A DNA stretch of 64,000 bases, from the NCBI GenBank assembly GCA_017983755.1, contig JAGOAU010000002.1, forward strand, positions 124,001 to 188,000, read 5' to 3'. This document shows, in pieces, positions 1-64,000 of this stretch; within the stretch, counting starts at the first letter, position 1, and each line of letters opens with the position of its first letter. This DNA comes from Azonexus sp. (GTDB lineage: Bacteria > Pseudomonadota > Gammaproteobacteria > Burkholderiales > Rhodocyclaceae). Position numbers and translations under genes: made by a program. The notes beneath the pieces are model-generated. The model was not told the DNA's origin. It searched no databases and saw only the letters and a list, made by a program, of their open reading frames with translations.

Positions 1-392
1 ACCGTGACGAAATCGCCAACCTTCAACGGCCGCAATACCACCAGGAAGGCACCTGCAGCAAAGTGGGCAAGCAGGCCCGACCAGGCGAGGCCGATGGCAA
101 CGCCAGCAGCTGCAATCAACGCCGCAAACGTCGTGGTCTGGATACCGAAGTAACCCAGAATGCCGATCACCAGCAACACATTCAAGGTCACGGTGACGAT
201 CGAACCGACGTAGCGCAGAACAGTCGGGTCAACCTTCTGCTTTTCCAGCGAGGACCGCACCATGCCGACCGCAACACCGATCAGCCACCGGCCAATCACC
301 CAGAAGGCCACTGCCGCCAGTATCTTGAGACCCAGGTCGGTGGCCGCCGTCACGATCAAATCCTGATAGCGCGAAATGTCTTCCTTGTTCAT
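1..392 (-). CDS. MscS-family mechanosensitive ion channel, C-terminus cut by window edge
   Basis: The minus-strand frame starts at ATG 392 (MNKEDISRYQDL...) and runs off the left edge, giving about 130 residues. The visible part has the usual MscS layout: transmembrane helices, then the Gly/Ala-rich pore helix (AALIAAAGVAIGLAWSG) and the start of the beta domain (VVLRPLKVGDFV). MscS channels sit in the inner membrane and release solutes on hypo-osmotic shock. It lies outside the island and is transcribed away from the tRNA genes. The family is clear; the subtype is not. Confidence 0.88.
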   Translation of the reverse strand, partial: MNKEDISRYQDLIVTAATDLGLKILAAVAFWVIGRWLIGVAVGMVRSSLEKQKVDPTVLRYVGSIVTVTLNVLLVIGILGYFGIQTTTFAALIAAAGVAIGLAWSGLLAHFAAGAFLVVLRPLKVGDFVT

Positions 393-578
393 TTGTTTTC
401 TCCGTCAGATTGAAATCACGCCGAAGCTTGATCAGGAACGATCGGGCGCAAACCATTTTAGAATGACAATCGGAAATCGGACAAATCACGGGAAATTATC
501 GCGAGGTTGTACTCCCATCCCGCCCACCTGTTCGTTGACAGCCATTCCGACCATCCCTATAATCCGCGCTCCCAGGTC

Positions 579-654
579 GGGTCGGTAGCTCAGTCGGTAG
601 AGCAGCGGACTTTTAATCCGTTGGTCCCGAGTTCGAATCTCGGCCGACCCACCA
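579..654 (+). tRNA. tRNA-Lys (anticodon UUU)
   Basis: A 76-nt cloverleaf with acceptor stem GGGTCGG/CCGACCC, a standard D-arm, anticodon loop CTTTTAA (anticodon TTT), a TTCGAAT T-loop and an encoded ACCA end. It is the first of two tandem lysine tRNAs and the one not used as an integration site. Confidence 0.97.
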
Positions 655-670
655 GTCGTTTGGGAACTCT

Positions 671-746
671 GGGGCGCTAGCTCAGTTGGTAGAGCAGCGG
701 ACTCTTAATCCGTAGGTCGACAGTTCGAATCTGTCGCGCCCCACCA
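671..746 (+). tRNA. tRNA-Lys (anticodon CUU), integration site of the island
   Basis: A 76-nt cloverleaf with acceptor stem GGGGCGC/GCGCCCC, anticodon loop CTCTTAA (anticodon CTT), T-loop TTCGAAT and encoded ACCA. From base 700 in the anticodon arm onward the sequence recurs exactly at 24806-24857. The 3' part of this gene is therefore one copy of the attachment core, and the tRNA remains intact after integration. In the usual tRNA-targeting mechanism this 3' half was supplied by the island. Confidence 0.97.
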
Positions 747-751
747 GAATA
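700..751. repeat. attL: left copy of 52-bp direct repeat
   Basis: Bases 700-751 are identical to 24806-24857. The repeat starts in the tRNA-Lys(CUU) anticodon arm, covers the T-arm, acceptor and ACCA, and runs 5 bases beyond the gene. Similarity continues imperfectly through the following TCAAGCAC. The layout is typical of tyrosine-recombinase integration into the 3' end of a tRNA gene. Confidence 0.92.
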
Positions 752-762
752 ATCAAGCACTT

Positions 763-789
763 AGCCCAACCAAATCGGTTGGGCTTTTT
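763..789 (+). terminator. Intrinsic terminator after tRNA-Lys(CUU), inside the left island end
   Basis: A 9-bp stem (AGCCCAACC/GGTTGGGCT) with a 5-base loop followed by TTTT. It lies immediately inside the repeat and so belongs to the island. A different hairpin in the same relative place after the right repeat (24870-24895) is probably the original chromosomal terminator. Confidence 0.8.
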
Positions 790-804
790 GCTTTCCGGTG
801 TTCG

Positions 805-822
805 TGTAAGCACTTTGTAAGC
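805..822. repeat. Left copy of 18-bp repeat, probable integrase arm-type sites
   Basis: TGTAAGCACTTTGTAAGC holds two direct TGTAAGC heptamers and is identical to 24658-24675 just upstream of the integrase gene. One copy near each island end, made of repeated heptamers, fits arm-type binding sites of a tyrosine integrase. The function is inferred. Confidence 0.6.
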
Positions 823-849
823 AGATTTCTTCAACGCTTTCCTGATTTT

Positions 850-924
<75 letters not shown>

Positions 925-1003
925 ACAGCACTATTGCTCCGGCCCGATGAAGTCTTAAGCGGCATACTTGACGCGCTTGCCTTGGAAGTAACGGCGATGC
1001 AGA

Positions 1004-1318
1004 TCAAAACCGGTTCGGCTCCCGCCCTTCTTGCACAGCCCAATACAGCAAGATGACCCAGCCAATCACCGGAATGAAGTTGAGCAACAGAAACCAGCCG
1101 CTCTTGTCGATGTCGTGAAGCCGGCGAACGCTGACGGCGATGCCCGGCAGCAGGAACGCCAAGGAAAACAACGCAGACAACTTGTCACTGATGATTCCGG
1201 TCGCCGCAGTGACCAACACCACGAAAAGGAACCACCACCAGTATTCGGACCGGGAAGCACGCCCCGAAAAGTCAGCATACTTCGAGAAACAGGTCTTGAT
1301 GGATTCGCCGAAAGTCAT
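1004..1318 (-). CDS. DUF805 family inner-membrane protein
   Basis: 104 residues. The DUF805 pattern is plain: an N-terminal segment ending in a Trp cluster (SRSEYWWWFLFV), a central hydrophobic helix, the signature VRRLHDIDKSGW and a final helix (FIPVIGWVILLYW), ending GREPNRF. The family consists of small integral membrane proteins of unknown function, often in accessory DNA. It is the last minus-strand gene before tRNA-Thr, 59 bases beyond the end of the SRAP gene. Confidence 0.85.
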   Translation of the reverse strand: MTFGESIKTCFSKYADFSGRASRSEYWWWFLFVVLVTAATGIISDKLSALFSLAFLLPGIAVSVRRLHDIDKSGWFLLLNFIPVIGWVILLYWAVQEGREPNRF

Positions 1319-1377
1319 TTGTGCTTAACGCTATGATTAAAAGGCGTACTGTACCGGAACCAATCTTCCTTGCATAT

Positions 1378-2055
1378 TTAAGGCGAATTGACAGGCTCGA
1401 CGCACACCGGCCCCTCGACCCTGCCTGAGTTGATCGCCGGACTGACCGGGTAGGCGGACATCAATTCCGGCCGGGAAGGCATCAGCATCGCCGTCAGCGC
1501 GGCCGTATCGTGATTGCCCGGGGCAAGCCAAGCGTCGAACTGCTCGGGCGCCAGAATGGCCGGCATCCGGTCGTGTATCGGCGCCATGACCTGATTCGGG
1601 CCGGTGGTAATGATGCAGGTCGAAACGACCGTCTCGCCGTCTGGTGGCGTCCATGCGGCCAGTAGGCCAGCAAAGGCGAAAATGTCACCGGGGGCGGTTG
1701 GGTGAATGTAGTACGGCTGCTTCCTGCCCGCGACCGTCTTCCACTCGTAGAACCCGTTGGCAGGTATCAGGCAGCGGTGCCGGGCAAAGCTGGAACGGAA
1801 GGCTGGCTTCTCCGCGACCGTTTCGCCACGGGCATTGTTGAGCTTGGCGCCGATGCTCGGGTCTTTGGCCCAAGAGGGAATCAGCCCCCATCGCACAAGC
1901 TGACCAACTCGGCCAGCATCCGGCTTGAATCGGATAACCGGGATAATTGACTGAGGCGCGATGTTGTAGCGTTCAGCGAAGTCCGGACACGAAAGCAGAT
2001 TGAAATGCTCGATCAGTTCTCCGGCGGTGGCTTTGAGGGCATAGCGTCCGCACAT
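1378..2055 (-). CDS. SRAP (HMCES/YedK) family protein
   Basis: 225 residues beginning MCGRYAL. Cys2 becomes N-terminal after Met removal and is the residue that forms the thiazolidine link to abasic sites in this family. The other expected residues are present: the Asn pair near 73-74 (LNNARGET), Glu104 in GFYEW and His161 in PIHDRMPAIL. SRAP proteins cap abasic sites in single-stranded DNA. The gene begins one base after the GTPase stop codon and is the last gene of the hsd operon, which suggests a DNA-damage role linked to restriction. That link is inferred. Confidence 0.93.
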   Translation of the reverse strand: MCGRYALKATAGELIEHFNLLSCPDFAERYNIAPQSIIPVIRFKPDAGRVGQLVRWGLIPSWAKDPSIGAKLNNARGETVAEKPAFRSSFARHRCLIPANGFYEWKTVAGRKQPYYIHPTAPGDIFAFAGLLAAWTPPDGETVVSTCIITTGPNQVMAPIHDRMPAILAPEQFDAWLAPGNHDTAALTAMLMPSRPELMSAYPVSPAINSGRVEGPVCVEPVNSP

Positions 2056-2056
2056 T

Positions 2057-2968
2057 TCAAGATTTCCCGCCCTTGTCTTTCTTCCCTAGAAATTTTTCCT
2101 TGATGAAGTCGGATATGAAAGGTGCCAAAGGCTTGAGCGGGGGCGGCAATATCCAGGGCAGTCCGACAACCAGTCCTTTACCGAGCAACTCGGGAATATG
2201 TTCGGCCGCTGCCTCTGCGATCGATCTGCTCACACCAAGTCGAACCAGCAAATCGACCCCTGACTCGTTCAGCTTCTTCCGGTATTTCTTTGGGATACCG
2301 GCAATATCGATGAACCTGTTCCAGATACGGGTCAGTACCTGATTGAAGCCGCCGGTCGCCTCTGTTCCGTAGATGGCATGAGGCTCCCGGAGTCCGTGAC
2401 GCACGATGGCGTCCAATAAGGCTTTGCGGGACTTTCGGCGCAGCGGGCCGAAGCTTTTTTCAAATTTTCCGCCCTTGCTGAAGCAGGTTGCCACCACCTC
2501 GTTGTAGTCGAAGCCTCCCTCGGCGAACAGTATCGAATTTGCATCCGCCCACGCTGACATCGGTGTCTCGTTCTCACACCCCGTTGCCACAAGGATTACG
2601 GGAATATTCCCCTGAGTCAGTTCATCCACGAAGAACTCGTAGTTCTTGTCGTGTCCATCGGTAATTCGGGGAATGCGAAACACATGCACAAGGATGCTGA
2701 AGCCGTCCCTCGACTCAGCAAGGAGCTTAACCAGTTGCTCTGCTGCCTCCTTGGCCGGGACAGTTCCACTGGAAGACTCATTCAGACCGACTGTGTCGGT
2801 CAGGATGAAGGTATTGCCGCTGTCCTCGAAAGCGGCAAAGGTGTGGGTCTCAAAGGTATTGCCTCGCGCCGAGCTGTTGGCAGGCATCTCCTGCCCGGTC
2901 AGTTCATTGCAGAGACTGGTTTTCCCTGTGCCTGTCGAGCCAAAAACCAGTACTCGATAAGTGGTCAT
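2057..2968 (-). CDS. P-loop GTPase, AIG1/MMR_HSR1-like, in the hsd operon
   Basis: 303 residues. The G1 P-loop is GSTGTGKTS at residues 10-18 and the G3 motif is DTVG at 58-61. No classical NKxD is visible; VATGCENE occupies the G4 position. The second half is helical and ends in a hydrophobic Pro-rich stretch (PWILPPPLKPLAPFI) and a Lys-rich tail, which could contact a membrane. The gene sits 35 bases after hsdR and one base before the SRAP gene, all on one strand. GTPases of this broad class occur in bacterial immunity loci, but this one cannot be named, and a specific role is inference. Confidence 0.75.
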   Translation of the reverse strand: MTTYRVLVFGSTGTGKTSLCNELTGQEMPANSSARGNTFETHTFAAFEDSGNTFILTDTVGLNESSSGTVPAKEAAEQLVKLLAESRDGFSILVHVFRIPRITDGHDKNYEFFVDELTQGNIPVILVATGCENETPMSAWADANSILFAEGGFDYNEVVATCFSKGGKFEKSFGPLRRKSRKALLDAIVRHGLREPHAIYGTEATGGFNQVLTRIWNRFIDIAGIPKKYRKKLNESGVDLLVRLGVSRSIAEAAAEHIPELLGKGLVVGLPWILPPPLKPLAPFISDFIKEKFLGKKDKGGKS

Positions 2969-3003
2969 GCTATTTTTCCTCAGAAGGAAACGTCACGACG
3001 GCA

Positions 3004-5403
3004 TTACACCCGTTCATCGTACAAGTACCGCTGAAACCCGCTGAACACCCGCCTAATCTCCTCCGGCCTCCCAAGGTCATCCAGCGCGTCCTTCATCGAG
3101 TTGTGATACCGCAGCTTCAGTAGCGGCGTCAGCTTCGCCTGGTCGAGTTCCTCGACTCCTTCCTCGACGTAATGCGTCAGCACGAATCCGAGGAACGCCT
3201 GCTGCCGTGAGTTGAACTTGGCGTCGATGACGGCCATTGCCCTGGCGGCGCGTTCCTCGCGGGTCAGCGGTTCCTGCGCATAGGCCACGTACGCCAGCAC
3301 GTCGAAGATGTCGCTGTTCTCGGCCTCAATGATTTTCTGCATTTCGGCTAGTTGCTCCCTGCCGAAACCCTTCTCTTCCAACCCGTCAAGCAGCTTGCGG
3401 CGGGTATCTGGTGCGCTCCATAGCCTGCGTAACTCGTCCTCGTCGGCAAAGAACTCGGGCAGTTTTCCGAACAGGGCTTCCAGGAACTGCTGTGCCGACA
3501 TCGGCGTGCCATCCGGGTGCCAGAAGGTCGTCGCGGAGATGAATTGAATCTTGCGTTCCTTGCCGTCCGCGAGCTTCACCTTCGCTTTTGTCTTCTTCTT
3601 GCAGACACAGGGTTGCTGGCCGCAATCCGGGCAAGGTTCCTTCGGGCAGGTACAGGGAGAATTGCCGCACACCTCACATGGCTGCGGTGGCTTCTTCTCG
3701 CACACACAGGGATAGCAGCCACACTTCTTGCAGTTCTCAGGCTCAACCGGCTCGCCGTCCCATTCCGGGTCGCTGAAGTGGTGGTGCGCCTTCACGAAGT
3801 CGTAGATCGTGAAGTAGTCCTTGCCGTCGTAGAGTCGGGTGCCACGACCGATGATCTGCTTGAACTCGATCATCGAATTCACGGGGCGCAGCAGCACGAT
3901 GTTGCGCACGTTGCGTGCATCGACGCCGGTGGAGAGCTTCTGCGACGTGGTCAGGATGGTCGGGATGGTCTTCTCGTTGTCCTGGAAGTCGCGCAGCGCT
4001 TGATCGCCCAACGCGCCATCGTTGGCGGTGACGCGCTTGCAGTAGTTCGGGTCGCCACTGGTCTTGATCTGGTTGATCGCATCGCGGATCGCCAGGGCGT
4101 GATCCTGGGTGGCACAGAACACCAGCGTCTTCTCGCGCTGGTCGATCTGTTCCATGAATTGCTTGACCCGTGCCTTCTCGCGTTCCCTGATCTCGATGAT
4201 CTTGTTGAAGTCGGCTTCCTCGTAACGCTTGCCAGCCTCGATCTCGCCTTCCACCACCTTGTCGTCGGGGGTGTAGACGTACTCGTCGAGCGTCGAGGCA
4301 AACTGTTTGACGCGGAACGGGGTCAGGAAACCGTCGTTGATGCCTTCCTTGAGTGAATAGATGAACACAGGCTCGCCGAAGTAGAGATAGGTGTCGGCAT
4401 TGTCCTTGCGCTTGGGTGTGGCCGTCAGGCCGAGTTGCACGGCGGGGGCGAAATAGTCGAGGATGCCGCGCCAGTTGCTCTCGTCGTTGGCCCCGCCACG
4501 GTGGCACTCGTCGATGACGATGAAGTCGAAGAAGTCGGGCGGATACTCGCCGAAGTACGGCGATGGATGCCCGTCCTTGGGCGGGCCACTCATGAAGCTC
4601 TGGAAGATGGTGAAGAAGATGCTGCCGTTCTTCGGCACCTTGCCCTTCTTCTTTATGTCTTCCGGCGCAATGCGCACCAAGGCATCTTCGGGGAAAGCGG
4701 AGAAGGCGTTGAAAGCTTGATCGGCAAGAATGTTGCGGTCAGCGAGGAAGAGGATGCGCGGTCGACGCGTCGGATCGCCCGATTTCTTCCAGTCTTTCAG
4801 GTTCCAGCGGGCATGGAACAGCTTCCAGGCGATCTGGAAGGCGATGAAGGTCTTGCCGGTGCCGGTCGCCAGCGTGAGCAGAATGCGCTGCTGCTGGTCG
4901 GCAATGGCGTCCAGCACCTTCTGGATGGCGATGTCCTGGTAGTAGCGCCCCTGAAAGAAACCACCCTTGTCCTCGAAAGGGATGGCGGCGAAGCGGTCGC
5001 GCCAAGCGTTCTCGGTGGCGAAGGTGAGGTTCCACAGGGCTTCAGGTGTCGGAAAACTTGCCTGTTCGCCTTCGGTGCCGGTCGCCATGTCGACGCCGTA
5101 GATGCCTTGCCCGTTGGTCGAGTAGGTGAAACGTACCACCAGCTTGCCGGCGTAGTCCTTGGCCTGGCCGACGCCTTCGGTCAGCGCCTTGTCCCAAGCC
5201 TTGGCTTCGACCACTGCCAGTTTCATGTTGCGGTATTCGAGGACGTAGTCCGCCGTTAACGGCTTGCCGCGCTTGCCACCCCCTTCGAGCCGACCAAGGG
5301 TGATCGGATACTCGCGCCGGATGCGACTGCCTTCGACGACGCCCCAGCCGGCAGCAGCCAGTGCGGGGTCAATGTGTTCGGCGCGGGTTTCGGCTTCGTT
5401 CAT
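3004..5403 (-). CDS. hsdR: Type I restriction enzyme, R (motor/nuclease) subunit
   Basis: 799 residues. The PD-(D/E)XK nuclease shows Asp52, Glu67-Ala-Lys69 and QxxxY at 80-84. The superfamily 2 motor has Walker A TGTGKT (180-185), DECH (298-301), TATP (327-330) and motif VI QIIGRGTRL (516-524). Between motor and C-terminal domain lies a Cys-rich insert (558-601) with three repeats CxxC-GxxP-CxC, probably metal binding and unusual for HsdR. The subunit translocates DNA and cuts unmethylated DNA as part of the HsdR2M2S complex. It follows hsdS after 9 bases. Confidence 0.96.
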   Translation of the reverse strand: MNEAETRAEHIDPALAAAGWGVVEGSRIRREYPITLGRLEGGGKRGKPLTADYVLEYRNMKLAVVEAKAWDKALTEGVGQAKDYAGKLVVRFTYSTNGQGIYGVDMATGTEGEQASFPTPEALWNLTFATENAWRDRFAAIPFEDKGGFFQGRYYQDIAIQKVLDAIADQQQRILLTLATGTGKTFIAFQIAWKLFHARWNLKDWKKSGDPTRRPRILFLADRNILADQAFNAFSAFPEDALVRIAPEDIKKKGKVPKNGSIFFTIFQSFMSGPPKDGHPSPYFGEYPPDFFDFIVIDECHRGGANDESNWRGILDYFAPAVQLGLTATPKRKDNADTYLYFGEPVFIYSLKEGINDGFLTPFRVKQFASTLDEYVYTPDDKVVEGEIEAGKRYEEADFNKIIEIREREKARVKQFMEQIDQREKTLVFCATQDHALAIRDAINQIKTSGDPNYCKRVTANDGALGDQALRDFQDNEKTIPTILTTSQKLSTGVDARNVRNIVLLRPVNSMIEFKQIIGRGTRLYDGKDYFTIYDFVKAHHHFSDPEWDGEPVEPENCKKCGCYPCVCEKKPPQPCEVCGNSPCTCPKEPCPDCGQQPCVCKKKTKAKVKLADGKERKIQFISATTFWHPDGTPMSAQQFLEALFGKLPEFFADEDELRRLWSAPDTRRKLLDGLEEKGFGREQLAEMQKIIEAENSDIFDVLAYVAYAQEPLTREERAARAMAVIDAKFNSRQQAFLGFVLTHYVEEGVEELDQAKLTPLLKLRYHNSMKDALDDLGRPEEIRRVFSGFQRYLYDERV

Positions 5404-5412
5404 GGTTTCGCC

Positions 5413-6756
5413 TTACAAGGCCCCAGAGAAGGCTTGGTGCAGGAGGGATTTTTTCAGGTCGTCGAGGGCCGTCAGCTTTTGCTGGTAGATGGATTCGAGG
5501 CGTTCAACCTCCGCTGCAAGGTCATCGAGCTTGGACACGATTCGGGCTTGCTCGGCAAGCGGCGGAAGCGGAACGACAAGCCGTCTCAAGTCCACAAGAT
5601 ATAAGTGCTTTAGTGCTGCGCCTTGTGGAACGATCTGGCTCTGAACACAAAATGCCCGAAGCGCATAAGTCAGGTATGGCCCGAGTTCGCGCATTACAGG
5701 CTTTATGAGAGCTACAGAAACGAAAATTGAGAATTCGATGTCGGTATCAATCAGTCTGACTACGCCAATAGTGCCGTCCTTTGTTATCAGAATATCGCCC
5801 CGTTCTGGATGGGTTCTCCTAATGAACTCTTCGTGATCTGCGCGAGTCACGTAGTTCAAATCGTCGAAGCTGATTCCCGGGCCAGCCGTAAGATTTTTCA
5901 CTGTGACGAATGGAACACCACTATCTACATAGTTTGGCTTCTTGTGGACACCATCGCTGACCCCGGTTGTCAGCCGTTCAAGTTGCACCCATTGCCACCG
6001 GTCTGGAATAGCAGTTCGGCCAACTGAAGGAACTTCAATTTCATCTGCTTTTAGCCGTTTGGCACGTCCCTGCTCAATCGCATCAGCGCGCAGCCTATCA
6101 ATTTCACGAAGTAACGCCTTGACTGGGGAGCCTCCTTGGGCTTCTGACTGAAGTCCACCCAATATTGCCGTATCTAAAACCCTATCAAACAATGCACGGG
6201 CGCTCTGGAGGTTCTTATCGGCGTTTGCTTTGGCGGTGGCAATGCCGTCGAAGGCTTCGTCGAGGATGGCGACGATGCGGTGCTGTTCAGACGCAGCCGG
6301 TAGTTGAATAGTTAGTTCCTTGAACTTGTTTATCGACACACCACCGATCAAGCCAGCCATTGCTGCTCGGAACTGCTTAGAAAAAACATCCGACAGACAA
6401 AAGTAAAAAACAAACCGACTGCTGTGGGGATGGTTTGGAGAGATGGCAAATAGCTTATTTCCAAAGAATATAGGCGCATCTGAATGTGCGATCTTGCGAC
6501 CTGCACTCCCGCCCTCCGCACAAACCAGCACTGTGTTTGCGGGGGCTAGCTTGAAGTCAGTTTGTTTTGCTTCTGGAATCCTTACCCCTGATTCATAGTT
6601 GATGCAGTGATCAAACCCAACGTCCTTTGTTGCGATATATGGCAGGCCATCAACTTGGCCCGCAAAATGTTTCTTCTTGTCTGCTTCACTGATGCTATTG
6701 CCGTTGAATACACGACCAAGATCACAAAATCGTATTGTTTGCCACCCTACCTTCAT
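5413..6756 (-). CDS. hsdS: Type I restriction-modification specificity subunit
   Basis: 447 residues from ATG 6756, whose ATGA overlaps the hsdM stop; a longer frame upstream is not used because it lies wholly inside hsdM. Layout: target-recognition domain 1 (about 1-150), central conserved helix beginning LPAASEQHRIVAILDEAFD (about 153-190), domain 2 (about 245-395) and C-terminal helix beginning VPLPPLAEQARIVSKLDD. The two helices separate two half-site recognition domains. The recognition domains are AT-richer than hsdR/hsdM, as expected for parts that are exchanged. The target sequence cannot be predicted. Confidence 0.95.
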   Translation of the reverse strand: MKVGWQTIRFCDLGRVFNGNSISEADKKKHFAGQVDGLPYIATKDVGFDHCINYESGVRIPEAKQTDFKLAPANTVLVCAEGGSAGRKIAHSDAPIFFGNKLFAISPNHPHSSRFVFYFCLSDVFSKQFRAAMAGLIGGVSINKFKELTIQLPAASEQHRIVAILDEAFDGIATAKANADKNLQSARALFDRVLDTAILGGLQSEAQGGSPVKALLREIDRLRADAIEQGRAKRLKADEIEVPSVGRTAIPDRWQWVQLERLTTGVSDGVHKKPNYVDSGVPFVTVKNLTAGPGISFDDLNYVTRADHEEFIRRTHPERGDILITKDGTIGVVRLIDTDIEFSIFVSVALIKPVMRELGPYLTYALRAFCVQSQIVPQGAALKHLYLVDLRRLVVPLPPLAEQARIVSKLDDLAAEVERLESIYQQKLTALDDLKKSLLHQAFSGAL

Positions 6757-8207
6757 AGCAGCGCCCTGATATTCGCCATTACTTCCGCGCCCTCGGCATC
6801 GAGCGCGGCGATCTCGTCCAGAATCTCCCCCGGGCTGCGGTGGATGACTTCCTCGCCACCATTCGGATTCTTCACCGACAGATCGAAGGTTGTCTGATCG
6901 ACAGTCGCCGCATCCACGCTCCAACTCTTCGGCGAGTCGGCGAAGGTCTTCTGCAATTCGACAAACTCGGCGAGATCCGCATCGTTGAGCGGGTTGGTCT
7001 TGCCCATGTTGCGGCCCGGATCAAGCTGGTAGTACCAGACCTTGCGCGTCGGTGCGCCCTTCTCGAAGAAAAGCACGACAGTCTTCACGCCCGCCCCCAG
7101 GAAGGTGCCGCCAGGGCAGTCGAGAACCGTGTGCAGGCTGCATGATTCCAGCAGCAGCTTGCGCAGGCTGACCGAGGCGTTGTCGGTGTTCGACAGGAAG
7201 GTGTTCTTGATGACGACGCCGGCCCGGCCACCGGCCTTGAGCATCTTGATGAAGTGCTGAAGGAAGAGGAACGCCGTCTCGCCGGTACGGATCGGGAAGT
7301 TCTGCTGCACTTCCTTGCGCTCCTTGCCACCGAAGGGCGGATTGGCGAGGATCACTTCCACGCGATCCTTGTCCTGGATGTCGGACAGGTTCTCGGCCAG
7401 CGTGTTGGTGTGGATGATGTTCGGCGCCTCGATGCCGTGCAGGATCATGTTCATGATCGCAATCACGTAGGCCAGCGACTTCTTCTCCTTGCCGTAGAAG
7501 GTGCGCTCCTGAAGTACCTTGCTATCGCTGGTCGAAAGGTTCGGCTGCGCCTTCAGGTAGTCGTAGGCTTCGCACAGGAAGCCAGCCGAACCGACGGCAC
7601 CGTCATAGATGCGTTCGCCGACCTTGGGCTTGACGACCTGAACGATGGCGCGGATCAGCGGGCGCGGGGTGTAGTACTCGCCCCCGTTGCGCCCGGCGTT
7701 GCCCATGTTCTTGATCTTGGCTTCGTAGAGGTGCGACAGCTCATGCTTCTCGCTCTGCGACCGGAAGCGCAGTTCATCTACGTGGTCGATGACTTCGCGC
7801 AGGTTGTAGCCGCTGTGAATCTTGTTCTTGATCTCGGCGAATATCTCGCCGATCTTGTACTCGATGGTGTTCGGCCCGATGGCGCGCTGCTTGAAGCCGT
7901 GCAGGTAGGGGAAGAGCTTGCGGTCGACAAAGTCGCGCAGGTCGTCGCCGGTCAGCGCCTTGTTGTGATCGAGTTTGCCGTCAGCCCCCTTGGGTGCCGC
8001 CCAGCTTTCCCAGCGGTAGGGTTCGTCGAGGATGTAGCTGTATGAACGGCCTTCCAGCGCCGCTTCCGTCGCCTTGTCCTGCTCCAGTCCGTCGAGGTAC
8101 TTGAGGAACAGCAGCCAGGAGGTCTGTTCGGTGTAATCGAGTTCGGTGGTACAACCCGCCTCTTTCCAGAGGACGTCGTCGATGTTCTTGAAGGCTTGTT
8201 CAAACAT
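6753..8207 (-). CDS. hsdM: Type I restriction-modification DNA adenine methyltransferase subunit
   Basis: 484 residues. An N-terminal HsdM helical domain (1-150) is followed by GEYYTPRPLIRA (176-187), SAM-binding motif I as DGAVGSAGF (202-210; Val replaces the more usual Cys) and catalytic motif IV NPPF (289-292), which marks an N6-adenine methyltransferase. It is the first gene of a minus-strand operon hsdM-hsdS-hsdR-GTPase-SRAP and is divergent from the nuclease cassette at 8320. Confidence 0.96.
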   Translation of the reverse strand: MFEQAFKNIDDVLWKEAGCTTELDYTEQTSWLLFLKYLDGLEQDKATEAALEGRSYSYILDEPYRWESWAAPKGADGKLDHNKALTGDDLRDFVDRKLFPYLHGFKQRAIGPNTIEYKIGEIFAEIKNKIHSGYNLREVIDHVDELRFRSQSEKHELSHLYEAKIKNMGNAGRNGGEYYTPRPLIRAIVQVVKPKVGERIYDGAVGSAGFLCEAYDYLKAQPNLSTSDSKVLQERTFYGKEKKSLAYVIAIMNMILHGIEAPNIIHTNTLAENLSDIQDKDRVEVILANPPFGGKERKEVQQNFPIRTGETAFLFLQHFIKMLKAGGRAGVVIKNTFLSNTDNASVSLRKLLLESCSLHTVLDCPGGTFLGAGVKTVVLFFEKGAPTRKVWYYQLDPGRNMGKTNPLNDADLAEFVELQKTFADSPKSWSVDAATVDQTTFDLSVKNPNGGEEVIHRSPGEILDEIAALDAEGAEVMANIRALL

Positions 8208-8264
8208 TGTTCTTGTTCTTCTTTGATGATGACAAAGGGGAATGATGCCTCAAAGGGCCGGTCT

Positions 8265-8292
8265 TTGCGAAACACAAGTGCGGGCGCATAAT
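8265..8292 (+). promoter_or_regulatory. Candidate sigma-70 promoter for the 8320-10727 cassette
   Basis: TTGCGA (8265-8270), 16 bases, then CATAAT (8287-8292), in the 112-bp gap between divergent hsdM and the first plus-strand gene. Spacing and distance to the ATG at 8320 are reasonable. It is a motif match only. Confidence 0.35.
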
Positions 8293-8319
8293 CAAAATCG
8301 CTTAGGACGAATACATACC

Positions 8320-8670
8320 ATGCGCTTGACCGCCGCAAAATCCTCCGGAAACTTCCCCCCGCCGCCCATCCCGGGGGATGAGTTGCTGATTCCGATCACC
8401 TCATGGGAAGCCATGTATGCGGAGACTCAGGTGACGGGCGTGGATTTCGAGCAGTTCTGGTTCGACAGTGTTGAAGATGAGGTCGCTTACTTTTTCAGGT
8501 GGGCGGGAGAGCCGCGTTCCACCGTACTCGTCGTCTGGACGGATGACGGGCCAACCCATATCGAATGCCGCAGTTCGGTGACCAAGAAGTTGCTGACGAT
8601 GAAGCAAGGGCCGTCATCGCGGCGGTCATCGTGCAATTTCGTAACGCAGGCTTCTGGCCTTACCTGGTGA
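8320..8670 (+). CDS. Hypothetical protein, 116 residues
   Basis: The start at ATG 8320 (MRLTAAKSSGNFPPPPIP) is preferred over a longer frame from 8242 that would take up most of the divergent promoter region. The middle is acidic and aromatic (FEQFWFDSVEDEVAYFFRW), followed by a short beta-rich part. I recognise no family. It lies 10 bases upstream of the PD-(D/E)XK gene and is probably cotranscribed with it. Confidence 0.6.
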   Translation: MRLTAAKSSGNFPPPPIPGDELLIPITSWEAMYAETQVTGVDFEQFWFDSVEDEVAYFFRWAGEPRSTVLVVWTDDGPTHIECRSSVTKKLLTMKQGPSSRRSSCNFVTQASGLTW

Positions 8671-8680
8671 CTCATTAGAC

Positions 8681-9517
8681 ATGATCGACTACAAAGCCAA
8701 ACTCTACGCCCACCTCGCCAACTACAAGACTCAGCGGTTAGGGATTTCGCAACAAGGAACCTGGATAGACCGTAAAGGTGAAGTCCATTTCTACGGTCAC
8801 ATCCTCCCCGATGGGTTGGAATACCTGAATCTGCTCGAATCGATTCGCGCTGACTTGCGGGGTTATCTTGAAGCCCATCCCGACATCAAACTGCACAGGG
8901 ATTTCAAGCACCTGAATTCATCCCAGGCTTTCGCGTTCAACCTTTTCTTTCCCTACTTTGCCGCCGGTGGTTCAGGCGCCAGGGCGTTAAGCAGTGCCTT
9001 GGGGTTGGACATGGACGTATCCAGCGAAGGTTGGCGGTTTGAAGAAGTCCAGGACGAGAACACCAATGTCGATGTCGTCTGGAAAAACCAAGCCGGGCAG
9101 AAGGTGTTCTGCGAAGTGAAGCTATCAGAGGCTGAATTCAGCAAAGCCAAAAATGACCAAAGGCATCATGACAAACTTCGTGATGTCTACCGCCCAAGGC
9201 TAGCAGGCGTAGTTTCTCCTGACTTGCTGGAGCCGAAGGCCTTCTTCGCTCACTACCAACTACTGCGCAATGTGTCACTGCTGCACGGGAACGCAGAAAG
9301 TCAGCTAGTGATTCTGTTTCCCGGGGCCAACAAGGCCCTTAATCCGCAATTGAAGCGCACACTTGATGGCATCAAACCAAGTTATCGGCACCGGATTCAT
9401 GTGGTGCATATCGAAGATGCACTGAACTCGCTCTGCGCTAATGAATCGCTTACGCAGCCGTTGCGCGCCCACGCCTCTGCTTTGAGGGAGAAGTACGTTC
9501 CGAGTGACATCGTTTGA
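8681..9517 (+). CDS. Putative PD-(D/E)XK nuclease, resembling the PGN_0703 restriction-endonuclease family
   Basis: 278 residues. A helical N-terminal part containing HLNSSQAFAFNLFFPYF (78-93) precedes a nuclease core in which Asp131 (NTNVDVVW) and Glu145-Val-Lys147 (FCEVKL) form the D...ExK triad. The family name is from memory of this pattern. It is second in a plus-strand run of four genes (8320-10727) that includes an HNH protein and lies head to head with the type I system. No methyltransferase partner is visible in the cassette. Confidence 0.72.
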   Translation: MIDYKAKLYAHLANYKTQRLGISQQGTWIDRKGEVHFYGHILPDGLEYLNLLESIRADLRGYLEAHPDIKLHRDFKHLNSSQAFAFNLFFPYFAAGGSGARALSSALGLDMDVSSEGWRFEEVQDENTNVDVVWKNQAGQKVFCEVKLSEAEFSKAKNDQRHHDKLRDVYRPRLAGVVSPDLLEPKAFFAHYQLLRNVSLLHGNAESQLVILFPGANKALNPQLKRTLDGIKPSYRHRIHVVHIEDALNSLCANESLTQPLRAHASALREKYVPSDIV

Positions 9518-9574
9518 TCCCTTGGAAACTGAAGTGCATCTGACTGATGAACTGCTGACTTAGGAGTTACCAAG

Positions 9575-9844
9575 GTGAAAGCTTTTGAGGAACGAGGAAA
9601 TCGGCTAAGAGCCGAGGCCAAAGCGATTGTGTATGAGTTCATGCGAGCATCAGCACTGTGCCAGCCAGGGCGTGAGGGAATGCGGCTGGCGCCAATCTTC
9701 CGAGCCTGTGGATTCGATTGGGGCGAGTACAAGAAAGCGACCTCCTCCAACCAACAATACTGGGTTGTCGCGCTGATGCGAGAACTCGAAGCAGAGGGAA
9801 AGGTGGAGCGCGTCTCGGAGTCAGGCCCATGGCGCATTCGCTGA
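9575..9844 (+). CDS. Hypothetical protein, 89 residues
   Basis: Starts at GTG 9575, with AGGAG 8 bases upstream, which supports this start. The protein is compact and charged (FDWGEYKKATSSNQQYWVVALMRELEAEGKVERV), with an ending that could be a winged-helix-like wing (VERVSESGPWRIR). No family recognised. It sits between the PD-(D/E)XK and HNH genes, about 58 bases from each. Confidence 0.6.
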   Translation: MKAFEERGNRLRAEAKAIVYEFMRASALCQPGREGMRLAPIFRACGFDWGEYKKATSSNQQYWVVALMRELEAEGKVERVSESGPWRIR

Positions 9845-9902
9845 CTAAAGCGCCACTTAGGCCGATCCCACAAACCTCGCAGTCAAACCAAAATGGAGAT
9901 CT

Positions 9903-10727
9903 GTGTTGATCCTCGCAGACCTGATTCACCGTGAAACCGATGTGGCGTTTGAGCAGATCATGTTGCTGCGACATTCGAGTGGTGAAATCGCCAATGCAAG
10001 TGATCATAGCGTCTCGATCGAGGAGTACACGGCAATGCAGCCGACCAACTCCAAATACGACTTTCATCACGATGACAAACCGCAAATATCGGTTGTCGCA
10101 GTAATCGTCGACGATCACGTCTATGGCGTCTATCGCATCATGGGCGTTGAGGCTGAAGGAACCATCTACTCGCTTGGAAGCGAAGCCTATCTCCGGTTTG
10201 AGTTGGCACGCAAGAAAGATGACCGGCCTTGCCGGCGGTTTCGCCTTAACGCCGCACCAAGTACTTCCATCGGCCTGCCTGTTCGTGGCTGGGAAGGCGG
10301 TCGCGCCAGGACAGCAGTCCAAAGGTACGATAGCGGCTTCTTCAGAGCAATCGAAGTAGGCCCACCAGACGACGCGGCCTTCCGTGAAGCCTTCGAGCAA
10401 TCGTTTCAGGAGCGAGTGGGGAAATCCTTGCGTGATTCATCGGATGCACGCGCAAGACGCCTGGACAATGCCAACGCGATTCCAACAAGGATTGCTTCAA
10501 CCACGTACATTTTCACTAGAAATCCGGATGTCGTAGCAGAAACGTTGATTCGAGCCAAAGGCGTCTGCCAATCGTGCGGATGCACAGCTCCCTTCACCCG
10601 TCGATCAGATGGGACGCCGTATCTTGAAGTTCACCATCGACAGCCATTAGCACAGGGCGGCACTGACACCGTGGAAAATGCCATCGCGCTTTGCCCCAAC
10701 TGCCATCGTAAATCGCATTACGGTTAG
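9903..10727 (+). CDS. HNH endonuclease
   Basis: 274 residues from GTG 9903, with GGAG 7 bases upstream. The C-terminal HNH/McrA-type fold is complete: structural Cys pairs C222/C225 and C264/C267, the catalytic HH at 244-245 (LEVHHRQPLAQGG), Asn259 (ENAIALCPNC) and His268. The first 200 residues are a separate domain resembling SRA-like or other recognition domains only in size, so I do not name it. It is the last gene of the nuclease cassette and probably cleaves DNA, perhaps modified DNA. Confidence 0.88.
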   Translation: MLILADLIHRETDVAFEQIMLLRHSSGEIANASDHSVSIEEYTAMQPTNSKYDFHHDDKPQISVVAVIVDDHVYGVYRIMGVEAEGTIYSLGSEAYLRFELARKKDDRPCRRFRLNAAPSTSIGLPVRGWEGGRARTAVQRYDSGFFRAIEVGPPDDAAFREAFEQSFQERVGKSLRDSSDARARRLDNANAIPTRIASTTYIFTRNPDVVAETLIRAKGVCQSCGCTAPFTRRSDGTPYLEVHHRQPLAQGGTDTVENAIALCPNCHRKSHYG

Positions 10728-10810
10728 AGGCAGTACCACGACTAGGCGCGAAATACCTGAAACATAAAATCCCATCTGTATGCGCATCCTTGCAAGCCAG
10801 CAAGAAACGC

Positions 10811-11350
10811 TCACAGGCGATCGCAACCTAGTGACCAGACGGTAACACCACCATAATCGGCAGGGGATCTGTACACACCAGCGACCCACCCCGGACTCAT
10901 AAAGAGAACATAGCGATGCGCGGTGGTGGAGGCTGACACCTTCTCAATATCCTTGACCAGTTTTTGGTTGTTTTGTGGTGTCACAGCAGCGAATACTTCA
11001 GCGACAACACCACCGTCTTCGCTGGTTTCAATATCCCATCCGGCCCTGTTTCCAAGATTGAGCGTGAGGGTTTGAATTTCCGGATGCCGCCCAAAAAGAT
11101 ACTCAGCACCATTGAACGACGCCAGATAAGTAAAAGTCTGGTTCAACTGCTCTATCAAATTGAGTTTTCTCGATCGATCTAGCGGATCGCAACCAACCGA
11201 CTCAAACTTCATTTTGAACATCAACGAGAGGGGGCCGTCACTTTTGCTAGCCTCAGCTATCTGCACTTCCGTCTGTCTTGCTGAAGCCCTAAGAATCTCC
11301 CGAAAAGCTTCAATATTCGTATGTCGGTGAAGAATGATCTGCTTGGACAT
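10811..11350 (-). CDS. Hypothetical protein, 179 residues
   Basis: MSKQIILHRHTN... The protein is mixed alpha/beta with no signal peptide or membrane segment. Features include FNGAEYLFGRHPEIQTLTLNLG and a C-terminal MSPGWVAGVYRSPADYGGVTVW. I do not recognise a family. It is convergent with the HNH gene and separated from its neighbours, so it is probably a single transcript. Confidence 0.6.
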   Translation of the reverse strand: MSKQIILHRHTNIEAFREILRASARQTEVQIAEASKSDGPLSLMFKMKFESVGCDPLDRSRKLNLIEQLNQTFTYLASFNGAEYLFGRHPEIQTLTLNLGNRAGWDIETSEDGGVVAEVFAAVTPQNNQKLVKDIEKVSASTTAHRYVLFMSPGWVAGVYRSPADYGGVTVWSLGCDRL

Positions 11351-11606
11351 GAATGCTCAAAAATCCCGAGTCGATTTGAACTTCTGGCACCAACTTTGGT
11401 TACCGATGGCCGAGCCATCCGCAGGAACGAGATCAAGTAAGGTGTCGGCAATCGATTGGGCGCGGGTCATGGCAGGAAGGCGGTTTGGGCAATCCGCACA
11501 TCATAACCCGCTGCGAATTCTTTGCCAGTGTGCAAAAAGCAATCCCCGACACCGCAGGCCCTTCCATTGCCGGCTGTGCCGGAATGGCCCGTCCTGAACC
11601 AACGAA

Positions 11607-11717
11607 TCAGGCCGGTGCGCGCGCTTCCTCCAACTCGCTCAGGATTACGCCAAAGACAGCCAGTGCCGCATCGAAGTATTGGCGAGACTGCGCCCGCCCG
11701 TCACCAATGCTACCCAT
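11607..11717 (-). CDS. Possible small protein, 36 residues
   Basis: ATG 11717 overlaps the stop of the preceding gene (ends 11710) by 8 bases; the frame runs MGSIGDGRAQSRQYFD... to TGA at 11607. The predicted product is largely amphipathic helix (FDAALAVFGVILSELEEARA). Translational coupling and codon use like the neighbours support it weakly. Confidence 0.35.
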   Translation of the reverse strand: MGSIGDGRAQSRQYFDAALAVFGVILSELEEARAPA

Positions 11718-12108
11718 TCGCCGGATCATCCTTCTGGCTCTCGCGCAGCTCCGCGATGTCGTTGCCGATTTCCCGTAGTTCGCGCATCAACTGATAGAAC
11801 GGATCCACCCGTTCCGGCTCTTCCGGTTCCGGTATCTCGTCGTCCTGCGGGAATTCCAGCATTTCGGCCAGCACGATTTCCGTCGCCATCGAGTGATAGC
11901 CCTTTAGTAGCTGCGCTACCTCCATCGGCCCGGGCGCCGACTTCCTGGCCTCGCTCGACAGCTCCATCATCAGCGTTACGATTTCCGAGTCTATCTCGTC
12001 CGCCCGTTCCATCACGAACTGATTGAGTTCCCCGCTTGCCGCCAGGCTCTTGTACAGCGCCGGATTCTTGTCCTTGAGCGCCGCTTTCACCAGATCGTAG
12101 GTTTGCAT
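11710..12108 (-). CDS. Hypothetical acidic helical protein, 132 residues
   Basis: MQTYDLVKAALKDKN... The protein is almost wholly helical and acidic, with a Pro/Glu break (DDEIPEPEEPERVDP) before a last helix (LMRELREIGNDIAELRESQ). There are no catalytic motifs and no family is recognised. It starts 3 bases after the stop of the 62-residue gene upstream, so both belong to one small operon. Confidence 0.6.
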   Translation of the reverse strand: MQTYDLVKAALKDKNPALYKSLAASGELNQFVMERADEIDSEIVTLMMELSSEARKSAPGPMEVAQLLKGYHSMATEIVLAEMLEFPQDDEIPEPEEPERVDPFYQLMRELREIGNDIAELRESQKDDPANG

Positions 12109-12111
12109 CGT

Positions 12112-12300
12112 CTAGCCCACCTTCTGCGCCCTGGTCGCTGCCCGGCTTGCCGCCCGGATCTGCGCCGTTACCACTTCCGATTCCGCTTCCAGCTTCGCAA
12201 CCCGGTCGCATTCCTCCTTGCTGCGCCCCTGCTTGGCGAACAGCGGAAGAAGCTCCTTGTCGATAGCTTCCAACCTCGCGGTAAGTTCGGCTTTGTTCAT
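12112..12300 (-). CDS. Small coiled-coil protein, 62 residues
   Basis: MNKAELTARLEAIDKELLPLF...: one continuous amphipathic helix with heptad-like Leu/Ala/Val spacing and a basic C-terminus (RAASRAATRAQKVG). A good Shine-Dalgarno (AGGAG) lies about 8 bases before the ATG. It is the first gene of a three-gene mini-operon with the 132- and 36-residue ORFs. Function unknown. Confidence 0.6.
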   Translation of the reverse strand: MNKAELTARLEAIDKELLPLFAKQGRSKEECDRVAKLEAESEVVTAQIRAASRAATRAQKVG

Positions 12301-12366
12301 TTATGCTGCTCCTTTCGTTTGTTACGTTGTATCGCAAATGGATCGCACTCACGAATTTCCGTCAGA

Positions 12367-13287
12367 TCAACCAACCCAAACCAGCTTGTCGTTGCTCAAC
12401 TCTGGCTCGCCATCCCAGCGATAAGCGACAAGCGGCCCCTTAATTGCCGCACCAAAATCCAGCACGGCCGTCGTAGCGTTCTGCACTCCAGGCGCGCCGG
12501 TCAGCCAGTAGTGTCCAACGAAGGTCGGCACATCACTGACGGCGCCGAGCTTGACCCCCGCAGGGAGCGCAATGTCTGGTATGCGCTCACGTTCGCTTTC
12601 AGGCACCAGCGCAGCCTGCCGGTACGCCGTGGCTGATTCATCCCACCACCTGACCCGAATCTCCTTGCGCGCGACATCGTTGTGGTCAAGAAACGTAACG
12701 CCATCAGGTAAGCGGATCTCATAGCCCTTGGTCACGCTTTCCATTGCCACCCAAGGCGCGCTGCGTTTGCGGAACGATGCCATCAGAAACTCTTCGTCGA
12801 GCGCTCCGCCCGGGTTCATTGCGACCTTGATTTGATCTATACCATCCAGGTTCCACCAAGCATGGCAGAGCCGGATGCCTCCCAAGTCAAGGACGGGCGG
12901 CAGGGTTTTGAACCATTCCACCAACTCTCTGTGCAGTGGCGAATCCTCGCCAACCTGCCTCAGAAACTCCCTGTGTTCTCGCCGCTTGTTCTCGGTACGA
13001 GGACGCAGGTAATCGCTACTGTCAGGGTCGGGCGTACCGAAGCCGATCGCGTTCCACTCATGGTTGCCCATGATCGTGCGACCACTGCCTGCTTCGATCA
13101 TGTTGCGCACAATGTTGAGCACTTCGACCTGACCTGGCCCACGGTCGACCAGATCCCCGAGAAACAACGCCACTCTCCCTTCGGGATGACGATAGGCACC
13201 ATCCTTGATGCGATAGCCCAGCTTCGCCAACAAAGCCGTCAATTTTCCTTCCTGCCCGTGTACATCACCGATGATGTCATAGTCCAT
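12367..13287 (-). CDS. Calcineurin-like metallophosphoesterase (PrpE/ApaH-like)
   Basis: 306 residues from ATG 13287, which has GGAGG 7 bases upstream; a frame 9 codons longer lacks such a site. The phosphoesterase metal motifs are in order: GDVHGQ, GDLVDRG, GNHEWNA, the His of CHAWWNLDG and GHYWLTG. Relatives hydrolyse phosphoproteins or symmetric dinucleoside tetraphosphates such as Ap4A. It is divergent from a Nudix-type regulator gene, so the two may share control over a nucleotide substrate. Confidence 0.88.
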   Translation of the reverse strand: MDYDIIGDVHGQEGKLTALLAKLGYRIKDGAYRHPEGRVALFLGDLVDRGPGQVEVLNIVRNMIEAGSGRTIMGNHEWNAIGFGTPDPDSSDYLRPRTENKRREHREFLRQVGEDSPLHRELVEWFKTLPPVLDLGGIRLCHAWWNLDGIDQIKVAMNPGGALDEEFLMASFRKRSAPWVAMESVTKGYEIRLPDGVTFLDHNDVARKEIRVRWWDESATAYRQAALVPESERERIPDIALPAGVKLGAVSDVPTFVGHYWLTGAPGVQNATTAVLDFGAAIKGPLVAYRWDGEPELSNDKLVWVG

Positions 13288-13308
13288 ATCGTTGCCTCCG
13301 TCACTTAG

Positions 13309-13359
13309 TTGCATTACACTACGAACTATAGATTACTTCGTTGCGAAATACAACTATGG
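13309..13359. promoter_or_regulatory. Candidate operator region between metallophosphatase and Nudix regulator
   Basis: The 68-bp divergent gap has two AACTAT elements (AACTATAG at 13324, AACTATGG at 13352; 28 bases apart), the inverted repeat TTCGTTGCGAA and two GTTGC elements. Such clustering in a divergent gap next to a regulator gene suggests autoregulation, but no element matches a consensus I can state with certainty. Confidence 0.3.
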
Positions 13360-14063
13360 TCAAGAAAACTCCTGAATCCCCGATGCAGCAGCCCTCCGGA
13401 ACCATCCATCCGATGCCCTTCGTCCGGATCGAGTTGGTGGTGATGTCGATCGTCGACGGCCGCTTGGCTGTGCTGCTCGGCAAACGCGCTCAGGCGCCGC
13501 ATGAAGGTCAATGGGCGCTACCAGGCGGCGTGCTGCGCATCGATCTGGATGCTGACCTGGAGAGCGCCGCTCAGCGTGTAGCTGATGAACGCCTTGGCGT
13601 GCAACTGCCCTTCCTGCGCCACCTGACGGCAGTCGGTGGCAAGTTGCGAGACTCGCGGGCGCCCTGGGCGCTGTCCATCGCTTTCCGCGCATTGCTCCCT
13701 ATCGAAGCAATCGACCCCAAGGCTGGCAAGCGACTGGAAGCACTCAGATGGGTTCCGGTCGACGAGGCAATGCAGGACGCGAGCCTTGCCTTCGACCACG
13801 CACCATTGATCCGATCAGCGACTGAAACGACACGTAAGGAAATCGAGCAACTCGATCTGCCATTCGGCTTCCTCCCCGAAAAATTCACGCTGGGCGAACT
13901 TCAGGCGTGCTGCGAAATGCTTCTCGGGCGTCGCTTGGACAAGTCGAGTTTCCGGCGACGCCTGGACGAGCGCAGTCTGGTGGAGCCGGTGCCTGGTGAA
14001 ATGCGGACAGGGCCGTTCAGGCCGGCGCAGCTATTCCGGAAACTGAGCAGCACTGCGAGTTGA
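13356..14063 (+). CDS. Nudix-domain transcriptional regulator, NrtR-like
   Basis: 235 residues from ATG 13356. An N-terminal Nudix fold (about 20-150) contains GQWALPGGV but a degenerate Nudix box: where REUxEExGU is expected it reads RVADERLGV, so key metal-binding Glu residues are missing. The C-terminal winged helix (FTLGELQACCEMLLGRRLDKSSFRRRL) matches the arrangement of NrtR-type regulators, which sense ADP-ribose or NAD-related ligands rather than hydrolyse them. It may control the divergent metallophosphatase; no NAD biosynthesis gene is adjacent. Confidence 0.82.
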   Translation: MVKKTPESPMQQPSGTIHPMPFVRIELVVMSIVDGRLAVLLGKRAQAPHEGQWALPGGVLRIDLDADLESAAQRVADERLGVQLPFLRHLTAVGGKLRDSRAPWALSIAFRALLPIEAIDPKAGKRLEALRWVPVDEAMQDASLAFDHAPLIRSATETTRKEIEQLDLPFGFLPEKFTLGELQACCEMLLGRRLDKSSFRRRLDERSLVEPVPGEMRTGPFRPAQLFRKLSSTAS

Positions 14064-14241
14064 AGGTCTGTAAATTTCCAGACTCGTTCTGACAGAAGCT
14101 TCCGGATGGAACGTCACAGCCCAGCCTTCAAGAGACAGTCAGCGCAAAACGCGAATGAGTGCTGACAAATAGTAGCCGACGCTGAGAGTTCGCAGGCCAC
14201 CAAATCTCAAAATGGGTGACTGCTGAAAATTAATCAAAGCA

Positions 14242-15627
14242 TCAGAAGGGCTTAAAGATGGATTGGTCACCCTGTTTAAGTCGGCCAAAAAATTCGATTG
14301 CATAGCGGTCGGTCATTCCGGCGACAAAGTCGCAGATTAAGCGCATTCGGGCTTTTTGTTCACTCAAGCGTTGGTAGCACTGCTTTACGTCTTCAGGCAA
14401 GAGCAGATAACCCTCATCTTCAGTCAGTGCTTTGAATATTTCTCTGACAATTTCATAGCCCCGATATTCAACGAGTTTCAGGCGGGGCGACATAATCGTT
14501 ACTTCGAAATTAAGGTGCTTGAGCGCCTCCACGGTAAGCTTAATTTCTTCGCGCATGGTGGCTTTTGAAAGGCAAGGTGTCTCATCGTCTTTTTCAAAAC
14601 TAATTCCATTGATAAACGTTGATACAAGGCTGGAGGTTAGCTCTGTCCTCAAATAGGTGTTGCTCGCAATTAGTTTTGACATCTCGTACATTTCTAGAGG
14701 AGTTTCTGCAACTCCCTTGAAGTTGCCATCTATGTCTAGATTGAAAACGCTAGCAATTGCATTAACAACATCATCTTCAGTAGCCTTCGGACATTCACCT
14801 GCCACCTTCTTAGTGACTCGATCAAGCAAGCCGACATCACTGCGAATCGTACTAAGCAGCATTAGTGGATCTACAAAGCCGCCTTTTAGTCCGTCTTCTA
14901 GATCATAGGTTGAATACGCAATGTCATCAGCAAGGTCCATAATATGACATTCGATTGTCTTAAATGGCTTGTCGGCGGAAGCGCCCGAGGAGACAGCCTC
15001 CTTTATTGCCGAAATCAGAGGCTTTTCAGATTCGTAATACCCCTTGACCAGTCGCTCTGTTTTGTTGCGTTGAAACGGTATCGCCTTGTCGTATTTTAGA
15101 ACTGCCGCAAGTGCTCGATAGGTCAAATTTAGACCTCGGCGGTTATCGTTTCCTTCGGCGGTTATTCCTTGATTTGCCCCGTCTTCGGTAACTTTCTTCT
15201 CACAAACAGCTAGAAGTCGGAGCGTCTGCGCGTTGCCTTCAAAACCACCCCAATCCTTCATACAGTCATCTAGAGCATGTTCACCGTTGTGCCCAAACGG
15301 AGGGTGCCCAAGGTCATGGGCAAGGGCGGCAAATTCCACCAAATCAAGATTAATAGGATTTTCTTTTAAAAAGTCATTGTTGTAATTAAGTTGCTCCGCA
15401 ATTCCTTTTGCAATCTGTGCGACCTCCAGAGAGTGCGTCAATCGATTGCGAAAGAAATCCGATTCGTGCCCCGGATAAAGTTGCGTTTTCCCTTGCAAGC
15501 GACGGAATGATGGTGAGTGAATTAGACGCGCGTAGTCTCGACGAAATGCTGGCCTAAAGTCGCTGTCAGCCTTTGTGACGACAACCTGTCGCTGCGAGCA
15601 GCCGTTCCCGTAAAGTAGGTTAGTCAT
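14242..15627 (-). CDS. dGTPase-family deoxynucleotide triphosphohydrolase
   Basis: 461 residues from ATG 15627 (MTNLLYGNGCSQRQ); a frame 14 codons longer exists. HD-domain metal ligands are visible: His65 (RLTHSLEVA), His104-Asp105 (AHDLGHPPFGHNGE) and the later Asp of MDLADDIAYSTYDLED. The R-R-L-Q-G-K-TQ signature (42-49) is typical of dGTPases. These enzymes release tripolyphosphate from dNTPs, and some act as antiviral nucleotide-depleting enzymes. The gene is AT-richer than its neighbours, a sign of separate origin, and follows a 55-residue ORF and a structured leader. Confidence 0.92.
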   Translation of the reverse strand: MTNLLYGNGCSQRQVVVTKADSDFRPAFRRDYARLIHSPSFRRLQGKTQLYPGHESDFFRNRLTHSLEVAQIAKGIAEQLNYNNDFLKENPINLDLVEFAALAHDLGHPPFGHNGEHALDDCMKDWGGFEGNAQTLRLLAVCEKKVTEDGANQGITAEGNDNRRGLNLTYRALAAVLKYDKAIPFQRNKTERLVKGYYESEKPLISAIKEAVSSGASADKPFKTIECHIMDLADDIAYSTYDLEDGLKGGFVDPLMLLSTIRSDVGLLDRVTKKVAGECPKATEDDVVNAIASVFNLDIDGNFKGVAETPLEMYEMSKLIASNTYLRTELTSSLVSTFINGISFEKDDETPCLSKATMREEIKLTVEALKHLNFEVTIMSPRLKLVEYRGYEIVREIFKALTEDEGYLLLPEDVKQCYQRLSEQKARMRLICDFVAGMTDRYAIEFFGRLKQGDQSIFKPF

Positions 15628-15691
15628 TTCCTTATCCAAGAAAAAGAAAAGGCCAACTAAGTTGGCCAAATTAGTTAAGAGAAAAAATAAC

Positions 15692-15859
15692 TTACTTCGT
15701 CTTGAATAAGGCTGCCGCTTGGGCGCCTCCGGAATTACCTTGTTGCGAAGAGGCCTGGGTTGCAGGCACCACGGCGCGGTTGGTAGAAGCCATTTTGTAG
15801 TTAGCGAGTTGTGCCCTGGCCATTTCTAACGCCTTAAGCATTACTGCGTCGGTTCCCAT
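15692..15859 (-). CDS. Small protein, 55 residues, upstream of the dGTPase
   Basis: ATG 15859 has GGAGG at ideal spacing. The frame MGTDAVMLKALEMARAQLAN... ends ...AALFKTK at TAA 15692. A helical first half is followed by a disordered Ala/Gln/Ser/Asn-rich second half. It ends 64 bases before the dGTPase start on the same strand, so the two are probably cotranscribed. I recognise no family; a small regulator, inhibitor or trigger protein is possible. Confidence 0.6.
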   Translation of the reverse strand: MGTDAVMLKALEMARAQLANYKMASTNRAVVPATQASSQQGNSGGAQAAALFKTK

Positions 15860-16401
15860 ATTAGCCTCCGTCTAAGTCAACTTGGTATTACTTCCAATCA
15901 CCCATGTGGCGAGCGCTGCTACCACATAATTTGAAAAATTTCAATGGGTGTTCATGTATGTGAAATGAACTTTGAGGCCCTCTCAACTCAAAGTCAATAG
16001 CATTTACAAAAAATGCCATAGGGGTGTCTCGTTCTTGACATTGACCGCTAATTTTTTGGGGTTAAGGCCATGCGGGGGCATCGGCGAACGATCATGGACA
16101 ACGCAGTCGTGAGAATCTCATGGCTGGCAGGTTTGTAGTGAATTAGCCGCTATAGCCGGTGAAAACATCACCAGTCGGCTAAGGCGTCGATCTCTGCCGG
16201 TCCGCCAAATCGCATTTGTCATCGGGCGGCGCTCAGTCTAAAGCCACCGTCCTGGCGGAGCCGACTTTAGCCATTTTGCGAAACAGATTCATCCGCCCCC
16301 GTTCAGGTCATCCCGCAGCCCCGTCAGCCGCCGATTCAACAGCCCAAACCGTTCGGCCGTGCCCGCCCATGACGCATTGTTGAAAGCATCATGCTTGGCG
16401 T
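15860..16401. other. 542-bp intergenic region with a run of hairpins
   Basis: No credible coding frame. Bases 15899-16016 hold consecutive inverted repeats: an outer 7-bp stem CACCCAT (15899-15905)/ATGGGTG (15944-15950) enclosing TGTGG/CCACA and AATTT/AAATT hairpins; TTCA/TGAA (15951-15964); ACTTTGAG/CTCAAAGT (15969-15994); GCATTT/AAATGC (16000-16016). A further nested hairpin is at 16143-16182, and CTAAAG/CTTTAG is near 16240-16270. The first block directly precedes the ribosome-binding site of the 55-residue ORF, so it would be its 5' leader or a separate small RNA. Confidence 0.6.
16143..16182. other. Nested hairpin
   Basis: Outer 7-bp stem TTAGCCG (16143-16149)/CGGCTAA (16176-16182) and inner perfect 5-bp stem GGTGA (16158-16162)/TCACC (16168-16172) with loop AAACA. 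No T-tract follows on either strand, so it is not a simple terminator. It could be an RNA element or a protein-binding cruciform. Confidence 0.5.
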
Positions 16402-16611
16402 TCAGCCAACACGCTTCAAGGCTTCGTCCTGCTCTTTGAGCATGGCCCTCAGCACCTTCATTTCTTCACGCCAGCCGCCCCTAAAGGCGTTCTGCGAGAC
16501 CTTCGCTTTACCCTCTGCCGACTTCGGCCCCGTGCTTTTCTCCCACGGCTTCCAGCGCCGGATTAACTCACCCATTAGCTTGCGATGCTCTGGTGTCCGG
16601 TAGTAACTCAT
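16402..16611 (-). CDS. Small conserved hypothetical protein (STGPKSAEGKA type)
   Basis: 69 residues with the basic motif WEKSTGPKSAEGKAKVSQNAFRGG, which I know from small proteins of betaproteobacterial phages and islands; the function is unknown. Its start at 16611 lies 44 bases inside the preceding gene; an internal Met at codon 13 (16575) is an alternative. Last gene of the replication-like operon. Confidence 0.6.
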   Translation of the reverse strand: MSYYRTPEHRKLMGELIRRWKPWEKSTGPKSAEGKAKVSQNAFRGGWREEMKVLRAMLKEQDEALKRVG

Positions 16612-17188
16612 AGTCTGCCCCTGCTTGTTTGCTCTGCTTGTTTTGAAAATTCTCCGCCTGCGATGGCATCATCATGCCGGTATTCACCTGCTGCGGTCCG
16701 TTGCTGATATTGGCTTGCCGGGCATAGATAATCGGAGGATTCTTGATCGTCGCCAGGGTTTCCAGAGTGGCCCGGCATTGGCTCTGCGCCCGTAGCGCCA
16801 TCCGCATGTTCGCTTCAAAACCGGCTAAATGATCGCAACCGATGCCGCGTTCAGTGAGACGTGCGAACAGGCTTTGCAGTGCGGTGGCCTGGTTGATCAG
16901 CATGGCCTCGGCTTGTTTCATGTCACCGCAATTCACCAACGCCGATTGCTCGCGCAATTGTTCCAGCAAGGCCGGGGTGTCGATCTGCACGCCTAGTCCT
17001 TTCGCCTCGACCGCATTGATGGCGCGGAACGCGGCCAGTTCGGGCGATGTCACTAGCGCCGCGTGCTTGCCGGCCATCACCTCCTCGCTGTCACCATTGA
17101 TGCAGACTAGCGGTATGGCCTTGCGGGGATAGGTCACCTTGTCCAGGCCGGTGGCGATTGCCGGGTTCTTCGATTTGCTTGCCATCAT
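16568..17188 (-). CDS. Hypothetical island/phage protein, 206 residues
   Basis: A helical protein (AEAMLINQATALQSLFARLTERG) with a conserved-looking segment before a disordered C-terminus (YARQANISNGPQQVNTGMMMPSQAENFQ). The ANISNGPQQVN signature occurs in uncharacterised proteins of mobile elements, usually near STGPKxAEGKA proteins, as here. The start overlaps the upstream stop by 4 bases; the second Met (17185) is equally possible. Confidence 0.6.
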   Translation of the reverse strand: MMASKSKNPAIATGLDKVTYPRKAIPLVCINGDSEEVMAGKHAALVTSPELAAFRAINAVEAKGLGVQIDTPALLEQLREQSALVNCGDMKQAEAMLINQATALQSLFARLTERGIGCDHLAGFEANMRMALRAQSQCRATLETLATIKNPPIIYARQANISNGPQQVNTGMMMPSQAENFQNKQSKQAGADYELLPDTRASQANG

Positions 17189-17925
17189 TTACCTCCTCGA
17201 TTGCTATTGCCCACGATGGCTTGCCCGCCATCCCTTACGGTCACCACCTGCACTGTGATCGTTTGTTCGCCATGACTTTGCTTCTCTTGCATCCTGAGCA
17301 TTCCCCGTTGATAGGTGTCCATCATCCGACACGCGGCATTGAGTAGGGCGGTCTTGTCCGTGACTCCCTGTGCGAATGTGGCCTTGTCGATCAGCGTTAA
17401 TGCAGTCTTGTGGGCGATCGCCAGTTGGTGTGCGGCCATCCTTTCCAGACTGTTGCTGGCCTGGATGCTGTCCGCCGCATCCAGCGCCATCGCCGCGCAG
17501 TTCAGACCCAGGCGCTCCAGCAGTTCGAGCCGGTGGGCGGATGCGTCAAGGGTGGCCATGTCCGGCACGGTCAGGGTGTTGGACAATGCGCTTCGTGTTG
17601 GCGGCACCGCTTCGCCCATTGCCATTGCTGGCGCGGTGTCAGAACGAAACAGTGTCGCTGCTTTCGCGGCGTAGTCTGCGGCGCCTTGCTCATGGCTTTG
17701 TGTATCTTGGCCCCATTCGCGCAGTTGGTTCGCTGTGGCCTGCTCGGTCATAGCGATCCTGAGTGCGCGTGCTGCCCTGGTAGCCGTATCCCGGCCGGCA
17801 CGACCTTGGTCAAGACACTTCGCGCAGACAAATCCGTCCTCGCAGGGATGGATCTGTCCTTCTGTCGCGCCGCATAGCGAACACTCGCGGAGAAGGAAGG
17901 TGGAGGATGACCTGCTCTTTCTCAT
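17185..17925 (-). CDS. Hypothetical protein with N-terminal zinc-ribbon-like motif
   Basis: 246 residues. The N-terminus has two Cys pairs, CSLC (16-19) and CAKC (34-37), separated by HPCEDGFV, typical of a small zinc ribbon. The rest is helical and Ala-rich with no catalytic motif. Part of a tightly overlapping minus-strand operon, with 4-base overlaps at both ends. Confidence 0.6.
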   Translation of the reverse strand: MRKSRSSSTFLLRECSLCGATEGQIHPCEDGFVCAKCLDQGRAGRDTATRAARALRIAMTEQATANQLREWGQDTQSHEQGAADYAAKAATLFRSDTAPAMAMGEAVPPTRSALSNTLTVPDMATLDASAHRLELLERLGLNCAAMALDAADSIQASNSLERMAAHQLAIAHKTALTLIDKATFAQGVTDKTALLNAACRMMDTYQRGMLRMQEKQSHGEQTITVQVVTVRDGGQAIVGNSNRGGK

Positions 17926-18653
17926 CGTGGGCCATTGCTTTCGACGATTCCCGGCCAGCGCTCCGTGCCGGTTCGTTGATCTAAATCATTCGCCAATGGC
18001 GCATAGCCCGCGCATCGCAACAGCCGCGCCGGGTCGGGTCGATAGCCTCGATTCGCCACCACCAGCGCCCCACGTTCCGGCTTGGCAACGGTGCAAGCCC
18101 GCCCCCGCAGGTTGAGGCATAGCGAACAGGTGCGCCGGTCATCGCCGAACGGGTCAGGCTTCGGCAGTTCAGCCGCCGCTCGCCTAGCGAAGTAATCCCG
18201 CGCATCCGCATCCCGCTGGCACTGGCCTATCACTTCGGCAATGGTCGCCGGGTCGGTTTCCTCGATCAGCGCCAGCCATGCGCGGATTGCCGTTTCCTCG
18301 CTAGCGGCCAGGGGTGCCGATGGTTGCCGGATGGTCGGTGTAAAGGGTTCCGCCGCTACCCCGTCCGGGTACCGTTCCAGCACCTCCACATGAGTCACCT
18401 CGGGACAGCAGGCCACTTCCAACGGGTCGCGGTCGATGAAGTGCACCAGCCACCAGCGGGAAGCGTTCGCCGTCTCGCCCGCACCTTCCTTTGCCGGGGA
18501 TGCGTTTTTCTCCTCCTTGGGGATTGCTACTGCTACAGTTGCTATTCTTGCTACTGTTGCCGCTCCCCCCTTGTGTTGAGTAGCAGAAATAGCAGGAATA
18601 GCAGTAGCAAGGTTCCCGGTGCCACGTTTCCGAATCAGGGCGGATAGGGTCAA
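17922..18653 (-). CDS. Hypothetical island protein, 243 residues
   Basis: A low-complexity Ala/Thr-rich N-terminus (GGAATVARIATVAVAIPKE), a central globular part (WWLVHFIDRDPLEVACCPEVTHVEVLERYPDG) and a Cys-bearing C-terminus (RTCSLCLNLRGRACTVAKPERG). The last part resembles C-terminal segments of plasmid or island proteins encoded beside DUF3987 helicase-like genes. Function unknown. Confidence 0.55.
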   Translation of the reverse strand: MTLSALIRKRGTGNLATAIPAISATQHKGGAATVARIATVAVAIPKEEKNASPAKEGAGETANASRWWLVHFIDRDPLEVACCPEVTHVEVLERYPDGVAAEPFTPTIRQPSAPLAASEETAIRAWLALIEETDPATIAEVIGQCQRDADARDYFARRAAAELPKPDPFGDDRRTCSLCLNLRGRACTVAKPERGALVVANRGYRPDPARLLRCAGYAPLANDLDQRTGTERWPGIVESNGPR

Positions 18654-20275
18654 GGTGTCACCCCCACCAGTGCCGGGTTAAGGTGAATCGTCAGCCGCTT
18701 TCCATCCTTTTCCAGCCGCAGGCGGTCAAGCTCGGCAAGTTCGCGGATCGCTGCATCAAGCCGCGCCCCGTCCCGCAATGGCCCATGCTGGCGAACGTAA
18801 TTTTTCCCTACCATGTGCGTCCGCGCTTGCCTGCAATGCTCGATCAGCCAACTATCCAGCCGTGCCGCGTCCGCCAGTTCCGCCGGTAGCGCAAGCTCAC
18901 CAAAGAAGCGCCGGGCTTCGTTCAAGTGCCATGCCGTGATTCGGCTTGCCCCCTCGAAAGCCTCCGCGCCGATTGCTCCGCCCGCACCATCGAACATCTG
19001 GAACAGTGTCGCCAGGCGTGCCGCGTTGTCGGCGGATTTGCTCGCTACGTCTCGCACGTCGTAAAGCTCGCCGCCGCTGGCTAGTTCGCCCTCGATTGCG
19101 TCGTGATATTCCACCCATGCCGCTTTGGCTTCCGGGGTCAGGGGCAGCAGGGGCGGGGTCAGTGCGCCATCGTCATCAATAGGGGCGGGTAGTTCCAGAA
19201 TCGCGGCAATGCGCTGATGGAATGCGGCAAGGTGCGGCCAGTTCGCGGGGGCTTCGGTGAATGGCCGTTGTCCTTGGGTTGATTCAGGCCACGCCACAAG
19301 GAACCGGGCAAGAAAGCCCGTACCACGCGCCAGCGCCCCGGATCGGGTGAAGAATTCGCGCAAGGTTGGTTCCTGAACCTGCAAGGCCACGGTCAGCCGC
19401 GCACCGCGCACGGTGAATGATTCGGTTGATCGCCGGTCAATGGTCAGGCTTGTTCCATCCCATAGCTGATTTAGCAGGCCCAGATTCCGCATGACTGAAT
19501 CCTTGCCCATGCCGTGCGAACCGAAAACAATCCCGGCCTCGGCAGATACCACGCCGCCCGACGGCCATTGCTTCGCCAGTCCATAGGCCAGCGCCTCGGG
19601 GGTCGCATCGGCATAGAGCAGGCGGGCGGTTTTTGGCGGTTCCGGCTTGTCGTGTTCCAGATCGCGCAAGGTTGATTCCATGCCCACCGTCGGTTTGTTG
19701 TCCTTGGCAAGCTGGCGGATTTTTTCCTTTACGCCGCCGCGCTTGGCTTCCCATGCCTCGATTGCTGCCCGATGATCTTTGAGGATCGGTTTCGCGGCCT
19801 CGGCTTGGGCTTCCTCATAGTCGCGGATCGGCTTAGTAAAGAAGCCGTCACAGGTTGATTTCCGCTCGCCAGAATCGGCAATGGTCAGCAGGAACAGGCC
19901 GACAGGCCCGTGCAGCTTTTCTGCCCGCTTTGCATCAGCATAGGCCTGGATCGCCAGCGATAGCGCCGCCAGTGCTGACGAGGCCACCATCGGGACAGGT
20001 GCCTTGACAAAGCCCGCGACCTCTTCCACCGCCGCCCGAATGGGCAGGGGTAGCGCGTCAAGCGGATAGGGTTCCGGTTCCACCTTGACGGCCAGCGGTT
20101 GCGGAACAGGCCAGTCGTTGCCTTCACAATCGCCTGCTGGTGCGTTTTCCTCTCCGGGTTGATGCTTCTCCCTTTCCGGCACGCTTGCGTTCGCTATGGC
20201 GCATCCGATCTGCATTTCTTCTGCCATGCTGTCGAGAAACGACTGACCCCGTTTAACTGCCGCGAAATCAGACAT
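18650..20275 (-). CDS. DUF3987 (YfjI-like) protein, probable replication ATPase
   Basis: 541 residues. The DUF3987 core includes PYPLDALPLPIRAAVEEV near residue 70, a degenerate P-loop (SGERKSTCD), the LYADATPEAL segment and a C-terminal domain. DUF3987 proteins are encoded next to CHC2-primase genes in mobile elements and are thought to act in element replication. Here the gene overlaps the CHC2 gene by 8 bases, which supports that role. Confidence 0.85.
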   Translation of the reverse strand: MSDFAAVKRGQSFLDSMAEEMQIGCAIANASVPEREKHQPGEENAPAGDCEGNDWPVPQPLAVKVEPEPYPLDALPLPIRAAVEEVAGFVKAPVPMVASSALAALSLAIQAYADAKRAEKLHGPVGLFLLTIADSGERKSTCDGFFTKPIRDYEEAQAEAAKPILKDHRAAIEAWEAKRGGVKEKIRQLAKDNKPTVGMESTLRDLEHDKPEPPKTARLLYADATPEALAYGLAKQWPSGGVVSAEAGIVFGSHGMGKDSVMRNLGLLNQLWDGTSLTIDRRSTESFTVRGARLTVALQVQEPTLREFFTRSGALARGTGFLARFLVAWPESTQGQRPFTEAPANWPHLAAFHQRIAAILELPAPIDDDGALTPPLLPLTPEAKAAWVEYHDAIEGELASGGELYDVRDVASKSADNAARLATLFQMFDGAGGAIGAEAFEGASRITAWHLNEARRFFGELALPAELADAARLDSWLIEHCRQARTHMVGKNYVRQHGPLRDGARLDAAIRELAELDRLRLEKDGKRLTIHLNPALVGVTP

Positions 20276-20708
20276 GACGCGAATCCTTCATTTGTGGCAT
20301 GACGGCACTTAGGGCCGACTGGATGCGCGCAGCCGCCATGGTCAGACGGTCGCGGTCGACTTGGGTGAACGGGTGCCCCGCCAGCAAGGCGGATGCCGCA
20401 GCAGAAACCACCAACGCTTCAAACGCGATACCGCGTAGCGCATCCATTGCGGGGAAGGGTCGGCGCTCGGGCTTGCCGTAACTCTCATGGGGCGGGAACA
20501 AGTCGGAAATTTCCATGCCAATGGCCGCGATCACCTCATGGACTGAGCAGCCGGCAAAACAGTGGATCAGTACTTTTCCGTCATCGGTTTCGCGGATCGT
20601 CAGTGATGGCCCTTTGTCATCGTGGGCGGGGCATCGCGCCTGATAGGTGCCAATGCCGGTCGGACGTACTTTGTCGAGGCGGGAAAGCAGACGGTCGACA
20701 TGGCTCAT
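20268..20708 (-). CDS. CHC2 zinc-finger primase-like protein
   Basis: 146 residues from ATG 20708, which has GGGAGG upstream; a longer frame to 20822 overlaps the previous gene. The CHC2 zinc site is visible as CPAHDDKGPS followed by CFAGC, as in the N-terminus of DnaG-type primases. There is no TOPRIM domain, so it is either a short accessory primase subunit or a DNA-binding module working with the DUF3987 protein. Confidence 0.85.
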   Translation of the reverse strand: MSHVDRLLSRLDKVRPTGIGTYQARCPAHDDKGPSLTIRETDDGKVLIHCFAGCSVHEVIAAIGMEISDLFPPHESYGKPERRPFPAMDALRGIAFEALVVSAAASALLAGHPFTQVDRDRLTMAAARIQSALSAVMPQMKDSRHV

Positions 20709-20926
20709 GGCTGAACCTCCCAGAATCTCGGCGCAGGCCATTCGGGAGGCACATGTTTCGCTGCCAACACGAACGACAGCGCCGGTTGATGTTGGCGAAT
20801 CAGATTGAGAGCCTGATTGCATTGCCCGGCAACCTGCGGTGCGGTACGATGCGAGTGTTGAATTTGTGATGTGCCGACTTTGCCGGGTGCCCGCCCGGCA
20901 TCGTCATTTTCCGGTGCGGCGTTCAC
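20705..20926 (-). CDS. Hypothetical protein, 73 residues
   Basis: The stop overlaps the CHC2 start (ATGA) and the start overlaps the preceding gene, so translational coupling supports it. The C-terminal half (LIRQHQPALSFVLAAKHVPPEWPAPRFWEV) looks conserved; the N-terminus is disordered. No function known. Confidence 0.5.
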   Translation of the reverse strand: MNAAPENDDAGRAPGKVGTSQIQHSHRTAPQVAGQCNQALNLIRQHQPALSFVLAAKHVPPEWPAPRFWEVQP

Positions 20927-21147
20927 TTCGCCACCTCACCGGAAGCCAAGCGTTCAACTTCGGCAGCGTCCCAAAGCAGGCGGCCATTCGGCAGCTTGAC
21001 CGGAACCATGCCTAGCCAGTGCCCAAGGCGGCACAGCGATGCGCGCGGCGTTTGCGGCGCTGCACGAAGGCGGGCGGCAGCTTCTCCTGTGGAATACTTA
21101 AAGTTGGTCTTGGCGGTGGGTGCAGTGGTGTAAAGGGCTTTCATCAA
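20923..21147 (-). CDS. AlpA/excisionase-like small DNA-binding protein
   Basis: 74 residues; Met at 21144 is an alternative start. The pattern STGEAAARL...LGHWLGMVPVKLPNGRLLWDAAEVERLASG matches a MerR-like winged helix of the AlpA/Xis type. As first gene of the replication-like operon it could activate that operon or assist excision. Assignment by fold only. Confidence 0.65.
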   Translation of the reverse strand: MMKALYTTAPTAKTNFKYSTGEAAARLRAAPQTPRASLCRLGHWLGMVPVKLPNGRLLWDAAEVERLASGEVAK

Positions 21148-21327
21148 CGATTCTCCTTGACGCCGATTCGGCGATACGGAGAACGTTGGCGGCTTGCCGA
21201 AATAGCCTCAACGTCCCCGCATCCACCGGTCGGCGAAATTGGTTCGGCGTTGATAGATTGGCATGGCCCAGCGTCTTTTTACATGGAGAATTGTTGAGCT
21301 TACGTAATAAAATCAGTACGTTGTACC

Positions 21328-22497
21328 TTACCTGTGTCTTGCTTGCACCTTGTTTGTAGTTGTGTTGATTTTCAAGTAACGCAACAGGGAGCGCCCGAGA
21401 CTCTTTTTGAGGATTTTTTCCTCATCTTTTGTCGTTGCCGATTCATTGCCTGCGGTTTTGAAGAGCGATGAATCCATCCCAGCGTTCTGACGGATGTACA
21501 ACCAAATGCATTCAATGGTCATGCTAGGAACCTTGGTTTCGAGGTCTCTGAGCAGCGCGATGTTGCGCGTGTCTCGGCGCTTTGGCTGTGGTATCTCGAC
21601 ACATTCTGGAGCCTCAGACGAGGTATTCTGCTCGCCGTCTGTCTGCTCAGCAATCTCTGGCGTTCCAGAAATGGCGTTCTGCTCGCTGTCTTTCTGCACC
21701 AGCCGCGCACGCGCTTCAACTACCGCCCTAAAGTTGTCAGGAACGTCAAAATCTCTCGACACGTCGCCATCTACAAACTTTAGAAGTTGACTCGGGGTGC
21801 AGGGGAATTTCAGCGGCGGACGATACGAATGCTCAAGAAGGATGTGGCGCTCTTCTTGGGTGAGACCATGCAAATCGCGGTTGCTGTATTTTTCCGGAAA
21901 CACACCGTCTTGATTCACGGCATATGAGCCACCTTCGCAGATTCCGACGCCGGTCAGTTCTTCCCAGTGATGAACCCGCAACTCTGGCAGTGTGGCTAGT
22001 TCGTTGCAGCGTTCAATTTGTGCGTTTGGTTTGGGGGCGACAAAACCCTCATGTAGCTCCTCTATCATTTCGCCGGGTAAGTCCGGGCTAGTGTTGAGTT
22101 TAATTGCATCTCGGCATTCCCCGTCATGGCTCCCCGGTGGGAATATCCAGTCAACAAAACTCCGCAACTCGTCCAGAAAAACAAATACGCCAGCAGGCAG
22201 TCGGCTGGTGGATTCGCGCAACGGCTCATCGGTTTCGGGCTGGAAGTTGGACTCCGGGGCGATAGCATTGAGATATTCGATAGAGACAGGCTGGGCGCCG
22301 TTCTCGCCGATGCGGTACAGGCGCAGTGGCGGAATGCCGGGGACTGCGTCCTCTGCACGGCAGGCAGTGTGTGCGGCCAGTATCAACAGCGAGGGCGGTA
22401 AAGTTACCTTGCATGTTGATCGTTCGTGCGCTGCAACCCAGGGAATCGAGCGAACCGGCAATGCCTCGCGGCCGTCAGTCGTGAATGTCAATTTCAT
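21328..22497 (-). CDS. Hypothetical island protein, 389 residues
   Basis: Start chosen at ATG 22497 (MKLTFTTDGREALPVRSIPW), where the conserved-looking N-terminus begins; a 14-codon extension exists. A middle segment (VFVFLDELRSFVDWIFPPGS) and a long acidic linker precede a helical C-terminus (KKSLGRSLLRYLKI). I have seen this N-terminus in proteins of integrative elements but know no function. It stands alone between the replication operon and the toxin-antitoxin pair. Confidence 0.6.
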   Translation of the reverse strand: MKLTFTTDGREALPVRSIPWVAAHERSTCKVTLPPSLLILAAHTACRAEDAVPGIPPLRLYRIGENGAQPVSIEYLNAIAPESNFQPETDEPLRESTSRLPAGVFVFLDELRSFVDWIFPPGSHDGECRDAIKLNTSPDLPGEMIEELHEGFVAPKPNAQIERCNELATLPELRVHHWEELTGVGICEGGSYAVNQDGVFPEKYSNRDLHGLTQEERHILLEHSYRPPLKFPCTPSQLLKFVDGDVSRDFDVPDNFRAVVEARARLVQKDSEQNAISGTPEIAEQTDGEQNTSSEAPECVEIPQPKRRDTRNIALLRDLETKVPSMTIECIWLYIRQNAGMDSSLFKTAGNESATTKDEEKILKKSLGRSLLRYLKINTTTNKVQARHR

Positions 22498-22592
22498 TTT
22501 TGCCAACCTCTGGCTACTCCCTTTGGGGCCGCTCTCCAAGCGGTGAAGGATTCCCGCGTTCGTCTGGTCAGACTAGGGGGCGGCGTTGCTCT

Positions 22593-22913
22593 TTAAGCGG
22601 CCAGCGCCTCCTGGTGCGCTGCCTTCTTGCTGGCCTTCGGTTTCTTGATGGTGACAGAGGGGGCAAGCCCTGCCGTCGCTGCCATATCAATCAGGGTGTC
22701 GAGAGAGAACAAATTGATTCGCCCGCGCATCAGGTCGGAAACTCGCGGCTGCGTCACGCCGAACAATCCGGCAGCGGTTGCCTGCGTTAGCCCTTCGGTC
22801 TTGAGCCACTTCTGCAATGCCATCATCAATTCAGAGCGAACTCGCATGCTCGCCGCTTGCTGCGGCGTGTCCTCAATTGCATCCCAGACGCTGTTAAATC
22901 GCTTCTCGCTCAT
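22593..22913 (-). CDS. XRE-family antitoxin of a HigBA/Gp49-type module
   Basis: 106 residues with a clear helix-turn-helix (GLTQATAAGLFGVTQPRVSDLMRGRINLFSL split over residues about 41-71) and a basic tail. The start overlaps the toxin stop by 4 bases, with the toxin first, as in higBA-type operons. It binds its own promoter and neutralises the partner toxin in known relatives. Its place next to the integrase suggests island maintenance. Confidence 0.85.
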   Translation of the reverse strand: MSEKRFNSVWDAIEDTPQQAASMRVRSELMMALQKWLKTEGLTQATAAGLFGVTQPRVSDLMRGRINLFSLDTLIDMAATAGLAPSVTIKKPKASKKAAHQEALAA

Positions 22914-23236
22914 TTCTGTGCCTCCGTTAATTCCTTGAATCGCTTACGTGCCAGCCGAATATCGCGCTCGCTTGTTTGCTGTGTTTTCTTCTGGAAACAA
23001 TGCAGCACATAGACAGCATCGGCCAGCTTTGCCAGATAGATAACCCGAAACGCCCCGGCCTCGTCCCGGATACGGATTTCCTTGACCCCGCCCCCGATAG
23101 TCGTCATGGGCTTCCAGTTATCGGGTTCTTCGCCATGCTGAACCTTGTCTATCTGGTAGCCAGCTTCACGCTTGGCACCTTCTGGAAAAGCTCGCAAGGC
23201 ATCTATCGAGTCACCGCAAAACTCAATTGGCTTCAT
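22910..23236 (-). CDS. RelE-superfamily toxin, phage Gp49-like (HigB type)
   Basis: 108 residues: KPIEFCGDSIDALRAFPEGAKREAG near the N-terminus, GGGVKEIRIRDEAGAFRVIYLAKLADAVYVLHCFQKKTQQT in the core (not quoted whole), and a final helix. This is the Gp49-like fold of RelE-type mRNA interferases. It is the first gene of the toxin-antitoxin operon. Confidence 0.88.
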   Translation of the reverse strand: MKPIEFCGDSIDALRAFPEGAKREAGYQIDKVQHGEEPDNWKPMTTIGGGVKEIRIRDEAGAFRVIYLAKLADAVYVLHCFQKKTQQTSERDIRLARKRFKELTEAQK

Positions 23237-23266
23237 GGTCTGATTATATAAATAATTGTATAAACA

Positions 23267-24625
23267 TCAAGCATTGATTACCCGCAATCCTGGCTTTGCT
23301 TCTTCGCTCGGTTGTTCAATTCCAGCCTGCTCCAATATCCAGCCTTCTATCTTGGTGTGCCACATGCGCAGCAGGTCGAGGGGACGAACGCGGTAATGCT
23401 TCTCGGCTGTGGCGCTTGGCTTGTGTCCCATGATTTGAGCGACGATGCCAGCAGGAACCTCTACCCATTCGGTCAGCGTGCCAAAAGAACGGCGCAGGCC
23501 ATGCAGAGAAAGCGCAGGCAGACCAGCGGCAGTCAGGACCTTGTTGTGCGCAATGCGTGGCTCTTGCAGCCGTCCAGATGCAGCAGTGGGGCTACTGAAT
23601 ACCCAAGGATTCGGAACCTCCTTGCCATTTGCCATCATCTTGCGGCGTGGCAATTGGGCCAGCAGGGATGAGACATAGGGTGTCAGCGGTATCGTGCGCT
23701 CACCATCCACCTTGTCTCGGATAGTTAAGCCCTTCCACTGGAAATCAACATCCTCCCATTTCAGCCATGCCAACTCTTCCCGGCGTGCGCCAGTTATCAG
23801 CAGGGTTTGCAGATAGGCGGCATGTACGGGGTTAGGTAGTTTCCGAACGTGTTCAAACCACAAGGGCAACTGTTCGCGCTGCATACAGTCATCCTTGGCG
23901 GCTTTCTTTGGTAACTCATCACGAACGCTTCGGGTAGCGCAGGCATCGGCATTTACCTGTTCTTGGTAATCCTTGTGGTCAGCGCACCAATTGATGAAGG
24001 CTCGCAACAGGCGATAGGCCAGTGCAGTATTGGTCGGGCGCTTGGCAACCTCGTCACGCATCCACTGCGAAACCAAGGCAGAATCAATTTCATTCAGTGG
24101 TCGACGGAGCAGCACATGCAATGCGCCGGGTTCGGTCTTGGCGCCCTCCCCCTTCTTCCTGCCTCTGGCCTTGGGCTTTCCACCAGCATCGGCAAAGCGT
24201 TGATGGTCAGCGTAAGTGCGCTCACCCCACTTGGGACGGCGAGACTCCAGATAGGCGCTCCATGCATCTAAGGCAGGCGCTTCTTCTCGCTCAGACCTTG
24301 CCCGCTTCGCCTCGGTGGCTGCAACGCGCTCCTTCTTCTCTTGGCGCGGGTCAATTCCCTTGTCTATTAACTTCTGGAGAGTTCGGGCTTCTTCTCTGGC
24401 CTTGTCGATACCCCATGACCGAACGTCGCCGATGGTGATACGCACATCCTGTCCAGATGCCTGCTTGCCTTGAAAGATGAATGCCTTGCTGCCTTCTGGA
24501 TTGCGCTGGCCGGGGGCGGTAGCACGAACAGCCAGGCCGGGAGTGTCAGAGTCCCAGAGGAACGCCTGCCCCTTGTCGGTGGCGAAGTCCCGAATACGTC
24601 CAGCAGTCAGATTGATGCGTGCCAT
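23267..24625 (-). CDS. int: Tyrosine recombinase/integrase of the island
   Basis: 452 residues. An N-terminal DUF4102-like arm-binding domain (1-95) and a core-binding domain precede a catalytic domain with Arg281 (ITGARREEL), probable Lys305, His375-x-x-Arg378 (HGLRRS), His401 (GHKPSA) and the Tyr411 nucleophile (KHYRV). All catalytic residues are present. It lies 180 bases inside the right attachment repeat and points inward, as usual for tRNA-targeting islands. Confidence 0.96.
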   Translation of the reverse strand: MARINLTAGRIRDFATDKGQAFLWDSDTPGLAVRATAPGQRNPEGSKAFIFQGKQASGQDVRITIGDVRSWGIDKAREEARTLQKLIDKGIDPRQEKKERVAATEAKRARSEREEAPALDAWSAYLESRRPKWGERTYADHQRFADAGGKPKARGRKKGEGAKTEPGALHVLLRRPLNEIDSALVSQWMRDEVAKRPTNTALAYRLLRAFINWCADHKDYQEQVNADACATRSVRDELPKKAAKDDCMQREQLPLWFEHVRKLPNPVHAAYLQTLLITGARREELAWLKWEDVDFQWKGLTIRDKVDGERTIPLTPYVSSLLAQLPRRKMMANGKEVPNPWVFSSPTAASGRLQEPRIAHNKVLTAAGLPALSLHGLRRSFGTLTEWVEVPAGIVAQIMGHKPSATAEKHYRVRPLDLLRMWHTKIEGWILEQAGIEQPSEEAKPGLRVINA

Positions 24626-24657
24626 TTTTCACCCCTTGGGGCTTACAAGGATTTCCA

Positions 24658-24675
24658 TGTAAGCACTTTGTAAGC
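24658..24675. repeat. Right copy of 18-bp repeat, probable integrase arm-type sites
   Basis: Identical to 805-822 (two TGTAAGC heptamers). An inverted copy (GCTTACA, 24641-24647) and a degenerate TGTAAGT near 24720 lie on either side. The cluster sits between int and the right repeat, where an arm-binding region and int autoregulation would be expected. Confidence 0.6.
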
Positions 24676-24805
24676 GAAATCATAGAATACGGCTCAACAT
24701 AAATCAACCTACGGATTTCATGTAAGTGACGTTTAACGCTGATTTTCATGGGAATTTTATAATTCTGCCGGCGCCTATCAACGCTGAAAATTGGCAAATC
24801 CTTCA

Positions 24806-24857
24806 GACTCTTAATCCGTAGGTCGACAGTTCGAATCTGTCGCGCCCCACCAGAATA
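24806..24857. repeat. attR: right copy of 52-bp repeat, tRNA-Lys 3' fragment
   Basis: Exact copy of 700-751: anticodon loop, variable region, T-arm, acceptor 3' strand, ACCA and AGAATA. No 5' tRNA half precedes it, so it is a non-functional remnant that marks the right island end. It is probably the original 3' end displaced by integration. Confidence 0.93.
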
Positions 24858-24869
24858 CTCAAGCACCTA

Positions 24870-24895
24870 GGCCAGTTCGCAGAACTGGCCTTTTT
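24870..24895 (+). terminator. Intrinsic terminator after attR
   Basis: A perfect 9-bp stem GGCCAGTTC/GAACTGGCC with a 3-base loop, then TTTTT. It sits 13 bases after the repeat, as the other hairpin does after the intact tRNA, so it is probably the terminator of the ancestral tRNA-Lys transcript. Confidence 0.85.
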
Positions 24896-25082
24896 GCTTT
24901 CTGCGCGACCGGCAGGCAAACGTGAGATATTTCCTTGCGCAGGCTTATTTTTTCTGTTCTGATGACGGACCGATATTTAGACCTGTCCAGTATTGTCTGA
25001 TACCTCGCCGGGATGGAATGTCGGATGCCGGGAATCACATTGAGCACACGGCACAGTGTGCGATGCAAGTTGTTGGAGGCAA

Positions 25083-26420
25083 ATGAAGACTCGACACGTA
25101 CTAGCGATTGATCCGCAAGGTCATCTCAGTAGCCAGCCATTGCAGATTACGGCTGAAGACCAGGCCCTGCATTGCGTCGAGTCCGTGGCGGCTGCAAAAA
25201 AGATCCTTGCCAGAAACCACTGTAGCGTTGGATTGGTTGTGTTCGACTCGTTTTCGCCGGAATTCCAGGACGAGATCGAGAAATTGATTGCAGCCACCCC
25301 GACGGCAGAATGGATCGGTATCGTCACACCGGAATCACTTGCGGCGAAATCGTTCCAGGCGTTCATATTGAATGCCTTTCACGACTACCATACCCTCCCC
25401 ATCGAGCCGAAGCGGCTGGCAATGAGCATTGGCCATGCTTGTGGCAGGGCAAGGTTGCGGCTTGCCTTGACCAACCCGGGCGATGCCTCAGGGCGCTTTG
25501 GAATCTGCGGTACCAGCCCGGTCATGACGAGTTTTTTTCGCCAGCTGGAGAAGGTAATCGACGCTGATCTTCCAGTTCTAGTTTGCGGCGAGTCGGGTAC
25601 CGGCAAGGAACTGGTGGCAAGGGCAATTCACGACCATTCGGCGCGTTCCGAAAAACCCTTTGTCGTTGTGAATTGTGGCGCCATACCAACCAATCTGATC
25701 CAGACCGAGTTGTTCGGACATGAACAGGGTGCATTTACCGGCGCGGTAAAAGCCAAGGTCGGGAGCATCGAAGCCGCGAATGGCGGGGTGCTGTTTCTTG
25801 ACGAAATTGGTGACCTGCCAAAGGATCTGCAGGGAAACCTGTTACGGGTTCTCCAAGAGCGAAAAATTACGCGTCTTGGCTCAACCCAGGCAATTTCGGT
25901 CGATTTCAGGCTGGTTGCGGCAACCCACGTAGACTTGCAGGACGCCATCAGTGCCGGGCACTTCCGCGAAGACCTGTATTACCGTCTCAATGTCATCCAG
26001 TTGCAGTTGCCCCCATTGCGAAAGCGCGGCAGTGACATCTGCCTTCTGGCAGAAACGATTCTCCGGAACTTCACGTCAATCACCCCAAAATGCCGCGTTG
26101 TCGGGTTCACAACCGAAGCCATGCGGGCGTTGAGCGCTTACCATTGGCCGGGCAATGTCCGCGAACTGATCAACCGGATTCATTCTGGCGTGATCATGAG
26201 CGACAGCAAACTGCTCACGGCCAGCGACCTTGGTTTTGAAGCCTTTGCCCTGGAACCCCAAACCGTCACCCTGGAGGCTGCGCGAGCCTCGTTTGAAAGG
26301 GACATTCTCGAAACGAGTCTGCGCGCCAACGGCAACAACGTATCGAAGACGGCTCGTCAACTTGGCATTTCTCGCATCACCCTGTACCGGGCGATCAGCA
26401 AGTTCAACATTGAACTGTAA
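25083..26420 (+). CDS. Sigma-54-dependent activator, VpsR-like
   Basis: 445 residues from ATG 25083 with GGAGG upstream. A degenerate receiver-like domain (1-125) has Asp55 in place but only one N-terminal acidic residue, and the usual Lys of the TKP motif is Leu (TLPIEP), so classical phosphorylation is doubtful. The AAA+ domain is complete: Walker A GESGTGKE (169-176), GAFTGA (216-221, contacts sigma-54) and LFLDEI (237-242). A Fis-type helix-turn-helix ends the protein. It resembles VpsR, a c-di-GMP-responsive matrix regulator. The only strong sigma-54 promoter seen here is 440 bases downstream, before the Gly-rich gene. Confidence 0.9.
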   Translation: MKTRHVLAIDPQGHLSSQPLQITAEDQALHCVESVAAAKKILARNHCSVGLVVFDSFSPEFQDEIEKLIAATPTAEWIGIVTPESLAAKSFQAFILNAFHDYHTLPIEPKRLAMSIGHACGRARLRLALTNPGDASGRFGICGTSPVMTSFFRQLEKVIDADLPVLVCGESGTGKELVARAIHDHSARSEKPFVVVNCGAIPTNLIQTELFGHEQGAFTGAVKAKVGSIEAANGGVLFLDEIGDLPKDLQGNLLRVLQERKITRLGSTQAISVDFRLVAATHVDLQDAISAGHFREDLYYRLNVIQLQLPPLRKRGSDICLLAETILRNFTSITPKCRVVGFTTEAMRALSAYHWPGNVRELINRIHSGVIMSDSKLLTASDLGFEAFALEPQTVTLEAARASFERDILETSLRANGNNVSKTARQLGISRITLYRAISKFNIEL

Positions 26421-26641
26421 GCTCCCACGCTTCGCCGTCGAACGAAAGTTGCACACCGGCAATTATTCCTGACCTTGCTTGTCGATCCACCGCCCCGGGA
26501 AGCGGGCGGATATCCATCCCCATGGTTACGCGTCAATAAGCATAGCGGCCTACCTGCTGCTGTTTGAGTAGATCCGGCAACCCCGCCGTGACCGGCAATG
26601 GAATAACTCCCTGGATTGGCTGGAACGTCCGATCAATTCGC

Positions 26642-26659
26642 TGTATCAATTTCGATACA
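26642..26659. promoter_or_regulatory. Candidate enhancer site for the sigma-54 activator
   Basis: A perfect 6-bp inverted repeat TGTATC-AATTTC-GATACA, centred about 215 bases upstream of the -24 element. Distance and symmetry suit an upstream activator site, but only one copy is obvious. Confidence 0.4.
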
Positions 26660-26856
26660 TGCGTCTTGAGCGAGAAAAACCCATTTGCTTTCATGACATG
26701 TGCGATCAAAAAACGCCTTCTGCAGAACAATGCATGGATATCTCGCTGGGCAGGTGTTTCAGATTAGGTACACATGCTGCAGCGCGCAAGCATGAGGCCG
26801 TTCTAAGAAAAAATATTATTTAATATATTCAAATAGTTATAGATAAAAATAGCCAA

Positions 26857-26873
26857 TGGCATAGGCATTGCTT
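26857..26873 (+). promoter_or_regulatory. Sigma-54 (-24/-12) promoter of the Gly-rich protein operon
   Basis: TGGCATAGGCATTGC: GG (26858-26859) and GC (26870-26871) are separated by exactly 10 bases, as required, with TGGCA and TTGC around them. The transcript would begin near 26883, giving a leader of about 60 bases before the ATG at 26942 and its GGAGG site. Confidence 0.85.
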
Positions 26874-26941
26874 AGATGACGAGCGGAGGGCACAGCACAA
26901 CGCTGTGGCCACTTCGAATAATCTTGATTGGAGGATTTACC

Positions 26942-28294
26942 ATGAACAAGACTCTTCTGGCAGTGGCCCTTGCGTTAGCCTACAGTGCAGCGCCGGCATG
27001 GGCAGAGCAACAGCAACAACATAATGGGGGCCCATCCGATCCGAATGTCACCATTACCGACAACAGCAATAACAGCGACAACAGCAACAACAGCGACAAC
27101 AGCAGCAAGTCAGGGAATTTCAACAACAAGGGTGATTCAGGCGCACTTGGACTAGGAAGCACCGCAGCCAACAATGGCGCCTCTGCAACCTCCAACTTCT
27201 CGAATGCATTCAACACCAGCAAGGCGATTGCCAAGGTCGAACTCAACGGCAACGTCTCCGGCAACCGTGTAAGTGACATTGGCAACGTCGTCAAGAACTA
27301 CGGTGATGCCAACGGTGCAACCGGCGGCAAAGGCTACGGCGGCGCCGGCGGCACCGGCAACGGCGGCACCGGCGGCAATGGCGGCAATGCAGCTGCCGCC
27401 GCTGCTGCCGGGGATGGCGGCAGCGCCTTCAATGGCAGCGCAACGGCTGGCAAGGCTAGCAATGGCAATGCCACCAATGGCAGCGCAGGCGCTGGTGGAG
27501 CAGCTCTGGGTGCGATAAGTGCCAGTCTCAACGCCAACAAGGCCAAGAGCGGCGACAGCGGTCAACTGGGCGTAGGCCTGGGCGGCAGCACTCTCGGCGG
27601 CAGCGCCGGCGTTGGCGGGTCGGCAGGTGCAATCGATGCAACCAAGGGTGGTTCTGCCGGCTCGCTCGGCGCCGGGCTCGGTGGTATCGCCGGATCGGAC
27701 CAAGACAAGGCCAAGGGTCTGTTCGGCGGCAATCAGACGGCAACCAATAACGGCGGCGCCGGTAGCGCCAATTCGGGCGCCACGGGCGGCGGCACCGGCA
27801 GCACCTCCGCGAGTGCTGGGGGTGGCGCTGGCACGGGTGGTGGCGTAAACGGCACCGGCGGCAACGGTAGCGGTTCGGGTAGTTCCTACTCCGGCACGGC
27901 GTCGGCAAGTGGTGGCAGCAGTGGCACGGCCACCAACACTGCCGGCAACGGTGGACAAAATGGGTCGGCGACCAATGGCGGCGCTTCCACTCAAGCTTCC
28001 AACGGTAGCGCCACCGCTGGCGACGGTGGCGCCGGTGGTGCTGCGGCCCAAGCCGGTGGTGCCGGTGGAACTGGGCAAGGTGGCACCGGCAACGGCGGCC
28101 AAGGTGGCACCGGCGGTGTCGGCGGCGCTGGCGGCACGATTGTTCTCGACGCGGGCACCTTCAACATGTCCAACAGCATGAGCAGCGTCGGCCAGTCTGC
28201 CGCCGGCATCATGGTGGCAGCCCAAAACAGCGGCATGAACGCGCTGGTTCAACAAGCAGTCAATGTGCAGGCCAACCTGAACGTCGGCAAGTAA
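26942..28294 (+). CDS. Secreted Gly/Asn-rich protein, putative matrix or amyloid subunit
   Basis: 450 residues from ATG 26942 (GGAGG upstream). Signal peptide 1-21 (cleavage AWA-EQ); Asn/Ser/Asp repeat SDNSNN (about 40-56); a unique region (60-125, NGNVSGNRVSDIGNVVKNYGD); a Gly/Ala/Asn/Thr-rich region (about 127-397, runs of GGxG, GTGG, GNGG) like mycobacterial PGRS; and a conserved-looking C-terminus (398-450) with QNSGMNALVQQAVNVQANL. It is probably exported and polymerised by the peptidase, FapE-like and FapF-like proteins nearby. It is not similar in sequence to canonical FapC. Confidence 0.82.
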   Translation: MNKTLLAVALALAYSAAPAWAEQQQQHNGGPSDPNVTITDNSNNSDNSNNSDNSSKSGNFNNKGDSGALGLGSTAANNGASATSNFSNAFNTSKAIAKVELNGNVSGNRVSDIGNVVKNYGDANGATGGKGYGGAGGTGNGGTGGNGGNAAAAAAAGDGGSAFNGSATAGKASNGNATNGSAGAGGAALGAISASLNANKAKSGDSGQLGVGLGGSTLGGSAGVGGSAGAIDATKGGSAGSLGAGLGGIAGSDQDKAKGLFGGNQTATNNGGAGSANSGATGGGTGSTSASAGGGAGTGGGVNGTGGNGSGSGSSYSGTASASGGSSGTATNTAGNGGQNGSATNGGASTQASNGSATAGDGGAGGAAAQAGGAGGTGQGGTGNGGQGGTGGVGGAGGTIVLDAGTFNMSNSMSSVGQSAAGIMVAAQNSGMNALVQQAVNVQANLNVGK

Positions 28295-28304
28295 GTAGGA
28301 GTGG

Positions 28305-28334
28305 ATCCTGGGGTCATCCGGCCCCAGGATTTCT
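28305..28334 (+). terminator. Hairpin between the Gly-rich gene and downstream genes
   Basis: A 9-bp stem ATCCTGGGG (28305-28313)/CCCCAGGAT (28322-28330) followed by TTTCTT. It starts 10 bases after the stop codon. The imperfect T-tract suggests partial termination, which would lower expression of the processing genes relative to the abundant subunit, or an mRNA 3'-end stabiliser. Confidence 0.65.
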
Positions 28335-28361
28335 TGCCTTATTTGATAAAGGGGAAGAGAC

Positions 28362-28730
28362 GTGAAAGCAATTGCGCATTCCCGTTGGTTGATTGTCATG
28401 ATGCTGCTTGGCAGCGCCTACCTACCCCTTCAGGTCAGTGCCGAAACAACTGACCAGCAGGGCGAAGTACGTGCTGGCGAATTGTTTGGCAGCGTTGCGG
28501 TCGACAGCCTGGATCTTGCCATTTCCCGTGGTGGCACGGAGGTCACTCTCAATGATCTCAAAAACAATGGCGTAGTGAGCGACAATCATGCAAGCAACCT
28601 GGTAACTGGCAGCAACTGGGTCACGGAAGGTTCATTTGCCGGGGCGACCGGCTTTGCGACCGTGGTGCAGAATTCCGGCAACAACGTATTGATCCAGAAC
28701 GCGACCATCGTTAACTTGCAGGTTAAATGA
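28362..28730 (+). CDS. Small secreted protein, putative minor subunit or chaperone of the Fap-like system
   Basis: 122 residues from GTG 28362 with GGGGAAG upstream. Signal peptide about 1-27 (ending LQVSA). The mature protein is polar, with a C-terminal segment FATVVQNSGNNVLIQNATIVNLQV that shares the QNSGxNxLxQ pattern with the end of the Gly-rich protein. It overlaps the peptidase start (ATGA). It may correspond to FapA or FapB in position and size, but direct homology cannot be claimed. Confidence 0.72.
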   Translation: MKAIAHSRWLIVMMLLGSAYLPLQVSAETTDQQGEVRAGELFGSVAVDSLDLAISRGGTEVTLNDLKNNGVVSDNHASNLVTGSNWVTEGSFAGATGFATVVQNSGNNVLIQNATIVNLQVK

Positions 28731-29428
28731 TGCTCTCCGCAACGGTTCGGGCGCTCTTCATGCTTCCCCTGCTGGCTTGCACCGTGGGTGCTTTGGCCAG
28801 CCCCGGGGGAAGAGCTGAGATACCCGTTCAATCCGGCGGCGCATTTTCTGTTCCGGTCTACAGCATGAAGGAACAGCGTTTCCAGAAGACAATCCATCAA
28901 CAATACGATTTCAGTTGCGGTTCGGCCGCGCTGGCCACCTTGCTGACCCACCATTACAATTTTCCGGTTACCGAACAAGACGTGTTCCGCGAAATGTTCA
29001 CCCGCGGTGATCAGGCGAAAATAAAGAAGGAAGGCTTTTCCTTACTGGACATCAAGAACTATCTTACGACCCGCGGCTTCGATGCGGACGGGTATGTAGC
29101 CGAGATCGACAAACTCGCCATCGCCGGTGTGCCGGCGATTGTCCTAGTAAAGGAGCAGGGCTATTACCATTTCGTGGTTGTCAAGGGACTGCGGGATGGC
29201 CGGGTTCTGATTGGCGACCCATCTTCAGGCACCCGGGTGATTCCGAAAACCCAATTCACGGAAATGTGGGTCAACAAGATTCTGTTCGTAATCAAGAACA
29301 AGCTGGAAATAGCCCGGTTCAATAACGATTACGATTGGCAGGCCGCGCCCATGAGTCCCATCGCGGCGGGCCATCATCGCGGCACCACTGATTACGGCCT
29401 GGCCAAACGTGGGCCGGCGGATTTCTGA
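28727..29428 (+). CDS. Exported C39-family cysteine peptidase, FapD-like
   Basis: 233 residues. Signal peptide about 1-24. The C39 fold shows Gln58 or 59 (oxyanion) and nucleophile Cys64 in YDFSCGSAALATLL, His148 in YYHFVVVKG and Asp164 in LIGDPSSG. FapD of the Pseudomonas amyloid operon is a peptidase of this class, and the FSCGSAA block looks the same. There is no ABC-transporter domain, so it is not a bacteriocin exporter. Its position between subunit-like genes and a FapE-like gene mirrors fap operons. Confidence 0.88.
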   Translation: MMLSATVRALFMLPLLACTVGALASPGGRAEIPVQSGGAFSVPVYSMKEQRFQKTIHQQYDFSCGSAALATLLTHHYNFPVTEQDVFREMFTRGDQAKIKKEGFSLLDIKNYLTTRGFDADGYVAEIDKLAIAGVPAIVLVKEQGYYHFVVVKGLRDGRVLIGDPSSGTRVIPKTQFTEMWVNKILFVIKNKLEIARFNNDYDWQAAPMSPIAAGHHRGTTDYGLAKRGPADF

Positions 29429-29439
29429 CGGAGACCGCG

Positions 29440-30372
29440 ATGAGATTCCGTCAGAGTCTTTCGAGATTGTTGCTTGCATGTGCATGTGGGGCAGGCGTAT
29501 CCGCACAGATGTTGGGAGATAACCTCGAGCCTCCACTTTTCGGGCATTTCACGCCCTTATTCGACCACGTCATCAGGGCGGCGCTCGCAGATGCGGATGA
29601 AGACGAAACGCTTATGAGCGACGCCGAAAAATCGCTCCTGGCGCTCGCTGGAAAAAGCCGTCTGACATGCGATGCAGCAAAGCGCCGCGCACTCGAGATC
29701 GCTCCTGAACTCCTGTCACTCGCCGATTGGCCACTGGATGACCACGAGCCGGTTGAGTGCTTGAACAAACAACATGGATCAGTGGCGGTACTTTACGAAG
29801 CATTGAAAGAGATTATCGAAATTGCCACCCCTGCGCCCGTTGTCACGGTCACGGCGACGATATCCGGCGAGGAGACTCCTGCCGCGAAGAAACCCTCGCC
29901 TCGGGCCGTGGTGGTGGAGCGTCAACAGCATTATCCATTCGATCAGCAACTGGTTGCGTTGGACACGGACTCGCTGGATGAAATCCGGGGCGGCTTTGAA
30001 CTTCAAGGAAGCGGGCTGAAGTTCTCGATCGGTATCGAGCGGGCAGTATTCATTAATGGCAACCTGGTTGCCAGTACCGTGCTTGTCCCCAAGGATCTTC
30101 AACAGGCCACTGGTGGTGGTAGCGTCGCGAGCGCGCAACCCGTTGGCACCACGGGCGCCTTGGGTATCATTCAAACAGGAACCGGCAACAACATAAGCAC
30201 TCAGCAGATCAGCCCGAATCTGGCTGGAACAGTCATTCAGAACACCCTCAACGACCAGAAGATTCAGAGTGTCACGACCATCAACGCAAGCGTCAACAGC
30301 TTGCAGACATTGCGCACAATGTCTGTCCATAACACCATCCAGACGGGCATCATTGGTTCATTGCGCCGCTGA
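29440..30372 (+). CDS. FapE-like secreted protein
   Basis: 310 residues. Signal peptide (ending VSA-Q, residue 22). The first half is helical with two Cys (LTCDAAKRR, VECLNKQ). The second half holds DEIRGGFELQGSGLKFSIG, IERAVFINGNLVAST and a C-terminal IQTGTGNNIS...VIQNTLNDQKI...TINASVNSL, a pattern I associate with FapE-type proteins (RGGF, ERAxxxNGxLV, IQNxLN). Follows the peptidase by 11 bases. Probably a component or accessory of the exported fibre. Confidence 0.75.
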   Translation: MRFRQSLSRLLLACACGAGVSAQMLGDNLEPPLFGHFTPLFDHVIRAALADADEDETLMSDAEKSLLALAGKSRLTCDAAKRRALEIAPELLSLADWPLDDHEPVECLNKQHGSVAVLYEALKEIIEIATPAPVVTVTATISGEETPAAKKPSPRAVVVERQQHYPFDQQLVALDTDSLDEIRGGFELQGSGLKFSIGIERAVFINGNLVASTVLVPKDLQQATGGGSVASAQPVGTTGALGIIQTGTGNNISTQQISPNLAGTVIQNTLNDQKIQSVTTINASVNSLQTLRTMSVHNTIQTGIIGSLRR

Positions 30373-30406
30373 CGACGTCGCATGAAAATTCTGCTGCGGT
30401 GAAAAG

Positions 30407-30431
30407 AAAACGGGCCTTAAAGGCCCGTTTT
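30407..30431. terminator. Bidirectional intrinsic terminator
   Basis: A 10-bp stem AAAACGGGCC/GGCCCGTTTT with loop TTAAA, flanked by A-tract and T-tract. It lies between convergent genes (FapE-like, ends 30372; FapF-like, ends 30460) and can serve both. Confidence 0.92.
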
Positions 30432-30459
30432 ATATACCAGGTAAAGGTAATCCGTGATG

Positions 30460-31812
30460 TCAGAATGACATCGGCAGACGCAGCCCCAACGTGACATCCG
30501 GCGTATCACGGGTGACACCGACGCCGACGGTAAGGCCTAGCGACGTCGCATTAGTCAGACGCTGGGAGTATCCAAGCAGCAGCGTTCCGAGTTGTATGCG
30601 CGAAGCATTGATCGCATCCTGCCCGTTAATCTTCGTCTTGCCTACCGATGCACCATCATAGCCAAGGCTGAACGATGAGCGTTCATTGAGCGCCAGGCCC
30701 ATCCCGAAATTGAATCCAATCACGTCGCCCGGATCCACTTCACCCAGATTCACATCTCCTCGGGTTGTATTCATCGTGACATTGGAGCGCGCAAAGTTGT
30801 ACTGATAATTCAGACCACCAAAAAACACCGCCGGGTCGGTCGGATAAAGCATGGTTATGCCTGGCTGCAAGGTATAAAAACCCGATCCTGTCGGCAATTC
30901 TGTCTCGATCCGGTTGGTGATCAACTCCGGCGCCTCGGTGGTGTCGGTCAATACCTCGAACGGATCCTTGCCGGTGCGACTCTTGAAGCGGAGGCTGCCA
31001 ATATATACCGGCTTATCAACTGAAGTCTCGTTGAACTGGTAACGTGCCGTTGCCTCGACGTCGCCCAGCCCTTGGCCCGTGCTGTTGTAGAGATCATCGC
31101 GGCCGGCGCCCAGATTGAGCGGACGAGTCAGTTGATCGTCCGAACGATAAACATAGGGCACCTTGGCTTCAAGTTCCATGCGGTTGGTCACGCCCCAGCG
31201 ACCAGTCACGTTGCCGGTGAACGTATTGCGCCGAACTTCACGGACGTCGATCAGACCGATCGTCAAAGCTGGAATGATGGTGTAGCCGACGATGGATACC
31301 CGATTGCTGGATGAGTATGCGTACTGAACCCCCGTCTCGAACGAGAACTGACCTTTAGGCGTGAGCACCCCCGGCTGTTCGAAGATCTGCGCAACTTGCT
31401 GTACTCGCTGCGGTGGGCTTTCGCCGACTTGGGCAGGCTCTTGCGAGACAGTGCCGCTCCTGGGAGCGGGCGCTGCCGGAGCGGGCGCTGCCGGAGCGAC
31501 CGGAGCCGCTTGCGCCACCTGCATAGGCTGAGCATCCTTGCTCTTTGCCTGTGCGGCCACTGCAACAGCAGGCTGTGGCGGCACAGCAACACCCATGGAT
31601 TTCTGCATAGCGAGCAACTTGGCATCTGCGTCCGCTAACTGTTTGCGCAGGGTTTCCATTCGCTTGGCCTGCTCATTGAGTTGCGCTTTCAGCGCCTTGG
31701 CCTGGGCGGGCGAAATCTCAGCACCTTGTGCAAAACCGCTGAAAATTATCGCCAGGACACCAACGACGCTGCTGCCGCGCAGTGGAACATGTAATTGTCG
31801 AGCCATTCGCAT
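30460..31812 (-). CDS. FapF-like outer-membrane beta-barrel with N-terminal coiled coil
   Basis: 450 residues; Met at 31806 is an alternative start. A signal peptide (to about 30, GFAQGA) is followed by a heptad coiled coil (about 35-72, LKAQLNEQAKRMETLRKQL), an Ala/Pro-rich linker (75-120) and a beta-barrel (about 150-450) ending in Phe (GLRLPMSF), the outer-membrane insertion signal. FapF has the same order: trimeric coiled-coil plug, linker, barrel. It would export the Gly-rich protein. Unusually, it is encoded convergently and not as the last gene of the operon. Confidence 0.82.
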   Translation of the reverse strand: MRMARQLHVPLRGSSVVGVLAIIFSGFAQGAEISPAQAKALKAQLNEQAKRMETLRKQLADADAKLLAMQKSMGVAVPPQPAVAVAAQAKSKDAQPMQVAQAAPVAPAAPAPAAPAPRSGTVSQEPAQVGESPPQRVQQVAQIFEQPGVLTPKGQFSFETGVQYAYSSSNRVSIVGYTIIPALTIGLIDVREVRRNTFTGNVTGRWGVTNRMELEAKVPYVYRSDDQLTRPLNLGAGRDDLYNSTGQGLGDVEATARYQFNETSVDKPVYIGSLRFKSRTGKDPFEVLTDTTEAPELITNRIETELPTGSGFYTLQPGITMLYPTDPAVFFGGLNYQYNFARSNVTMNTTRGDVNLGEVDPGDVIGFNFGMGLALNERSSFSLGYDGASVGKTKINGQDAINASRIQLGTLLLGYSQRLTNATSLGLTVGVGVTRDTPDVTLGLRLPMSF

Positions 31813-32120
31813 TCCCCCTCGAGTAACTTAATTCACATTGTTAATACTACTCCGTAACCAATTGATAAAAGTAAAAATTTGCCAACCACCCGATGACCTG
31901 TGGCATTTTTAATACACAGCTGGGTAAATTTTGGCCTGGAGTTGATGCGGGGCGATCTGATTCAAAGGACTACGTGGCCAGCCTCGGACGAGAGCACCGC
32001 CTTTGGGGAAAATTGGATCAGAGACCCACAGTTCTGATTCTCAATGCCCCGCCACAAAAGCAAAGGCCTGCACCAAAGCACAGGCCTTTTTCACTCCGGA
32101 GCCAACAGGGCAGGCGAAGT
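31813..32120. other. Intergenic region upstream of the FapF-like gene
   Basis: 308 bases. The first 80 bases are AT-rich and should hold the promoter of the minus-strand barrel gene. A sequence reading TGGCAAATTTTTACT on that strand resembles a -24 element but lacks GC at the -12 position. The far end holds the terminator at 32062-32091. No gene is seen. Confidence 0.55.
32062..32091. terminator. Intrinsic terminator downstream of the ProQ-family gene
   Basis: AAAGGCCTG/CAGGCCTTT stem (9 bp) with a 10-base loop. On the plus strand a T-tract follows directly; on the minus strand the stem is followed by a looser T-rich run, 30 bases after the ProQ-family stop. Confidence 0.75.
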
Positions 32121-32543
32121 CTACTTCGCCTTGCGGCCAAATTTCTCGGTCAGCTGATTCAGCTTTTCCAGGCGGCGCTCTTCGGCCTTGGCAGCTGCCT
32201 CGTCCGCCTTGCGCTGCTCGGCCTGCTTCTTGAAGCGTTCGCGCAGCAGTTCTCCGGAATGGGTACGTGCTTCCGCTGTCACTTCGCCGGCTGCCGTTCC
32301 GTCCAGGTTGAGCCGTACCTCGGCTTTTTCCATTTCCTTGAGGTAGCGCGTAGACATGGTATGGCTGCGCAATGCGAGGCGTAGCGCCTTGCGGCTCAGG
32401 TCCGGTTGTTGCGCGAGAAGCTGCTTGTCGATGCCGATCGCCAGCGGGCTGAAGTTGCGAAATACATCGAAGCTGGCTTGCAGGTCTTTCAGCAGGGCAC
32501 GGGCATCGATGGGCGAATCGGGTTTCTGGTCGTCAGCAGTCAT
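32121..32543 (-). CDS. ProQ/FinO-domain RNA chaperone
   Basis: 140 residues from ATG 32543 (MTADDQKPDSP); a 29-codon extension lacks family similarity. The FinO-like domain (about 15-110) includes FSPLAIGIDKQLLA, ALRLALRSHTMSTRYLKEME and LNLDGTAAGEVT, followed by a basic Lys/Glu coiled tail. Members bind structured 3' ends of mRNAs and small RNAs. Upstream lies the dienelactone hydrolase gene on the same strand. Confidence 0.9.
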   Translation of the reverse strand: MTADDQKPDSPIDARALLKDLQASFDVFRNFSPLAIGIDKQLLAQQPDLSRKALRLALRSHTMSTRYLKEMEKAEVRLNLDGTAAGEVTAEARTHSGELLRERFKKQAEQRKADEAAAKAEERRLEKLNQLTEKFGRKAK

Positions 32544-32605
32544 GATCGGGTAGTTTTTTACAGGCGGCGAAGCGTAGCACGAAGCGACGCTTCGCCGAAG
32601 AGGAC

Positions 32606-33481
32606 TCAGGCGCTGATCTTGGCAAACCACACCTGCATGCGCTTCCAGCCATCCTCCGCCTCCTCCCTGCGGAAACTTGGCCGATAGTCGGCATGGAAGG
32701 CATGCGGCGCGTTGTCATAGATGTGGATTTCCGACTTGCGCGCGGCGGCGCTTCCAGCCTGCAGGGCCTTTTCCATTGCTTCCACGGTTTCGAGCGGGAT
32801 GCCGGTATCGAGGCCGCCATAGAGCCCGAGAACCGGTGCCAGCAACTTGTCGGCAACATCGATGGGATGGCGTGGCGTGAACTCGTTGACCTCGCCGACC
32901 AGGCGCCCGTACCAGGCGACACCCGCCTTGACTTGCGGATTGTGCGCACAGTAGAGCCAGGCAATGCGCCCGCCCCAGCAGAACCCGGTAATCGCCAGAC
33001 GGTTGATGTCAGCGCCTTTCGACGCCGCCCAGGCGGCAGCGGCGTCGAGATCGCTCATCACCTGCGCGTCCGGCGTCTTGCTGGTGATCTTCGACTGAAT
33101 CTCGGAAATGCTCGACATCTGGCGGGGATCGCCAAGGCGGGCAAACAACTCCGGTGCAATCGCACAGTAGCCGAGCTTGGCGAGGCGCCGGCAGACATCC
33201 CTGATGTATTCATGGGCGCCGAAAATTTCGGAAACCACCAGCACCACCGGGGGTTTGTTCACCCCTTTGGGCACCGCGCGGTAGGCAACCATTTCGCCGT
33301 CCTTGACCGGCACCTTGACCTCGCCAGCCAGCAGACCGGTATCGTCGGTCTTGATAGCCGTCTGTGCCATTACGGGCTGCACCGCCAGGGCAAAGCCTGC
33401 ACCCAGGCTGGTCACGAGAAAGCTCCGCCGGTCAAAGGACTGCGCTGGAACGAGGCTGTCGAATTCCGGGTTGGGGTTCAT
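32606..33481 (-). CDS. Exported dienelactone hydrolase family protein
   Basis: 291 residues from ATG 33481 with AAGGAGA upstream. A twin-arginine signal ([16 protein letters not shown]) ends near VMAQ. The alpha/beta-hydrolase core has the Cys-Asp-His triad of the family: Cys in FCWGG, Asp in YGGLDTGIP and His in PHAFHADY. It probably hydrolyses lactone or ester bonds in the periplasm; the natural substrate is unknown. Follows rng on the same strand by 20 bases. Confidence 0.9.
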
Positions 33482-33501
33482 GTTTGTCTCCTTTGTTGTG
33501 A

Positions 33502-34953
<1,452 letters not shown>

Positions 34954-34988
34954 GGCGCGTAAAATGCTCGGTTTTTCAGTATTTTACT

Positions 34989-36248
34989 ATGCGCAAGGCT
35001 CCCGAACTCCTCGCCCCCGCCGGTTCGCTCGAAATGATGCGGACGGCCTTCGCCTTTGGCGCCGATGCGATCTATGCCGGCCAGCCGCGCTACAGCCTGC
35101 GCGTGCGCAACAACGAATTCGGCACCATCGCCGCGTTGCAGGAGGGGATCGACGAGGCGCACGCCACCGGCAAGCAGTTCTTCGTGGTCAGCAACATCTT
35201 TCCGCACAACGCCAAGCTCGCCACCTACCTCGCCGACATGGCGCCGGTCATCGCCCTGAAGCCGGACGCGCTGATCATGTCCGACCCCGGCCTTATCGAC
35301 ATGGTGCGCGAAACCTGGCCCGAGCAGGCGGTTCACCTCTCCGTTCAGTCGAACACGGTGAACTGGGCAGCCGTCCGCTTCTGGAAGAAGCTGGGGCTGA
35401 CGCGCATCATCCTGTCGCGCGAACTGTCGCTCGACGAAGTCGCCGAAATCCGTCAGCAATGCCCGGACATCGAACTCGAGGTCTTCGTCCATGGCGCGCT
35501 GTGCATCGCCTACTCCGGCCGCTGCCTGCTTTCCGGCTATTTCAATCACCGCGATCCGAACCAGGGCACGTGCACCAACTCCTGCCGTTGGGACTACAAG
35601 GTGTCGACCTCCGACGGCCAGCCAGCCCGCGAGCAGGAAATCCTGCTCGAAGAAAGGCAGCGCCCGGGCGAACTGATGCCGATCGAGGAAGACGAGCACG
35701 GCACCTACATCCTCAACTCGAAGGACCTGCGTGCCATCGAGCACGTGCATCGTCTCGTCGAGATCGGCGTCGATTCGCTCAAGATCGAAGGGCGTACCAA
35801 AAGCCCCTACTACGTCGCCCGTACCACGCAGTCTTACCGCCAGGCGATCGACGACGCGGTCGCCGGCAAGCCGCTCGACCCGGAACTGCTGCGCGAACTC
35901 GAAGGCCTGGCCAACCGCGGCTATACCGACGGCTTCTACCAGCGCCACCACGACGCCGACTACCAGAACTACCTGCGCGGCCATTCCGAATCCGACCGCA
36001 GCCTGTATGTCGGCGACGCCGTACGTTTCGATGCGGCACGCGGCCTGATGGAAATCGAGGTAAAAAACCGGTTCACCGCAACCGACCGCCTCGAATGCGT
36101 GCACCCGTGCGGCAACCACACGTGGACGCCCGCGCGCATGGAAAACGCCACCGGGCAACCAGTCGCAGTCGCTCCGGGCAGCGGCCATCGGGTGTGGGTC
36201 GATTTGCCGGAAAGCTGTGTCAACGCTTTCGTGGCCCGCTTCGTTTAA
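34989..36248 (+). CDS. trhP: tRNA 5-hydroxyuridine synthesis protein, peptidase U32 family
   Basis: 419 residues. The U32 signature is MRKAPELLAPAGSLEMM...GADAIYAG at the start and EVFVHGALCIAYSGRCLLSGYF (in two parts) near 165-185, followed by Cys in GTCTNSCRWDY. The Cys cluster binds an iron-sulfur centre. YegQ/TrhP makes 5-hydroxyuridine at tRNA position 34 from prephenate-linked chemistry. Despite the family name it is not an active protease. Confidence 0.93.
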   Translation: MRKAPELLAPAGSLEMMRTAFAFGADAIYAGQPRYSLRVRNNEFGTIAALQEGIDEAHATGKQFFVVSNIFPHNAKLATYLADMAPVIALKPDALIMSDPGLIDMVRETWPEQAVHLSVQSNTVNWAAVRFWKKLGLTRIILSRELSLDEVAEIRQQCPDIELEVFVHGALCIAYSGRCLLSGYFNHRDPNQGTCTNSCRWDYKVSTSDGQPAREQEILLEERQRPGELMPIEEDEHGTYILNSKDLRAIEHVHRLVEIGVDSLKIEGRTKSPYYVARTTQSYRQAIDDAVAGKPLDPELLRELEGLANRGYTDGFYQRHHDADYQNYLRGHSESDRSLYVGDAVRFDAARGLMEIEVKNRFTATDRLECVHPCGNHTWTPARMENATGQPVAVAPGSGHRVWVDLPESCVNAFVARFV

Positions 36249-36316
36249 CAACTATTCCCATAAAAACAATACGATAATTTTTGTGCGCCGCAGCAATCAA
36301 GTATAAGATTCCCGCC

Positions 36317-37408
36317 ATGAGCCATCCCTCCGCCCGCATGCCGCTGATCGACGCGCTGAAAGCCATTGCGTCGCAACTCATCGTGCTGCATCACCTGGCC
36401 GCCTACGGCCCGCTGTCGACAGCGCTGCAGCAGGCGGTGCCGGGGCTGGTCGGCTGGTTCTACGACTATGCGCGCATGGCGGTGCAGGTATTTCTGGTCA
36501 TCGGCGGCTTCCTGGCGGCGCGCGGACTATCCGCGCAGGGAGACGGCCTCGCTACCGCACCTTTCGGCCTGATCTGGAAGCGCTACACGCGGCTGGTCAT
36601 TCCCTTCATGGCTGCCATGGCGCTGGCTGTCATCTGCGCCGCGATTGCGGACCACTGGATGGACGACGACTCGATCCCGGCCCGCGCCTCGCTGGCGCAA
36701 TGGTTTGCCCACGTCTTCCTGCTGCACGGCATTCTTGATTTCGACTCGCTGTCGGCCGGCGCCTGGTATGTCGCCATCGATTTCCAGCTCTTCGCGCTGA
36801 TGGCGCTGCTGCTCTGGCTCGGTCATGCCGGCGGGCAACTGCTCGGCGCCTTCCGCTACCTGGCGATGCTGCTGGTGTGCACACTGGCCGTCGTCTCGCT
36901 GCTCTGGTTCAACCGCGATGCGGCCTGGGACAACTGGGGACTCTACTTCTTCGGCTCCTACGGCCTGGGCGCCGCGACCTGGTGGGCATCCGAACGCCGC
37001 CGCCTGGCCACCTGGCTGGCCGTCATCGCGGCGGTCGGCATCCTTGCGCTGGTCATTGATTTCCGGCTGCGCATCGCACTGGCGTTAACGGTCGCGCTCG
37101 GCCTCGGCTTTGCCCGCCGCAGCGGCCTGCTCGAGCGCTGGCCGGACAACGCCGTGTTCGCCTATCTGGGCCGGATTTCCTATTCGGTCTTTCTGGTGCA
37201 CTTCCCGATCTGCCTGCTGGCCAACGGTCTCTACGCGAAATTCGGCCTCGAATCGGCGTCGACCGCAGCCATCGGCATGGCGCTGGCGTGGACGGCCAGC
37301 ATGGGCGCCGCCACCCTCTTCTACCGCTACGTCGAGAGCCCGGCGGCCAGCGTGCGGATCAACGCGACGCTCGCCTGGCCTGTCAGGCGGCTGCTCAAGC
37401 TGGGCTAG
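36317..37408 (+). CDS. Acyltransferase 3 family membrane protein
   Basis: 363 residues from ATG 36317 ([18 protein letters not shown]). About ten hydrophobic helices and the family start pattern [19 protein letters not shown], with the His-rich LHH catalytic region near residue 25, and [15 protein letters not shown] near the end. These proteins O-acylate surface glycans or lipids. The stop codon shares CTAG with the convergent acetoacetyl-CoA synthetase stop. Specific substrate unknown. Confidence 0.88.
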
Positions 37409-39363
37409 TCAGCCAGTTCGGCACGCTGCCGGAAGAACTCCAGCGCTTCCGGGTTGGCCAGCGCCTCGACGTTCTTGACCGGCCGCTCATGCACGACGTT
37501 GCGCACCGCCAGTTCGACGATCTTGCCGGACTTGGTGCGCGGGATGTCCTGCACCTGCACCACCCGCGCCGGCACATGGCGCGGCGTCGTGTTGTCCCTG
37601 ATCTGCTTCTTGATGCGCTCGGTCAATGCGGCGTCGAGCTCCCGGCCTTCCTGCAGCTTGACGAAGAGCACGACGCGGACATCGTCGTGCCGCCCGGGCG
37701 GCCAGTCCTGGCCGATGACCAGCGCTTCGAGGATTTCCGGCAACTGCTCGACCTGGCGGTAGATTTCCGCCGTGCCGATACGCACGCCGCCCGGGTTCAG
37801 CGTGGCGTCCGAACGGCCGTAGATGATCATGCCGTCGTGCGCGGTCAGTTCCGAGAAATCGCCGTGGCACCAGGTATTCTCGAAGCGCTCGAAATAAGCG
37901 GCGTGGTATTTGCTGCCATCGGCATCGTTCCAGAAACCGACTGGCATCACCGGGAAGGGCCTGGTGCACACCAGTTCGCCCTTTTGCCCACGCACCGGCT
38001 GGCCGATGTCGTCGACCACGTCGACCGCCATGCCCAGTCCGCGACACTGGATCTCGCCGCGCCAGACCGGCAGCACCGGGTTGCCAAGGACGAAGCAGGA
38101 AACGATGTCGGTGCCGCCGGAAATCGAGGCGAGCAGGATGTCCTGCTTGATCTCGCGATAGACCCAATCGAAGCCCTCCGGCGACAGCGGGCTGCCGGTC
38201 GAGAACATGGCGCGCAGGGCGCCGAGGTCATGGGTCTTGCCCGGCGTCAGGCCGAGTTTGGCGGCGGCGTCGATGAACTTGGCCGAGGTGCCGAAATGGG
38301 TCATTTTTTCCGCGGCCGCATAATCGAACAGCACCGTGCCGCCACCGGCGAAGGGCGAGCCATCGTAGAGCAGCAACGTGGCGCCGCAGGCGAGGCCGGA
38401 AACCAGCCAGTTCCACATCATCCAGCCACAGGTGGTGAAATAGAACAAACGGTCGCCAGGGCGCACGTCGCTGTGCAGCTGGTGCTCCTTCAGATGCTGC
38501 AGCAGCACGCCGCCGTGGCAATGGACGATGCACTTCGGGACGCCAGTGGTGCCCGACGAGAACATGATGAACAGCGGATGATCGAAGACAACGCGCTTGA
38601 AAATGACCTCTTTTTGGCCGTCGACCGCAACAGCCTCGTTCCAGCCGACCGCATTGGCGATATTTCCGATCTCCGGTACGGCATTCAGGTAGGGCACGAC
38701 CACCGTCTTCAGCAGCGACGGCATCTGCGCCGCCACCGCGGCGTTCTTCTCCAGGCAATCGACCGGCTTGCCGTTGTACCAGTAGCCATCGACGCAGACC
38801 AGCACCTTCGGCTCGATCTGGCCGAAGCGGTCGAGCACGCCCTGCACACCGAAATCCGGCGAGGCCGACGACCAGATGGCGCCGAGCGCGGTCGTCGCCA
38901 GCATGGCGACCAGGGTTTCCGGGAGGTTGGGCAGGTAGCCGGCGACGCGGTCGCCCTCGCCGACCCCGGCGGCGATCAGGAATTGCTGGAAGCGGACGAC
39001 CTCGCGGTAGAGTTCGGCGCGCGACATCCGCCGTTTGACCTTGTCCTCGCCCCAGAAAACCAGCGCCTCGCCGTCGTCGCGCCGTTGCAGCAGGTTCTCG
39101 GCGTAGTTCAGGCGGGCTTCGGGAAACCAGCGGGCACCGGGCATCCTGTCACGGTCGACGAGGATTTTCGTGCCTTTTTCACCGACCGCGCCGCAGAAAT
39201 CCCACAGCAGCGACCAGAAAGCCTCGGGCTGGTCGACCGACCATTGCCAGAGACCGGCGTAGCTGCCGTGGCCGGTCGCCTGCATGAGCTGCGCCATGCG
39301 CGTGGCGCCGACGGTTTGCGGATTGGGGCGCCACAGCGGCGCGGCATCGATGGCGTAGGTCAT
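37405..39363 (-). CDS. Acetoacetate-CoA ligase (acetoacetyl-CoA synthetase)
   Basis: 652 residues, full length. Adenylate-forming motifs: [50 protein letters not shown] and the C-terminal PRTKSGK with its acyl-adenylation Lys. The N-terminus ([22 protein letters not shown]) separates it from acetyl-CoA synthetase. It activates acetoacetate with ATP and CoA, commonly for reuse of polyhydroxybutyrate-derived ketone bodies. Confidence 0.95.
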
Positions 39364-39449
39364 GTCTTGTCTCCGGTATTTTCTTGTCCCGCCACTTTAG
39401 CGGTTTTCAACAGCTTGGACTGTCGCCACCCGGACAGTTCCGCATTTGC

Positions 39450-40148
39450 CTAGAACGGCGGCTCACTCTTTACAATCAGCCACGCGCCGCTGACCGGGTG
39501 CCTGAAGCCCAGCGCGGCGGCATGCAGCAACAGGCGCGGCGCCTGGGCCAGGATGTCCGGTGGCGCATAGAGATCGTCGCCGAGAATCGGGTGGCCGATG
39601 GCCTGCAAATGTACCCGCAACTGGTGCGAGCGACCGGTTTCCGGCACCAGACGCACGCGCGTCGCGTCGCTCGCGGCATCATAGGACAAGACCTCCAGAT
39701 GCGTCAGCGCCGGTTTTCCCTGAACGAAATCGACCATCTGGCGCGGCCGGTTCGGCCAGTCGGCGATCAGCGGCAGGTCGATGCTGCGCTCGCTGCCGGC
39801 GACCCGGCCGGTGACCACGGCGGTGTATTCCTTCTCCACCTTGCGCAGCTCGAACAGGCGGCCAAGCGCCCGATGCACCGCGGGGTTGCGCGCCATGACG
39901 AGCAGGCCCGAGGTGTCCATGTCGAGACGATGCACGATCAATGCCCCGGGAAAGCGCGCCTGTACCCGGCTGACCAGGTTGTCGTCCATGCCGGGGCCGC
40001 GTCCCGGTACCGAGAGCAGGCCGGACGGCTTGTCCACGACCAGCAAATCGGCATCGATGTGGCAAACGGTGAGGCCGTCGTCGGGCGGCGGCGCATAGGC
40101 GGGAGGGATGCGGATCATCGACAGGGTATTGGTGCGAAGTTCGCGCAT
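39450..40148 (-). CDS. rluA: RluA-family pseudouridine synthase
   Basis: 232 residues from ATG 40148; Met at codon 11 (40118) is an equally good start. Catalytic Asp in HRLDMDTSGL, preceded by VVDKPSGLLSVPG, and the RxHQLRVH block (GRSHQLRVHL). The short single-domain form without an S4 domain points to RluA, which modifies 23S rRNA and some tRNAs. Divergent from the enoyl-CoA hydratase gene. Confidence 0.88.
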   Translation of the reverse strand: MRELRTNTLSMIRIPPAYAPPPDDGLTVCHIDADLLVVDKPSGLLSVPGRGPGMDDNLVSRVQARFPGALIVHRLDMDTSGLLVMARNPAVHRALGRLFELRKVEKEYTAVVTGRVAGSERSIDLPLIADWPNRPRQMVDFVQGKPALTHLEVLSYDAASDATRVRLVPETGRSHQLRVHLQAIGHPILGDDLYAPPDILAQAPRLLLHAAALGFRHPVSGAWLIVKSEPPF

Positions 40149-40281
40149 GGTAGCGGCTCGCCCGCGCCCTGAACAGCGCCCTGCCGGCCATGCGTATTGC
40201 CCGCCCTGGCGTTAAACTGGCGGCCGAAAGCCATTCCACAACACGGCCGCGACGCGACGGCCATCCCGGGAGACAACCCCC

Positions 40282-41055
40282 ATGACCCAAGTAGTCCTCA
40301 CCGAAACCATCGGCAAGGTCGGCCTGATCCGCATCAACCGCCCCGAAGCCCTGAACGCGCTGAACAACGACGTCGTCGACGGCATCGCTGCCGCCATCGA
40401 CACCTTCGAGGCCGACGAGAACATCGGCTGCATCGTCATCACCGGCAACGAGAAGGCCTTCGCCGCGGGAGCCGATATCGGCTTCATGAAGGATTTCGAC
40501 TACATGCATGCCTACAAGACCGATTTCATCACCCGCAACTGGGAACGCATCAAGACGGCACGGAAACCGGTGATCGCTGCGGTCGCCGGCTTTGCGCTGG
40601 GCGGTGGCTGCGAGATGGCGATGATGTGCGACATGATCTATGCCGCCGACACGGCGAAGTTTGGTCAACCCGAAATCAAGCTCGGCACCCTGCCCGGCGC
40701 TGGTGGCACGCAACGCCTGCCGCGTGCGATGGGCAAGGCCAAGGCGATGGACCTGTGCCTGACGGCACGGATGATGGATGCCGCCGAAGCCGAGAAGGCC
40801 GGCCTAGTCGCCCGCGTCATGCCGGCCGAGCAGTTGCTGGAGGAAACCCTGAAGGCGGCCCAGACCATCGCCGGCTTCTCGCTGCCGGTGGTGATGATGA
40901 TCAAGGAATCGGTCAATCGCGCGTTCGAGTCGTCGCTGAACGAGGGGCTGCTGTTCGAGCGCCGGGTGTTCCATGCCGCCTTCGCGCTGGAGGACCAGAA
41001 GGAAGGCATGGCCGCCTTCGCGGAGAAGCGCAAGCCGAGCTTCAGGAACCGCTGA
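40282..41055 (+). CDS. Enoyl-CoA hydratase
   Basis: 257 residues, crotonase fold: [13 protein letters not shown], oxyanion-hole segments [11 protein letters not shown] and [13 protein letters not shown], catalytic Glu in [20 protein letters not shown] (second Glu position Gly-rich, as in many hydratases). Hydrates trans-2-enoyl-CoA in beta-oxidation or aromatic degradation. A Shine-Dalgarno GGGAG lies before the ATG. The next gene starts at the base after its stop codon. Confidence 0.94.
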
Positions 41056-42132
41056 GTGCATCTCTTCGTCGACATCTCCAGCCACGGCTTCGGCCACCTA
41101 GCCATCGCCGGGCCGGTGCTCGATGCCGTGGCCGCAATCGACCCGGATTTGCGCCTGACCGTACGCAGCGGCCTGCCGGCGGCCAAGCTCGCCCAGCGCA
41201 TCCGGTCGCCCTTCGAACATATCGCGATGGCCAGCGACTTCGGCTACGTGATGCACGACGCGCTGAGTATTGACCTCACCACGACCGCTGACGCCTATCG
41301 CACCGCGCATGCCGACTGGCGGGCGCGCGTCGCCGCCGAGGCGGCGTTTCTCGAGCGCCTGCAACCCGACGCCGTACTAAGCAACGTTAGCTGTCTGCCG
41401 CTGGCCGGCGCGGCTGTCGCCGGCATGCCGGCGCTGGCGATCTGCTCGTTGAACTGGGCGGAACTGTTCGAGTATTTTTTTGGGCACGAGGACTGGGCGG
41501 CGCCGATTCATGCCGAAATGCTGGCGGCCTATCGGGCAGCGGAAAAATTCATCCGTATCACCCCGGCGATGGTGATGGCCGACCTCGCCAATACGACCAG
41601 CGTCGGCCCGGTCGCCAGCCTCGGTCGCCGGCACGATCTCGGGCTGAACGGCGACAAGGCGGTGCTGATCGCGCTGGGCGGCATCGACCACCACCTGCCG
41701 GTCGATCACTGGCCGCGCCTGCCCGGTGTCCGCTGGCTGGTCGCCCGGCACTGGCGGTGCACGCATCCGGACGCCATCGCCTACGAAGACTTCGGCCTTT
41801 CCTTCACCGACCTTCTGTGTTCCGCCGACGCCATCGTCACCAAGCCCGGCTACGGCACCTTTACCGAAGCCGCCTGCAACGGTACGCCGGTGCTCTACCA
41901 GCGCCGCGCCGACTGGCCGGAACAGGACTGCCTGATCGACTGGCTGCACGGCCACGGCCGCTGCCGGGAAATCGCCGGCGCCGACCTGGCGGCAGGCAAT
42001 CTCGCCGGGCCACTCGCCGAACTCTGGCAGCAGACGCCGCCCTCCCTGCCGCAAGCCGATGGCGCCCGCGCTGCTGCCGAACTCATCTGTCGCGGGCGGC
42101 TCCCTGGTTCGCTGCCAGCGACTGCCGGGTGA
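41056..42132 (+). CDS. GT-B-fold glycosyltransferase-like protein
   Basis: 358 residues from GTG 41056, immediately after the enoyl-CoA hydratase stop. It starts MHLFVDISSHGFGHL, the Gly/His loop of MurG-like or L-arabinokinase-N-terminal-like GT-B proteins, and has the donor-site block ADAIVTKPGYGTFTEAA. Substrate unknown. The last 50 bases overlap the convergent PBP7 gene. Confidence 0.75.
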   Translation: MHLFVDISSHGFGHLAIAGPVLDAVAAIDPDLRLTVRSGLPAAKLAQRIRSPFEHIAMASDFGYVMHDALSIDLTTTADAYRTAHADWRARVAAEAAFLERLQPDAVLSNVSCLPLAGAAVAGMPALAICSLNWAELFEYFFGHEDWAAPIHAEMLAAYRAAEKFIRITPAMVMADLANTTSVGPVASLGRRHDLGLNGDKAVLIALGGIDHHLPVDHWPRLPGVRWLVARHWRCTHPDAIAYEDFGLSFTDLLCSADAIVTKPGYGTFTEAACNGTPVLYQRRADWPEQDCLIDWLHGHGRCREIAGADLAAGNLAGPLAELWQQTPPSLPQADGARAAAELICRGRLPGSLPATAG

Positions 42133-42904
42133 ATTGGCGCAGCGCGTTCATGTCCTGGGCACGCGCCTCGCGGTCGCGGGCATTGAGAACCACGAGGGCA
42201 AAGACCTGACCCCCGAATTCCTCGGCCATCGCCAGGCAATAGCCGGCGGCTGCGGTGAACCCGGTTTTTCCGGCCAAAAGCGAAACCGAACGGTCGTGAG
42301 CAAAGCGATTGACGTTCATCCTGCCACCGACCGCGGGCCTTCTGGCGAGATTGCGGAACCACGGCAACTGCGACAGCATCACCAGCAGCACGCCGAGGTC
42401 GCGGGCGCTGGCCTTGTTGAAGGCCGACAAACCGGAAGAGTCGCCGAAATCGAAGCTGAACAACTGCATCTGGGTGAGCAAGGCGCGCATCGCGTACTGG
42501 AATTCCGGCCAGCCGCCGGGAAAGCTGCGCGCCAGTGTCGCCGCGGCACGGTTGTCGGAGGCCACCAGCAGCCATTCGAGCAATTCCTCGCGCCGCCAGG
42601 TCGAACCGACCGGCAGGTTCGATGCAGTATGCTGCGACAATGCCGCATCGGCCTCGCTGACGCGGATTTTCTCGTCCAGCGGCAACCCGGCGCTGAGGAT
42701 CACCCAGGCGGTGATCAGCTTGCTGACCGAGGCAATCGGCACCGGCGCATCGGCATTGACCGCCAGCAGCGTGTCGTCGAGATTGCCGACGTAGGCGTGG
42801 CGCGCGGTGAGGCGCGGCGCCGTCGGCGGCCCTCCGGCCAGCGCCGGCCCGCAGGCCAGCCAGGCCAGACTCCCGAGCAGCAGGCGGCGGCGCCCGTCAG
42901 GCAC
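42083..42904 (-). CDS. pbpG: D-alanyl-D-alanine endopeptidase (PBP7-type)
   Basis: 273 residues with a signal peptide (LLLGSLAWLACGPALA). The three active-site motifs of S11 serine peptidases are in order: SVSK (nucleophile Ser), SDN and KTG. It cleaves peptidoglycan cross-links in the periplasm. The length fits PBP7 and is shorter than DacA-type carboxypeptidases. Follows maf on the same strand by 9 bases. Confidence 0.9.
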   Translation of the reverse strand: MPDGRRRLLLGSLAWLACGPALAGGPPTAPRLTARHAYVGNLDDTLLAVNADAPVPIASVSKLITAWVILSAGLPLDEKIRVSEADAALSQHTASNLPVGSTWRREELLEWLLVASDNRAAATLARSFPGGWPEFQYAMRALLTQMQLFSFDFGDSSGLSAFNKASARDLGVLLVMLSQLPWFRNLARRPAVGGRMNVNRFAHDRSVSLLAGKTGFTAAAGYCLAMAEEFGGQVFALVVLNARDREARAQDMNALRQFTRQSLAANQGAARDR

Positions 42905-42913
42905 GGCCAGAGC

Positions 42914-43516
42914 TCAGAAACGCCAGCCGAAGCGCTTCAGCAATTCCCCGGTTTCGCAGACCGGCAGGCCCATGACGCCGGTGTAGCTGCCAGCCAGGTG
43001 CTCGACGAACAAGCCGGCGCGGCCCTGGATGCCGTAGGCGCCGGCCTTGTCCATCGGCTCGCCGCTGCGCACGTAATGGCGGATCTCATCGTCGTCGATC
43101 GGCCGGAAGCGCACTTCGCTGACCGACAGCACGTACTCGGTCCGCCCTTCGTGGCAGACCGCCACCCCGGTCAGCACGCGATGCGTCTGGCCGGAAAGGC
43201 GCTGCAGGATGGCCGTCGCATCGGCGTCATCGACCGGCTTGCCGATAATCTCGCCGGCGAATTCGAGGGTGGTATCGGCGGCCAGGATGGGCCGCATCGG
43301 CAGGCGCCGCTCGGCCAGCAGATCGATGCCGTGGTCGGCCTTGGCACGCGCCACACGCTCGACATAATCGAGCGCCGCTTCGCCGCCATGCACGGATTCG
43401 TCGACCTGCGGGTCACAACGCAAGCCGGCGCGGAAGATCAGGGTATCGAAGGTAACTCCCATCTGGGTCAGCAGTTCACGGCGGCGCGGGCTGCGCGAAG
43501 CAAGATAGAGACGCAT
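42914..43516 (-). CDS. maf: Maf-family nucleoside triphosphate pyrophosphatase
   Basis: 200 residues from the second of two tandem ATGs (43519/43516): [16 protein letters not shown] is the family start. Catalytic Asp in LAADTTLEF, and DKAGAYGIQGRAG. Maf proteins hydrolyse non-canonical or pyrimidine nucleotides (dTTP/UTP/m7GTP types). The start codons overlap the rlmH stop. Confidence 0.95.
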   Translation of the reverse strand: MRLYLASRSPRRRELLTQMGVTFDTLIFRAGLRCDPQVDESVHGGEAALDYVERVARAKADHGIDLLAERRLPMRPILAADTTLEFAGEIIGKPVDDADATAILQRLSGQTHRVLTGVAVCHEGRTEYVLSVSEVRFRPIDDDEIRHYVRSGEPMDKAGAYGIQGRAGLFVEHLAGSYTGVMGLPVCETGELLKRFGWRF

Positions 43517-43986
43517 CATCCCTCCCGGTGATAAGGGTGATTCTTCAATACGCTGACGGCACGGTAGAGCTGTTCGCATAGTACCAGCCGCGCCAGGCCA
43601 TGCGGCAGGGTCATGCTGGAAAGACGCAGCCGGTCGTCGGCCTGCTGCTTGAATTCGTCGTCGAGGCCGTCGGCGCTGCCGATCAGCAGTGCCACGTCGC
43701 GGCCGTCCTGCATCCAGGCTTCGAGGCGGCGGGCCAGCTTCAATGTGGTCAGATCGTCGCCCTTTTCGTCGAGGACGACGATGCGGCAGCCTGCCGGCAA
43801 GGCATCACGTATGCGCGTTTTTTCGGCGGCCAACAGCTGTTCGCGGGTTTTCGAGCCGCGCGCCTCGGGCTTGATTTCGCTGACGCTGGCCGGCAGTTCG
43901 CGCCGCATGCGCTTGAGGTACTCGGCGCAGCCGGCGCTCACCCATTCGGGCTGGCGATGGCCGACGGCGAGCACGCTCAGTTTCAT
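43516..43986 (-). CDS. rlmH: 23S rRNA (pseudouridine1915-N3) methyltransferase
   Basis: 156 residues from ATG 43986 ([15 protein letters not shown]), overlapping the rsfS stop. SPOUT-class knot: [13 protein letters not shown] and the invariant C-terminus [19 protein letters not shown], which ends at the stop. Standard length. Middle gene of the nadD-rsfS-rlmH-maf set. Confidence 0.97.
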
Positions 43987-44348
43987 TCGCCGGCAGCCTG
44001 CTCCGCCGCCTTGCGCCGCTGGGCCGGCGTCGCCTGCCAGAGTTCTTCGAGGTTGTAGTACTGGCGCACCGTCGGCTGCATGACGTGGACGATGATGTCG
44101 CCGAGGTCGACCAGCACCCATTCGCCGCTTTCCTCGCCTTCCACCGACAGCACTTCGGCGCCGGCCTCGCGCACCTTTTCCTGGACATTGCGGGCCAGGG
44201 CCTTGACCTGGCGATTGGAATCGCCGGTGGCGATGACCAGCCGGTCGAACATCGACGTCAGCTTGGTGGTGTTGATGACCTCGATCTCCTTGCCCTTGAT
44301 GTCTTCAAGGGCGGAAACGACGATTTTTTGCAGCTTGCGAATGTCCAT
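43983..44348 (-). CDS. rsfS: Ribosomal silencing factor
   Basis: 121 residues with the conserved [33 protein letters not shown] and [14 protein letters not shown] blocks, then a short Ala/Arg tail. RsfS binds ribosomal protein L14 and blocks subunit joining in starvation. The start is adjacent to the nadD stop. Confidence 0.96.
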
Positions 44349-45025
44349 TAGGGGTTTCTGTAGAGGGAATGGGTCTGAATATAGTCGAGAACGCCATCGG
44401 GCAGCAAATAGCGGGCCGAGAGGCCGTTGGCCAGCAGTTTGCGGATCTGCGTCGCCGAAATCGCCAGCTGGGTCATGGCGAAGGTGACGATGCCGCCGGC
44501 CGCCACCGTTTTCAGGCCGGTCGCATCGGGCAGCCGGCGGTCCGCGAATTCGCTCGCCAGGTCATGCGGCAGGCTGCCGATCTCGACCGGAAAGCCGGGC
44601 CGGTGCGAAACCGCGACGTGTGCCAGCGCGAAGAGATCGCGCCAGCGGTGCCAGGTCGTCAGCCCGGCGAAGGCGTCGGCGCCGACCAGCAGGACCAGCG
44701 GTTGCGCCGTCCCCAGTTCGCGGCGCAGGCGTTCCAGCGTATGCACGGTGTAGCTCGGCGCCGCTGCCTCGACTTCGCCCGCATCAACTGAAAATCGGTC
44801 GTTTCCGGCAGTCGACCGCAACACCATCTCCAGCCGCTGCTGCGCGGTGACCTGCGGCAGCCCGCGGTGTGGCGGCTGCCCGGCGGGAATCCAGCGCACG
44901 CCCCCAAGGCCGAGGTGGCCTATGGATTCCTCGGCCAGGCGGAGGTGGCCGAAATGCACGGGATCGAAGGTGCCGCCAAAGATACCGAGCGGCTCAGACA
45001 ATTTCGGATTGGCCGAAGATGTCAC
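44348..45025 (-). CDS. nadD: Nicotinate-nucleotide adenylyltransferase
   Basis: 225 residues. Nucleotidyl-transferase signature GIFGGTFDPVHFGHLRLAE with the HxGH motif, LVGADAFAGLTTWHRW and the C-terminal ISATQIRKLL (ISSTxxR type). It converts nicotinate mononucleotide and ATP to NaAD. It overlaps the preceding membrane-protein gene by 32 bases, the largest overlap in this operon. Confidence 0.96.
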   Translation of the reverse strand: MTSSANPKLSEPLGIFGGTFDPVHFGHLRLAEESIGHLGLGGVRWIPAGQPPHRGLPQVTAQQRLEMVLRSTAGNDRFSVDAGEVEAAAPSYTVHTLERLRRELGTAQPLVLLVGADAFAGLTTWHRWRDLFALAHVAVSHRPGFPVEIGSLPHDLASEFADRRLPDATGLKTVAAGGIVTFAMTQLAISATQIRKLLANGLSARYLLPDGVLDYIQTHSLYRNP

Positions 45026-45776
45026 GGTAGCTGACGTAGAAACTGGCGTAGACGGTAGAAAAAATGATCAGCGCGATCACCGTCATCAGCGGCATGACGA
45101 CGAAGGCGCCAATGCCGCCATCGCCGCCGAGCATGCCGGCCAGCAGCCCGAAGACCAGCCCCGGGACGAGACCGGCGAACAGAACCAGGCCGACGCTGTA
45201 GGCCAGAAAGGCGCGCCAGTTCAGCCAGCAGGCGACGAAGCTGAAGAACAGCGACTTGCCGACGCTCTGCCCATGCCAGGCGGCAAGGACCGGCGCGAAC
45301 CAGTAGGCCATCAGCACCGGCAGCATCAGGAGCATGACGAACAGTGAGGGCAGCATGAAGTCGCCGCTTTCGACCACTTCCTTGTCGGCGCCCTTGCCGG
45401 AGAGCATGAAGCGCAACAGTTCACCGCCGTCGAGCAGCGCCGAAAGGCCGAGGATGCCGAGCGTGCAGCAGAGGTACAGCGCGCCCAGCGCCATCAGCGT
45501 GCGGGTATTCGTCTTGAGGCCGGCAAACAACGTCGGCAGGCCGATCGACTGCCCGCGTTCAAGGTCGCGCGCGGCTTGCATCAGGCCCACCGAAAGCCCG
45601 GGAATGACGAGCGACGCGGCGACTGCGCCAATCACCGGCAGGATATTGAGGATGAGGACGGTCAGCCAGTAGCAGACGATCAGCATCGCCAGCAGCGGCG
45701 GATTGCGCCGGAAGATGGCGAATCCGGCACCGAGCCAGCGCCAGCCTGCAGCGGCCGGCAGAGTTTGCACCTGCAT
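44994..45776 (-). CDS. BPSS1780-family membrane protein, copy 2
   Basis: 260 residues from ATG 45776. Six or more hydrophobic segments and the family features GWRWLGAGFAIFRRNP at the start and SFYVSYRDIF near the end. A paralogue of the gene at 45779, starting 3 bases after it. Function unknown. Its 3' end overlaps nadD. Confidence 0.85.
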   Translation of the reverse strand: MQVQTLPAAAGWRWLGAGFAIFRRNPPLLAMLIVCYWLTVLILNILPVIGAVAASLVIPGLSVGLMQAARDLERGQSIGLPTLFAGLKTNTRTLMALGALYLCCTLGILGLSALLDGGELLRFMLSGKGADKEVVESGDFMLPSLFVMLLMLPVLMAYWFAPVLAAWHGQSVGKSLFFSFVACWLNWRAFLAYSVGLVLFAGLVPGLVFGLLAGMLGGDGGIGAFVVMPLMTVIALIIFSTVYASFYVSYRDIFGQSEIV

Positions 45777-45778
45777 GC

Positions 45779-46525
45779 TCAGGCCTCCACGAAAATGTCG
45801 CGGTAGGACGCGTAGACCGCACCGGAAAAAATCGGCAGCAGCAGCACCAGGCCGAGGCCGAGCGGCAGCATGGCGAAGAACAGGGAAACGATCAGGAAGA
45901 TGCCGAATATCACCATCGCCAGCCAGTTCTTGGCGCCGGCATCGAAGCTGGCGCGCATCGCCGCCGCCGGCTTCATGTCGTGGAAGAAGACCAGGGCCGG
46001 GGCAAACCAGGTAGCCATGATGACCGGAACCGACAACAGCAGGACGACAATGCCGGCCAGCATGACGCCCCCCAGCGCAATGCTCAGACCGGCAATCTTG
46101 CCGGTGATGACGCCGCCAAGCACACCGCCGCTGACCAGCAGGAAGGCAATGAAGGCGAGGCCGAAAATCCCGACAGCGAAAAAGACACCGACCATCACCA
46201 GCGACCCGGTGTTGTGGCGGAATCCGGCGAACAGGTCGGCAACCTCCGGCTGCTGGCCATCCCTCAGGTGGCGGCAGATCTGCACCATCCCCGCGCCGAA
46301 CAGGGGCGCCAACAAATGGGCGGATATCTGGCCAAACAGCGGGACGATGGAGATCGCCATCAGGATAACCAGCAGCAACACCGTGCTCCCGATCCAGACA
46401 CCGGGGTTGGCGAGGAACATGGTCCAGCCCTGGTGCAGCCAGGCGAAACAGGCGCCCGGCTCGACTTCGCGGCTTTCGCCCTTGAAGCGCACCGGCACGG
46501 CAGGAAATTGCGTACTTTCGTTCAT
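45779..46525 (-). CDS. BPSS1780-family membrane protein, copy 1
   Basis: 248 residues. It starts VEPGACFAWLHQGWTMFLANPGVWIG (in parts), has multiple membrane helices, and a centre (IMATWFAPALVFFHD) and end (AVYASYRDIFVEA) that match copy 2 in layout (YWFAPVLAAWH; ASFYVSYRDIF). The family is common in betaproteobacteria and uncharacterised. It lies 9 bases after thrB. Confidence 0.85.
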   Translation of the reverse strand: MNESTQFPAVPVRFKGESREVEPGACFAWLHQGWTMFLANPGVWIGSTVLLLVILMAISIVPLFGQISAHLLAPLFGAGMVQICRHLRDGQQPEVADLFAGFRHNTGSLVMVGVFFAVGIFGLAFIAFLLVSGGVLGGVITGKIAGLSIALGGVMLAGIVVLLLSVPVIMATWFAPALVFFHDMKPAAAMRASFDAGAKNWLAMVIFGIFLIVSLFFAMLPLGLGLVLLLPIFSGAVYASYRDIFVEA

Positions 46526-46534
46526 ACCCGGATG

Positions 46535-47458
46535 CTAACGGGGGAGTCTTCCCGGGGCAAGGCACAGACGCTGCAATAGCCGGCCGAAATGGTCGGGATT
46601 CTTGATCGTCACCACTTCGCCGGGGCGCGGGTGGTGCCGGACCTCCAACCGCAGCAGCCAGAAGCGCAGCGCGGCGGCGCGGCGCATGGCCGGCCAGGCG
46701 GCTTCCTCGGCCGGCGCCAACGGACGCCGGGTACGGTAGCCGGCAACCAGCGCCTGCAGGTGTGCGGCATCGTCGCACCAGTCGTTGGCGGCGACCGCCA
46801 GGTCGAACAGCAGGCTGTCTTCGCCAGCAAAATAGAAATCGAGTACCCCAGTGAGTTGGTCGCCCTGCCACAGCGCGTTGTCGCGAAAGAGGTCGCCGTG
46901 GACGATGCCGCGCGGCAAGGCCGAATAATCCTGCGCCGCCTGAAAATCGAGCTCGGCGAGCAGTCGACCGCGCTCGTCGTCCGACAGCAGCGGAGCCAGC
47001 GCCCGCCCGGTGGCTTCGCGCCAGACGGCACCGCAGGGATTGGGCAAGGGCCTGGCAAAGTCGGCGCCGGCCAGGTGCAGGCGCGCCAGCATTTCGCCCA
47101 GTCCCTGGCAATGCGCGGGGGTCGGCGCCTCGATATCGACGCCCGGCAGGCAGGTGAACAAGGCCGCCGGCTTGCCGGCCAGCATCCGCCACAGGTGTCC
47201 GTCGCCGGTGGCCAGCGGGCGTGGACAGGGAATGCCGCGGGCGGCCAGGTGATCCTGCAGGGCGAGGTAGAAATCGAGTTCGCGCGGCGCCAGATGCTCG
47301 AACAGGGTGAGCACCCAGCGGTGGCCGCCGGCCGTCACGAAATAATTGGAATTCTGCATGCCGGCGGCGATGCCGGCGAAATCCTCGAGCGCCCCCGCGC
47401 CGAGCGGCGCGAGCCAGGCGGTCAGCTCATCGCGCCCGACGGTGGTGTAAACCGACAA
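46535..47458 (-). CDS. thrB: Homoserine kinase, APH-fold type
   Basis: 307 residues of aminoglycoside-phosphotransferase fold: FAGIAAGMQNSNYFV, catalytic HGDLFRDNALW and LTGVLDFYFAGED with the metal-binding Asp. This ThrB form is usual next to polA in betaproteobacteria and replaces the GHMP-type enzyme. It phosphorylates homoserine in threonine synthesis. Confidence 0.93.
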   Translation of the reverse strand: MSVYTTVGRDELTAWLAPLGAGALEDFAGIAAGMQNSNYFVTAGGHRWVLTLFEHLAPRELDFYLALQDHLAARGIPCPRPLATGDGHLWRMLAGKPAALFTCLPGVDIEAPTPAHCQGLGEMLARLHLAGADFARPLPNPCGAVWREATGRALAPLLSDDERGRLLAELDFQAAQDYSALPRGIVHGDLFRDNALWQGDQLTGVLDFYFAGEDSLLFDLAVAANDWCDDAAHLQALVAGYRTRRPLAPAEEAAWPAMRRAAALRFWLLRLEVRHHPRPGEVVTIKNPDHFGRLLQRLCLAPGRLPR

Positions 47459-47461
47459 GAT

Positions 47462-47794
47462 CTACCAGGAACGCAAAATCCACATCGGCGGCCGCACTGC
47501 CGGCCCCATGGTGTCGCTTTGGACAAAGTTGCCATCGCCCTGCTGGTCCACCAGGAAATAGGCCGGGCCAATCGCCGGCGTCACCTTGACCATGTAGAGC
47601 CGGCCGTTGGCGCGGAATTCCTCGCGCGTCTCGCGCTCGGTCTTGACGATGGTGACCTGCGGTTCGAGTGCCGCATCGAAGGCTTCCATCTCCGGCGGCG
47701 GCGGCGGCACGGCCGGCAGGGGCTGCAGATCCGTCGGCTGTTGGGCGAAGACGGGCATGGCGGCGAGCAGAATGACGGGAAGAATATGGCGCAT
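47462..47794 (-). CDS. DUF2782 exported protein
   Basis: 110 residues with a signal peptide (MRHILPVILLAAMPVFAQ) and the DUF2782 core (EEFRANGRLYMVKVTPAIGPAYFLVDQ) ending MWILRSW. Function unknown; a small periplasmic protein found between polA and thrB in this lineage. Its stop lies 3 bases before the thrB start. Confidence 0.88.
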   Translation of the reverse strand: MRHILPVILLAAMPVFAQQPTDLQPLPAVPPPPPEMEAFDAALEPQVTIVKTERETREEFRANGRLYMVKVTPAIGPAYFLVDQQGDGNFVQSDTMGPAVRPPMWILRSW

Positions 47795-47827
47795 GGATCG
47801 TTCCTTGATGACTTGCCCCCGATTCTA

Positions 47828-48556
47828 TTACAGGTTGAGCATCAACTCGCGCTCGCTGGGCAGCGGCCCGAAGGGTCGCGCCTCGTAGTGCTTGAAAATC
47901 GCCTCGACCACCTGCCCCGGTTCGTCGATCAGCTGGATCAGGTTGATGTCCTCTGGGTCGACCATGCCCTCCGCGACCAGCCGCGCCTTGAACCAGTCGA
48001 TCATGCCCTGCCAGAAATCGGTGCACACCAGAATCAGCGGAATCTTGCGCGCCTTGCCGGTCTGGATCAGCGTCAGCGCCTCCATCAGCTCGTCGAGCGT
48101 GCCGAAGCCGCCGGGCATCACGACGTAGGCGCTGGCGAAGCGGACGAACATGTACTTGCGCGCGAAGAAATGGCGGAAGGTCTGCGAAATGTCCTGATAG
48201 GGATTGTTGGCCTGCTCGTGCGGCAGCTGGATGTTGAGGCCGACCGACGGCGACTTTCCGTGGAAGGCGCCCTTGTTGGCCGCCTCCATGATCCCCGGGC
48301 CGCCGCCGGAGATGACCGAGAACCCGGAATCGGAAAGCAGGCGCGCCGTCCGCTCGGTCAGATCGTAATAGGGCGAACCGGGCGCGACGCGGGCGCTGCC
48401 GAAGACCGTGACCGCCGGCTTGATCGCCGCCAGGCGTTCGGTCGCCTCGACGAACTCTGACATAATGCCGAAAATCCGCCACGATTCCCGGGCCGAGGCC
48501 GATTGCAGCAGCGCCTCGGACTCGACGCCCATAACCAGTTTTTCGCTTTCCGTCAC
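47828..48556 (-). CDS. LOG-family phosphoribohydrolase (TIGR00730)
   Basis: 242 residues from GTG 48556; Met at codon 9 (MGVESEALL) is a good alternative. Lysine-decarboxylase-like fold with GGGPGIMEAANKGA and PGGFGTLDE, the nucleotide-binding signatures of LOG proteins, which release bases from cytokinin-type or other nucleoside monophosphates. If the GTG is used, only 5 bases separate it from the divergent polA start. Confidence 0.92.
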   Translation of the reverse strand: MTESEKLVMGVESEALLQSASARESWRIFGIMSEFVEATERLAAIKPAVTVFGSARVAPGSPYYDLTERTARLLSDSGFSVISGGGPGIMEAANKGAFHGKSPSVGLNIQLPHEQANNPYQDISQTFRHFFARKYMFVRFASAYVVMPGGFGTLDELMEALTLIQTGKARKIPLILVCTDFWQGMIDWFKARLVAEGMVDPEDINLIQLIDEPGQVVEAIFKHYEARPFGPLPSERELMLNL

Positions 48557-48561
48557 TTCTC

Positions 48562-51282
48562 ATGCCTCTCTTGTTGTTGGTGGACGGCTCGTCCTACCTC
48601 TATCGCGCTTTCCACGCCCTGCCCGATCTGCGCAACCAGGCCGGCGAGCCGACCGGCGCGCTCTATGGCGTGCTGAACATGCTACGCCGGCTGGAAAGCG
48701 ACTACAAGGCGGACTACAAGGCCGTCGTCTTCGATGCCAAGGGCAAGACCTTCCGCGACGACTGGTTCCCTGAATACAAGGCGCACCGGCCACCGATGCC
48801 CGACGATCTGGTCCAGCAGATCGAACCGATCCACGCCGCGATCCGCGCCGCCGGCTGGCCGCTGCTGATGGTCGACGGCGTCGAGGCCGACGATGTCATC
48901 GGCACGCTGGCGACGGCTGCTGCGGTTGACGGCCTGGAAACCCTGATTTCCACCGGCGACAAGGACCTGACCCAGCTCGTCGGCCCGCTGGTGCGCTGGT
49001 ACAACACGATGAGCAACGAACTGCTCGACGAGGCCGGCGTCGAGGCCAAGTTCGGCGTGCCGCCGGGCAGGATCGTCGACTACCTGGCGCTGGTCGGCGA
49101 TAGCGTCGATGGCGTGCCGGGCGTGCCGAAGTGCGGCCCCAAGACCGCGCTCAAATGGCTGGCGCAATACGGTTCGCTCGACGAAATCATCGCCCATGCC
49201 GACGAGATCGGCGGCGTCGTCGGCCAGAATCTGCGCGACCACCTTGGCTTCCTGCCGCTCGGCCGCAAGCTGGTCACGGTCGCCTGCGACCTGTCCAATT
49301 TGCCTTCCCCAAGGGCGTTGACCGCAACCGGGCGCGACATCGCCACGCTGCGCGAACTCTACCGTCGTTACCAGTTCCGTTCCTGGCTGGCCGAGATCGA
49401 CGGCCCGGATGCGGCGGCCGGCCTGCCTGCGCAAACGGTAGGCATGCCTGCAGCCGATCCGCCCGCCCCCAAGTTGGCGGTCGATTACGAAACCGTGCTG
49501 ACCTGGGCGCAACTCGATAGCTGGCTGGCCACGATCGAATCAGCCGAACTGACCGCGCTCGATACGGAAACGACCAGCCTCGATTCCTTCGTCGCTCGCA
49601 TCGTCGGCATCTCGCTGTCGATAACGCCTGGCAAGGCCTGCTACATCCCGCTCGCCCACACCGCCCCCGGCGTCGCCGACCAGTTGCCGCGCGACAAAGT
49701 GCTGGCGAAGCTGAAACCCTGGCTCGAATCCGGCAACCGCAGAAAAGTGCTGCAGAACGCCAAGTACGACCAGCACGTCTTCGCCAACCACGGCATCGCG
49801 CTGGCCGGCATTGCCCACGACACCATGCTGCAGAGCTACGTCATCGAGTCCGACAAGGGCCACGACCTCGGCCAGCTATGCACCCGCCACCTCGGGCTCG
49901 ACACCATCGCCTACGAAGACCTGTGCGGCAAGGGCGCCAAGCAGATCGGCTTCGATCAGGTCGACATCGAGCGCGCCGCAACCTACGCAGCCGAAGACGC
50001 CGACGTCACTCTGCGCGTGCACCACGTGCTGCATCCGCGCTTCGCCGGCGAACCGGGGCTGTCGCGCATCTATCACGAGATCGAGATGCCGGCTCGCCAG
50101 GTCATCTGGCAGATGGAACGCACCGGCATCCTGATCGACGGCGCACAGCTCGCCCGGCAGAGCCACGAGATCGGCCAGAAGATCATGGCCCTGGAAACGC
50201 AGGCCCACGAACTGGCTGGCCAGCCCTTCAACCTCGCTTCGCCCAAGCAGCTCGGCGACATCCTGTTCGGCAAGCTCGGCCTGCCGGTCAAGAAGAAGAC
50301 CGCCTCCGGCGGCCCGTCGACCGACGAGGAAGTGCTCTCCGAACTCGCCCTCGACTATCCGTTGCCCAAGCTGCTGCTCGAACACCGCAGCCTGTCCAAG
50401 CTCAAGGGCACCTACACCGACAAGCTACCGCGCCAGATCAACCCGGAAACCGGCAGAGTGCATACGCACTTCTCGCAGGCTTCCGTGGTCACCGGGCGCC
50501 TCGCCTCCAGCGATCCCAACCTGCAGAACATCCCGGTGCGCACCGAGGAAGGCCGGCGCATCCGCACCGCCTTCATCGCCCCGCCCGGCAGCACCATCGT
50601 TTCGGCCGACTATTCGCAGATCGAGTTGCGCATCATGGCCTACCTTTCCGGCGACGAGCGCCTGCTTGAGGCTTTTGCCCACGGCGAGGACGTGCACCGC
50701 GCCACCGCCGCCGAGATTTTCGGCGTCACGCCACTGGAAGTCGGCCCCGACCAGCGGCGCGTCGCCAAGAGCATCAACTTCGGCCTGATTTACGGCATGA
50801 GCGCCTTCGGCCTCGCCCGCCAGCTCGGGCTGGAACGCAGCGCCGCGCAGACCTACATCGACCGCTATTTCGCCCGCTACCCCGGCGTCGCCCGCTACAT
50901 GGAGGAAGCCCGCCAGACAGCGCGCGACAAGGGTTACGTCGAAACCGCCTTCGGCCGCCGCCTGTGGTTCCCGGAAATCCGCTCCAGCCAGGCCATGCGC
51001 CGCCAGGGTGCCGAACGCGCCGCGATCAACGCGCCGATGCAGGGAACAGCTGCCGACCTGATCAAGCTGGCGATGATTGCCGTCCAAGGCTGGCTGGAAG
51101 AATTATCCATGCAGTCCCGCCTCGTCCTGCAGGTACATGATGAGTTGGTGCTGGAAGTCCCGGATGGCGAACTGATGGCAGTGCGCACCCATCTGCCCCG
51201 GCTGATGGGACAGGTCGCCGAACTCAAGGTGCCGCTGGTCGTCGAAGTCGGCGTCGGGCCGAACTGGGAAGCGGCGCACTAG
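48562..51282 (+). CDS. polA: DNA polymerase I
   Basis: 906 residues, all three domains. 5' nuclease (1-290, LLLVDGSSYLYRAFHALPDL), proofreading 3'-5' exonuclease with intact DxE (ALDTETTSLDS, about 332), and polymerase with motif A (SADYSQIELRIMAYLSGDE), the O-helix (RRVAKSINFGLIYGMSAFG) and motif C (VHDELVLEV). Start MPLLLLVDGSS is the family N-terminus. It removes RNA primers and fills gaps. Confidence 0.98.
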   Translation: MPLLLLVDGSSYLYRAFHALPDLRNQAGEPTGALYGVLNMLRRLESDYKADYKAVVFDAKGKTFRDDWFPEYKAHRPPMPDDLVQQIEPIHAAIRAAGWPLLMVDGVEADDVIGTLATAAAVDGLETLISTGDKDLTQLVGPLVRWYNTMSNELLDEAGVEAKFGVPPGRIVDYLALVGDSVDGVPGVPKCGPKTALKWLAQYGSLDEIIAHADEIGGVVGQNLRDHLGFLPLGRKLVTVACDLSNLPSPRALTATGRDIATLRELYRRYQFRSWLAEIDGPDAAAGLPAQTVGMPAADPPAPKLAVDYETVLTWAQLDSWLATIESAELTALDTETTSLDSFVARIVGISLSITPGKACYIPLAHTAPGVADQLPRDKVLAKLKPWLESGNRRKVLQNAKYDQHVFANHGIALAGIAHDTMLQSYVIESDKGHDLGQLCTRHLGLDTIAYEDLCGKGAKQIGFDQVDIERAATYAAEDADVTLRVHHVLHPRFAGEPGLSRIYHEIEMPARQVIWQMERTGILIDGAQLARQSHEIGQKIMALETQAHELAGQPFNLASPKQLGDILFGKLGLPVKKKTASGGPSTDEEVLSELALDYPLPKLLLEHRSLSKLKGTYTDKLPRQINPETGRVHTHFSQASVVTGRLASSDPNLQNIPVRTEEGRRIRTAFIAPPGSTIVSADYSQIELRIMAYLSGDERLLEAFAHGEDVHRATAAEIFGVTPLEVGPDQRRVAKSINFGLIYGMSAFGLARQLGLERSAAQTYIDRYFARYPGVARYMEEARQTARDKGYVETAFGRRLWFPEIRSSQAMRRQGAERAAINAPMQGTAADLIKLAMIAVQGWLEELSMQSRLVLQVHDELVLEVPDGELMAVRTHLPRLMGQVAELKVPLVVEVGVGPNWEAAH

Positions 51283-51308
51283 CGGGGCTGCAAACTGCCC
51301 AGCTCAGC

Positions 51309-53576
51309 TCAGGTGCTGCCCGCCTCGCCGACGCCAAGCTGTTCATAGGCCGCCAGCGCTTCCGCGACCGAAATGTCGTTCACATCGAGCGACGGCGGTT
51401 GCAGCAACTGGTAAGGCACGCCCCAGGGACGCCAGCGGGCGGCGTCCGAATTGCCGAAGAAGCAGACGATCGGTTTGCCCAATGCAGCGCCCACGTGCAT
51501 CGCCCCGCCATCGGAACAAATCATGGCGTCACAGGCGGCAATGCCGGCGATCAATTCATCGAGATGTTCCGTGCGGTGCGCCAGAACCGGCAGGGCAGCA
51601 GTCGCCGCGACGATTTCGTCAGCCTTGTCGTCATCTCCGGGGTGCATCGGATTGTCGCTGCTTCCGGGCGCCCACAGCAGGACGAAACGGGCGTGGCAGC
51701 GGGCATGCAGTTGCTGCATCAGGGCGATGAAGCGCTCGGTCGGCCAGCGCTGCGGCACCTTGCGGGCGCTGACGTGGATGGCGATGGTCGGTCCGTCGTC
51801 GCGGCGCGCCTTGGCCTCCAGCGAGCTCCGGACTCGTTGCAGGATTGCGGGATCCGGCACCAGTTTCATGGCCGGCGGCGTCCCCGCGATTCCAAGCGGC
51901 GCCAGCAAGGCAAACGCGATCTCCACCGCATGCTTGTGCCGGGGATCGACCGTCAGCGGCGTATCCAGGCGGCGGTCGATCGCTTCGCCCGGCACCCCGT
52001 AGCCGATGACCTGCCGCGGGGCAATCCAGCGCGCCAGCTTCACGGTTCGCTTCGTGTCACCGTCATTGGCCAGCACCACGCAGTCATAGCCCTGGGCGCG
52101 CAGGCCGAGCATCAGGCGGATACGCCTGCCGTAAATCCCGAGGACGCTCTCGCCCTCCTCGCGGTGCTTGGCCTTGGTATAGGCGTAGACATGGTCGATA
52201 TCGGGATTGCGCTCCAGCACCGGCCGGTTGTAGCTATTGACCAGGGCGTCGATCCGGGCATCCGGAAAGCGGGCGCGCAGCGCGCTGAACAACGGCGTCG
52301 TGCAGATCAGGTCGCCGATGTTGTCGCGCCGGATGACGATGATTTTCTTCAGGTTTCTCAAGGCATTTCCGCTTTCCGACTGAACACCGACCAAGGCACC
52401 GCAAATCAGCCAGAACAGATAGCCCAGTTCGCGCACGAAGAAATCGTCAGTCATGTTTTTCACAAAGATGCCGGCACAGATCGCGACGCCGGCGATGCCA
52501 AACCAGCCGCCGTCCGGAGAACGGCTGCGCAGCGACTGCAACAGCCACGCTACTCCGAAGAACAGCGCCAGGAAAACCGCCAGGCCGGGGATTCCGAGTT
52601 GCACCAGCCGATTGACCAGCATGTTGTGGGTATGATCGAAAGGCGGCTGCGCCAGAGGATGTTCCGGGTAGAGGCGGCTGAACGCATTGCGCCCCATGCC
52701 CGCCCCCGTCAGCGGATGCTTGAGCGATTCATCGATGGCGAACTTCCATACCGGCAGGCGACCATCGGCGGTCAGCGCGGCACCGATATCCACCGACTGA
52801 ACGAAACTGGTCGACCCGATCCGACTGCTGGTCTTGAGGTGGAACAAGGTTCCCAGACCCACGGCCAGGACTACTGCGGCGATCAGAAAGCGCGGCTCAC
52901 GGATGCGGCTGGCAAAGAAGGCAGCGACAACGAAAGCCTGCACGGCCAGCGCGACGTATATCTGGCGATTCGCCGTCGCATAGATCGCGGCGAAATTGCC
53001 CAGCAACAGGAGCAGCAGGAAAATTGTCCATCGCCTGTCCTGCCGCCTGATGGCCTGCGCGGCCAGCAAGCCGATGACGGGAAGCACGGTCACCAGATAG
53101 GTGCTGAAGTTGCCCGGCCCCGAGTTGAAGGTGGCGACCCATGGCCCCTTGGTCGTGCCGCCGGCAACCCAGACGACGAGACAGTAGCCGACCAGAAGCA
53201 GGTTGCCGGCGACGATGGCGCCTGAGAGCCATTTCCATTCTCTTTCGTCGCGATACAGGTTCACGCCGAGCCAGAAGAAAATGGCTGCAAATACAATTTC
53301 CTGCCTTATCTCCTTGAGACTGAAGGAGAAATCCACGGCCCAAAAGAGGCCGATCGTGGCGAGAAAGGCATAAGCCAGCCACAGTCCAAGCAATGGGAAT
53401 TGCAGGGGCGTCCGGCATTCACGCCAGGCGCGCCAGAAATGAACGCCTGCCCCGAGGAAAACAAGCCCGAACAACACATTGCGCGGGGCGGTCGTCCCTT
53501 CGACCGGCAGCACGATCACCAGCACCGCGACAAGGGCGAGCACCCAGACCGGTACACGAATGTTATTTGCTGTCAT
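51309..53576 (-). CDS. O-antigen ligase-like membrane protein fused to a family 9 glycosyltransferase
   Basis: 755 residues in one uninterrupted frame. Residues about 1-400 form a polytopic membrane domain of the WaaL/Wzy class, with the signature FDHTHNMLVNRLVQLGIPGL. Residues about 410-750 form a heptosyltransferase-like GT9 domain starting KIIVIRRDNIGDLICTTPLF and ending with SDGGAMHVGAALGKPIVCFFG. Ligase and transferase are normally separate proteins. The fusion could pass a sugar acceptor directly to ligation; this is inference. Convergent with polA. Confidence 0.85.
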   Translation of the reverse strand: MTANNIRVPVWVLALVAVLVIVLPVEGTTAPRNVLFGLVFLGAGVHFWRAWRECRTPLQFPLLGLWLAYAFLATIGLFWAVDFSFSLKEIRQEIVFAAIFFWLGVNLYRDEREWKWLSGAIVAGNLLLVGYCLVVWVAGGTTKGPWVATFNSGPGNFSTYLVTVLPVIGLLAAQAIRRQDRRWTIFLLLLLLGNFAAIYATANRQIYVALAVQAFVVAAFFASRIREPRFLIAAVVLAVGLGTLFHLKTSSRIGSTSFVQSVDIGAALTADGRLPVWKFAIDESLKHPLTGAGMGRNAFSRLYPEHPLAQPPFDHTHNMLVNRLVQLGIPGLAVFLALFFGVAWLLQSLRSRSPDGGWFGIAGVAICAGIFVKNMTDDFFVRELGYLFWLICGALVGVQSESGNALRNLKKIIVIRRDNIGDLICTTPLFSALRARFPDARIDALVNSYNRPVLERNPDIDHVYAYTKAKHREEGESVLGIYGRRIRLMLGLRAQGYDCVVLANDGDTKRTVKLARWIAPRQVIGYGVPGEAIDRRLDTPLTVDPRHKHAVEIAFALLAPLGIAGTPPAMKLVPDPAILQRVRSSLEAKARRDDGPTIAIHVSARKVPQRWPTERFIALMQQLHARCHARFVLLWAPGSSDNPMHPGDDDKADEIVAATAALPVLAHRTEHLDELIAGIAACDAMICSDGGAMHVGAALGKPIVCFFGNSDAARWRPWGVPYQLLQPPSLDVNDISVAEALAAYEQLGVGEAGST

Positions 53577-53603
53577 CGAGTCTGCAATATTGTGAATTGG
53601 CGG

Positions 53604-54758
53604 TTAGCGGGAAGTCAGCTGTTCAAAATGCGCCAGATAGGCGCGGATGGTCGCTTCGCTGCGGAAACGCTCGACATGTTCGTCACCGATGACCGGATAG
53701 GCTGCCAGGGCAGCGCGAATGTTCGCTGCCAGCGCCGGCGCATCGCCTACCGGCGACAGGAAGCGCTGCAGTTCCCCGGTCAGGATTTCGCTTGGGCCGG
53801 TCGGGCAGTCGGTACTGACCACCGGCGTCCCGAGAATAAGGGACTCGATCAGTACCGTCGGCAGTCCTTCGCTGTCCGACGACATGGCAAACAAGGCCGC
53901 CTTCCTGACCCACGGATACGGATTCTGGTGAAAGCCCTCGAAGATGACCCGATCGGCTATCCCCAGTTCAGCCGCCAGTTTGCGCATCTCGGTCTCATAG
54001 GCAACACCCTCCGGCCCGCTGACCCCGCCCAGCAACACCAGCGGCAGACTGACATCGGCCAGGGCATAGGCGCGCAACAGCAGGTCCTGCCGCTTGCGCG
54101 GCGTCAGGCGGGCCGCGTAGATGATGTAGGGCTGGGTAGGTGTCTCTGCCGGCTCGGCGGCCAGCCGGCGCAACTGCTCGAAATTGAACGGGTTGTAGAT
54201 GGTCGTGATCGACGCGGGGCGCAAGCCGACCGTGTTGATCAGCTCATCCTGCAGGGCTTTCGAGACGGTCACCAGATGCCCGCCGTACGTCTTGCGGAAT
54301 TTGTTCAGCCAGCGTGTCTTGCGGACGATGCGCTTGAAGCCCCTGGCGTCGCCGACCTTGGCGTTCAGGAAATGCACCAGCGAGTTGCGGTAGCGGATGA
54401 ACACGGGTTGCAATCCCGCCATGCGCGTCAGGCGGTCCGAGTCCTCGGCATTGGAGATGAAAAAATCGAAGGGCTTGCCATCCGCTTCGATGTCGCGAAC
54501 CAGCTTGCGGATACGCCGGGCATAGCGCCACTTGTTCAGCGGGCGCCAGTCCGCCAGGCGCTCGTGCTCGCTCACCAGATGAATCGGCACATTGCCGACC
54601 TGGTGCTCGATCGGCGGGTGCAGCACGAACACGCGGGCATCGTGGCCCAGTTCGATGAATTTTTCGGCGAAATTCAGCGCCACGCGCTCCGCCCCGCCGC
54701 CCATCAGGGAATCGACGAAGAGGCCGACGCGCCGTTTCTGCTGGTGTTCCGAACTCAT
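53604..54758 (-). CDS. Glycosyltransferase family 4 protein
   Basis: 384 residues. N-terminal GGGAERVALNFAEKFIELGH and C-terminal Rossmann domain (YIIYAARLTPRKRQDLLLRAYA) with the E-x7-E donor motif in SDSEGLPTVLIESLILG. Retaining GT-B enzyme of surface polysaccharide synthesis. It overlaps the next upstream gene by 4 bases. Confidence 0.9.
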   Translation of the reverse strand: MSSEHQQKRRVGLFVDSLMGGGAERVALNFAEKFIELGHDARVFVLHPPIEHQVGNVPIHLVSEHERLADWRPLNKWRYARRIRKLVRDIEADGKPFDFFISNAEDSDRLTRMAGLQPVFIRYRNSLVHFLNAKVGDARGFKRIVRKTRWLNKFRKTYGGHLVTVSKALQDELINTVGLRPASITTIYNPFNFEQLRRLAAEPAETPTQPYIIYAARLTPRKRQDLLLRAYALADVSLPLVLLGGVSGPEGVAYETEMRKLAAELGIADRVIFEGFHQNPYPWVRKAALFAMSSDSEGLPTVLIESLILGTPVVSTDCPTGPSEILTGELQRFLSPVGDAPALAANIRAALAAYPVIGDEHVERFRSEATIRAYLAHFEQLTSR

Positions 54759-55891
54759 TTTTCATCCTTTGCAAGGCGGATGCCGGCGACCCTATCAATG
54801 GCCTGCATCACCTGGTTTTCATCGATCTGCTGGATGCAGCGGGGATTCCCGCACTCGGCCACACTCCGCCAGCAATGGCGCACCCAGGGCAATGGTCGCT
54901 CGAACAGCAGGTCCTGGTCGCGGCATGGCATGTCTTCGATCCAGACGACCGCAAACGGGCTGTCGTGCCAGAAACGACCGGGCCCCGAAATTATGGGTGA
55001 ACCGGGCCCGAACAGGACCACGGCCGGCGTCCCGGTCAGGCGCGCCAGATGGGCGACCCCGGTATCCGGGCTGACCAGCACGGCAGCGCCGGCCAACAGA
55101 TGCCATAAACCGGCCAGGTCGAGCTTCCCGGCCATGCTGACAAAACGACCGTCGGGATCGACCGCATGCACCAGATCGAGTTCGCGCGGCCCGGCCGACC
55201 ACACCACTCGCACCCCTGCGCTGTCGAGGGCTTCGGCCAGCGCCCGCCAGTGCGCGGCAGGCCACAGCTTGTGCGGACTAGAGGCGCCAAGATGGAGCAC
55301 GGCGTAGGGCGCTGCCGGCAATGCAGGCATCTCAGCCGGGCGCGCCGGCGCCGGCCACTCGCCGGCGACGAAAGGCGCGGGCGAGTGGCCCGGCGCCAGC
55401 CGGCTGGCGATATCTCCCCAGGCTTCCGCCTCACTCGGCCACGCGACATGCTCGTCGACCGGCCAGTCCTTGCTGCCGCCCGGGCCGCCCGCGAAGGCGG
55501 TGATCCAGCGCGCGCCCATGGCGCGTGCCACCCATGACCAGCGGTTGTCGGCGGGAACCAGCGCCCAATCGTAGGGGCCATGGGCAAGCAGCTTGCGGTG
55601 GGCGTCCACCGAGCGCGGATCGTAGGGCAAGGCGCGCACCCCATACGGCGCTCCAGCGAAGATCGGCGTCCATGCGACCGGCACCAGCACGTCGATCAGG
55701 GCTTCGGGGTAATCGCGGCGCAGTTTCTTGAAGAGGCCGGCCAGCATGATGGTGTCGCCCAGCAGCAGGTGATGGGCGACCAGAATGCGCCCGATGCGCC
55801 GGGAGCGACGGCGCCCGACCAGCAGGCGTGGCATGGCGTGGGCAAAGACCTGCAGCCGCGGCCACAGGCGACTCGGCCGGCCGCTAGCCAT
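54755..55891 (-). CDS. Glycosyltransferase family 9 protein
   Basis: 378 residues from ATG 55891, overlapping the asnB stop by 8 bases; a 10-codon extension reads into asnB. GT9 signatures: RILVAHHLLLGDTIMLAGLFKKL at the N-terminus, HLGASSPHKLWPAAHW in the middle and VSPDTGVAHLARLTGTPAVVLFGPGSP near 285. Heptosyltransferase-like. The C-terminal MPCRDQDLLFER...CRSVAECGNPRC replaces the usual C-rich end. Confidence 0.88.
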   Translation of the reverse strand: MASGRPSRLWPRLQVFAHAMPRLLVGRRRSRRIGRILVAHHLLLGDTIMLAGLFKKLRRDYPEALIDVLVPVAWTPIFAGAPYGVRALPYDPRSVDAHRKLLAHGPYDWALVPADNRWSWVARAMGARWITAFAGGPGGSKDWPVDEHVAWPSEAEAWGDIASRLAPGHSPAPFVAGEWPAPARPAEMPALPAAPYAVLHLGASSPHKLWPAAHWRALAEALDSAGVRVVWSAGPRELDLVHAVDPDGRFVSMAGKLDLAGLWHLLAGAAVLVSPDTGVAHLARLTGTPAVVLFGPGSPIISGPGRFWHDSPFAVVWIEDMPCRDQDLLFERPLPWVRHCWRSVAECGNPRCIQQIDENQVMQAIDRVAGIRLAKDEK

Positions 55892-57761
55892 TGCCGCCCA
55901 CCGAGTCACGCCAGGCAGCAAGCTGCGCCAGCGATTCGTCGAGGATCAGCAATTGCAGCAACTGCTCGCCGTAGCCGCGCTCCGTGCCCCAGGCATTGAC
56001 TGCCTGCGCCAGCGCGCCGGCACTCAACTGACCGTCGGTATGGGCCGCCAGCCGTGCCGGCAACCCGTCCAGGCATGGACGCAGCGATTGCAGCAGGGTC
56101 TGGACCGGTGGATTGAAGCCCATTTTCTTGCGCTCGAAGAAGGCGAACTCGCCAGCTTGGGGGCAGACACCGGCCAGCGCCTGCTTGGCCGGGTCGGAAA
56201 AACGCTCGGCGGGCGGCATGGCCAGCACGCGGCCGACGAATACGTGGTCGAGCAGCGGCGCGCGCGCCTCCAGCCCGTGCGCCATGGTCAGCAGATCGGC
56301 CTTGCGCAGGATGTATTCGGGCAGGTAGTTCTCGCCGTCGACCGCCAGCAGTTGCTCGATCGGCGAACAATCCGCAAGGTTTTCCGGGATGCGCCACCAG
56401 TGCGGGCGCGGCGAAAAATCCGGCTGCAGGGCCGCCCGTTCGCTCAGGCCGATCCCCGAAAAACGCAGGGGATAGGAAGCCATCCAATCGAGCGAGGCTT
56501 CCAGCGCCAGGCGCTCGCGCTTGCCCGGCACGATGGCCGGCGCCGGGCGCAGTTTCGGCCAGGCAGGAAGATGACGCCGCCAGGCCGAGCGCAGATGCTG
56601 GCGATAGCGCTTGTAGCCGGCAAACAATTCGTCGCCACCATCGCCGCAGAGCACGACCTTGACGTCATCGACCGCGGCCCGCGCCAGATACCAGGTCGGG
56701 AAGCTCGACGGGTCGGCGAACGGCTCGTCGAGATCGGCGACGATCTGCGCAAAATCGCCTGCAGGGTCCGGCGGCATGACGATGCGCTCGTTCTGCATGC
56801 CGAGCCGGCTGGCGATGGCGGCGGCGCGTGCACTTTCGTCGAGGGCCGGATTGTCGAATGCTGCGGTGAACGTCCGGATATTCGCATATCCCTGCTCGAC
56901 CAGGCGGCTGGCGAGAACGGTCGAATCTATCCCGCTCGACAGGAACAGCCCGACCGGCCGATCCGCAGCAGTGCGCAGGGCGATTGCGTGATCCAGTTCG
57001 GCCTGCCAGGTGTTTGCTCCATCGGTCAGGGCCTGCGGCGACCAGTAGCGCCATTTTTTCAGTTCGCCGGTAGCCAGAGTGAATTCGAGGCAATGGGCGT
57101 TTTCCAGCCGCTGGAGATGGCGGAAGATGGTACGCGGCGCCGGAATCGTCCGGTGCGTCAGGTAGGCGTCGATCCCCTCCGGCGAAAAGCCACGCTTCGC
57201 CGGCGGCAGGTAGGGAACGACAGCGCGCACCAGCGAAGCGAAGGCGAATTCTCCGGCGGCGCCGTCATGGTAGTAGACCAGCGGCTTGAGACCCATGCGG
57301 TCGCGGGCGCAGAACACCTTGCCGAGGCGCAGATCGACGATGACCAGCGCGAACATGCCGCGCAGGCGGGGCAACAGCCCTTCCCAGCCCCAGTGCTCGT
57401 AGCCCCGGAGGATGAATTCGGTATCCGAGGTGGAGAAAAATTCGTGGCCGCTGCGTTGCAGGAAAGCCTTGTCGTCTTCCCAGCCATAGACTTCGCCGTT
57501 GTAGCAGAGCCAGACCGAACCATCGCCGTTGCGCATCGGCTGGTCGGCCAGCGGGCGCGGGTCGCGGATCGACAGGCGGGCGTGCAGCAGGGCGCGCTGC
57601 AGACCGGCGACGTCTTCCTGCCGTTCAAAGTGCGAATCTGCACGCTCGCTACCCGCGACATGGAAGGCATCCGGCCCGCGCCGGGCGATGGCTGAGCGCA
57701 TCGCGTCTATGGTCGCCGCAGCGATCGAACGATGACCGAAGAAGCCGGCGATGCCACACAT
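55884..57761 (-). CDS. asnB: Asparagine synthase (glutamine-hydrolysing)
   Basis: 625 residues. Class II amidotransferase with nucleophile Cys2 (MCGIAGFFG), ARRGPDAF, and CYNGEVYG; synthase domain with PP-loop SSGIDSTVLASRL and CGDGGDELFAGYKRY. In surface-glycan clusters such enzymes often amidate sugar acids or peptides instead of making free asparagine; its place between glycosyltransferase genes supports that reading. Confidence 0.92.
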   Translation of the reverse strand: MCGIAGFFGHRSIAAATIDAMRSAIARRGPDAFHVAGSERADSHFERQEDVAGLQRALLHARLSIRDPRPLADQPMRNGDGSVWLCYNGEVYGWEDDKAFLQRSGHEFFSTSDTEFILRGYEHWGWEGLLPRLRGMFALVIVDLRLGKVFCARDRMGLKPLVYYHDGAAGEFAFASLVRAVVPYLPPAKRGFSPEGIDAYLTHRTIPAPRTIFRHLQRLENAHCLEFTLATGELKKWRYWSPQALTDGANTWQAELDHAIALRTAADRPVGLFLSSGIDSTVLASRLVEQGYANIRTFTAAFDNPALDESARAAAIASRLGMQNERIVMPPDPAGDFAQIVADLDEPFADPSSFPTWYLARAAVDDVKVVLCGDGGDELFAGYKRYRQHLRSAWRRHLPAWPKLRPAPAIVPGKRERLALEASLDWMASYPLRFSGIGLSERAALQPDFSPRPHWWRIPENLADCSPIEQLLAVDGENYLPEYILRKADLLTMAHGLEARAPLLDHVFVGRVLAMPPAERFSDPAKQALAGVCPQAGEFAFFERKKMGFNPPVQTLLQSLRPCLDGLPARLAAHTDGQLSAGALAQAVNAWGTERGYGEQLLQLLILDESLAQLAAWRDSVGGNG

Positions 57762-57764
57762 GGC

Positions 57765-58868
57765 TCAGGCAGCTCCGGGGCGCCCGAAGCGGCGGAAGAT
57801 CGCTTCCATGCGGTCGAGCATCAAGGCTTCGCCACACCGTTCCTCGGCCAGTTGCCGGGCGGCCTGCCCGAGGCGGGCCGCCAGTTGCGGCTCGTCCAGC
57901 AGGCGACCGATCGCGGCGGCCAGGGCAACGGCGTCGCGCGGCGGCACGATCAGGCCGGTCTTGCCGTCATGGATCACCTCGGTCAGGCTGCCGACCGGCG
58001 TCGTGACGATGGGCAAGGCACAGGCCATCGCCTGCATCAGCGCCTGCGAGACGCCCTCGTCGCCCCAGGACGGCAGGGCGAAGACATCGACCGCCGCCAG
58101 CCACTGCTCGGCGTCGCTGCGATGGCCGACGAAGTCGATGCGCCCGGTGATTCCAAGCGCCGCCGCCCGAGTATCGAGGCGATCGCGGTACGGCCCGTCG
58201 CCGATCACCAGCAGGCGCAGCTCCGGGCGTTCGGGCAACAGTTGGCTCAGCGCCTCGAAGAGAACGACATGTCCCTTCCAGTCGCGCAAAGTAGCCAAAA
58301 TTCCGACGTACACCGCAGCAGCCGGCAGACCCAGAGCGGCGCGCACGGCGTCGCGGTCACGCGGGGAAAAACGGCTGGTGTCGATGCCGGTCGGCACCGA
58401 GGTCATGTGTTCCGCCGGAAAACCGTTGTCGGCCACCAGCTGCTTCTTGAGCGCCTCGCCGGTCACCACGACATGCGCGCAGCCTTTCTCGTAGAGCCAG
58501 CGCGTCGCCCAACCCTGATTGACCGGTGTCGACAAATGGCGCGTGCGGACCACCGGCGGCGCGTCGGCGAAAGTCCGGCAGGCCAGCGCCGCCAGCCAGG
58601 AGTCGGTCGAGCTGTGGGTATTCACCACGTCGAAACGCCGCTGCCTGAGAAAGCCGCGCAGGGCGAACAGGCCGCGCAGGTTCTTGCGGCCGATCGGCAA
58701 GGCATGCACGGGCACCCCGTAATCCGGCGCCGCGGCGAATATCTGCGCCTCGGCCGGACAAACCAGCTCCACCTGATGCCCGCGGCCGATCAGGCCACGC
58801 GCCTCGGTCAGGATGCGGATCTCCTGCCCGCCCCAGCCGCAGGATGCCTCGGTGTGCAGGATTTTCAT
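57765..58868 (-). CDS. Glycosyltransferase family 4 protein
   Basis: 367 residues from ATG 58868 (MKILHTEASCGWGGQEIRIL), overlapping the msbA stop; a much longer frame upstream lies in msbA and is rejected. Donor-site block LPSWGDEGVSQALMQAMACALPIV. Typical of LPS core or O-chain glycosyltransferases that start with GWGGxExR. Substrate unknown. Confidence 0.9.
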   Translation of the reverse strand: MKILHTEASCGWGGQEIRILTEARGLIGRGHQVELVCPAEAQIFAAAPDYGVPVHALPIGRKNLRGLFALRGFLRQRRFDVVNTHSSTDSWLAALACRTFADAPPVVRTRHLSTPVNQGWATRWLYEKGCAHVVVTGEALKKQLVADNGFPAEHMTSVPTGIDTSRFSPRDRDAVRAALGLPAAAVYVGILATLRDWKGHVVLFEALSQLLPERPELRLLVIGDGPYRDRLDTRAAALGITGRIDFVGHRSDAEQWLAAVDVFALPSWGDEGVSQALMQAMACALPIVTTPVGSLTEVIHDGKTGLIVPPRDAVALAAAIGRLLDEPQLAARLGQAARQLAEERCGEALMLDRMEAIFRRFGRPGAA

Positions 58869-60622
58869 GCGGCGGTTTCGACCTTCGCTTCGGTGGCCGC
58901 CTGCAGGCTGTGCAGACGGGCATAGGCGCCGTTGCGCGCCAGCAATTCGCCGTGCGGCCCCGTTTCGATCACCTTGCCGTCGCCCAGGACGACGATCCGG
59001 TCGGCGTTCTCGATGGTCGACAGGCGGTGGGCGATGACCAGCGTCGTCCGCCCCTGCATCAGGGCCTCCAGCGCGGCCTGGACGTGACGCTCGGATTCGG
59101 TGTCGAGCGCCGAGGTCGCTTCGTCCAGAATGAGAATCGGCGCATCCTTGAGCAGGGCACGGGCGATGGCCAGCCGCTGGCGCTGCCCGCCCGAGAGCTT
59201 GACGCCGTTCTCGCCGATCATGGTGGCGAAGCCATCCGGCTGGGCCTCGATAAAATCGAGCGCATGGGCAGCCCGCGCCGCGGCGCGGATTTCTTCGAGC
59301 GAGGCGCCCCGCTTCATGCCATAGGCGATGTTGGCGGCGATGGTGTCGTTGAACAGCACGACATCCTGGCTGACCAGGGCGATGTTTTCGCGCAGGCTGG
59401 CCAGACGGATTTCCGGAATGGCATGGCCGTCGATGCGGATCTGACCCGATTCGGGCTGATAGAAACGCGGCAGCAGATTGGCGATCGTCGTCTTGCCGCT
59501 GCCGGAAGGTCCGACCAGCGCCACGCATTCGCCGGGCGACACGGTCAGCGCCAGATTCTTCAGCGCCGGCCGTTCCGCCCCCGGATAGGTGAAGGTCACC
59601 GCATCGAACTCGACCAGTCCGCGCGCCCGACCCAGCTCGACCTGGCCGGCATCGGCTTCCTCCGGCTGGTCGATCAGCGAGAACACGCTCTCCGCCGAGG
59701 CTAGCCCGCGCTGGATCGGCGCATTGACGTCGGTCAGCCGGCGCAGTGGCGGCATGATCATCAGCATCGCGGTGATGAACGAAACGAAGCCGCCGACCGT
59801 CGCCTCGTCGTTGTTCGCCTGGCGTAGCGCCACGGCCATGATGACCGCCAGGGCGAAGGCCGTGAAAAAGTGCACGATCGGGCTCTGGGCCGCCGACGCC
59901 AGCGCTGCCCGCATGGCGAAGCCGCGCTGCTGGCGCGCCGCATGACGGAAGCGTTCGCGCTCGAATCCCTGGCCGCCGAAAATCTTCACCACCTTGTGCG
60001 CCTCGATCGCCTCCTGCAGCACCTGCGTCATCTTGCCCATGGCTTCCTGCTGGCCGCGCGCCACCTTGCGCAGACGCTTGCTGAAATAGCGCACGGCAAT
60101 AGCGATCGGCGGCACCATGATGAAGGTGATCGCCGTCAGCTTCCAGTTGAGGTAGACCAGCCAGCCGAGCAGCGCGATGATTGACAGCGAATCCTTGATC
60201 AGCGCGGTCAGCGCGCCGGTCGCCGCGCCGGCCACACCGTTCACGTCGTTGGTGACACGCGACATCAGGCGGCCGGAGAGATTGTCCGTGAAATAGCCCA
60301 TCGGCAGATTGACCATGCGTGCGAACATGGACTGCCGCAGCTCGGTAACGACGTTATTCGCCACCCAGGCCATCGCGTATTCACCGATGAAGCCGAGAAC
60401 AGCGCGCAGGCAGAACACCGCCAGAATCACCACCGGGTAATAGATCCAGTCCCATGAACCCCGAGCCTGGGCGAAACCGTCGTCGAGCAGGAATTTCATC
60501 ATCGCCGGCAGCACCGGCTCGGTCAGCGACGACAGCCCCATGCAGACGAGTGCGCCGAGAAACACCTTCCAGTAGGGACGGACGTAGGTCAATAGCCGGG
60601 CGTACAACTGGCGACTGGTCAT
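58865..60622 (-). CDS. msbA: Lipid A export ATP-binding/permease protein
   Basis: 585 residues, half-size ABC exporter. Six membrane helices (1-320, including DNLSGRLMSRVTNDVNGV) and a nucleotide-binding domain with Walker A GPSGSGKTT, signature LSGGQRQRLAIARA, Walker B ILILDEATSALD and the H-loop IAHRLSTIE. It flips lipid A-core across the inner membrane. Its place in an LPS cluster supports the name over other half exporters. Confidence 0.93.
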   Translation of the reverse strand: MTSRQLYARLLTYVRPYWKVFLGALVCMGLSSLTEPVLPAMMKFLLDDGFAQARGSWDWIYYPVVILAVFCLRAVLGFIGEYAMAWVANNVVTELRQSMFARMVNLPMGYFTDNLSGRLMSRVTNDVNGVAGAATGALTALIKDSLSIIALLGWLVYLNWKLTAITFIMVPPIAIAVRYFSKRLRKVARGQQEAMGKMTQVLQEAIEAHKVVKIFGGQGFERERFRHAARQQRGFAMRAALASAAQSPIVHFFTAFALAVIMAVALRQANNDEATVGGFVSFITAMLMIMPPLRRLTDVNAPIQRGLASAESVFSLIDQPEEADAGQVELGRARGLVEFDAVTFTYPGAERPALKNLALTVSPGECVALVGPSGSGKTTIANLLPRFYQPESGQIRIDGHAIPEIRLASLRENIALVSQDVVLFNDTIAANIAYGMKRGASLEEIRAAARAAHALDFIEAQPDGFATMIGENGVKLSGGQRQRLAIARALLKDAPILILDEATSALDTESERHVQAALEALMQGRTTLVIAHRLSTIENADRIVVLGDGKVIETGPHGELLARNGAYARLHSLQAATEAKVETAA

Positions 60623-60725
60623 GCGGTGCTCTGACTGACAAAAGCCGGATTATACCCGCGCGGCCGGCACGGCACTTGACGGCGCCGGTTGCGGTCGACC
60701 GCCAAAAATAGCCAGAATCCGGCGC

Positions 60726-61838
60726 TTAACCCAGCAGGCGGCGATACAGGTCGACCATCTGCTGCGTCATGACCGCCAGATCGTACCGGCTCGCAACCTG
60801 CGCCGCCGCATCGCCGCAGCGGCGCGCAAGCCCCGGATCGGACAGCCGCTCGAGCAGGGCGACCAGCTCATCCTGTCGATCGCCGGCATAGACATGACCG
60901 CTAACGCCATCGTCGATCAGATCCGCCCCGCCGCAGTCGGTCGTCGTCACCACTGGCAGGCCGCAGGCCATGGCTTCGAGGATGACGTTGCCGAACGGTT
61001 CGTAGCGCGTCGGGAAAACGAAGGCATCGACAGCGCCGTAATACGGACGGACATCGCGTTGCGCCCCGAGAAAGCGCACGCGCCCGGCGATTCCCCGGCG
61101 TTCGGCGAGCTGGCGATACGATTTCTCGTGCTTGTCCTTGCCCACCACCAGCAACCAGCAGGCGGCCGGCAAGGCTTCCAGCACGCGATCCAGTCCCTTG
61201 CGCTCATAGCCGGAACCGACGAACAGGAACAGTGGCACCGCTTCCGGTATGTCGAGTTCGCGGCGGACCCGCTGTCGCTCGGCGCGCACCCCGGGGTTGT
61301 ACACCTGCGGGTCGATGCCGTTGTAGATCACCGGCAGGCGCGCGTCGTCCAGCCCGAAAGCTTCCTGGATTTCGCGCTTCACCATCTGCGAGATGCAGAT
61401 CACCGCACGCAGTCGCGGGCTGTGGAACAAGGCCTCCTCGGCGCGCAGGGTATAGGCATGGAAGGAATTCAGGCGTAGCCCGGCGCGGCCGGCCGGGCCG
61501 AGCATGCGCGCCCGGCGCGCCAGCCAGGCACGGTGCAGCCCGTCGCCGGCCCGATAGATGTCGCAGCAGGCGACCTTCTCGTGCGACTGAACAAGATCGA
61601 ACCCGCCTTCCCGCACCGCGTCACAGGCTGCCCGCGCAAAGCCGGCGTCGCGCCAGGTACTGCCCATGTAAAACGGGTCGCAAATCAGCCGCTGATAGCT
61701 GCCGGCGGGGCCATCCCAGCGCCGCGTGATCAGCGTCACATCGAGGTCGCTGCGCTCCAGCCCGGCGAGCGCCCGCTCGACGAAGCGCTCCGCCCCGCCG
61801 AAAGGGTTGTAGCGCTGGCGGATGATGGCGATCTTCAC
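60726..61838 (-). CDS. Glycosyltransferase family 4 protein, WaaG-like
   Basis: 370 residues from GTG 61838 (GTGA overlap with the heptosyltransferase stop): KIAIIRQRYNPFGGAERFVERAL, then VQSHEKVACCDIYRAGDG and the donor block PTRYEPFGNVILEAMACGLPVV. The pattern is that of WaaG-type LPS core alpha-glucosyltransferases, though I cannot fix the sugar. Same operon as waaQ-like gene. Confidence 0.88.
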   Translation of the reverse strand: MKIAIIRQRYNPFGGAERFVERALAGLERSDLDVTLITRRWDGPAGSYQRLICDPFYMGSTWRDAGFARAACDAVREGGFDLVQSHEKVACCDIYRAGDGLHRAWLARRARMLGPAGRAGLRLNSFHAYTLRAEEALFHSPRLRAVICISQMVKREIQEAFGLDDARLPVIYNGIDPQVYNPGVRAERQRVRRELDIPEAVPLFLFVGSGYERKGLDRVLEALPAACWLLVVGKDKHEKSYRQLAERRGIAGRVRFLGAQRDVRPYYGAVDAFVFPTRYEPFGNVILEAMACGLPVVTTTDCGGADLIDDGVSGHVYAGDRQDELVALLERLSDPGLARRCGDAAAQVASRYDLAVMTQQMVDLYRRLLG

Positions 61839-62941
61839 GAGGCGAGCAGTTCGTGGGCGGCGGCCAGCACCTCGTCGACCGTCAGCGAGCTCAGGCAGTC
61901 GCTGACCTTGCCGCCGCCACAACCGTCGATGCCGCACGGCCGGCACGGGTGATTCTGGCTGGCGACGACCCGGAACGGCACGCCCCACGGCCCCCACTGC
62001 TTGTCGCCGGAGGGGCCAAAGAGCGCCACGGTCGGTGTGCCGACCGCCGCCGCGATGTGCATCGGTGCCGAATCGACGCCGATGAACAGCCTTGCGGCCT
62101 TGGTCAGCGCTGCCAGTTCCTTCAGCGAAAGCTGGCCGGCGAGGCTGAAAGCCGGTTGCGGCAGACGCTGCTGGATCGCCTCGACCATCGCCTGCTCGTC
62201 GCGGCTTGGCGCCGCCGTCAGCACCACGGCATGACCTTCGGCCTGCAGACGGGCAACCAGCGTGGCCATGCGGTCGACCGGCCAGCACTTGAAGAACCAG
62301 CGCGAAGCCGGGTGGACGTGAATGAAATCGCCACCCTGCAGCCCGAAGCCTTGCAGATGCGCCGCCACGCTGGCCGCGGCGGCCGGCCCCGGCACCAGCA
62401 GCATGCGCCGCTCCTCGGGCGCCGGCTGGATGCCGATGCGGCGCAGCGCGTCGAGGTTGGCCTCGACCATGTGGCGCAAGGCGTTGCGCGGCGCCATCTG
62501 GAGATGGGTGAAACTCTTTTTCCAGTGCTTGTTGCGCCCGGCGACTGCCGGCCCGACCGACCAGCGCGGCTTGAGCAGCCGGCACAGCCAGGCGCCGCGC
62601 CAGTGTTCGGTGAGATGGATGACCAGGTCGTAGCCGCGGGCCTTCAGGGTATTGAAAAGCGCCAGTTCGGCGCTGGCCTGGCCGACGATGCCCAGCTTTT
62701 TCCACTGCCGGTCGATGGTGTGCACGTTGGCAATGGCCGGGTGCAGGGTCAGCATCTCGGCGGTATCGGCATAGATCAGCGCATCGATTTCAACCTGCGG
62801 CGCATGCGCCTTGAGCACAGAAAACACCGGCGAACTGACCAGCACATCGCCGTGATGGCGCAGCTTGATGACCAGCACGCGCCGGATTTCGCCCAAGGGC
62901 ACGGCATCGCGCAGCGGATTGAAGGTTTCCATGCCCGCCAT
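61835..62941 (-). CDS. LPS heptosyltransferase, WaaQ-like
   Basis: 368 residues (GT9): RRVLVIKLRHHGDVLVSSPVFSVL at the N-terminus, FIHVHPASRWFFKCWPVDRM in the middle and GVDSAPMHIAAAVGTPTVALFGPSG near 280. The HVHPASRWxFKCWP block is characteristic of heptosyltransferase III (RfaQ/WaaQ). Inner-core LPS assembly at the cytoplasmic membrane. Confidence 0.9.
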   Translation of the reverse strand: MAGMETFNPLRDAVPLGEIRRVLVIKLRHHGDVLVSSPVFSVLKAHAPQVEIDALIYADTAEMLTLHPAIANVHTIDRQWKKLGIVGQASAELALFNTLKARGYDLVIHLTEHWRGAWLCRLLKPRWSVGPAVAGRNKHWKKSFTHLQMAPRNALRHMVEANLDALRRIGIQPAPEERRMLLVPGPAAAASVAAHLQGFGLQGGDFIHVHPASRWFFKCWPVDRMATLVARLQAEGHAVVLTAAPSRDEQAMVEAIQQRLPQPAFSLAGQLSLKELAALTKAARLFIGVDSAPMHIAAAVGTPTVALFGPSGDKQWGPWGVPFRVVASQNHPCRPCGIDGCGGGKVSDCLSSLTVDEVLAAAHELLAS

Positions 62942-62942
62942 T

Positions 62943-63455
62943 TTACCGGGGGACTTCGACCGTCGTGCGTGATCCGTAGGCGAAAACCAGTTGCGGCCAT
63001 GCGGCTGGCGGCAAACCCTGCCAGTGCGCCAGCAAGGTGCGGATCACCCCGGCATGGGTCACCACCACCGCCTCCGGCACCGCCAGCCCGGCCACGAAAT
63101 CCAGCGCCCGGCGCTGCAGCAGCAGCGGCGATTCGCCGCCCGGCGGCGCATAGCCGGCGACATCGGCTGCCCAGGCATCCAGTTCGGCGCGCGGCACGGC
63201 ATCCCAGCGCAGGCCTTCCCAGCGGCCGAAATCCATCTCGACCAGCCGCTCGTCGACCTGCGGCGCCGGGTGCAGGTATTCGGCCAGCGTCCGGCAGCGC
63301 CGCAGGGGGCTGCTCCACACCGGCAGGTCCGGCGGCAGTTCGGCGCGCAGGCGCTCGGCAACCGCGGCCGCATTTTCGGCCTCCAGATCGAGTCGACCGT
63401 AGCAGATGCCCGGTTCGACCACCGGTTTCGGATGGCGGATCAGGTGCAGGATCAT
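62943..63455 (-). CDS. Histidine phosphatase family protein, CobC-like
   Basis: 170 residues. LIRHPKPVV holds the phospho-accepting His (RHP replaces the usual RHG), ICYGRLD and MDFGRWEG follow, and the second His is in VVTHAGVIRTLLA. The ICYGRxD motif is typical of alpha-ribazole phosphatases of cobalamin synthesis, but no cob genes are in the window. Stop is one base before the heptosyltransferase start codon region. Confidence 0.85.
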   Translation of the reverse strand: MILHLIRHPKPVVEPGICYGRLDLEAENAAAVAERLRAELPPDLPVWSSPLRRCRTLAEYLHPAPQVDERLVEMDFGRWEGLRWDAVPRAELDAWAADVAGYAPPGGESPLLLQRRALDFVAGLAVPEAVVVTHAGVIRTLLAHWQGLPPAAWPQLVFAYGSRTTVEVPR

Positions 63456-63464
63456 GTGGCCAAA

Positions 63465-63923
63465 TCAGCGGCCGAAATGGACGCCGAGTGTCGCGACCGC
63501 CACCGTCAGCGCCCCGAGCAGCAGATTGGTCGCCACCAGAATGCGAATGCGGTTCATCGCCGCCCCGGCGGCCGGCCAGTCCTGAACCGCCACGCCAGCC
63601 CTGAGCCGCGGGTAATGCCGGAAGTAGATGACACCGAAGATCGCCGCCATGGCAAGGCCGATGCCCGCCATGACATGCCAGTGGATGGGCGCCTGCCCGA
63701 AACCCGCCGCCCCCATGCTCGCGAAGCCAGAGGCCAGGATGGCGACGATACTGGCCGCAACCGCCGTGAAGAAGCGCCCCAGCACCGCCGCCAGCAAGGG
63801 CAGGCGCTGCGGCGGCGGCAGTTGCGCTGCGGCAACCGGCCGCAGGCAGAAATGGGCGAAAAACATGCCGCCGACCCAGACGATGACGCCGGACAGATGC
63901 AGCAGGAGCAGGATAGCGCGCAT
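63465..63923 (-). CDS. CopD-like integral membrane protein
   Basis: 152 residues from ATG 63923 (MRAILLLLHLSGVIVWVGGMFFAHFCLRP); an 11-codon extension to 63956 is possible. Four membrane helices; His and the VWVGGMFFAHF motif resemble the CopD/YphA group. Function unknown, perhaps copper- or haem-related. Ends 9 bases before the histidine phosphatase start. Confidence 0.75.
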   Translation of the reverse strand: MRAILLLLHLSGVIVWVGGMFFAHFCLRPVAAAQLPPPQRLPLLAAVLGRFFTAVAASIVAILASGFASMGAAGFGQAPIHWHVMAGIGLAMAAIFGVIYFRHYPRLRAGVAVQDWPAAGAAMNRIRILVATNLLLGALTVAVATLGVHFGR

Positions 63924-64000
63924 GTCGGTGCCTGGCGAAGTTTGGGGTGCGGCCATGATACCCGCTGTGCGGGGCCGGCGAATGGCGCCGGACTATTTCT

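Follow-up and report, generated by a model that had tools for sequence, protein, structure and literature searches.

The window analysed here, a stretch of 64,000 nucleotides from Azonexus sp., contains a six-gene locus that is likely to encode a Fap-type secretion system, sister to canonical Fap, which would export a polymer for the cell surface or matrix, with a glycine-rich protein (GLY) as its basis. The system would be driven by the activator REG, and leader removal by a C39 peptidase would license export. All genes that the original prediction had described are present at the locus (Table 1).

Table 1. Features of the locus, with positions in the window.
Feature	Position	Strand	Remarks
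REG, sigma-54-dependent activator, VpsR-type N-terminal domain	25083..26420	+	Pfam Sigma54_activat E 1.4e-70, VpsR E 1.3e-13
Sigma-54 (-24/-12) promoter-like site	26857..26873	+	TGGCAT-N5-TTGC, 85 bases before GLY start
GLY, Gly-rich and secreted, candidate for the major subunit	26942..28294	+	450 aa, 26.9% Gly
QNSG motif at the C-terminal end of GLY (residues 400-450)	28139..28291	+	related to SML C-terminus
SML, small and secreted, candidate for the minor subunit	28362..28730	+	homologues in 63/80 loci
Motif L52-x3-R-G-G58 in SML; C39 would cut after Gly58	28515..28535	+	conserved columns
C39, FapD-like periplasmic cysteine peptidase	28727..29428	+	Pfam PF03412 E 8.8e-23; NCBIfam FapD 133 bits
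FapE-like secreted protein	29440..30372	+	homologues in 65/80 loci
Motif L179-x3-R-G-G185 in FapE-like protein; C39 would cut before Phe186	29974..29994	+	motif conservation
Short inverted repeat, possible shared terminator	30410..30429	.	by eye, between convergent FapE-like and barrel genes
BAR, FapF-type outer-membrane barrel, N-terminal coiled-coil helix	30460..31812	-	NCBIfam FapF match

Residues 39-450 of the barrel were aligned with positions 20-420 of the 420 in the NCBIfam FapF model (E 1.5e-52, 179 bits, below the equivalog cut-off of 700). The N-terminal coiled coil that had been expected corresponds to one predicted helix (residues 35-72), and the C-terminal Phe, also part of the original prediction, is found in the window barrel and in 58 of 80 homologues. 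The peptidase matched the NCBIfam FapD model with an E-value of 7.4e-39, its score lying below the equivalog cut-off of 330 bits, as does the best among 229 class-level genomes. Its proposed identity as a C39 cysteine peptidase with Cys64, His148 and Asp164 was borne out by the Pfam PF03412 match and by these three residues, which are unchanged in all 14 relatives aligned. Among solved chains, the nearest is that of a double-glycine-motif protease. A peptidase tree was built with 33 Gly-type loci hand-chosen from the 64 with a peptidase, leaving out L162 and L178, in which the core pattern was unmatched. Gly-type and canonical kinds fell on separate sides of this tree (support 99/97 and 92/95); the branch that sets the Gly-rich rows apart is weakly supported (48/11). 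A specificity switch in the peptidase was considered and rejected, as 12 columns differ between the clades and none is interpretable alone.

Conservation of the gene set was assessed in 80 loci, the best 80 of 299 barrel relatives, which biases them towards the window's kind; orthologue labels are best profile hits. In 49 of them the barrel is flanked by more than 6 kb in each direction, and 48 of these 49 contain GLY, SML, peptidase and FapE-like gene, which is more than chance. The single exception, L051, has no called GLY; in L036, taken as the same genome because the contigs are equally long, the similarity to GLY is split across two reading frames. A sample of 300 genomes gave a fairer test: a barrel match lay at most 4 kb away in 24 of 24 SML genomes, the major protein being read in only part of them. 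The set is thus conserved together in other genomes, as the original prediction required. Seven 14-kb regions from a plasmid collection were read as well; the Cupriavidus region L179, from the megaplasmid of C. metallidurans CH34, carries the full Gly-rich set and the Aeromonas region canonical Fap, related sets occur in Vibrio, Photobacterium, Croceicoccus and Polymorphobacter, and Indioceanicola has the barrel only. No barrel relative was found in the viral contigs searched.

A REG homologue of at least 250 bits was the best profile hit in 65 of the 80 loci, activators below 250 bits being left out of this count. The sigma-54 pattern matched the window twice, at the site listed in Table 1 and inside GLY (27473, - strand). 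Of 56 loci, 18 have a similar pattern ahead of GLY, compared to 1 of 331 upstream regions of the other five genes; the strict promoter pattern is absent from 38 of the 56, which counts against the promoter model.

The N-terminus of GLY is signal-peptide-like by inspection. Homologues occur in 62 of the 80 loci, and the 62 open reading frames above 300 aa range from 315 to 1105 aa with 19-37% Gly. GLY contains 33 GGX triplets, compared to 23.7 in shuffled sequences and a maximum of 33 among 500 shuffles. Mycobacterial PGRS proteins have a GGX-rich composition, and GLY resembles them in composition only; neither GLY nor SML had a Pfam match at E 1. Using a looser pattern, the QNSG motif was found at the C-terminus of 57 of 62 GLY proteins, SML ends in QNSGNNVLIQN, and in some loci (e.g., L174, L175, and L179) the GLY and SML profiles cross-match. 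The predicted fold of SML is mostly unstructured (mean pLDDT 61, pTM 0.20), with a short helix at residues 49-55 just before R-G-G. In other loci, the same machinery is adjoined by different major proteins that carry a motif of this type. Curlin identity was rejected, as no curlin match at E 1 was obtained for the window GLY and SML or for six major proteins of other loci. Regarding the original prediction of Fap-type export of a Gly-rich main polymer, the machinery is supported by the FapD- and FapF-type matches, while linkage and the common C-terminal motif lead us to infer a role of GLY as cargo and as main polymer.

The pattern L...RGG was observed in 56 of 63 SML proteins, compared to 0.3 expected from shuffles, and [LM]...RGG[FY] in all 65 FapE-like proteins. 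In the latter, R183, G184, G185, and F186 are invariant in 40 of 40 sequences, and conservation starts at the R-G-G site. Compared with the published consensus of double-glycine leaders (PMC12724294), the motif fits at -12, -7, -2 and -1, and in FapE-like proteins also at -4, a position that is non-hydrophobic in most SML. Pfam ComC, a double-glycine-leader family, matched 1 of 40 FapE-like proteins (E 0.13, overlapping the site) and none of 50 SML. Only 1 of 64 peptidases carries L...RGG, and the pattern occurs within the linker of 12 of 80 barrels, so that it is not confined to exported proteins. Among 66 GLY proteins no such site was found, and cleavage therefore gives no direct account of GLY export. 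The assignment of the FapE-like protein made in the original prediction is supported by gene position and the leader motif; it is not supported by profile comparison, since the Gly-type FapE profile matched none of ten canonical FapE at E 1e-3. The canonical FapE set consisted of ten genomes and one Aeromonas caviae record, none from Pseudomonas. The putative cleavage-site motif and the interchangeable major proteins are both points absent from the original prediction.

In the mechanism we propose, REG would switch on gly-sml-c39-fapE from the -24/-12 promoter, and the products would reach the periplasm via Sec and remain largely unfolded. The periplasmic C39 peptidase would then strip the double-glycine-type leaders of the FapE-like protein and SML after L-x-x-x-R-G-G, and leader removal would license export via the FapF-type coiled-coil barrel. 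GLY might form the major subunit, with SML in a minor or nucleating role; the QNSG motif at the C-terminus of both probably signals assembly or export, and the Gly-rich central part of GLY may be an interchangeable filler setting polymer properties.

Several other explanations have to be weighed against this mechanism. The locus might be an ordinary Fap system making Fap amyloid, with GLY as a divergent FapC and SML as a divergent FapB. Barrel, peptidase, regulator type, and gene kinds are all the same; the QNSG motif shows a weak in-register likeness to Fap repeats (hhalign probability 30%), and two major proteins with four tandem motif copies recall the FapC repeats. In a reverse search of the QNSG profile against 20 sequences, two canonical FapB were matched with high bias (166B, E 7.5e-6; 161B, E 7.3e-4); these matches, on which we do not rely, would speak for a distant kinship. 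However, a profile of 31 canonical Fap repeats found no match better than E 0.26 in GLY, SML and FapE-like proteins, the two peptidase kinds occupy separate sides of the tree, and one genome (G111) carries both a Gly-type and a canonical Fap locus, about 89 kb apart. We therefore regard an ordinary Fap system as unlikely. The least plausible explanation, a COG4313 (phenol-degradation) uptake porin among unrelated neighbours, is highly improbable: by sequence and predicted fold the barrel is nearer to FapF than to this porin, in line with the FapF type originally assigned to it.

The remaining two explanations concern parts of the proposed mechanism. L-x-x-x-R-G-G might be a docking or folding motif, and the peptidase a chaperone or an enzyme that cuts elsewhere. 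Some C39 proteins act as chaperones, according to a passage in PMC6173800, and the presence of the motif in barrel linkers also points in this direction, yet the catalytic residues of the peptidase are invariant, the motif fits the leader consensus at the positions given above, and FapC secretion needs the active-site Cys of FapD, as described in a passage of PMC5557850; we consider a docking function fairly unlikely. GLY, finally, could be an adhesin or slime protein of its own, with nothing but the promoter in common, leaving SML and the FapE-like protein as the only exported subunits. Its lack of the leader motif and its greatly varying size and composition would agree with this, but GLY adjoins SML in 62 of the 63 SML-bearing loci and the C-terminal motifs of the two are related, which makes a separate GLY quite unlikely.

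The locus shares with Fap of Pseudomonas (fapABCDEF) the FapF-type coiled-coil barrel and a periplasmic C39 peptidase resembling FapD, together with small secreted subunits and a protein that is like FapE in gene position and leader motif. Next to 9 of 10 canonical loci, one being cut by a contig end, there is likewise a homologue of the sigma-54 activator. It differs from Fap in its Gly-rich major protein, in which Fap repeats were not detected, in SML taking the place of FapB, in the peptidase being on the other side of the tree, and in R-G-G at the putative site, where canonical FapE has R-G-[K/R] before Tyr or Phe. FapA was not found by similarity among the six genes of the locus, and it is often missing from Fap loci, as noted in a passage of PMC3792158. 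Neighbouring pairs of FapD and FapF homologues have been described outside Fap in five further phyla (PMC6173800); the section on these pairs describes no cargo or site, while here cargo, regulator, and leader motif can be proposed for one branch. The Fil system of Acinetobacter (FilB and FilC, NCBIfam names) also has a C39 peptidase and a barrel, which belong to the superfamily of those described here (E 4.5e-36 and 2.3e-23), but the scores of 125 and 83 bits are far below the cut-offs of 475 and 630 and lower than those for FapD and FapF. Peptidase-containing ABC transporters, the exporters of double-glycine-leader proteins, share the C39 family and the leader consensus, whereas the peptidase of this locus is a separate protein that has a Sec-type signal peptide and lacks an ABC domain.

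The motif suggests what the protease of this system cuts. The substrate of FapD is called undetermined in a passage of PMC6173800, and unclear, with FapE suspected, in PMC5557850, which also states that Fap proteins are without canonical C39 sequences. The N-terminal processing of FapE described for Pseudomonas (PMC5557850) is not mapped to the residue, a point against the mechanism proposed here. Among the matches listed in the open-licence literature, judged by title and start of abstract, no paper dealt with Gly-rich cargo of a Fap-type system or with the mapping of a FapD site. In the sister system, two proteins carry a clear putative site of the double-glycine type, and from the alignment with canonical FapE an exact candidate site can be read there as well. 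We give roughly even chances to a wider reading, in which the FapD/FapF superfamily would be a two-step exporter whose periplasmic C39 peptidase licenses export by cutting bacteriocin-type leaders, at R-G-G in this branch and at R-G-[K/R] in canonical FapE, with FapE as the conserved substrate of FapD and the small subunit as a second one in this branch. The low-complexity polymers moved by the branch would be interchangeable (Gly-rich, Asn/Asp-rich or Gln/Asn four-repeat), and biofilms of Burkholderiales would widely contain Gly-rich matrix polymers as a material so far unrecognised. The variety of major proteins suggests one exporter family for cargo of very different composition, and Gly-rich candidate surface proteins were found in Dechloromonas, an Accumulibacter-labelled genome, Propionivibrio, Polaromonas, Variovorax, Massilia, and Cupriavidus metallidurans CH34.

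All six reading frames of the cluster lie in the window sequence where the original prediction had placed them. The genes for the sigma-54-dependent activator (with a VpsR-type N-terminal domain), the secreted Gly-rich protein GLY (proposed major subunit), the small secreted protein SML (proposed minor subunit), the peptidase and the FapE-like protein are on the plus strand; the SML and peptidase genes share 4 bases, 11 bases separate the peptidase gene from the FapE-like gene, and the gene of the FapF-type barrel is convergent to the rest. The host genome comprises 43 contigs (2.5-Mb, 74% complete).

Features in the window, in its genome (G000) and in related genomes (G) and loci (L)
Location	Strand	Feature	Remark
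Window 671-746		tRNA-Lys	3' end overlapped by the left repeat
Window 700-24857		Integrated element, 24 kb	225 bases from its right end to the start of the Fap-type cluster, which is outside it
Window 700-751, 24806-24857		Exact direct repeats of 52 bp	Ends of the element
Window 23267-24625	-	Tyrosine integrase	Of the element
L043:6982-8544		520-aa protein, extra in cluster of close relative	Absent from window; no significant match in Pfam
L045:4710-6467		585-aa protein, extra in cluster of close relative	Absent from window; no significant match in Pfam
L045:6567-7532		M48-type peptidase, extra in cluster of close relative	Absent from window
L034:9963-10889		PAS-GGDEF diguanylate cyclase gene	Between FapE and FapF of a canonical Fap locus
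G342:C1:2010905-2011900		Second barrel copy	No SML, GLY or peptidase called nearby; likewise L096
G000:C1:112063-112293		Weak FapF-model match	E 4.1e-5, profile positions 8-86, 489-residue frame

The system is patchy, since 8 of 60 genomes of the genus (own genome counted) exceed 100 bits with the FapD model; around the stronger matches, the gene set was present both within the genus and in further families belonging to the same order. Of 299 relatives of the barrel obtained by scanning named genomes, the best 80 were used as loci; their taxa include Dechloromonas, Azonexus, Accumulibacter sp. 66-26, Propionivibrio, Rhodoferax, Polaromonas, Azoarcus, Aromatoleum, Variovorax, Massilia, Janthinobacterium, Azohydromonas, Pandoraea and Frateuria. 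Among these best 80, GLY was found at 62 loci, SML at 63, the peptidase at 64, and the FapE-like protein and the activator at 65 each. The survey bore out the predicted five-gene set, as all five secretion genes occurred in 48 of 49 loci with more than 6 kb on either side. SML was detected in 24 of 300 genomes of the order, each time with a barrel match within 4 kb (by coordinates; the match in G084 is only a 77-bit fragment containing a stop). In the other direction, an SML lay within 4 kb of 23 of the 25 barrel places scoring 280 bits or more, the exceptions being G402 and a second barrel of G342.

As judged from sequence, the major protein beside this common machinery would be an interchangeable cargo. 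It is Gly-rich in 62 ORFs (19-37% Gly, 315-1105 aa), Asn/Asp/Ser-rich with a C-terminus similar to that of GLY at L172-L174, Gln/Asn-rich with four repeats whose unit resembles the C-terminal motif at L169 and L170, and short, without filler, at L171. In the plasmid collection, the Cupriavidus metallidurans CH34 megaplasmid bears the Gly-rich set, and Vibrio, Photobacterium, Croceicoccus and Polymorphobacter carry related sets that lack a Gly-rich major protein; where annotated, peptidase and barrel are called 'C39 family peptidase', 'transporter' or hypothetical. Two GLY-type genes per locus were seen at L080, L097 and L128. On a Vibrio sp. SCSIO 43009 plasmid (L180), a related set that lacks a Gly-rich major protein lies near terminase and recombinase genes, its peptidase split across two overlapping frames.

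The candidate C39 cleavage site, L...RGG, was present in 56 of 63 SML (shuffles gave 0.3) and in 62 of 65 FapE-like proteins (shuffles gave 1.0), against 1/64 peptidases, 3/65 activators and 0/66 GLY; 12 of 80 barrels had it (shuffles gave 2.7), in their case within the linker that follows the coiled coil. Once Met is admitted at -7 (counted back from the putative cut), all 65 FapE-like proteins carry [LM]...RGG[FY], with Phe after R-G-G in 64. In the site-anchored alignment, Val or Leu predominates at -12, while Leu stands at -7, Arg at -3 and Gly at both -2 and -1. The seven SML without R-G-G have S-G-G (one) or R-G-R, R-G-K (three), R-G-A or T-G-K (six together). FapE-like proteins are variable upstream of the site and conserved from it onward, and SML continue for 62-67 residues downstream.

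The window peptidase is a C39 protein (Pfam) with FapD as its best NCBIfam model. Its catalytic residues are invariant in 14/14 aligned relatives, and the closest solved chain to a profile of 14 sequences is a 'Double Glycine Motif Protease' (6mpz, E 2e-13). The FapD model matches 30 of 100 relatives (E 1e-3); many weaker matches lie in frames of more than 700 residues, like those of peptidase-ABC transporters. The single genome G145 has seven matches to the FapD model, all in frames 218-236 residues long, so a genome can carry several free-standing C39 peptidases.

Canonical Fap, recognised by similarity to FapB, FapC or FapE, comprised ten loci (L034 and L159-L167). The peptidase tree groups nine canonical rows in one clade (99/97), with 42 SML-type rows on the opposite side (92/95, not starred); both kinds occur in G111, separated by about 89 kb. 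With the canonical repeat profile, no Fap repeats were detected in GLY, SML or FapE-like proteins. Passages already in print describe FapD and FapF as members of larger families (PMC3792158) and fapD/fapF pairs from five further phyla (PMC6173800); the present analysis adds the proposed cargo and site.

Statements in PMC5557850 hold that FapC secretion requires Cys38 of FapD, that the first 70 or so residues of FapE yielded no observed peptides, that FapE, given its GG and GA motifs, is a possible FapD substrate, and that the FapD target is still unclear; a double-glycine motif is noted for FapF in PMC5135000, and PMC12724294 cites XXXLSXXELXXIXGG as the leader consensus. The N-terminal part of 11/11 canonical FapE (from ten genomes and one Aeromonas caviae) contains [LM]-x-x-x-R-G-[K/R]-[Y/F], with Leu at -12 in 9/11, Asp at -10 in 7/11 and Glu at -8 in 7/11. 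In our reading of the alignment, this would be the same leader with Lys or Arg in place of the second Gly.

A -24/-12 match lies 85 bases upstream of GLY in the window, and a similar pattern precedes GLY in 18 of 56 loci compared with 1 of 331 for the other genes of the cluster. Together with the sigma-54 activator in the cluster, this points to direct control. VpsR-type domains are linked to cyclic di-GMP control, which may operate here as well.
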